IMG/VR virus record: IMGVR_UViG_3300031521_000305
Coordinates: 1 to 27,466 of that record
DNA from: a virus
Direction: 5' to 3' (one strand)
Length of the DNA stretch: 27,466 nt
The first letter of the stretch is position 1, and each line of letters starts with the position of its first letter. Positions 1 to 27,466 of the stretch are shown piece by piece. Below the pieces are notes generated by a model. The model did no database searches and was not told the DNA's origin. It saw nothing but the letters and a program-made list of their open reading frames with translations. Made by a program: the position numbers and the translations under genes.

Positions 1-2
1 TA

Positions 3-1607
3 AAACCTGAAAGGGATCCGTATTTAACTAAAGCTCTTGAAGCTGCTAAATACACAATACCATCTTTAATATCAAATGATGATCAAACAAAAGCATCTGT
101 TAAAGTATACACCACTCCTAACCAATCAATTGGTGCTGATGGTGTGAACAATTTAAGTTCAAAAGTAACTTTAACAATGTTACCACCTAATCAACCATTC
201 TTTAAGTTTGGTGCTGATATGATTCAACTAAAACAAGAAGCTGAAGCTAATGGTGAAGATGCTAATGAAATAACTGAAAAGTTTAATAATGGTTTATCTA
301 TGATTGAATCTGAATTAATGGAAGATATTGAATCTACCAGTGATAGGGTTTGTTTAGGTGAAACAATTAAGCATGTTTTGGTTGCTGGTAATTGCATGGT
401 TGTTGATGTATTAAAAGATGGTTTAAAATACTATCCACTAAATAGATATATTGTTAAACGTGATTATAGTGGAAATGTATTAAAAGCAATAACAAAAGAA
501 ACTGTAGGCTTTTCTGCTCTTCCTGAAGATGTTAGAGAAGCTTTAATTGAAAGATTAAAAACAAAAGAAAATAAACCTGATCTAGAAGCTACGGATTGTA
601 CTGAAAAAGAATTTGATTTATATACACAATTCTTACGTACTCCAAAAGCTTGGCTTGTATCACAAGAGGTTGAAGGATTACCTATTGAGAAGTCCAAAGG
701 ACGTTATCCAATAGATGTATGTCCTTTTATAGCCTTGCGATATACAAGAATTGATGGTGAAAGCTATGGTAGAGGTTTAATTGAGGAATACATTGGAGAT
801 ATTTCATATCTTGATTCCTTATCCTTGGCAATTAGAGAAGCTTCTTTAGCAGCAGCTAAATTAATATTTCTCGTAAAGCCAAGTTCTATAGTAAAAGTAA
901 AAGATTTAAGTAACACCAAGAATGGTGGTTTTGTTGTAGGTAATCCTGAAGATATAAAAGCTTTACAGGTTGAAAAATACTACGATTTAAACACAGCAAG
1001 ACTAGAAAAAGAATCTATTGAAAAGAGATTATATAGAATATTTCTATTAGTACAATCTATTCAAAGAGATGCTGAAAGAGTTACTGCTGAAGAAATAAGA
1101 CAAATGGTTAAAGATTTAGAAGAAGCTTTAGGCAACTTCTATTCAATCTTAGCAAAAGAATTTCAACTCAGTTATATAAAACTTAAATTCTTTCATTTAA
1201 GAAAGAAGAAAAAGAAAGCTATACCTGATCTAATAAGAGATCCTAATATCAAGCTAACAGTAACAACAGGATTAGAAGCACTTGGTAGAGGTTCAGACCT
1301 TAACAAGTGGTCAATATTCTTAGATATGATGGCTAAGTTTGCTCAATCTGCACAGCTTATTGGAGCTAAAACAGAGCCTCTAGCTAATATTGTTGCTGCT
1401 TCATTAAATCTTGATATTAAAGGTGTTATGTACACTGAAGAAGAAAAACAAAAGATGCAACAAGATGCTCAAAAGGCTGCACTAATGGATAAAGCAGCAT
1501 CCCCACTAGCTAGTAAGTTTGGGGATATGATGCATACAAAATTAAAAGATAACTTACAGAATGGTCAACAACAACCAACAGAAGGAGAAACTGGACAAAA
1601 TGGCTAA
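3..1607 (+). CDS. Portal (head-tail connector) protein, T7 gp8-like, 5' end cut off
   Basis: Forms the dodecameric portal at the capsid vertex through which DNA is packaged and to which the tail attaches. The reading frame is open from the first codon in the window (base 3), so the internal GTG at 144 is not the start; 534 codons are visible and T7 gp8 is about 536 aa, so probably only a few dozen residues are missing at the N-terminus. Family hallmarks are AAKYTIPSL near the visible start, GADGVNNLSSK at about residues 45-55, and TGLEALGRGSDL in the C-terminal third. It ends in a Gln-rich tail. Its TAA overlaps the ATG of the next gene at 1600. The family assignment rests on remembered T7 gp8 motifs and is strong. 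Confidence 0.93.
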   Translation, partial: KPERDPYLTKALEAAKYTIPSLISNDDQTKASVKVYTTPNQSIGADGVNNLSSKVTLTMLPPNQPFFKFGADMIQLKQEAEANGEDANEITEKFNNGLSMIESELMEDIESTSDRVCLGETIKHVLVAGNCMVVDVLKDGLKYYPLNRYIVKRDYSGNVLKAITKETVGFSALPEDVREALIERLKTKENKPDLEATDCTEKEFDLYTQFLRTPKAWLVSQEVEGLPIEKSKGRYPIDVCPFIALRYTRIDGESYGRGLIEEYIGDISYLDSLSLAIREASLAAAKLIFLVKPSSIVKVKDLSNTKNGGFVVGNPEDIKALQVEKYYDLNTARLEKESIEKRLYRIFLLVQSIQRDAERVTAEEIRQMVKDLEEALGNFYSILAKEFQLSYIKLKFFHLRKKKKKAIPDLIRDPNIKLTVTTGLEALGRGSDLNKWSIFLDMMAKFAQSAQLIGAKTEPLANIVAASLNLDIKGVMYTEEEKQKMQQDAQKAALMDKAASPLASKFGDMMHTKLKDNLQNGQQQPTEGETGQNG

Positions 1608-1923
1608 AAACGATGAACAACCACAAGTAACTGCTGAAGATTTGCAAAAACAACTTGATGAAATGACAGCTCAATTTGAAGCTAACAAAACTGCTAAAGA
1701 AGAAGCTGAGGCTAAAATTCAAGCTGCTGAAGATGCAAAAACAGAAGCTGAAGCAAAGGTTGCAGCAGCTGAAGCTAAGGCAATTGAAGATGCTAAATCT
1801 ATTGAAACAGCTACAGCAATTGTTAATGATCAACAAACTAAACTTAATGCTATTGCAAAACGTGTAGTAGCTGAACCTAAATCCAAAGAAGAATTTGGAA
1901 ATATGACAATAGTTACATATTAG
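1600..1923 (+). CDS. Small Ala/Glu-rich coiled-coil protein between portal and scaffold
   Basis: A 107-aa protein of unknown function. I chose the ATG at 1600 (MAKNDEQPQV) because AAGGAG lies upstream and it overlaps the portal stop codon. The in-frame ATG at 1561 has no ribosome site and sits deep in the portal gene. Residues about 15-75 are heptad-like and rich in Ala, Glu, Lys and Gln, with repeated EAEAKxxAAE segments, so a long coiled coil is likely. No catalytic motif is visible. Its place between portal and scaffold suggests a head-assembly role; this is inference from position only. Confidence 0.7.
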   Translation: MAKNDEQPQVTAEDLQKQLDEMTAQFEANKTAKEEAEAKIQAAEDAKTEAEAKVAAAEAKAIEDAKSIETATAIVNDQQTKLNAIAKRVVAEPKSKEEFGNMTIVTY

Positions 1924-1937
1924 TCAGGAGATAAATA

Positions 1938-2657
1938 ATGAGTGTAGAAGAAGAAAACAACATACCAAATGGTAATTTGGAAGGTGCTGAGTCAAGTACT
2001 GAGCCAATTGTTAATGATTCAAATAATGAAATAACAGAACCTGTAGTCACAGAAACCCCTTCCACTGAGGTAACTGATCCTGTAGTAGAAACTACTCCAC
2101 AGGATTATACAGCAATTACAGAACCAACAGCTGCACAACAAGCCCTTGAAGATAAGGGCTTTATTTATGCTGATTTACAAAAAGAATTTAATGAAAATCA
2201 AAACATTACAGATGCCACTAGAGCTAAATTAGCTGAAAAAGGTATTACTGATGATGTTATTGATAGCTACATTGAAGGTAGAAAAGCAGTTGCAGAACAA
2301 GAAACTAATAAAATAGCTGAAATTGTTGGTGGTAAAGAAAACTTAGATAAACTTGTTAATTGGGCTAAAGAAAATTTATCTGATGAAGAAAAAATATCAA
2401 TTAATGGTATTACAGATAAAAATATTCTTACCTCAGTAATGAGAGATTTGGAAAGAAGAATGGTTGAAAAAGAGGGTATCACTCCTAATTATATAGGGGA
2501 AACTACTGGTGCAACAACACCTGCTATTTATGAATCACAGGCTCAGATGTTTGTAGATCTTAGAGATCCTAGATACAAAAATGATGAAGCATTTCAAAAC
2601 AAGGTTATGAAAAAAATACAAGCAAGTAGATCAAACGGAATTGATCTAGGTTGTTAA
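1938..2657 (+). CDS. Capsid assembly scaffolding protein, T7 gp9-like
   Basis: Internal scaffold that guides procapsid assembly and is then released. The 239-aa product has an acidic, low-complexity Thr/Pro/Val-rich N-terminal third (about residues 1-60). The conserved part has a YADLQKEFNENQNIT segment, IDSYIEGRKAVAEQE, a VGGKENLDKLVNWAKENL helix and a C-terminal DLRDPRYKNDEAFQ stretch, all typical of T7-like scaffold proteins. AGGAG precedes the ATG. It sits directly upstream of the major capsid gene as in T7. T7 gp9 is about 307 aa, so this copy is shorter, mostly in the disordered part. Confidence 0.88.
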   Translation: MSVEEENNIPNGNLEGAESSTEPIVNDSNNEITEPVVTETPSTEVTDPVVETTPQDYTAITEPTAAQQALEDKGFIYADLQKEFNENQNITDATRAKLAEKGITDDVIDSYIEGRKAVAEQETNKIAEIVGGKENLDKLVNWAKENLSDEEKISINGITDKNILTSVMRDLERRMVEKEGITPNYIGETTGATTPAIYESQAQMFVDLRDPRYKNDEAFQNKVMKKIQASRSNGIDLGC

Positions 2658-2683
2658 GAAAGAATTAGGAGATTTAAACAAAA

Positions 2684-3640
2684 ATGACAGTTGATGTTAA
2701 TTTAACACGTTTAGGACAAAAGAATGTATCAGGAGCTACTGATGCCTTATTCAGAGATAAGTTTATCCCTGAACTATTATCTGCTTTTGACGAAAAAAGA
2801 GTAGTAAAAAATTATGTAAGAAGTAAGAGTATTGATTCAGGTAAATCTGCATCATTCCCTGTACTTGGTAAAACTGATGCAAAGTATGTATTGGCTGGTG
2901 AAACTTTACTAGGAAACCAAACAATTGCTAAAAATGAAGTAACCATCAATATGGATCCATTCTTGGTTTCTGATATTGAGATTGCTGAAATTGATACTTT
3001 GTTGACAAACTTTGATGATAGAGAATACATCAAACTTGAAATGGCTAGAGCTTTGGCTAATGCTGAAGATAAACAATTGCTACAAACTGGTTGCTTGGCA
3101 GCTCGTGCAGCTGGGATTGTTTCAGGTCGTTCAGGTGGTTCTCAAATCCATAGTGTTGGTTGTGATATGGATGGGGCATTGCTAACAGCTGCTATCTACA
3201 AAGCTGGTGTAACTTTTGATGAAAAAGATGTACCGGAAGAAGATAGAGTTGCTTTTGTACGTCCATTGCAATATTCACTAATGGCACAAGTAGACAAAAA
3301 CACTAACCAATATTTAGGTGGTGGAGGTATCTACTCTGAAGGTACAACTGGTAAAATTAATAACATTCAAATTATTAAAACTAACCACTTGCCAAACTCA
3401 AACATCTTAGCTGGTACCGGAGTTCAAGCTAACAACATTTACTACGGAGACTTCTCAAATACAGCTGCTCTTGTTATGAACAGACAAGCTGTTGGTACAG
3501 TTTCTAGAAAGAATGTTACAGTTGAAGCTTCTTGGGATCCTCGTAGATTGTCTTGGTTGCTTACTGCAAGAGTACTTCAAGGACATGGTATTCTACGTTC
3601 TGATTGTGCTGTTGAAATCATGAAAAACGCAGCAGTTTAA
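2684..3640 (+). CDS. Major capsid protein, T7 gp10A-like (HK97 fold)
   Basis: Builds the icosahedral shell. It is 318 aa (T7 gp10A 345 aa). Seen motifs include the N-terminal DALFRDKFIPELLSAFDEKRV helix, a long segment with KSASFPVLGKTDAKYVLAGE (E-loop region), the MARALANAEDKQLL spine helix, and GTVSRKNVTVEASWDPRRLSWLL near the C-terminus. Codon use looks optimised: more C-ending codons than its neighbours (AAC, ATC, TTC), as expected for the most highly expressed virion gene. AGGAG lies upstream and a rho-independent terminator follows within about 20 bases, matching the T7 gene 10/T-phi arrangement. No slippery sequence for a gp10B-type frameshift was recognised. Confidence 0.95.
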   Translation: MTVDVNLTRLGQKNVSGATDALFRDKFIPELLSAFDEKRVVKNYVRSKSIDSGKSASFPVLGKTDAKYVLAGETLLGNQTIAKNEVTINMDPFLVSDIEIAEIDTLLTNFDDREYIKLEMARALANAEDKQLLQTGCLAARAAGIVSGRSGGSQIHSVGCDMDGALLTAAIYKAGVTFDEKDVPEEDRVAFVRPLQYSLMAQVDKNTNQYLGGGGIYSEGTTGKINNIQIIKTNHLPNSNILAGTGVQANNIYYGDFSNTAALVMNRQAVGTVSRKNVTVEASWDPRRLSWLLTARVLQGHGILRSDCAVEIMKNAAV

Positions 3641-3659
3641 TTTATAAACAAATAACTTT

Positions 3660-3690
3660 AGGGGTGGATTAATTTCTACCCCTTTTTTTA
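3660..3690 (+). terminator. Rho-independent terminator after the capsid gene
   Basis: AGGGGT (3660-3665) pairs with ACCCCT (3678-3683) around a 12-nt loop and is followed directly by a T run (3683-3689). It lies between the capsid gene and tail tube A, the position of T-phi in T7, where it lowers transcription of genes downstream of the capsid gene. Confidence 0.88.
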
Positions 3691-3711
3691 ATTATTACAG
3701 ATAGGAGAGAT

Positions 3712-4278
3712 ATGACCACTAAATTAGAGTCCGTTAATACAATGCTTTCCTGCATAGGACAAGCACCAATAAACACGCTTGAAGGTACTAAAAGTTCAAA
3801 TATAGTATCAGCAGAAAACATACTAAATGATGAAGTAGAAAATGTGCAATTATCAGGCTGGGATTTTAATACAGAAGAAGATTATCCCCTATTACCTGAT
3901 CAAGATGGTTTTATTAAATTACCATTAAACACATTAAACCTAAAAGTTGAAGATACTTATTATGCAAATCAATACAGCATAAGAGGTACAAAACTGTATG
4001 ACAAAATAAATCATACATATAAAATCGATAAACAATTGAAGGCTAAAATTATATTCAAACTTGAATTTGAAGATCTTTCAACAGTAGTTCAAAAATACAT
4101 AACAATGTCAGCAGCAAATAAGTTTGTTAAAAGAGCATTAGGCTCTCAAACTACTTATGCTTATACAATGGAAGATTTAGCTGAAGCTAGAGCTGCAATG
4201 TTAAAGGCTGAGATTACTGATGGAGAATATAGTTTTATACCTGAATTTCAAAATGGTGAAATAAGGAAGAGTTTATGA
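3712..4278 (+). CDS. Tail tubular protein A, T7 gp11-like
   Basis: Forms the ring joining the portal to the tail nozzle. It is 188 aa (T7 gp11 196 aa). The N-terminus LESVNTMLSCIGQAPINTLE, the SGWDFNTEEDYPL segment and the C-terminal helix with YITMSAANKFVKRALGS followed by DLAEARAAMLKAE are family hallmarks. ATAGGAGAGAT precedes the ATG. Its stop codon overlaps the start of tail tube B as ATGA at 4275, implying translational coupling. Confidence 0.92.
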   Translation: MTTKLESVNTMLSCIGQAPINTLEGTKSSNIVSAENILNDEVENVQLSGWDFNTEEDYPLLPDQDGFIKLPLNTLNLKVEDTYYANQYSIRGTKLYDKINHTYKIDKQLKAKIIFKLEFEDLSTVVQKYITMSAANKFVKRALGSQTTYAYTMEDLAEARAAMLKAEITDGEYSFIPEFQNGEIRKSL

Positions 4279-6587
4279 GCTTAGTACAAGAAACTATACC
4301 AAACTTTATTGGTGGAGTTAATCAACAACCTGATAGATTAAAGTTCACTAACCAACTAAGAACACAGAAAAACTGTTTTGCATCTCCTGTTGATGGCTTG
4401 TTAAAAAGACCACCTACAGAGCATATTGCTAAACTTATGAGTGACAAATTAGTAAATTCTTTCACTCATACTATAGTAAAAGAAGATGAAAAATATAAAG
4501 TGATTCTTACCGGTAGTGATTTGAAGGTGTTTGATTTAGCTGGAAATCCAAAAACTGTTTCATTTCCAAATGGTAAAGATTATATCACAACTGATAGTGC
4601 CTTAAATAATTTAGGTGCAGTATCAATTGGTGACTATACATTTATCCTAAATAAGACAAAAATAACAAGTCTAAAAGATGATTTATATATAAATAATTTT
4701 GCTAGTTCAGCATTGATTTTTGTACGTCAGGGAGATTATTCCTGTGATTATAAAATAAAAATTAATGATACTGAAGTAGCTACATATTCCTCAAACTCAA
4801 CAGATATTGCTACAACAAAAACAACAACAATTGCAGCTGATTTAAAAGCTGATTTAATAGCAGCAGCATCATTACCAGCTGCTAAATGGTCAATATCTGC
4901 AATGAACTCAGTAATATTAATTAAAAATATTGCTAATGAAGATTTTAAAATAAGTGTTTCAGATAGTAATGGTGATAGAGATATTTATTGCTTTTATAAA
5001 GAAACATCAACCAAGGCAGAATTACCCCTTGTTTCCCCTGATGGTTTTATCTTAAAGATAGTAGGTCAGGATAGCAACAAGGCAGATGATTACTTTCTAA
5101 GATTTAAAACAACTGATGGATCTACATTTGGACAAGGTGGATGGCAAGAATGCCCTGCACCCAACATTAAATATAAAATAGATGCTACAACAATGCCTCA
5201 TGCTCTTATCAGACAGGCAGATGGTACATTTAAGTTTGATGTTTTAGATTGGCAAAATAGATTAGCTGGTGATGAAGATTCAGCTAAAACACCTTCATTC
5301 ATTGGTAATACCATTAATGAAGTTTTAACACACAAAGGTAGATTAGCTTTTCTATCTGTTGATAAATCAATCTACAGTGATGTTAATGATATATTCTCAT
5401 TCTTTAAACAAACAACTTTAACAGAATTAGATTCAGATCCTATTGATGTTAATTCAAATTCTAAGATGGTAGATTTAAAACACTCTATTCCTTATGCTGG
5501 TGAATTAATATTAATATCTGAAACCTCAGAATTTACAATCAAGGGTGATAGTATTTTCTCAAGTAAAACTGTATCTATTGATTTAGTTATGGAATATGAA
5601 TGTTCAAAATATTGTAAACCAGTGGGTGCTGGTAATACTGTATTCTTTCCTTTTGAAACTGGTGCTTATGCTGGTGTAAGGGAAATCTATACAACATCCT
5701 CATATACAATTGATGCTAACAACATTACAACTCAAGTACCTAATTATATTCCTACAGGTGTTCACAAGATGGCTGTATCAACTTTAAACAGCTTACTTTG
5801 CTTGTTATCTTCTAATAAGAAAGATACAATTTACACTTATAAGTATTATTATACAGAACAAGGAAAAATACAAAGTAGTTGGGGTGAATGGTTATTTGAA
5901 GATTGTGAAATACTAAATATGGATTTCATACAAAATATCTTATATTTAGTTGTTCAATATTCAGATGGTGTTTATTTAGAAAAGATAGATTTAACTTTAA
6001 CTAAAAAAGATGCTGTTGGTTTTAAAACCTTACTTGATAGAAAAATATATACAAATGCTGGTGTTTTTAATGGTGTGAATACTGTTATCACTCTCCCTTA
6101 TATTCCTGTAAATGATGTTATGGTAATTGATGATAGAGGATTCAACATTGAAGTACTCTCACAAGCAACAAATACAATAACAATTGCTGGGGATTATTCA
6201 AATAAAAACCTAATAGTCGGCTGTAAATACACAGCTGAATGTGAATTACCTACTCTTTTTGTAAGAGAACAATCAGGTACTTCTATAAAAGTTAAAGAAG
6301 GTGTTTTAATGCTTAGAGATTTAACTCTAAGTTATGTAAACTCAGGATACTTCAAAGCTTTGGTTACTCCTTTATATGGAGATACTTCAACTTATGAATT
6401 TACTGGTATTAAGCTTGGAACACCAACTGCACAGTTAGAACAGATACCAATTAGTGATGGTAGTTTTCTAATTCCTATTCTTGCTAAAAATGATGAAGTG
6501 ACTATTACTCTAGTTAATGATAGTTATCTACCTTCATCCTTTATTGCTGCAAGTTGGGAAGGTGATTTCACCGTTAGAGGGCAATAA
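4275..6587 (+). CDS. Tail tubular protein B (nozzle), T7 gp12-like
   Basis: Hexameric tail nozzle through which DNA leaves; fibres attach at the interface with tail tube A. It is 770 aa (T7 gp12 794 aa). The start region SLVQETIPNFIGGVNQQPD is the family signature; DGLLKRPPTEHI, GRLAFLS and the C-terminal SFIAASWEGDFTVRGQ are also typical. It is beta-rich, with no transmembrane segment or enzyme motif. It is coupled to tail tube A by a 4-nt overlap. Confidence 0.93.
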   Translation: MSLVQETIPNFIGGVNQQPDRLKFTNQLRTQKNCFASPVDGLLKRPPTEHIAKLMSDKLVNSFTHTIVKEDEKYKVILTGSDLKVFDLAGNPKTVSFPNGKDYITTDSALNNLGAVSIGDYTFILNKTKITSLKDDLYINNFASSALIFVRQGDYSCDYKIKINDTEVATYSSNSTDIATTKTTTIAADLKADLIAAASLPAAKWSISAMNSVILIKNIANEDFKISVSDSNGDRDIYCFYKETSTKAELPLVSPDGFILKIVGQDSNKADDYFLRFKTTDGSTFGQGGWQECPAPNIKYKIDATTMPHALIRQADGTFKFDVLDWQNRLAGDEDSAKTPSFIGNTINEVLTHKGRLAFLSVDKSIYSDVNDIFSFFKQTTLTELDSDPIDVNSNSKMVDLKHSIPYAGELILISETSEFTIKGDSIFSSKTVSIDLVMEYECSKYCKPVGAGNTVFFPFETGAYAGVREIYTTSSYTIDANNITTQVPNYIPTGVHKMAVSTLNSLLCLLSSNKKDTIYTYKYYYTEQGKIQSSWGEWLFEDCEILNMDFIQNILYLVVQYSDGVYLEKIDLTLTKKDAVGFKTLLDRKIYTNAGVFNGVNTVITLPYIPVNDVMVIDDRGFNIEVLSQATNTITIAGDYSNKNLIVGCKYTAECELPTLFVREQSGTSIKVKEGVLMLRDLTLSYVNSGYFKALVTPLYGDTSTYEFTGIKLGTPTAQLEQIPISDGSFLIPILAKNDEVTITLVNDSYLPSSFIAASWEGDFTVRGQ

Positions 6588-6592
6588 TATTA

Positions 6593-7036
6593 ATGGTAAT
6601 AATAAAAGAAGCTACAGTCGATGATGCTATTAGTTTAGCATCTCGGCTTAGGGCTGATGATGTAGAAGAATTAAAAGGCTTAGGAAGTACTCCTGAGAAA
6701 AGTTTATTAAATGGGTTTATTTATTCGGAGCAAGTTTATTCAGTATGGTTAAATAACAAGGTTATTACTATGTTTGGAGTAACGGAGATTCCTAATACAA
6801 AGAATGGTGCAATTTGGGCTTTAGGTTCAGATGAACTATTTTCAATTCCAATTACCTTTGTAAAAGAAGGTCGAAAATGGATAAAACATTTTCTTAAAAG
6901 TTATGATGCGGTGGGTAATATTGTTGATTGTAGAAATACTCTACATATTAAATGGTTAAAACACTGTGGTGTAACTTTCTTAAATACGATAACAATCAAT
7001 AATTTAGATTATTTACAATTTATAAGGACTAAATAA
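6593..7036 (+). CDS. Internal virion protein A, T7 gp13-like, with GNAT-type fold
   Basis: A 147-aa protein in the T7 gene 13 position (gp13 is 138 aa and is needed for assembly of the internal core). It starts MVIIKEATVDDAISLASRLR, and the C-terminal part has GNIVDCRNTLHIKWLKHCGVTF, matching the gp13 region that runs through WVGNTSHIRFLK to the C-terminus. The layout (beta strand, helix, GVTEI strand, C-terminal xNxxHIxWLKxxG) resembles an acetyltransferase-like fold, but I see no clear acetyl-CoA loop, so enzymatic activity is not supported. Start codon 6593 follows the tail tube B stop by a few bases and has a poor ribosome site; coupling is likely. Confidence 0.75.
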   Translation: MVIIKEATVDDAISLASRLRADDVEELKGLGSTPEKSLLNGFIYSEQVYSVWLNNKVITMFGVTEIPNTKNGAIWALGSDELFSIPITFVKEGRKWIKHFLKSYDAVGNIVDCRNTLHIKWLKHCGVTFLNTITINNLDYLQFIRTK

Positions 7037-7037
7037 T

Positions 7038-7655
7038 ATGTGTGATCCAAGTGCAATGGCGGTAGCTAGTGTTGCTACAACAATAGGAAGTTCTGCTGTA
7101 AATTATTTAGGACAAAGTAAAGCAGCAGGTCAACAAGAAGAGTATAACTCTCAAATGTCAGCAGCTAATGCTGAATACAAATTATTAAATGCTCAAGCTA
7201 CCCAAACAGCGTACTTGGAAGAGATGCACATGTCAGGGATAAGAGAGCAAGAGGATTCTGAAGCAACAGAAGTATCTAATCAACAATCTTATATTCAAAA
7301 TATGCAAGCTAAAGCAACAGCTCAAACATCTGCTGCTGAAGGTGGAGTTACAGGTAATTCTATTCAATCCCTGTTTGCAGGTTATGATAGAGCAAATGCA
7401 ACAAATGACTATATAGCTTCAAGAAACCTTCAACTAAAGGGCTTACAATCACAAGAACAAATGAAAGCATATCAATCTAAAGCTATAAGCTCAATTAATA
7501 TGGCACAACAATATGTACCTACACCTGTTATTCAACCTTCATTGGGTGCTAACTTGTTAGGTGGAATTGGTACTGCTTTGACAACTTATAGTAATTACAC
7601 AACACAAGCGGAACAATCTGCTTATCACAGAGCGATGGGGAGGAATATGCTATAA
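7038..7655 (+). CDS. Internal virion protein B, T7 gp14-like
   Basis: Ejected protein thought to form the outer-membrane part of the DNA channel. It is 205 aa (T7 gp14 196 aa), starting MCDPSAMAVASVATTIGSSAV with a hydrophobic Ala/Ser/Val N-terminal helix. A long Gln/Ala-rich helical middle and a GANLLGGIGTALTTYSNY segment near the C-terminus follow. The order gp13-gp14-gp15-gp16 is preserved. Its TAA overlaps the next ATG as TAATG at 7653-7657. Confidence 0.85.
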   Translation: MCDPSAMAVASVATTIGSSAVNYLGQSKAAGQQEEYNSQMSAANAEYKLLNAQATQTAYLEEMHMSGIREQEDSEATEVSNQQSYIQNMQAKATAQTSAAEGGVTGNSIQSLFAGYDRANATNDYIASRNLQLKGLQSQEQMKAYQSKAISSINMAQQYVPTPVIQPSLGANLLGGIGTALTTYSNYTTQAEQSAYHRAMGRNML

Positions 7656-9874
7656 TGGCAGATCAAAAAAGAATAGCTCCTGATGCTATACAAACCGGTC
7701 AGCTTGTACCTGAAGCAGCCCCTACAGATACTAAGGTGCAATATCAACCTAGAGCTGTAGCACAGCCTGATTTGACACAAGCTAAAACAATGATAGATAC
7801 TGCTGAGGGTGTATTAAAATTCTCTCAAGGTGCTTTAGCATTTGATAATGTATTGAGAACACAAGCAGTAGATACAGCTACAACAGCTTATGATATGACA
7901 GAGGCTAATGCTTCTAATAAAAAAGATTGGAAAGATGTATCACAAAACTTACATGGGATGGCTAAATGGAATCCTTATGTACAAGATTCATATAAATCAC
8001 TTGTAGCTAAAGATGTTTTTGAAAAAGGTATTTTAACCTTAGAAGGAACACCAAACTTAGAAACTAAATCTCCACAAGAAGTGGAAAAGATGGTTACAGA
8101 TATTAAAAAAGGTATCTATGGTGAGTTAAATGAATCAGGATTACAACCTTCTAATTATGAAAAATATGTTAGTAGCTTTGATGATTATGTTGCAGGTAAA
8201 CTACAGAAACATGCTTCAGCTAATGCTGAGTATGTCTATACAAAATTAGCAATACCTAAAATGTCACATCAAGCTGGTTTAGATCTTATTAATGGGAACT
8301 ATTCAACAGATCCTATTGAAAAAGAACAACAAATGACTGCATCTTTGCAGAAAACAGTTGATAATCTTAATTCTACTGGTGTTCCAATAACGGATCAAGC
8401 TTTAATACTTAAATCAGCACTTCACCAATATATTGGATATGATCCAACTGGTGCTAAAGAATCTCAAATTATGTCAGCTATGGCTAATGTAAAACTAGGA
8501 GATGCTCAACCTCAAGAAGTTGTAGCTCCTGCTACTGCTGATGATGCTAAAGAAGCTACACCGATTAGTGCTGATGGAACTGAATCAACAACCCCTGTAG
8601 ATGCTACTTTGCAAACTGGTGTAACAAAACCAGCTACAAAAACTAATAGCTTATCTATATTTGACATTGATCCTACTTTTAGAGATACATTACATAATGA
8701 TATAAAAGCAGCTAAAGATGAAATATATGAAGATAAGGTAAGAGATTATAACTATAAGGAATTGGATAAAAAAATCAAAGTTGAAGATGCTTTAACAGAA
8801 CTTGTTAAACTTCAAATGTCTTTTGGAAACAATCCTACACCTCAACAACAACAACAATTAAAATCAATGGCTGTGACACTAACTCAACAAGGTGGACTAT
8901 ATACAGAATATGGTAATCTGCTTGGTTCATTGAATACTGTGTCAGGTCAACAATCTAACTTACTATCATCAAATACAGATGCAAATACTTATAATAGATT
9001 AATGATAAAAGCTTATGATAAAACTCTTACAAAGGGAGATATTTTAAGTGGAATGAATAATGGATTATTGAGTTCTGCTTCAGCTAAAGATTTAATGGGA
9101 ATGAGAGAAGGTAATATAAAAGAGGGTGAACAAGATGCTTATGCAATAGCTAATGTTTATTCTAAAGGTGTTGATACTTATTTAACATCTCCTGAAGGTA
9201 AAAGAATGACTCCTGAATCTGTTTCTCAAATAGAAAATGAACGTAATCAGGCTATGGTTGAAGTTATAAAAACAAAAGATTATAAAAAATTCAATACCAA
9301 GATGGAAAAATTATATACACTGGCTCCAAAACTTGAACAAATGAAGACACAACAAAAAGGTACTGTACAAAAAATAGTAACAACCGGAAAACCTGTAAAA
9401 GGTGCTAATGATGAATATTTAATTAAAAAACTTAATTTTGTACAACCTCAAAGTATTACTTCAAAAGGTTCTCAATATAAATATACAAATGATACAAAAA
9501 TAACTTCATACGTAGGTCAAAGAGTTGCACCAAAAGCTGGTGCTTCAACATGGCACAAAGGATATGATGTAGCTGCTCCTGAAGGTTCTTTGATTAAAAA
9601 TAAAATAGGGAATGGTAAAGTAAGTGCAATGGGCTATGAAAAAGGCTGGGGAAACTATATTGTAATTGATTATGGTAACAATAGACAAGCTTTATATGGT
9701 CACTTATCTGCTTATAAAAAGGGAATAGGTGTTGGTTCAACTGTACGAACTAATGATACATTTGGCTTTGTTGGACACAGTGGAAATACTACTGGAAATG
9801 AAGTACACACAGAGTTTTGGAAAAATTATACAATAGTTAATGCAACGGACTATTTTAAAGGGAGTAATATTTAA
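7655..9874 (+). CDS. Internal virion protein C, T7 gp15-like, with C-terminal M23 peptidase-like domain
   Basis: A 739-aa core/ejection protein in the T7 gene 15 position (gp15 747 aa). Most of the protein is helical and polar, with an acidic Ala/Thr/Pro linker around residues 285-330. The last 120 residues look like an M23 (LytM-type) peptidoglycan endopeptidase: H634-KGY-D638 fits HxxxD, YGH683LS fits the next conserved His, and GHSGNTTGNEVHTEF (716-720 EVHTE) fits the usual HxH motif. The first His of HxH is Glu716 here; the second, H718, is kept. In T7 the wall-cutting domain is a transglycosylase in gp16, which I do not see in the gp16-like protein below, so wall cleavage during DNA entry appears to have moved to this protein. 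Whether the Glu variant is catalytic is open. Confidence 0.85.
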   Translation: MADQKRIAPDAIQTGQLVPEAAPTDTKVQYQPRAVAQPDLTQAKTMIDTAEGVLKFSQGALAFDNVLRTQAVDTATTAYDMTEANASNKKDWKDVSQNLHGMAKWNPYVQDSYKSLVAKDVFEKGILTLEGTPNLETKSPQEVEKMVTDIKKGIYGELNESGLQPSNYEKYVSSFDDYVAGKLQKHASANAEYVYTKLAIPKMSHQAGLDLINGNYSTDPIEKEQQMTASLQKTVDNLNSTGVPITDQALILKSALHQYIGYDPTGAKESQIMSAMANVKLGDAQPQEVVAPATADDAKEATPISADGTESTTPVDATLQTGVTKPATKTNSLSIFDIDPTFRDTLHNDIKAAKDEIYEDKVRDYNYKELDKKIKVEDALTELVKLQMSFGNNPTPQQQQQLKSMAVTLTQQGGLYTEYGNLLGSLNTVSGQQSNLLSSNTDANTYNRLMIKAYDKTLTKGDILSGMNNGLLSSASAKDLMGMREGNIKEGEQDAYAIANVYSKGVDTYLTSPEGKRMTPESVSQIENERNQAMVEVIKTKDYKKFNTKMEKLYTLAPKLEQMKTQQKGTVQKIVTTGKPVKGANDEYLIKKLNFVQPQSITSKGSQYKYTNDTKITSYVGQRVAPKAGASTWHKGYDVAAPEGSLIKNKIGNGKVSAMGYEKGWGNYIVIDYGNNRQALYGHLSAYKKGIGVGSTVRTNDTFGFVGHSGNTTGNEVHTEFWKNYTIVNATDYFKGSNI

Positions 9875-12800
9875 TGGATAATGAACAAAGAACACTAGGC
9901 TACACTGATAAAGAGTGGCAGGACTTTGAAAATGCTCAACCGCTAACACAAGAACAAACTAATCAATTAGGGATTGCAGAACCTATAGGACAAACTCAGG
10001 ATGTTAAACCTCAAGAGGCTAATCCTAATCCTAGATCTGTAATGCCTAATGTACAACCGGTACAAGAACAAGCAGGATCTAAAAAACCTAATATGGCTTT
10101 AGATGTTGTAGGTTCAATCGGACAAGGTATGGTTGATGGTGTTCAAGATTCAATTAATGGTATGGATGTATTTAACAAAATACCTGAACTTAACTATACA
10201 TTATATAAACCACAAACACAAGTTGGTGATGTTACAAAAACATTAACAAAATATCTTACCGCAGGAGCTTTATTTATTGCACCGACAGGTAGAATAGGTA
10301 CAGCTCTTAAAGGTATAAAAGGCTTAGAGATGGCTGGTGCTGCACTTGAAGGTGCTGAATTATTTAAAACAGCTGAAGGTGCTAGTAAACTTGCAAAGGC
10401 AGGAGCAGCAATAGGTAATATTACCATTGGCAACAGTGCCAAGAACTTTATTGGTATGACTGCTGCTGATTACTTTGCATACACACCTGAAGATGGTCAC
10501 TTAGCTGATACAATTCAGGCTTATCCTCAACTACAAAACCCTTTAACAGAGTTTCTATCTGCTAAGGCTGATGATACAATAGTAGAGGCTAAATTAAAGA
10601 ATGTTATTGAGGGATTAATATTATCTCCTGTAGCTGGTTTAGTTTCTCATGGTCTTGGTAAAATAGCTGGTGCTACAGTTGAAAAACTCAAAGGTGCTAA
10701 AGCTGTAGCTAATGCTGCAACTGAAGAAGAAATTAAAGCCGGATTACAGACAAGTGCTAATGCTGATATTGTTTTAGATAACTTTAATAAAAATACTGAT
10801 ATATTAAAAACAATTGAAGAATCAGCAGATCAAGCTGATGAACTTGGTTTGGATCCTCATGAATTATTGAGAGATAAACTACCAACAGACCAGCTAGAAG
10901 AAGCTGATAAATTACTTACAGCACATCAAAATGGGGATTCATTTCATGTTAATGATGATGGTTCTCTATCTATTGCTGTAACTAAATGGGAAGATGCTCA
11001 CAAAGTTAGCAAGGAAGAATACAAAACACAAATTCAAGAACCAATACAAGAAATGGACACTGCATTTAAACAAACGCTAGTTGATCGATCTGTGATTGGT
11101 GAGAATGAAGATGTATTTGCTAAACAAAAATCAATAAACAAAGTTGTTGATCACTACAAAGAAAAATGGGATATGCCTAATAAAGTAAATGTAGAAATGG
11201 TTGATGGACTTAAAAGTAAAGGTGAAGCTATTGAGGGTGTTACTAAATTTAATACTAAATCAAGTAACATCACAATTAAGATAGATCAAAACTCACCTAA
11301 TAAATATGCTGTTTTAAGATCTGAACTTGAACATGCTAGAGATTATGCTAAAGGAGATTATAAAAATCTACCTGAAGGTCAACATTTCTCAAGATATGAT
11401 GGTTCAAATGAAACGGAGATGGCTAGTGACTATTTACACAAGAAATCTACCTCAAAAGCAGTCAGAGATGGTGTTTTAGCACAACCTACAGAAGCCCCTG
11501 TATTGAAAGATACTCCTACTGAAGGTGTAAGTACACCAACAGGTGAAATAAAACCTCTTAAAGAGGCTCCTGTAGAGGCAAATCCTGAGCAATTACAACT
11601 AAATTTCACATCTACTGATGAATTAGCTGATGCTGTTGTGAGTGGTGCTGTAAAACCAAAAACTACTCAAGATATTGATAAACTTTTGGATGCTACAGCA
11701 AATATCACAAAATCTACTGAAGATGTTACTCAAAAAGGTAACAGAACATTCAAAGGATTAGCAAATGAAGGAGATCAAGTAGCTGTAGCGTTGGAAAAGA
11801 TAAAGAATGTTTATGGTGTTGATTCACCTGAATTTAAACAATCTCTAGCTTTAAATGATGCTCAACTAATTGAAAAAGTAGGAACAAGACAGGCTGCTAG
11901 AACTGAAATAATTGGTAGTTTAACTGATAAAATTAAAAATATTAGTGAAATAACTACCGATGAAGAAAAAGCTCAAACCATTGATTTACTTTATAACTTA
12001 ACTAAAACAGATAAAGTTGTAGGTTCTAAGATGGGTATGGTTCTTAATGAACGAAAATTAACTAATTCAGCATTGAAAAGCTTTGTTGAAGATGGTTTAA
12101 CATCTGATATGATTCAAAATGGTGATGTTTTAGCTAAACACTTAACAGAAAGCTTTAACAAAACACTGGAAAGCTTCTTTACAACTGGTAAAAATCCTTC
12201 TAGTAAAGAAATGGTACAGAAAATGTTACTTTCTATGAAAGAAGCTAAACAAATTCCTGATGAATTACTTAGAGATGTAAAATTCATGAAGAAAATAGAA
12301 TCTAGTATCATAGATATGAATAAAGTGGGTAGAGGATCACTATCAGAAGCTGAATTTGATGCTAAACTACAATCTAAATTTAAGAGTGCTTTATATTCTG
12401 ATATTTATGATGATGTAGCTGAAGCTTTAAAGTTAGCTGATCCTAGTGCTGATGCTCAAAAAGAAACATTAAAAACATTCTTTAACACAAAAGTTAGAGG
12501 ATACTATATAAACAACTTATTATCTTCTCCTGTAACCTCAATGAAAAACATCTTATCAGGATTTATCAATATGGCTTTAAATCCTATGACTAAAGCTGTT
12601 GCTGGTGCTACAAGTGATCAAAAACAACTTGTAACTGAAGCTGCTGATATGATGGCAGGTTATTTAAGAGGATTTAATGAATCCTTTAATCTTGGTGTGA
12701 GAGCATTTAAAGATGGTAAAGGTAAAATGGTTAGCTTTGGTAAAGATACCTTAGATATGAAAGAAATAACTGATGGCATGGCTAAAGTTTCTGATACTCC

Positions 12801-14433
12801 AAATAATATATTCAATATTATTGGTAATTGGACAGGTAAAGCCCTTGAGTTTCCTTCTAAATTCTTAGGTGCTACAGATGAAGCTATGACACAAATGAAT
12901 TATAGATCACTTGCTTATGCTAAGTCAATGAAAGCTGCTAGACAGGAATTTCAAAACTTAGGACAAGCTATTGATTCTGATACTTTGATGAATAGAGCTG
13001 AACAAATATTCAAGAATGAGATGTTTGATAAAGATGGAATCCCTATGGATACAGATTTATTATATGAATCTAAAAAAGGTATCTATCAAAACAATCTAAG
13101 TGGACAAATAACAGATAGAGCAACCGGCAATGACATGCAAATGGAACAAGCTGGTTTATTTATGAAATTTGGTAAAACACTTGAAGGTTTTGGTGAAGGT
13201 TTCAGATGGTTTATGCCATTTATCAGAACTCCTATGAACATTGGACAACAAACTTTAGATTATTCAGCTTTTGCTTTCCTTGATCCTGCAACACAGTATG
13301 CATTAAAACAAGGTGGTGAAGAAGCTGCTATGGCTAAAGCTAAAGTTATGATTGGTACAGGTGCTGTTTTAAGTTCTGTTATGTTAGGTACTTCAGGTAA
13401 AATTACAGGAAGTTTACCAACAGATAAGCAAGAAGCTAAGGCATTACTTGCTTCAGGATGGCAACCATATTCAATTGTTGGTAAGGATGCTGAAGGTAAT
13501 ACAACTTATACTTCTTATCAAGGTCTTGAACCAATTGCTACATTCTTAGGTATTGGTGCTGATTTTGCATCTGCTGCTGGAAATATGGCACAAGGTGATT
13601 TTAATAAAGCAGCTAACAGAGCATTAAGCTCAATTGTGTTAAACCTAACAAACAAAACTTATCTATCTCAGGTTGTGGGGCAGTTAGAGATATTAAACGT
13701 AACTTCAGCTGAGGATATGACTGGTAAAATACAGAAAACACTTGGTAGAACTGCTAAAGGTTTCTTACCTTTATCCGGTGGTCTTACTTGGCTTGAGAAT
13801 ACTGGTGAACTTAAAAACACTAGAAACTTCTTAGATGTTGCTAAAAATAATTATCCATTCTTGGATGCTATTGGTAATCCTATTGAACCTAAAAGAAATG
13901 CTTTTGGAGAAATTGAGAAAGCTTATTTAGTTAAAACAGGATTCAGACAATTGAAACAAGGTCATGAACCTGAAGATATGGAATTATCAAGATTGGCTGA
14001 ACAAGGCTATACACCTATAACACAAAAAGTAAATCTTGTTGATAACATAAATCTTACTGATTATAGGGATCCACAGACTAAGCAATCAGCTCAGGACAAA
14101 ATAACTGAATCTATGGGAACTGTTACTATTGGTGGCAGAACACTTAGAGAAGCTATTAGAGATACTGTTAAGACTGCTTATTATCAAGGACTTCCTGATG
14201 GTGTCAATGAAGATGAAGATCAATTAAAACAATCAAAAAGAAAAGAACTTAATAGTGTTTTCAGAGAATATTTAGAAGCTTCTCGTGATGATGTTGTAAG
14301 ATCTAACAATTTTATTGATAAAGCTGGAATAAATCTTCAACAAGCTAAAACAGAATGGGATAGAAGTAAATATATAAATTACAGACAACAGGGTATGTCC
14401 GGCACTGCTGAACAACTTAATAGTTTGTTTTAA
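9874..14433 (+). CDS. Internal virion protein D, T7 gp16-like, without transglycosylase domain
   Basis: A giant 1519-aa ejection protein (T7 gp16 1318 aa) that would line the channel across the periplasm and inner membrane and help pull DNA in. Residues 1-60 are Gln/Pro-rich. About 75-270 hold Ala/Gly-rich hydrophobic helices (LTAGALFIAPTGRIGTALKG; NVIEGLILSPVAGLVSHG), good candidates for membrane insertion. The C-terminal half has features known from gp16-like proteins: NNLLSSPVTSMKNILSGF, FRWFMPFIRTPMNIGQQTL, FLPLSGGLTWLENTG and DAIGNPIEPKRNAFGEIE. I see no lysozyme-like catalytic region at the N-terminus. The start overlaps the gp15-like stop as TAATG. Confidence 0.9.
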   Translation: MDNEQRTLGYTDKEWQDFENAQPLTQEQTNQLGIAEPIGQTQDVKPQEANPNPRSVMPNVQPVQEQAGSKKPNMALDVVGSIGQGMVDGVQDSINGMDVFNKIPELNYTLYKPQTQVGDVTKTLTKYLTAGALFIAPTGRIGTALKGIKGLEMAGAALEGAELFKTAEGASKLAKAGAAIGNITIGNSAKNFIGMTAADYFAYTPEDGHLADTIQAYPQLQNPLTEFLSAKADDTIVEAKLKNVIEGLILSPVAGLVSHGLGKIAGATVEKLKGAKAVANAATEEEIKAGLQTSANADIVLDNFNKNTDILKTIEESADQADELGLDPHELLRDKLPTDQLEEADKLLTAHQNGDSFHVNDDGSLSIAVTKWEDAHKVSKEEYKTQIQEPIQEMDTAFKQTLVDRSVIGENEDVFAKQKSINKVVDHYKEKWDMPNKVNVEMVDGLKSKGEAIEGVTKFNTKSSNITIKIDQNSPNKYAVLRSELEHARDYAKGDYKNLPEGQHFSRYDGSNETEMASDYLHKKSTSKAVRDGVLAQPTEAPVLKDTPTEGVSTPTGEIKPLKEAPVEANPEQLQLNFTSTDELADAVVSGAVKPKTTQDIDKLLDATANITKSTEDVTQKGNRTFKGLANEGDQVAVALEKIKNVYGVDSPEFKQSLALNDAQLIEKVGTRQAARTEIIGSLTDKIKNISEITTDEEKAQTIDLLYNLTKTDKVVGSKMGMVLNERKLTNSALKSFVEDGLTSDMIQNGDVLAKHLTESFNKTLESFFTTGKNPSSKEMVQKMLLSMKEAKQIPDELLRDVKFMKKIESSIIDMNKVGRGSLSEAEFDAKLQSKFKSALYSDIYDDVAEALKLADPSADAQKETLKTFFNTKVRGYYINNLLSSPVTSMKNILSGFINMALNPMTKAVAGATSDQKQLVTEAADMMAGYLRGFNESFNLGVRAFKDGKGKMVSFGKDTLDMKEITDGMAKVSDTPNNIFNIIGNWTGKALEFPSKFLGATDEAMTQMNYRSLAYAKSMKAARQEFQNLGQAIDSDTLMNRAEQIFKNEMFDKDGIPMDTDLLYESKKGIYQNNLSGQITDRATGNDMQMEQAGLFMKFGKTLEGFGEGFRWFMPFIRTPMNIGQQTLDYSAFAFLDPATQYALKQGGEEAAMAKAKVMIGTGAVLSSVMLGTSGKITGSLPTDKQEAKALLASGWQPYSIVGKDAEGNTTYTSYQGLEPIATFLGIGADFASAAGNMAQGDFNKAANRALSSIVLNLTNKTYLSQVVGQLEILNVTSAEDMTGKIQKTLGRTAKGFLPLSGGLTWLENTGELKNTRNFLDVAKNNYPFLDAIGNPIEPKRNAFGEIEKAYLVKTGFRQLKQGHEPEDMELSRLAEQGYTPITQKVNLVDNINLTDYRDPQTKQSAQDKITESMGTVTIGGRTLREAIRDTVKTAYYQGLPDGVNEDEDQLKQSKRKELNSVFREYLEASRDDVVRSNNFIDKAGINLQQAKTEWDRSKYINYRQQGMSGTAEQLNSLF

Positions 14434-14456
14434 TACAAAATAAATAAAGGAAAAAT

Positions 14457-16088
14457 ATGAGTTTAGCAAAATATTCTACTACATATAATTCAGGGGATCC
14501 GATTTTTCAGATCCCTTTTCCTTATATTAAAAAGGATTATATTGAAGTATATATAAATGGAACACAAACAACTGCTTTTAGTTGGTTAAATGAAGGCTCA
14601 ATAAGACTTGATGTTAATCCTGTAAGTGGTTCAAAAGTTTTAATTAAAAGAAATACAAATAAAATAACTAGGGATGTAGTTTTTACAAACCTAACTATAT
14701 TGGATAAAGATAGTCAAAATATATCAGCAGAACAAGTATTTCACATGGTTCAAGAGGATTTTGACAATAACGAAGATTTTGTTAAAATAACAAGCACAGT
14801 TTCTGATAGTTTGGCTGAAATTGCAGATCAAGTAGTTGTAGCAACTGAAAAAGTAACTGAAGCAGAAGCTGCTGCTGATACTGCAACGACTCAAGCTAAC
14901 CTTGCTGTAACTAAAGCACAAGAGGCTGTAGCTTCAGCTGCTAGTTTATCAGATGGAACAGAAACTATTAAAGGTAGAGTTAGATATTCTACATCTGTGG
15001 AAGCATTGGCTGGAACAAATGATGATTCAACAATGACTCCTTTGAAAACAAAAGCATTCATGGATTATATGGATTTAATTTGGCATAATACAAAAGCTGA
15101 ATATAAAGATTTTCTCATTTCAGGTTCTACAAAATCAGCAATCAAAATAAGAAAAAATACATATATTAAATGTAATTTATCAAACAAAGATTATAAACTA
15201 AGACAGCTTGTAGATTTAGAGTTTGATGCTATTGCAAAGCTTGATACTGGAACAGCACTTGTTGCAGCTAAAGATTATTCAGTCTATTTAATTGAAAATG
15301 CAGCTAGTAATAATGGATTAGATTTTAAAGTATCTTTAAATGGTACATATCCAACAGGGTACACAGCGATTAACTCATATAAGATTGGTGGATTCCATAC
15401 TTTATGTGTAGCTGTTACTTCTGCAAATGCTCCGGCATTGGTTGATACTAACCTTTGGGCTTCACATCCTGCGATTGGATACAATGCTGGTGATATTATC
15501 CCTAATTCAATTTGGACTTTACTTCATAGACCTATTTCAAACCCTAATGGTATGGCTTATGTTGATAAAATCAATTTATGGGTGGATATTTATTTACAAA
15601 GTGGAACTGGATTATTAACTGCTTCTGCTTTTGGTGCTACAACAACTGATACAAGAACTCAAATTCAACATCAATGGGATATGGCTTTAGTAAATAAGAA
15701 ACTTGCTACTGATAACAACTTCTTAGTCTTTGCTGAAGGTTCAAATCAGAAAACAAATATATTTGGATCTGTTGATGTTGTTACAACTGGTGGACACTTA
15801 GATACATCCAGTAAACGTATGATCTCAGGATATTTCATTGAAGATTGCTGTGGATTCCTATGGCAATGGCTAGATGAAATTGCTGCTAATGGTGGTTCAG
15901 GATGGGTTGCTTATGGTGATGAAGCCACAAGAGGTCAATCTTATGGAATGCCTTATTGTCTTTTGGCGGGTCGTGCTTGGGATGGTGCTACTTCTTGCGG
16001 TTCTCGGTCTCGTAATGGTAATGCTGTGCGTTCTGCTGTTGATGCTAGTTTCGGCGGTCGTGGTGTGAGCCTTTCAATGTTTAAATAA
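14457..16088 (+). CDS. Tail fibre protein: T7 gp17-type N-terminus, DGR-diversified lectin-like C-terminus
   Basis: Host-binding fibre of 543 aa. Residues 1-150 match the T7 gp17 anchor: YSTTYNSGDPIFQIPFPYIKKDYIEVYING, and the segment around AEQVFHMVQEDFDNNEDF. An Ala/Thr/Glu coiled coil (about 125-165) leads to a beta-rich shaft. The last ~90 residues (FLWQWLDEIAANGGSGWVAY..., GMPYCLLAGRAWDGATSCGSRS, GGRGVSLSMFK) look like the C-type-lectin/formylglycine-type fold found in DGR target proteins. Residues 501-537 are encoded by the variable repeat. Residues changed relative to the template through adenine positions include A507, G510, G515, R517, A523, A527, D529, S531, F532 and G534. It is translated from a ribosome site at 14448-14453. 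Confidence 0.9.
   Translation: MSLAKYSTTYNSGDPIFQIPFPYIKKDYIEVYINGTQTTAFSWLNEGSIRLDVNPVSGSKVLIKRNTNKITRDVVFTNLTILDKDSQNISAEQVFHMVQEDFDNNEDFVKITSTVSDSLAEIADQVVVATEKVTEAEAAADTATTQANLAVTKAQEAVASAASLSDGTETIKGRVRYSTSVEALAGTNDDSTMTPLKTKAFMDYMDLIWHNTKAEYKDFLISGSTKSAIKIRKNTYIKCNLSNKDYKLRQLVDLEFDAIAKLDTGTALVAAKDYSVYLIENAASNNGLDFKVSLNGTYPTGYTAINSYKIGGFHTLCVAVTSANAPALVDTNLWASHPAIGYNAGDIIPNSIWTLLHRPISNPNGMAYVDKINLWVDIYLQSGTGLLTASAFGATTTDTRTQIQHQWDMALVNKKLATDNNFLVFAEGSNQKTNIFGSVDVVTTGGHLDTSSKRMISGYFIEDCCGFLWQWLDEIAANGGSGWVAYGDEATRGQSYGMPYCLLAGRAWDGATSCGSRSRNGNAVRSAVDASFGGRGVSLSMFK
15958..16068 (+). repeat. DGR variable repeat (VR) at the 3' end of the tail-fibre gene
   Basis: 111 nt alignable without gaps to the template repeat at 16132-16242 (offset 174). 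There are 17 differences. Sixteen are at template adenines (13 A to G, 2 A to C, 1 A to T) and one is G in the template versus C here (15972). The last 12 bases, 16057-16068, are identical to the template end and would serve as the initiation-of-homology part. Unlike the Bordetella phage system, I see no GC-rich hairpin just downstream; the following bases are AT-rich. Confidence 0.93.
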
Positions 16089-16104
16089 TTAATAAATAAA
16101 ATTC

Positions 16105-16305
16105 AGGTTATGAGTTATGTAAAAAAAGACAGTCTTTTAGCAGGTGGTAATTGGGATAATGCTACTTCTTGCAGTTCTCAGTCTCGTAATGGTAATAATG
16201 TACGTTCTACTGTTAATGCTAATATCGGCAGTCGTGGTGTGATACGGATACTCTGCGAATACTTAGCAATATTCGTAGGAGTTTATTTGGCTGAACTCAT
16301 AACCT
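16105..16305 (+). ncRNA. Candidate structured DGR template RNA, closed by a 12-bp stem
   Basis: The template repeat lies inside a larger inverted repeat: AGGTTATGAGTT (16105-16116) is perfectly complementary to AACTCATAACCT (16294-16305). Between the template end and the closing arm, 16252-16261 pairs with 16270-16279 over 10 bp (two G-U pairs) around an 8-nt loop. This gives a 201-nt RNA with the template in an open region, a 3' hairpin and a terminal stem. Known DGR template RNAs need a spacer 3' of the template for cDNA synthesis; the hairpin is in that place. Promoter and ends of such an RNA are not identifiable; it may be processed from the late transcript. Confidence 0.6.
16132..16242 (+). 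repeat. DGR template repeat (TR)
   Basis: 111 nt with 25 adenines, of which 16 differ in the variable repeat. Many adenines lie in AAT codons when read in the fibre frame, the usual design that lets one template codon yield many amino acids. The template keeps an open frame in the fibre register (AGGNWDNATSC, then SSQSRNGNNV), but as non-coding template this is expected from its origin as a fibre copy. It begins 63 bases past the fibre stop codon. Confidence 0.93.
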
Positions 16306-16378
16306 TGTCCTTGGGGCAAAATACAAAACTCAATGGAGTGTAGATTCTTATTAGTAAAGCAATTGAAAGTGAGAGGAT

Positions 16379-16585
16379 TTGGTAAGGAAAAGAACAGCAA
16401 CAAGAGTTAAAAAGAGACTTCCAGCTTTAGTTAGGAAGTTTAAAAATGAGGAACTATCTCAGGATAGATTCAGATCTTGCATTGAATCCACACTTGGTTG
16501 GATTAAGTGGGCTGATACTCATAATTTCCAACTAAAAACAAAACTATTAGAAATGAAAGAAATGGCATATAGTCAGGAGAAATAA
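16379..16585 (+). pseudogene. Probable C-terminal remnant of the DGR reverse transcriptase
   Basis: A 68-aa basic ORF directly after the template RNA, where a DGR reverse transcriptase of roughly 300-400 aa is expected. The sequence LVRKRTATRVKKRLPALVRKF, then EELSQDRFRSCIESTLGWIKWADTHN, fits the tail of group-II-like/DGR RTs: a basic RxxxRLxxL helix, an acidic turn, then a helix with a SxLGxxKxADT motif. None of the catalytic palm (YxDD or the DGR-type variant) can fit in the about 135 bases between the template and this ORF. The start is unclear: TTG at 16379 has GAGAGG too close to be ideal, and a stop codon lies just upstream in frame. The ORF itself is intact and its TAA abuts the next ATG, so a retained short protein is an alternative to a decaying remnant. 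Confidence 0.55.
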
Positions 16586-16858
16586 ATGTATATATTAAAT
16601 ACAAAGCAAGATTATCTAAATTGCTTGGAGCTTAATCCTAGTGATACTAAATCAAGGCTTCAGAATTTATTAGATAATCGCTTTAATTGGTTTGATGTAG
16701 CTGTACTAGCAACTGCTGATAACGCTGTTATAGATGCTACACACAGAATTATTGGTAGTGATGAATTACTCTATCAAGAATATAAAGAAGATTCTAATGC
16801 ACTTATGTTTGGGCTGGGATTCACTGTTGAAGAGATAGAAGGATTAATAAATGGATAA
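16586..16858 (+). CDS. Small acidic protein downstream of the fibre gene, unknown function
   Basis: 90 aa, beginning MYILNTKQDYLNCLELNPSD and containing NRFNWFDVAVLATADNAVIDATHRIIG. No enzyme motif, membrane segment or cysteine pair typical of zinc binding is seen. AGGAG lies upstream; the start abuts the stop of the RT-like ORF, and its end overlaps the next gene by 8 bases, so it belongs to a translationally coupled fibre-distal cassette. It is too short and not basic enough to be recognised as the DGR accessory protein Avd, although the position would allow it. A fibre accessory or chaperone is possible by location only. Confidence 0.65.
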   Translation: MYILNTKQDYLNCLELNPSDTKSRLQNLLDNRFNWFDVAVLATADNAVIDATHRIIGSDELLYQEYKEDSNALMFGLGFTVEEIEGLING

Positions 16859-17240
16859 TGTTAAATTAAGATTTGATTCATCAACAGGAAAAGTTGGTAA
16901 AACATATCCTGAATCTATGGATGTTGCAGAACCATACTTGACAATAACAGTTGAACAAAGCAATGAAATAAGCTCACAAGCAGATAAAGTTTTCTTTGTT
17001 GTTGCCGGTGAATTAACATCTAAAAACAAAGCTGATATAGAAGCTGAAGAATCTATACAAAAACAAAAAGAAATTAAAAGAGCTGAATTACAAAATCAAA
17101 TTGATGAACTTGAAAAGTCACAAGCTAGACCTCTAAGAGAATTAAGACTAGATACTACAAATCAATATTCACAAGCTAAATTGGTTGGTATTGATAATCA
17201 GATTGTAAACCTAAGAACACAAATTAAGGAGATAAATTAA
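16851..17240 (+). CDS. Fibre-associated protein with C-terminal coiled coil, possibly fibre assembly
   Basis: 129 aa. The N-terminal half looks beta-rich (VKLRFDSSTGKVGKTYPE, PYLTITVEQ, KVFFVVAGEL); residues about 58-95 form a charged helix (EAEESIQKQKEIKRAELQNQIDELE) and the end is another helix with QIVNLRTQIKEIN. This N-terminal beta plus C-terminal helix layout is common in phage proteins encoded next to fibre genes, some of which act in fibre assembly; I do not recognise a specific family. Its stop overlaps the next start as TAATG at 17238-17242. Confidence 0.6.
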   Translation: MDNVKLRFDSSTGKVGKTYPESMDVAEPYLTITVEQSNEISSQADKVFFVVAGELTSKNKADIEAEESIQKQKEIKRAELQNQIDELEKSQARPLRELRLDTTNQYSQAKLVGIDNQIVNLRTQIKEIN

Positions 17241-17518
17241 TGGAAATATTTATGATGATATTTGGAATAGTAGAACCCTTCATAGCTAAACTAATTGAAA
17301 GTAAGGTTGTACCTTTACTTAAACGTAAAGCTTATGAAAGATTGCATGGCTTTGCTGAAGATGTTGCTACAGATTTGGTAAATCTAAAAACTAAATCAAC
17401 TAATGAAACTAACCCTGTTAAGAAACTAGCTTATGATGAAGGTCTTAAACTTGGTTCTGAAACACTAAGAGCTGTTGGTAATATGTTGATTCAAGCTTCT
17501 GATGAACTAGATAAATAA
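17240..17518 (+). CDS. Small helical protein upstream of the lysis genes, unknown function
   Basis: 92 aa. The N-terminus (MEIFMMIFGIVEPFIAKLIE) is hydrophobic and could associate with membrane as one amphipathic or short transmembrane helix, followed by a basic patch (PLLKRKAYERLHG) and a helical remainder. It lies five bases upstream of the membrane protein at 17524 and is coupled to the upstream gene. A role in lysis is possible from position; no known motif is visible. Confidence 0.6.
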   Translation: MEIFMMIFGIVEPFIAKLIESKVVPLLKRKAYERLHGFAEDVATDLVNLKTKSTNETNPVKKLAYDEGLKLGSETLRAVGNMLIQASDELDK

Positions 17519-17523
17519 AGCTT

Positions 17524-17730
17524 ATGACAAAGAAGCAAATTGCACAACTTACAGTATTGATAGTTCTTGTCAATGCTCTTATAGGTGCAGGATTCTTTGT
17601 TACATATCCATCTATGACTGCATACGCTGTCTCTAAAGACACTATGCAGTTAGTCTTGGATGGAATCAATGGAACAAATAAAAGATTAGACACAATGAAT
17701 GAACGGTTAGACAAATTAGCCGATAAATAG
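17524..17730 (+). CDS. Single-transmembrane protein, holin candidate
   Basis: 68 aa with a Lys-containing start (MTKKQ), one strong transmembrane segment at about residues 8-34 (LTVLIVLVNALIGAGFFVTY) and a short charged C-terminal helix (NKRLDTMNERLDKLADK). The size and single membrane segment resemble the 67-aa T7 holin gp17.5, and it is directly followed by the endolysin gene. Small holins cannot be assigned by sequence with confidence; a spanin-like or other small membrane protein is the alternative. Confidence 0.55.
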   Translation: MTKKQIAQLTVLIVLVNALIGAGFFVTYPSMTAYAVSKDTMQLVLDGINGTNKRLDTMNERLDKLADK

Positions 17731-17738
17731 AGGTAAAT

Positions 17739-18224
17739 ATGAGTTATAAAGATTATTTAATAAAAGCAAAAGATATAAAAATATCAGATCATTTTTCTCT
17801 GTATGATGTTGCTCATTCAGACACAGCAGAAAAAAATAATATTGATAATACACCGTCAGCAGCAATACTTGCTAATGCGGTGTTTCTAATCAAAAAGGTC
17901 TTAGAACCTATCAGGATTCACTTTAATAAACCTGTAATAGTAGATTGTATTTATAGATGTAAAGCAGTAAATGACAACATGGGTATAGACCCTAAAACTA
18001 AAAAAATAATTAAAGGTGCATCTAACAGTCAGCACTTGTTTGGACAAGCTGCGGATATTTACATCAAAGGAGTTTCAAACTCAGATATTGTAAACTACAT
18101 CCGCACTAACTTAGACTTTGACCAATGCATATTAGAAGCTTCATGGGTTCATGTTTCCTTTAAAACAAAAGGTAACAGAAAAGAAGTTTACAGATGTGTT
18201 AATGGTCAATACATAAAGATTTAG
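17739..18224 (+). CDS. Endolysin, peptidase M15 family (D-Ala-type carboxy/endopeptidase)
   Basis: 161-aa zinc peptidase that would cleave peptide cross-links in peptidoglycan at the end of infection. The M15 zinc site is complete: S-x-H99-LFGQAA-D106 fits SxHxxGxAxD, and ILE133-AS-W136-V-H138 gives the catalytic Glu and third zinc ligand. There is no signal peptide, so release needs a holin, consistent with the membrane protein gene just upstream. A ribosome site GAGG lies upstream. It takes the place of the T7 amidase gp3.5, but sits in the late region next to the terminase genes. Confidence 0.9.
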   Translation: MSYKDYLIKAKDIKISDHFSLYDVAHSDTAEKNNIDNTPSAAILANAVFLIKKVLEPIRIHFNKPVIVDCIYRCKAVNDNMGIDPKTKKIIKGASNSQHLFGQAADIYIKGVSNSDIVNYIRTNLDFDQCILEASWVHVSFKTKGNRKEVYRCVNGQYIKI

Positions 18225-18235
18225 AGGATAAATAT

Positions 18236-18475
18236 ATGGAACAAGAGAGATTACTTTACAATGGCTTTGTAGAAGTTCTACTTGAAAAACTAAAACAAGG
18301 TAAAGATATTTCACCTAAAGATTTAGAAGTAATACAGAAATTTCTAGCATCACAGAATATTGGTGCAGATCCTGTTAAACATACTGGACTTAATGAATTA
18401 TCTACAAAGGCTAAAAGTACTTTAGATTTACCTTTTGAAGAGGAAGATCAACTCCCACTAAAAAGGGTTAAATAA
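18236..18475 (+). CDS. Terminase small subunit, T7 gp18-like
   Basis: 79 aa (T7 gp18 89 aa), in the gene 18 position directly before the large terminase. Helix-forming N-terminus with LYNGFVEVLLEKLKQGKDISPKDLEVIQKFLASQNIG, and an acidic/basic tail ending PFEEEDQLPLKRVK. In T7-like phages this subunit recognises concatemer DNA and stimulates the motor. The assignment relies on size, position and the helical pattern SPKDLEVIQKFL typical of such subunits. Confidence 0.8.
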   Translation: MEQERLLYNGFVEVLLEKLKQGKDISPKDLEVIQKFLASQNIGADPVKHTGLNELSTKAKSTLDLPFEEEDQLPLKRVK

Positions 18476-18483
18476 ATATAACA

Positions 18484-20187
18484 ATGGAAATATTAATAGA
18501 TTCTATTCAGAGGGAGAAGTTAAGGAATAACTTTAAGAACTATTTATACGTTGTTTTCAAACATATTAACCTACCTAATCCAACACCAATTCAATATGCT
18601 ATGGCAGAAGAATTGATGTATGGAGAATCAGATATTGTTATTGAAGGTTTTAGAGGTGTTGCTAAATCTACAATTACCGGTATTTATTCTTCTTGGTTAT
18701 TAGATAGAGATCCTGAGAATGAACAACTACTAACAGTATCAGCAAACCAAACTGAAGCTATTAAGTTCATGAAATTTACTAGAAACTTAATAGAGGTTGT
18801 ACCTTTTCTTAATTACCTTAGACCTAATCCACAGCGTAATCAACGTGATAGTGCTTTGCAGTTTGACGTTGCACCTGCTGTAACAAGGATTCAACCATCT
18901 TGTAAGGCATTAGGTATCTTTGGACAATTAACAGGTAACAGAGCAACAACTATTATTGCTGATGATGTGGAAACATCTGAGAATTGTGATACTCAAGTTA
19001 AAAGAGAGCATATTGATGCTTCATTATCTGAGTTTAGACAAATACTCATACCTCAAGTTGGTAGATTGTTGTTCTTGGGTACACCACACACAGAAGTATC
19101 CATCTATAATAAGTTGTATGAAAAAGGATGTAAGGTAAGAATCTTTCCTATTAAATATCCGACACCTCAACAACAAGATAAATATGGAGATAAACTAGCA
19201 CCATACATAACTGAGAAGCTAATTGAAGATCCTTTGTTAGCTGATAAACCTACAGATCCTTTAAGATTCAATGAGAATGAAATATTAAAGTTAGAGGCTG
19301 AAGGTAGAAGTAAGTTTGCTATGCAACAGATGTTAGACACGACATTATCAGATATAGAACGGTACCCGTTAAAATGCTCTGATCTTATCGTGACTGATCT
19401 AAATAAAGATATGGCACCTGAGAAGATTGCTTATGGTTCAGCTCCATCACAAATATTAAAAGATATTCCATGTTGTGGTATTGCTAATGATAGATACTAT
19501 TCACCTATTGTTATTCCTGATACTAAATGGTTGCCATACACAACTAAGGTAATGGCAATAGACCCTTCAGGAAGAGGGAAGGATGAACTTGCCTATACAA
19601 CCTTAGGAGTTCTTAACTCACAGCTCTTCTTGCTCAAGCAGGGAGGCTTACAGGGTGGTTATAGTGCTGATAACTTAGTTGCTATAGCTAAGATGGCAAA
19701 AGAATATAAGATCAATGATATGGTTATTGAAAGTAACTTTGGTGATGGTATGTTCACTACTTTGTTGGAACCTGTGTTAAGAAAGATTCATCCTTGTAAT
19801 ATTGAAGAAATAAGACACAATACACAGAAGGAAAGAAGAATCATTGATACTCTTGAACCTGTTATGAATCAACACAAGTTGGTGGTTGATAAGAGGGTTA
19901 TTCTCGATGATAGAGAGAGTATTAAAGGCTATCCATTGGAGAAACAGCAGCAGTACTCTTTGTTTTATCAGTTGACTCGGATTACCAAAGATAGAGGCTG
20001 CTTACAACATGATGATAGATTAGATTGTTTAGCTATGGCTGTGGCTCGTTGTTTAAGTTTATTGAACTTAGATGTTGAAGAGCTAATTAAACAAAGGCTT
20101 GAAGAAGAATTTGATGCTGAGATTGAAAGAGTATTTGGTACTGATTATTCAGATAAGATTGAACCTAACTGGATGAACTTCTGCTAG
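18484..20187 (+). CDS. Terminase large subunit, T7 gp19-like ATPase/nuclease
   Basis: DNA-packaging motor, 567 aa (T7 gp19 586 aa). ATPase: Walker A G55-FRGVAKS-62 as in the T7 FRGVGKS loop, Walker B IIAD160-D-V-E163. Nuclease: AID360PSGRGKDE, IE416SNFGDGMF and QHD510DRLD, the three acidic clusters of the RNase-H-like domain that cuts concatemers. The protein ends DKIEPNWMNFC. The start ATG at 18484 follows the small subunit by eight bases with a weak ribosome site. Confidence 0.97.
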   Translation: MEILIDSIQREKLRNNFKNYLYVVFKHINLPNPTPIQYAMAEELMYGESDIVIEGFRGVAKSTITGIYSSWLLDRDPENEQLLTVSANQTEAIKFMKFTRNLIEVVPFLNYLRPNPQRNQRDSALQFDVAPAVTRIQPSCKALGIFGQLTGNRATTIIADDVETSENCDTQVKREHIDASLSEFRQILIPQVGRLLFLGTPHTEVSIYNKLYEKGCKVRIFPIKYPTPQQQDKYGDKLAPYITEKLIEDPLLADKPTDPLRFNENEILKLEAEGRSKFAMQQMLDTTLSDIERYPLKCSDLIVTDLNKDMAPEKIAYGSAPSQILKDIPCCGIANDRYYSPIVIPDTKWLPYTTKVMAIDPSGRGKDELAYTTLGVLNSQLFLLKQGGLQGGYSADNLVAIAKMAKEYKINDMVIESNFGDGMFTTLLEPVLRKIHPCNIEEIRHNTQKERRIIDTLEPVMNQHKLVVDKRVILDDRESIKGYPLEKQQQYSLFYQLTRITKDRGCLQHDDRLDCLAMAVARCLSLLNLDVEELIKQRLEEEFDAEIERVFGTDYSDKIEPNWMNFC

Positions 20188-20445
20188 TAAAATTTTGGTA
20201 GAATTTTCTGAGAGGGTATACGTAGAGAGAGCGTGGGCAAGATCCCCCATAGGGTGCCGTATATTATGCAGATCAAGAGGGATAAAATCAATCATAGCTG
20301 TGCTTTACATAAAATACTATGTTTTATGTAATGAAATATTCTAGTATTAGATACAATTATATATTGTTAAATATGTATGTGCATTTATTTGTATGTACAT
20401 ATTTTTTCATTATTAAATATTTTTATCTAAAATACAAATAAACAC
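20188..20445. other. Intergenic genome-end region: GC-rich island and two dyads
   Basis: No gene seen. In T7-like virions the right end of the linear genome follows the large terminase, and early genes start near the left end, so the physical termini (or direct terminal repeat) should lie here. The notable part is a GC-rich island at about 20210-20260 (runs such as AGAGAGAGCG, GATCCCCCAT, AGGGTGCCG) in otherwise very AT-rich DNA; GGCA (20235-20238) and TGCC (20256-20259) could pair around CCC/GGG. Downstream lie dyads TTACATAAAA/TTTTATGTAA (20305-20314/20322-20331) and AAATATGTA/TACATATTT (20369-20377/20396-20404). The terminal-repeat boundaries are not visible in a joined sequence. Confidence 0.5.
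20305..20331. repeat. Inverted repeat TTACATAAAA/TTTTATGTAA, first copy
   Basis: Perfect 10-bp arms with a 7-nt loop between the large terminase gene and the early promoter. The arms are shared with the dyad at 21963-21992, whose loop differs in length and sequence. It could be a binding site or a terminator shielding the early region from late transcription; there is no T run. Confidence 0.65.
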
Positions 20446-20474
20446 TTGACTTAATCTGAAAACTATGTTATACT
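20446..20474 (+). promoter_or_regulatory. Sigma70 promoter with shared operator, driving the integrase-containing early operon
   Basis: -35 TTGACT (20446-20451), 17-nt spacer, -10 TATACT (20469-20474). The spacer begins TAATCTGAAAA, identical over 11 nt to the spacer of the promoter at 25732-25760; over 39 nt the two elements match at 31 positions. Spacers are not normally conserved, so the block is probably a common operator for the phage repressor. Transcription would start near 20481 and give a leader of about 190 nt before the gene at 20669. Confidence 0.8.
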
Positions 20475-20649
20475 AATATAGTAATCAGGTTAATCAATAC
20501 CGGACAGCATGAGCCACTGAATAAACAAGGCTATAACATAAGCGGTAATAGATCAACTAACTACAATATATCACAAACAACAGTTTAAAACGTATTACAA
20601 CAGCATACAACAACAGCTAAAGCACAAGAGGCTTGACTTGTAATGCTTA

Positions 20650-20670
20650 ATTAAAGGAGATTACTACAAT
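20650..20670 (+). promoter_or_regulatory. Repeated translation-initiation cassette, copy 1
   Basis: AAAGGAGATTACTACAATGG (20653-20672 approx.) contains an ideal AAGGAG eight or nine bases before ATG and occurs identically at about 21255-21274 before the second early gene. Same start context implies equally strong translation of the two first early proteins. Confidence 0.6.
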
Positions 20671-21244
20671 GGAATTAGAAGAAAGAATTATTAATACATC
20701 TGTAATGATATTTAAATATCAAAAAGGTATAACAAGCCATTCTCTTGAATCTAACATTAGAAGAAATATTAAAGAAATAGTAGATGAATTAGAAAGTCCT
20801 ATTTTCAATTGGCTTGGTATGCATGGAATGATCGATAGTATCTTAGAGATTAAGCCTGACTACAACAGGGCTGATGTTTATTCTAATTTCACTGATTTAT
20901 ATGAAGTTGATGAAATAACTGATAACTTTAATAATATGTTAGGTGGTGGTCAAATATTCGGCTCGGCTGTAACTGATGAAGATGTACTAGAATTTATATT
21001 AAAACTAAAGTGTAAGCAATGCAATCAAGATACTTACTTTATGAATATTGTCAATGAATTAGTAAATACATACGTAACACTTTGTCAGAGTGATTTGCAA
21101 GAGTTAAACACAATTATTATAAACTTTGAGTTATTAAAAGATTTAAATCATTATAATGGTAATTTTTTACATGATTATGTTGATATAGACCCTGACAACA
21201 TAAATGAAATTGTAGAACAAAGATGTACAACATTAGTAGCATAA
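20669..21244 (+). CDS. First early protein, acidic, unknown function
   Basis: 191 aa, strongly acidic, mostly helical, with a CKQC pair near residues 113-116 and scattered aromatic residues. I do not recognise the family. As the first gene behind the strong repressible promoter, it is in the position where T7-like phages put host-takeover or anti-restriction proteins, which are also often small and acidic; this is positional inference only. Its ribosome site and start are embedded in a 20-nt sequence repeated exactly before the next gene. Confidence 0.65.
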   Translation: MELEERIINTSVMIFKYQKGITSHSLESNIRRNIKEIVDELESPIFNWLGMHGMIDSILEIKPDYNRADVYSNFTDLYEVDEITDNFNNMLGGGQIFGSAVTDEDVLEFILKLKCKQCNQDTYFMNIVNELVNTYVTLCQSDLQELNTIIINFELLKDLNHYNGNFLHDYVDIDPDNINEIVEQRCTTLVA

Positions 21245-21268
21245 AAGAAGTAAAAGGAGATTACTACA

Positions 21269-21625
21269 ATGGCAGATGATGAAATTATTTATTCAGATAG
21301 AATTATTGCTCTATCTCAACACTTAGAAGTAGAACCCGATGAACTTAATGAAACTAGCTATAATGAACAAATTATAGAATATGGCAATCAAGAATATTTG
21401 GTTGTTGATGATAGTGAAGCTGATGATGCTTGGGATGAAGATTTGGAAAACTTTATTGATGATTGTGTTCTTTATGAAATACCTGAACAATATAGAAAAT
21501 ACTTTGACCATGAGGCATTTTGTCGAATAGATGGACGTGCTCACTCACTAAGTGGATATGGTGGTGGTGGTGAGGATTGTGAAACAGTTGATGGAACTGA
21601 ATATTTTATATATAGACAAAATTAA
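21269..21625 (+). CDS. Small very acidic early protein, unknown function
   Basis: 118 aa with dense Asp/Glu runs (VDDSEADDAWDEDLENFIDD). The C-terminus DGRAHSLSGYGGGGEDCE...YFIYRQN resembles a pattern I recall from small uncharacterised phage proteins (GRGH-LS-YDG followed by YxIYRxN). The extreme acidity would suit a DNA-mimic or anti-restriction protein, but nothing in the sequence proves this. Its start context is the same 20-nt cassette as the preceding gene, and it is the second gene of the early operon. Confidence 0.65.
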   Translation: MADDEIIYSDRIIALSQHLEVEPDELNETSYNEQIIEYGNQEYLVVDDSEADDAWDEDLENFIDDCVLYEIPEQYRKYFDHEAFCRIDGRAHSLSGYGGGGEDCETVDGTEYFIYRQN

Positions 21626-21661
21626 TTGTAATTACAAAGGAAGTATAAGGAGAATAAACCA

Positions 21662-21961
21662 ATGAACACAGCAGCTAAACAACCACAACAAAGACCCTCA
21701 AAAGTAACAAAGTTACCATTAACACAAGAGACATTTAATATTCAGATTCACAGGAAAGTAATCAATCAAGGTAAAATCATTCACCATAACAGACTATTAA
21801 TTCTAGGTTTGATCATCTCACAAATAGCTCTAGTATCTTGGAGCATCTGTACAATTAATCAAATCAATGATACTAAAATAAATCAACAGATTATCAATGA
21901 AGAATCAATCCCAACAACAGCACCTAAATTACAAGTAATACCGGCTTCAGAGCTTATTTGA
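21662..21961 (+). CDS. Single-pass membrane protein of the early operon, unknown function
   Basis: 99 aa. Residues 1-43 are polar and basic (cytoplasmic by the positive-inside rule), a transmembrane helix spans about 44-66 (LLILGLIISQIALVSWSICTI), and about 33 residues follow outside. GGAG lies upstream. The gene uses more C-rich codons than the late genes (AAC, CAA, ACC). It is expressed early, so a cell-envelope effector such as exclusion of other phages is conceivable; function is not identifiable. Confidence 0.6.
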   Translation: MNTAAKQPQQRPSKVTKLPLTQETFNIQIHRKVINQGKIIHHNRLLILGLIISQIALVSWSICTINQINDTKINQQIINEESIPTTAPKLQVIPASELI

Positions 21962-21962
21962 T

Positions 21963-21992
21963 TTACATAAATAGTAGTATATTTTTATGTAA
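21963..21992. repeat. Inverted repeat TTACATAAA/TTTATGTAA, second copy of an intergenic dyad
   Basis: Perfect 9-bp arms (21963-21971 and 21984-21992) with a 12-nt loop, one base after the preceding stop codon. The same arm sequence forms the dyad at 20305-20331. No T run follows, so a classic terminator is unlikely; a protein-binding site or RNA-processing stem fits better. Confidence 0.65.
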
Positions 21993-22081
21993 TTCATATC
22001 ACCTCAAACATATACATAACAACCATTACAAACCATTGAGGGTAATAGGTAGTAACAAGAATCACACAGGAGATCTAAACA

Positions 22082-22567
22082 ATGATAATATTCAAAGCAT
22101 ACCAACTAAAAAAAGCTATAGACATAATTAAACAATACAAAGTAACTCATGTAAACTTTCACATATCAAGTAAAATAATGATCTTAACAGCTTACAAAGA
22201 TGATCGAATCATCAAGCATAAAATATCAATCATAAACAATCTACAGCTTGAATATAAATTCTCAACATACTTGGACAGCCTAACATGCTTTACAGCTGGT
22301 GTAGAAGATATAGGAATGATTGATATAACAACTCACAGCTGCATGTTGCAGATTCCTAAAACTGGTAACTTACAATATTTAATAAGATTACCATATCAGG
22401 AGCATAAACTCAATGACACCAATCAACTAACCATGCTCAAGCTAGACAGAAAAGCACTAGCAAAAACTCTCAAAGGTTTAACAGATAATAAGGTTCAGAT
22501 CATAACCTTCAACAAACATATTGAGATCAAGGACAGCAACACAACCTATGTAATACCAATTAATTAA
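22082..22567 (+). CDS. Unknown 161-aa protein co-transcribed with the integrase
   Basis: Basic, beta-strand-rich protein: MIIFKAYQLKKAIDIIKQYK, then VNFHISSKIMILTAYKDDRI, and a C-terminal IEIKDSNTTYVIPIN. The alternation of a long helix and short strands recalls one domain of a sliding clamp, but I cannot support this beyond the general pattern. AGGAG is at an ideal distance from the ATG, and the gap to the integrase gene is 10 bases, so the two are one unit. Candidates include a recombination directionality factor, but it is larger than usual for one and no helix-turn-helix is seen. Confidence 0.6.
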   Translation: MIIFKAYQLKKAIDIIKQYKVTHVNFHISSKIMILTAYKDDRIIKHKISIINNLQLEYKFSTYLDSLTCFTAGVEDIGMIDITTHSCMLQIPKTGNLQYLIRLPYQEHKLNDTNQLTMLKLDRKALAKTLKGLTDNKVQIITFNKHIEIKDSNTTYVIPIN

Positions 22568-22577
22568 GGAAAAACTC

Positions 22578-23366
22578 ATGAATTTTAACGATTTAACACA
22601 AGAAGTATTTAACATATATTACAGCCAATCTAAAAGCTACAATGTAGTACAAGGCAAGGCTAATGAGCTTATAACAATCATTGGCAAAAGTAAGAATATT
22701 AAATCAATAGATCACCAAGCCATACAAAAAGTAATTACAACTTTAAGATCTAATAATAATTCTCCTGCTACAATTAATAGTAAATTAGCATTATTATCTA
22801 AGATCCTCAACCATGCATACAATGTAAGATACATAAGCTCAAAACCTTTGATAACCTATGCTAAGGTACATAATGAGAAAATAGCTTGGATTGATCTAGA
22901 GTTAGAACACAAAGTCATAGGACATTTTGTATCTAATCAACAACAACTCATAGCAGATCTTGTACCTTTTGCTATCAATACAGGTATGAGAATAGGTGAG
23001 ATCATAAACCTACAACCTGAGCATATTGACAGTGGATACATAAGAATTTGGGATAGTAAAAATAATATCTCAAGAAGTATTCCTATGAATGATATTGTTA
23101 AATCCATAGTTAAGTTAAATCCTGATCTCTTTACTATGCTAAATTATGATAAAGTTAGATACCAATGGAATCAGATGCAAGCTGCATTGGATATACCTGA
23201 TGTAACCATTCACACATTAAGACATACATTTTGCAGTAGATTAGTACAAAAAGGTGTACCTTTAACAGTGATACAACAGCTTGCAGGACATACAACCATA
23301 ACAACAACCTTGAGATATACTCACCTAAAAAATGAGAATCTTGAGGATGCAGTTAATTGTTTATAG
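22578..23366 (+). CDS. int: Tyrosine recombinase (phage integrase)
   Basis: 262-aa site-specific recombinase that would integrate the phage into the host chromosome. The N-terminal core-binding domain covers about residues 1-88 (SPATINSKLALLSKILNHAY), and the catalytic domain follows. The active site is complete: R138 (NTGMRIGEI), K161, H212-x-x-R215 (HTLRHTFCSRL), H238 (LAGHTT) and nucleophile Y247 (LRYTHL). There is no long arm-binding extension. It lies in the operon controlled by the promoter at 20446, so the repressor would also shut it off in the lysogen. An attachment site is expected nearby, possibly in 23751-24401, but no tRNA-like core was recognised. Confidence 0.95.
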   Translation: MNFNDLTQEVFNIYYSQSKSYNVVQGKANELITIIGKSKNIKSIDHQAIQKVITTLRSNNNSPATINSKLALLSKILNHAYNVRYISSKPLITYAKVHNEKIAWIDLELEHKVIGHFVSNQQQLIADLVPFAINTGMRIGEIINLQPEHIDSGYIRIWDSKNNISRSIPMNDIVKSIVKLNPDLFTMLNYDKVRYQWNQMQAALDIPDVTIHTLRHTFCSRLVQKGVPLTVIQQLAGHTTITTTLRYTHLKNENLEDAVNCL

Positions 23367-23435
23367 TTAATATAGCATATATTAAGTCGGTTAATGTATA
23401 CCATATTAAACATTAAGAAAATAAAGGAGAATTTA

Positions 23436-23750
23436 ATGAAAGATAAAATTTATTGTGTAAACTGTAAGCATTTTATGCAACCATGCATGCCTAGATTTAT
23501 AGATGGTGGGTTTCCAGTACCTCCAATGGTAATACAAATACCTTATGGTATTCCTTATTGTACTCACACCAATGCAACTTATACGGTTGATACTGCTATA
23601 AAAGAAGAAACACATCAACAAACCTGTGAAAGTAGAAATGTAAATAATGATTGTAGTGACTTTGAGAATAAAGAACTTGAAGCAAAGATCTTAAAAAGCA
23701 AATGGTATAGTAAATTTATAAAAATATTAAATCAGCCCATAAATCTATAA
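23436..23750 (+). CDS. Cys-rich probable zinc-binding small protein
   Basis: 104 aa from the ATG at 23436, chosen because AAGGAG lies just upstream; an ATG at 23394 has none. CVNCKHFMQPC near the N-terminus, YCTHTN in the middle and a CESRNVNNDCSDFEN segment give six cysteines plus histidines, a pattern for one or two structural zinc sites. It follows the integrase gene with a 69-base gap. The protein at 26868 has a related CxxC-x-H/H-L...C pattern. Function unknown. Confidence 0.7.
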   Translation: MKDKIYCVNCKHFMQPCMPRFIDGGFPVPPMVIQIPYGIPYCTHTNATYTVDTAIKEETHQQTCESRNVNNDCSDFENKELEAKILKSKWYSKFIKILNQPINL

Positions 23751-23778
23751 TATCAACAACCATAAATCTAAGCATGAT

Positions 23779-23808
23779 AGCATACCTTTAATTAACTTGA
23801 GGTATGCT
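23779..23808. repeat. Inverted repeat downstream of the integrase cassette
   Basis: AGCATACCT (23779-23787) and AGGTATGCT (23800-23808) are perfect 9-bp arms separated by 12 bases that include TTAATTAA. It could end the early transcript, although no T run follows, or be a binding site for the integrase or an accessory factor, since core sites of tyrosine recombinases are inverted repeats around a short spacer. Confidence 0.55.
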
Positions 23809-24358
23809 TAATGGTAGATTCTTAGTTAAAGCATATTAACATAAGTAGAATCATGAGCTGGATACCTTAGCTTGAATATTTAATACAATTATTAGATTGA
23901 AATAATACAAATGAATTGTTTGGCTTATTTCATCTTTGTTATAATTTAATATAGACTTTATAATACAAAGGTTATATTAAACTATTACCAAAGTAATATA
24001 AGCAATATAATATTATTATGTTAGTTGTTTAATTATTAAACTTATATAATAATAACTATAATAATTATATTAATTATTATTAAATATTTAATATTACTAC
24101 GTATATATAAGGGAGTGTTTTTAAGAAACTCTGTTATCAATTGTTATTACTGCATTACAACCCTATTGTAAATTCTTATAATTTTGACTAGGTATAAAGT
24201 ATTGTTTTTGTTGTGTTAGAGTCATATCAAAAAGACTTTTCACAGCATGGTTATCAGTTTTTTAATACCTTGATTACTTCAGAAATGTGTCAATATAGGT
24301 ATCTACAGTACCGTAATCAGAACATAAATAAAACCAAGTAACAACTCCATATAATTTC

Positions 24359-24379
24359 TTATATGAGTTTAAAACGTAT
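24359..24379 (+). repeat. 21-nt motif repeated before the RNA polymerase gene
   Basis: TTATATGAGTTTAAAACGTAT here and TTATAGGAGTTTAAAGCGTAT-like copy at 27130-27150 differ at two positions; the core AGTTTAAAACGTAT also occurs at 20582-20595 in the early leader. All three lie outside genes. They may be regulatory protein sites or, less likely, promoters of the phage polymerase. Confidence 0.5.
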
Positions 24380-24401
24380 GCTTTTATTTTAACCTATAAA
24401 G

Positions 24402-24656
24402 TTATTTTTGTCTAGAGGATTTTAGTGTTGCTACTTCCTTTTCGAGAGCTGTTATACGTGCTTCATTCTTTTCAAATCTATCTCTAGCAGAATTAATTGT
24501 TTTATCTAAATGATCAGCAACCATCATTAAATTCAATTGAATCTGAGAAACATTTAACTGAGTATCTGAGTTCATATAAGCAGCTACTGGCTTAATAAAA
24601 CAAAACAATAAAAGTACAACTATAACGGTGTCTTTACTAAATATTTTTTTAATCAT
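24402..24656 (-). CDS. Membrane-anchored or secreted coiled-coil protein of the lysogeny operon
   Basis: 84 aa: MIKKIF basic start, a hydrophobic stretch at about 9-26 (DTVIVVLLLFCFIKPVAA) that could be a signal peptide (cleavage after PVAA) or an anchor, then a helical heptad-like tail (ARDRFEKNEARITALEKEVATLKSS). AAGGAG is seven bases before the ATG and the gap to the upstream gene is three bases. Last gene of the leftward operon headed by the repressor, so it should be made in the lysogen. Superinfection exclusion is a reasonable hypothesis, not shown by sequence. Confidence 0.7.
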   Translation of the reverse strand: MIKKIFSKDTVIVVLLLFCFIKPVAAYMNSDTQLNVSQIQLNLMMVADHLDKTINSARDRFEKNEARITALEKEVATLKSSRQK

Positions 24657-24659
24657 TAT

Positions 24660-25037
24660 TTACTCCTTATTATATTTAATTTTCATATTCATTTTTGCTG
24701 AAAGATTCGGTGTTTTCACATATAAATCACAATTAGAAACGTCCATTTGTAATTCTACTAAACTGTGAGCTGTCGAACGTAACAAACCAATTAAAACCTT
24801 ACGGTCTACAATACTTGATAATTCTCCTTTTTGTAGTTTTTCCTTAATTACAATAATACGTTCTTGATTGACAATCATAGCTTTTTGCTTGGCTACTTCT
24901 TGCATTTCAACCCTATAAGTTTCTTGCTCCGGTGTCTCTATAGTTTTCTGTGTCTTTTTCGAGGATAGGTAATTTATAAAAGCAAAAAGTGCAAATATCC
25001 CTAGAACAGTAAATATACCAATTATATCTTCATTCAT
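24660..25037 (-). CDS. Membrane-anchored protein co-expressed with the repressor
   Basis: 125 aa with an N-terminal transmembrane helix at about 5-25 (IIGIFTVLGIFALFAFINYL), a basic stop (SSKKTQK) and a long charged helical domain facing the cytoplasm by the positive-inside rule. The stop codon of the repressor gene abuts its ATG (TAAATG), so translation is coupled. No family recognised. Being expressed with the repressor makes it a candidate prophage-encoded immunity or exclusion protein. Confidence 0.7.
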   Translation of the reverse strand: MNEDIIGIFTVLGIFALFAFINYLSSKKTQKTIETPEQETYRVEMQEVAKQKAMIVNQERIIVIKEKLQKGELSSIVDRKVLIGLLRSTAHSLVELQMDVSNCDLYVKTPNLSAKMNMKIKYNKE

Positions 25038-25679
25038 TTAGATATTTTCCTTACTGCCATTCCAAACCACCTCTCCTATTATTTTAATTTCTACATAGTC
25101 ACAATTTGCAGGTATAATTTCATCTTGATATTTAGAGTTATCACTCATGATTACAAGTGATCCGTCAAGTTTTTTAGTCACACGCTTAACTCTCAGTTCA
25201 GTATTATTTACAAGAATAACAAATATACCGGTATTGCCTAGCTTTTTAGATTCATCTACCATTAATAAATCTTTATCTTTAATTGTAGGATCCATAGAAT
25301 CACCATTTGTAAATATTAGATGTAAGTTTTTAGGATCTGCCTTGAGTACATTTTTAATCCATCTCTCATCGAAATAAATACACTCACTCTCTGGCTCTTC
25401 ACTTAACCATGTTCCAGCACCAGCTGCTGCACCTATGTTATATAAAGGTATTGGAATACATATAGGCTTGCTTGGACTGCCTTCACCTAGCATAAACCAT
25501 TCAAAGCTTTTATTAAATATGTCAGTAAGCTTCTTTGCAAACTCCGGCTTTAGTGTTGTTTTACCTAGCTCTACTTCTGCAATTTTGGATTGCGGTACAC
25601 CTATCATTGATGCTACCTTTTGTTGCGATATGTCATTATTTTCTTTCCTTATTTGTTTAAGGCGATTTCCCTGTGTCAT
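25038..25679 (-). CDS. Phage repressor, HTH plus S24/LexA-like self-cleaving domain
   Basis: 213 aa from the ATG at 25679 (MTQGNRLKQIRK), chosen because AGGAG lies six bases upstream; a longer frame to 25781 runs through the promoter region and is unlikely. Residues 4-60 are a Cro/CI-type helix-turn-helix (QQKVASMIGVPQSKIAEVELGK). The S24 domain has a scissile Ala86-Gly87 candidate (AAAGAGTW), catalytic Ser128 (GDS128M) and Lys165 (RVK165R), so RecA-stimulated autocleavage is expected and the prophage should be SOS-inducible. It is divergent from the promoter at 25732, whose operator-like block it probably binds. Its own promoter would lie in the same gap; a -10-like TATGAT on the minus strand at 25712-25707 is the only candidate I see. 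Confidence 0.93.
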   Translation of the reverse strand: MTQGNRLKQIRKENNDISQQKVASMIGVPQSKIAEVELGKTTLKPEFAKKLTDIFNKSFEWFMLGEGSPSKPICIPIPLYNIGAAAGAGTWLSEEPESECIYFDERWIKNVLKADPKNLHLIFTNGDSMDPTIKDKDLLMVDESKKLGNTGIFVILVNNTELRVKRVTKKLDGSLVIMSDNSKYQDEIIPANCDYVEIKIIGEVVWNGSKENI

Positions 25680-25731
25680 TGAATAGCTCCTATGTTTATA
25701 AAAATAATCATACAAATTTGAATTAAAACTA

Positions 25732-25760
25732 TTGACATAATCTGAAAATCGTGTTACAAT
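25732..25760 (+). promoter_or_regulatory. Sigma70 promoter with shared operator, driving antirepressor and RNA polymerase
   Basis: -35 TTGACA (25732-25737, consensus), 17-nt spacer starting TAATCTGAAAA, -10 TACAAT (25755-25760). It is the second copy of the element at 20446-20474. Located between the divergent repressor and antirepressor genes, it is the expected lytic promoter. Host RNA polymerase would start here, reach the phage RNA polymerase gene at 27151, and so commit to lysis. Confidence 0.85.
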
Positions 25761-25811
25761 AATATTATAAACAGATTGCATTGATTAGAAAATTCAATTT
25801 ATATAGATATA

Positions 25812-25826
25812 GTGTTAGTTTAACAC
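25812..25826. promoter_or_regulatory. 15-bp perfect palindrome in the antirepressor leader, possible operator
   Basis: GTGTTA-GTT-TAACAC, about 45 bases after the predicted transcript start. Size and symmetry match typical CI-type operators, and GTGTTA also occurs inside the promoter at 25751-25756. It might be an additional repressor or Cro site, or an RNA hairpin in the leader. Confidence 0.45.
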
Positions 25827-25916
25827 AAAAATTATATAAATCAATACAATTACAGTATAAATAGGTCAAGTGGATAAACAAAACGTTACAATTGAGAAGA
25901 AGAAGGAGAAAAAGAA

Positions 25917-26774
25917 ATGAGTGGACAAGGAACAACTGAAGTACAAAGTATTGAGAACTTTGTAAACTGTGTAGGACAAACAACAAAACCTCAACTAAGA
26001 GTAGTTAAGAATGGTTTAATCCCAGTATTTGAGAATGGTAAGAATTTAGAAGTATCTAGTGAGGATTTACACAAAGGATTAAAATTAAAAAGACAACACG
26101 CTAATTGGATTAAAGACCAAGTTGAAAAACTGGAATTAGTTGAAGGTATTGATTATCGCTCACTTAACATAAAAGTTAAACGAGCAATTGGAGCAACTTC
26201 AAAGACAATTTACTACTTCCCAATTGACATAGCAAAAGAAATTGCAATGATTTCATTAACTAAAATGGGAAAATTAATTAGACAATATTTTATTAATACT
26301 GAAAAAGAATATCGTGAAGCACATTCAAAGAACCCATTAATTGGAAAAAGTCCATTAGAGCTTCTTGAATATTCAGTGGTTGAACTAAAAAGAAAAGAAT
26401 TAATCATACAAGAACAAGCTCAACAAATAGATACAATGAAGCCTGTAATGAAATTTGTAAATGATTTCTTCAAAGAAGATGTTAAAGATATTAATTTTAA
26501 TACAATGGCTAAATTATCAAAATTTATAAATCCTGAAACTGGTAGATTTCTTGGTGGAAAGCTTTTAAAGGATGCTTGCGTTGAGCAAGGAATAGTAAAC
26601 ATCAAGGACAGAACACCTAATCAACTTTATATAAATAAAGGTTATTTCAAGGTTATTTATAAACACATGTGGTTTGATGGTTGTGAGAATAAAGTACCAA
26701 CATCTTTAATTACGCCAAAAGGTCAAAGATGGTTATATAATAGATTATCTAATGTTTTCAGTAGTGTAGCTTAA
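25917..26774 (+). CDS. Antirepressor with AntA-type N-terminal and KilAC-like C-terminal domains
   Basis: 285 aa. Residues about 45-130 match AntA/AntB antirepressors: VSSEDLHKGLKLKRQHANWIKDQ, a GIDYRSL segment, and IYYFPIDIAKEIAMISLTKMGKLIRQYFI. Then comes a helical linker (LELLEYSVVELKRKELIIQEQAQQI). The C-terminal part (FNTMAKLSKFI, GRFLGGKLLKDACVEQGIV, RWLYNRLSNVF) fits the KilA-C/phage antirepressor C-terminal domain. Such proteins inactivate phage repressors by binding them. It is the first gene behind the repressible promoter, so it could form a double-negative switch with the repressor. GAAGGAG precedes the ATG. Confidence 0.88.
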   Translation: MSGQGTTEVQSIENFVNCVGQTTKPQLRVVKNGLIPVFENGKNLEVSSEDLHKGLKLKRQHANWIKDQVEKLELVEGIDYRSLNIKVKRAIGATSKTIYYFPIDIAKEIAMISLTKMGKLIRQYFINTEKEYREAHSKNPLIGKSPLELLEYSVVELKRKELIIQEQAQQIDTMKPVMKFVNDFFKEDVKDINFNTMAKLSKFINPETGRFLGGKLLKDACVEQGIVNIKDRTPNQLYINKGYFKVIYKHMWFDGCENKVPTSLITPKGQRWLYNRLSNVFSSVA

Positions 26775-26808
26775 CTAAGTATATTAAATTTAAAGTGTAG
26801 GAGTATTT

Positions 26809-26831
26809 AATAGGCAGATAAATGCCTTATT
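26809..26831 (+). promoter_or_regulatory. Hairpin between antirepressor and next gene
   Basis: AGGCA (26812-26816) pairs with TGCCT (26823-26827), extended by AAT/ATT with one bulged T; loop of six bases. No T run follows. Possibly an RNA-processing or attenuating stem in the early transcript. Confidence 0.4.
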
Positions 26832-26867
26832 TGTAATGAGAGAAAATAAGTAGAAGGAGAAACGAGT

Positions 26868-27116
26868 ATGATTAAGAATGTTGTAACATCACCAATTAGT
26901 GGTAAAAAGAAAGAACAACCATCACCTAAAATGCATTGTGCATCTTGTGAGCATCTTCAGGCAGCTGATAGTAGATGCCCTGTATTTAAAAGACACGTAG
27001 AACCATCTTACAATAGATGTTTTGCTCATACTTGTTATGCTCAGAATCCTATTAAAGTTCAAGATTGGGGTAACACAGTTCAACCTACTGGTGGATTAGT
27101 TGATATTTCAGCCTAA
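26868..27116 (+). CDS. Small Cys-rich protein, probable zinc binding
   Basis: 82 aa with CASCEHLQAADSRCPVF then NRCFAHTCYA: five cysteines and two or three histidines, enough for one zinc site. GAAGGAG precedes the ATG. It lies between antirepressor and RNA polymerase genes in the same transcript. It shares the CxxC-(K/E)-H start with the protein at 23436, which suggests a related role or duplication, but the rest does not align. Function unknown. Confidence 0.7.
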   Translation: MIKNVVTSPISGKKKEQPSPKMHCASCEHLQAADSRCPVFKRHVEPSYNRCFAHTCYAQNPIKVQDWGNTVQPTGGLVDISA

Positions 27117-27150
27117 CCCAACACATTCTTTATAGGAGTTTAAAGCGTAT

Positions 27151-27466
27151 ATGACAATAGAACAACAAATAGAGCTTGAGAAGCGTATGACTCAAGCCTC
27201 GGTTGAGTATTATCAAAATGGGTTAGAAAGAGCTAAACAATCAGAAACTTTTTCAACAACACCGGTAGCTACAAAGATACTTCAAGGAATACTTGATAGA
27301 TTTCAAGCCTCTATTGAAGAGTATGTAGCTCAGTATGGTAAAGGTAATGCGGTTAAATCAACATTAGCAGCAAGAACAATTCAGAGATTAGATTCAAGAG
27401 TTGTTGCTTACATAGCAGCTAAGACAATATTAAACTCAGTATATTCAGTAATTAAGGTACAAAAAG
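27151..27466 (+). CDS. T7-type single-subunit RNA polymerase, N-terminal part only (window edge)
   Basis: 105 codons visible with no stop. It aligns by eye with the T7 gp1 N-terminal domain: QQIELEKRMTQASVEYYQNGLERA matches the EQLALEHESYEMGEARF region, and KILQGILDRFQASIEEYV followed by DSRVVAYIAAKTILN matches the T7 region from LLPKMIARIN to PEAVAYITIKTTL. The catalytic domain is outside the window. AGGAG lies 12 bases before the ATG, at the far end of the usual range; the ATG at 27151 is directly preceded by a repeat of a 21-nt motif found at 24359-24379. This enzyme would transcribe the late genes seen at the window start. Confidence 0.85.
   Translation, partial: MTIEQQIELEKRMTQASVEYYQNGLERAKQSETFSTTPVATKILQGILDRFQASIEEYVAQYGKGNAVKSTLAARTIQRLDSRVVAYIAAKTILNSVYSVIKVQK

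Follow-up and report, generated by a model that had tools for sequence, protein, structure and literature searches.

DGRs in which the RT is inactivated beside an intact VR/TR pair have already been reported (Schillinger et al. 2012, PMC3521204, Figure 4). In cyanobacteria, it was suggested earlier that diversification components are perhaps removed after a good variant has been found (PMC7517822), and some Treponema denticola isolates lack the core DGR (PMC4891356). The DNA analyzed here (the window), a 27,466-b linear contig from IMG/VR, begins within an open ORF. It shares an Mtd-type target and an A-biased VR/TR pair with the BPP-1 DGR (mtd, TR, brt), but differs from it in that the fingers and palm of the RT are absent. 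As in the cases of Schillinger et al., the RT is broken while VR and TR are intact and A-biased; the lesions described there were of the nonsense, insertion-element, and frameshift types, whereas in the window a deletion took the fingers and palm and left the thumb. The T. denticola isolates and the window are alike in that target genes outlast the diversifying machinery, but both RT and TR are gone from these isolates, whereas the window keeps the TR and the spacer that follows it. With an RT lesion beside an intact A-biased VR/TR pair, the locus in the window joins the inactivated DGRs already known, here by deletion. The more interesting part is the recurrence of such RT deletions in Mtd-type phage DGRs, of which no earlier report was found among the open-access papers searched.

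The Phage and Its Likely Host

Family matches and ORFs of the window (large structural ORFs in T7-like order, a tail-fibre/Mtd protein, an M15 endolysin, and a tyrosine integrase) identify the phage as a predicted temperate T7-like podovirus. Small and large terminase genes and an early region were also recognized, and the remaining structural ORFs look intact. The phage is of gut type. Its host is likely a member of the Gastranaerophilales, since the closest relatives of the variable protein outside viral contigs sit in Candidatus Gastranaerophilales MAGs and in unnamed bins (L091-L094). The window DNA had no nucleotide match in the phage DNA collection, and pattern scans for near-identical contigs returned none. 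The nearest terminase relative found (73%) was L010, in which the large terminase gene is interrupted by an insert (3691-6140) encoding a GIY-YIG endonuclease, likely an intron; an Mtd-type protein was not found within the fetched stretch of this contig.

Target Gene and A-Biased Repeats

14457-16088, + strand: DGR target, tail-fibre-type variable protein of 543 aa (T7 tail fibre N-terminal domain and Mtd domain)
15958-16068, + strand: variable repeat (VR), from a 111-nt ungapped alignment with the TR
16132-16242, + strand: template repeat (TR), from the same alignment, with A-specific mismatches

The variable protein, homologues of which occur across many DGR loci, matched the Pfam families Phage_T7_tail (2.4e-13) and mtd_2nd (3.7e-16), and the VR lies at the 3' end of its gene, as for the Mtd-type variable domain of a functional DGR. 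Over the 111 gap-free nucleotides, VR and TR differ by 17 mismatches, 16 of which fall at TR adenines; 16 of the 25 TR adenines are thus changed in the VR, compared with a single one of the 86 non-A positions. Mismatches lying nearly all at TR adenines are expected of a functional DGR, and this bias indicates that an RT formerly acted at the locus. A VR-adjacent cruciform of the BPP-1 type (an inverted repeat of 7-10 bp within ~35 bp after the VR) was not found in the window, and the 60 nt downstream of the VR contained no perfect stem of at least 5 bp. This absence is not specific to the deletion, because the cruciform is likewise missing from the close RT-positive relatives L001, L013, L015, and L092.

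A Remnant of the RT Gene at a Deletion Junction

16371-16376, + strand: Shine-Dalgarno sequence (GAGAGG) that once served the RT gene and now ends only 2 nt upstream of the TTG of the remnant
16377-16387, + strand: deletion junction with ~820 nt of RT sequence gone, placed by blastn blocks and by side-by-side comparison with L171; the exact base can be fixed only with the parent allele
16379-16585, + strand: remnant ORF of 68 aa, C-terminal thumb domain of a DGR RT (PHROG 1423, 8ub7_A profile, L171 RT)
16586-16858, + strand: 90-aa gene, function unassigned; in many related DGR loci it adjoins the variable protein or the RT

The 68-aa ORF had been read, from the sequence only, as resembling the tail of a group-II-like RT, and an HMM search of its product was proposed as a check. 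This search returned an RT family and not an unrelated one (PHROG 1423, reverse transcriptase, E=3.9e-5, profile positions 382-433), and tblastn aligned the ORF with the C-termini of intact RTs adjoining homologous variable proteins (E ~1e-18 to 1e-29), with 55-61% identity to the closest of them and 61% to the RT tail of L171. The resemblance to an RT tail thus held, but the group-II-like label did not, as the product is homologous to RTs of the DGR group, which is related to, yet distinct from, group II intron RTs. Assignment to an unrelated family was discarded: the lone Pfam match, EF-hand_14, was weak (E 0.088) and below the cut-off, and the RT match was clearly better.

A profile built from 22 related tails matched residues 271-315 of 8ub7_A (E=5.4e-5), which we take to be the RT of the BPP-1 DGR, and nothing else convincingly. 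The structural model of the L171 RT (pLDDT 92.8) had the same nearest PDB entry (TM 0.89, E 1.8e-24), and BPP-1 brt and the L171 RT are 34.7% identical over 321 residues. On this model the 68-aa ORF aligns with the final fifth of the RT, residues 272-338, where four C-terminal helices form the thumb domain. Modelled alone with AF2, the ORF product was all-helical (pLDDT 85); a Foldseek search found nothing significant for the isolated thumb. Six residues invariant among the 22 related tails are kept (R3, T6, S37, G40, W41, and N49), and the product departs from these tails at the near-invariant K8 and G24.

Searches of the window with PF00078, with seven RT finger/palm regions (tblastn), and with HMMs over all six frames, unfiltered, revealed no RT palm, which bears out the earlier statement that no palm-domain motif occurs elsewhere in it. 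The palm with SQ motif and YxDD that characterizes a DGR RT is absent from the window, which holds only the thumb of a DGR-clade RT gene in cis. Together with the TR/VR pair and the PHROG 1423 and tblastn matches, these searches confirm the sequence-only reading of a DGR without its RT, of which just a C-terminal RT-like tail is left. As the window is a linear fragment, an RT in the unseen part of the genome is conceivable.

Comparison with RT-positive relatives located the missing segment. In L001, L003, L004, and L006-L009, a full RT, which has YCDD and an IGN..SQ motif, lies downstream of an Mtd-type homologue, and the window ORF aligns to the end of these RTs. Two IMG/VR records, L171 (3300017520_000029) and L172 (3300029965_000056), which are mutually identical over 5,490 b, carry in order the variable protein, TR, spacer, a 338-aa RT, a 90-aa gene, a 129-aa gene, terS, and terL; from the gp16-like gene (L171) to terL, the order is that of the window, but the RT is complete. 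By blastn, window 15097-16380 corresponds to L171 8176-9513 and window 16383-17051 to L171 10336-11008. The L171 segment of ~820 nt between the two blocks, which is missing from the window, contains the RT start codon and the first 271 codons.

The RT starts 7-9 nt after GTGAGAGG in L091 and L171, whereas the window reads GTGAGAGG-AT-TTGGTAAGG. The TTG of the 68-aa ORF corresponds to the codon for the first thumb Leu of relatives (LVRK, LLRK). The ORF looks like a remnant, because this TTG is a former internal Leu codon lying 2 nt after the old Shine-Dalgarno sequence, and it may be poorly translated, as it lacks the RT start codon and its Shine-Dalgarno spacing is short. Comparison with L171 and L091 also led to the rejection of an in-frame fusion of the RT start to the thumb, the start codon itself being lost and the TTG being a former Leu codon. 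The left break lies at or after 16380, since the 3' strand of the upstream hairpin extends to this position, and a shared short TTGGTAA may have guided the deletion.

Homologues of the 90-aa gene (32-53% identity) were found in L001, L003, L004, and L006-L009, and also in L171. The intact relatives differ from BPP-1 in having no gene between TR and RT (no Avd was recognized) and, often, an SSB-like gene after the RT. This gene of ~100 aa lies between the RT and the 90-aa gene in L003 (8272-8595), L006 (8972-9250), and L008 (2974-3276), and is fused to the RT in some loci, such as L001 (6175-6501). It had no Pfam assignment and matched PHROG 19665, function unassigned, so that calling its product SSB-like is a guess. 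The gene is missing from the window, L171, and L091; a second deletion in the window was thus discarded, L171 and L091 being likewise without it.

The TR-to-RT Spacer and Its Hairpin Are Retained

16289-16329, + strand: conserved spacer element of the template RNA (GGCTGAACTCATAACCTTGTCCTTGGGGCAAAATACAAAAC), conserved 3' of the TR in RT-positive relatives
16342-16380, + strand: hairpin with conserved TTAGTA...GAAA segments, just 5' of the RT start in relatives, identified by covariation

The interval from the TR end to the 68-aa ORF had been described as about 135 bases without a gene. The distance (136 nt) was right, but the stretch is not empty: it is the conserved TR-to-RT DGR spacer of intact relatives, with which it shares the motifs GGCTGAA..ATAACCTTGTC and GGCAAAAYAC. 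Across 32 related loci, 88.9% of the cells of the hairpin were paired, compared with 38-51% in slid controls; 149 cells were changed on both sides, which none of 500 shuffles reached, and the covariation was 1.013 versus 0.268 in shuffles. Reading of the alignment by eye showed that the window keeps the pairing, with an A-T to T-A change relative to L171 and L091 (columns 9/45), and that the window and its closest relatives pair in a two-base-bulged register. The case for RNA structure rests on this covariation across loci, because single-sequence folding of the window spacer and hairpin was no better than that of shuffles (z -0.94 and 0.30). A search of the window against Rfam matched no family. 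With its conserved motifs and covarying hairpin, the window keeps the TR-adjacent spacer RNA of a functional DGR. Invariant TAGTA and GAA segments were observed in the hairpin before the DGR RT in the window and 31 related loci, which are Mtd-type phage DGRs.

Recurrent RT Deletion in Related DGR Loci

Related loci were gathered by their variable protein and not by the RT, from the best 80 matches per collection, giving 87 non-redundant Mtd-type loci that have an A-biased TR and extend far enough downstream; all are single assemblies, MAG contigs among them. The RT was deleted or gutted in 11 of the 87 loci sampled, the window included (~1 in 8). The other 76 were scored as RT-positive by an RT match after the TR, which does not prove the intactness of each RT.

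The RT-deleted relatives retain varied pieces (the RT N-terminus, the SSB-like C-terminus, or nothing). About 90 RT codons are left in L020; L030 has 42 RT codons joined in frame with the SSB-like C-terminus, and L103 has 81 joined in frame with the SSB-like protein. The RT is deleted or gutted in L021, L032, L033, and L039, and in L033 the TR is cut as well. In L060, the RT N-terminus is followed by other sequence, perhaps through a rearrangement, and L104 and L105 carry the same RT deletion with a cut TR. L091, from a bacterial MAG, encodes a 339-aa DGR RT ORF (7331-8350) with an in-frame loss of ~39 residues, including YxDD; the parts flanking this gap are each 82-86% identical to the L171 RT. 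PF00078 detected no RT anywhere on the phage contigs of L020, L021, L030, L032, and L039 (38-57 kb).

The junctions were different in all 11 loci, including the most similar pair, L030 and L032, for which a shared ancestral deletion was thus ruled out. Selection for in-frame RT remnants was not supported either, as the remnants are in frame in L030, L103, and L091 and out of frame in L020, L032, and L039. Non-A mismatches between TR and VR amounted to 7 of 869 positions in the pooled RT-deleted loci and 40 of 7046 in the RT-positive loci (Fisher p=0.35). Because the RT-deleted loci show no excess of such mismatches, their deletions appear young, with little time elapsed since homing stopped.

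The MAG contigs L104 (4680-7956) and L105 (1-3278) differ by 10 bases within an otherwise identical stretch of 2.1 kb (L105 1163-3268); 7 of these bases lie in the TR-covered VR, all at TR adenines, and 3 just past the end of the truncated TR. Since the remaining TR cannot template these 3 bases, the VR must have come from an RT-positive sibling (through recombination or by trans homing), unless a mixed population went into the assembly of the bins, and the differences are not proof of trans activity. Upstream of L105 1162, the two contigs are ~5% different, a mosaic.

Origin and Meaning of the RT-Less Locus

We consider it most probable (about 84%) that one recent deletion took the fingers and palm of the RT, leaving the DGR inactive in cis and the thumb as a remnant. 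Of the internal deletion with a decaying DGR that had been proposed from the sequence, the deletion is upheld by the syntenic RT-positive L171 and L172, but a long decay is not, as the lesion looks young. In the proposed sequence of events, a single deletion of ~820 nt would have removed the RT start codon, fingers, and palm (~271 codons), with VR, TR, spacer, and RT-proximal hairpin all retained upstream, while the coding sequence of the thumb would have stayed open by accident, its product probably without function. With no RT, no cDNA would be made from the window copy, so that the receptor-binding protein would stay at the last rewritten VR. The RT-less form may persist because a phage with a good fibre would lose little, or even gain, by ending the rewriting.

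Coexistence of RT-positive and RT-deleted genomes in a mixed population, of which the assembler kept the deleted path, is compatible with this recent deletion and is a possibility that we hold with some reserve. A standing polymorphism would produce young, terminal, and independent deletions such as the 11 among the 87 loci; the VR differs between the otherwise identical deleted copies L104 and L105, and both searchable relatives, L171 and L172, are RT-positive. However, exact-pattern scans gave no other contig with the TR of the window, in collections that may omit near records. An assembly artefact, in which the RT segment was dropped from an RT-positive phage, is very improbable. The window is a metagenome contig in which misjoining at short repeats could in principle occur (TTGGTAA, for example, lies both at the RT start and in the thumb), but no more than ~7 nt of sequence is shared at the junction, well short of common assembly k-mer sizes, and 10 other loci, MAGs included, show similar deletions.

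A non-autonomous DGR, with TR and VR served by an RT acting in trans from a prophage, a co-infecting relative, or a host element, seems improbable to us. All RNA and target parts are kept in the window, homing of the BPP-1 DGR works in trans from donor plasmids (PMC3240598; PMC12875486), related RT-positive cassettes occur in the order of the likely host (3 of 192 genomes, RTs 58-60% identical), and all 10 bases that distinguish the RT-deleted L104 and L105 lie in or directly beside the aligned VR. However, young deletions explain the low non-A mismatch equally well, the 3 bases beyond the truncated TR call for a full-length TR or recombination with an RT-positive sibling, and the pattern could also arise when a mixed population is assembled into MAGs; other RT-deleted loci, such as L033 and L104, have moreover lost part of the TR. 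The wider proposal that RT-deleted DGRs are a standing non-autonomous form, in which phages lose the RT time and again while retaining template, spacer, and target, and are diversified by the RTs of related prophages or co-infecting siblings, is similarly doubtful; if true, tropism variation would be shared at the population level. That the thumb fragment was kept as a protein with a separate function, for instance in template-RNA binding, is very unlikely. Its open frame and its predicted folding alone as helices would suit such a protein, and the conserved invariant residues may also fit a retained function, which counts against the deletion remnant. However, this suggestion from the sequence found no support: the fragments retained by RT-deleted relatives, where there are any, are different ones, the RT start codon is lost, translation could begin only at the TTG that follows the Shine-Dalgarno sequence by 2 nt, and the protein search found no other thumb-only locus.

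If one recent deletion is the correct reading, a single event can switch off the targeted hypermutation of a phage. The survey suggests that RT loss occurs often in Mtd-type phage DGRs and that the RT-deleted copies are young; RT loss would then usually be a dead end, or RT-less and RT-positive genomes would mix. The cost of mutator upkeep and the possible sharing of RTs in trans thereby become testable.

Mtd-Type Loci without TR or RT

Downstream of the Mtd-type protein, L047/L048 (5903-6514), L070, and L127 have an SSB-like gene, complete or in part, and then the 90-aa gene; they lack both TR and RT and are probably older stages of DGR loss. In Bartonella, no TR or RT was found near the Mtd-type loci (L106-L108, L115, L121, and others); several Mtd-type genes occur per genome, five loci in one of them, and each is followed by a homologue of the 90-aa gene.
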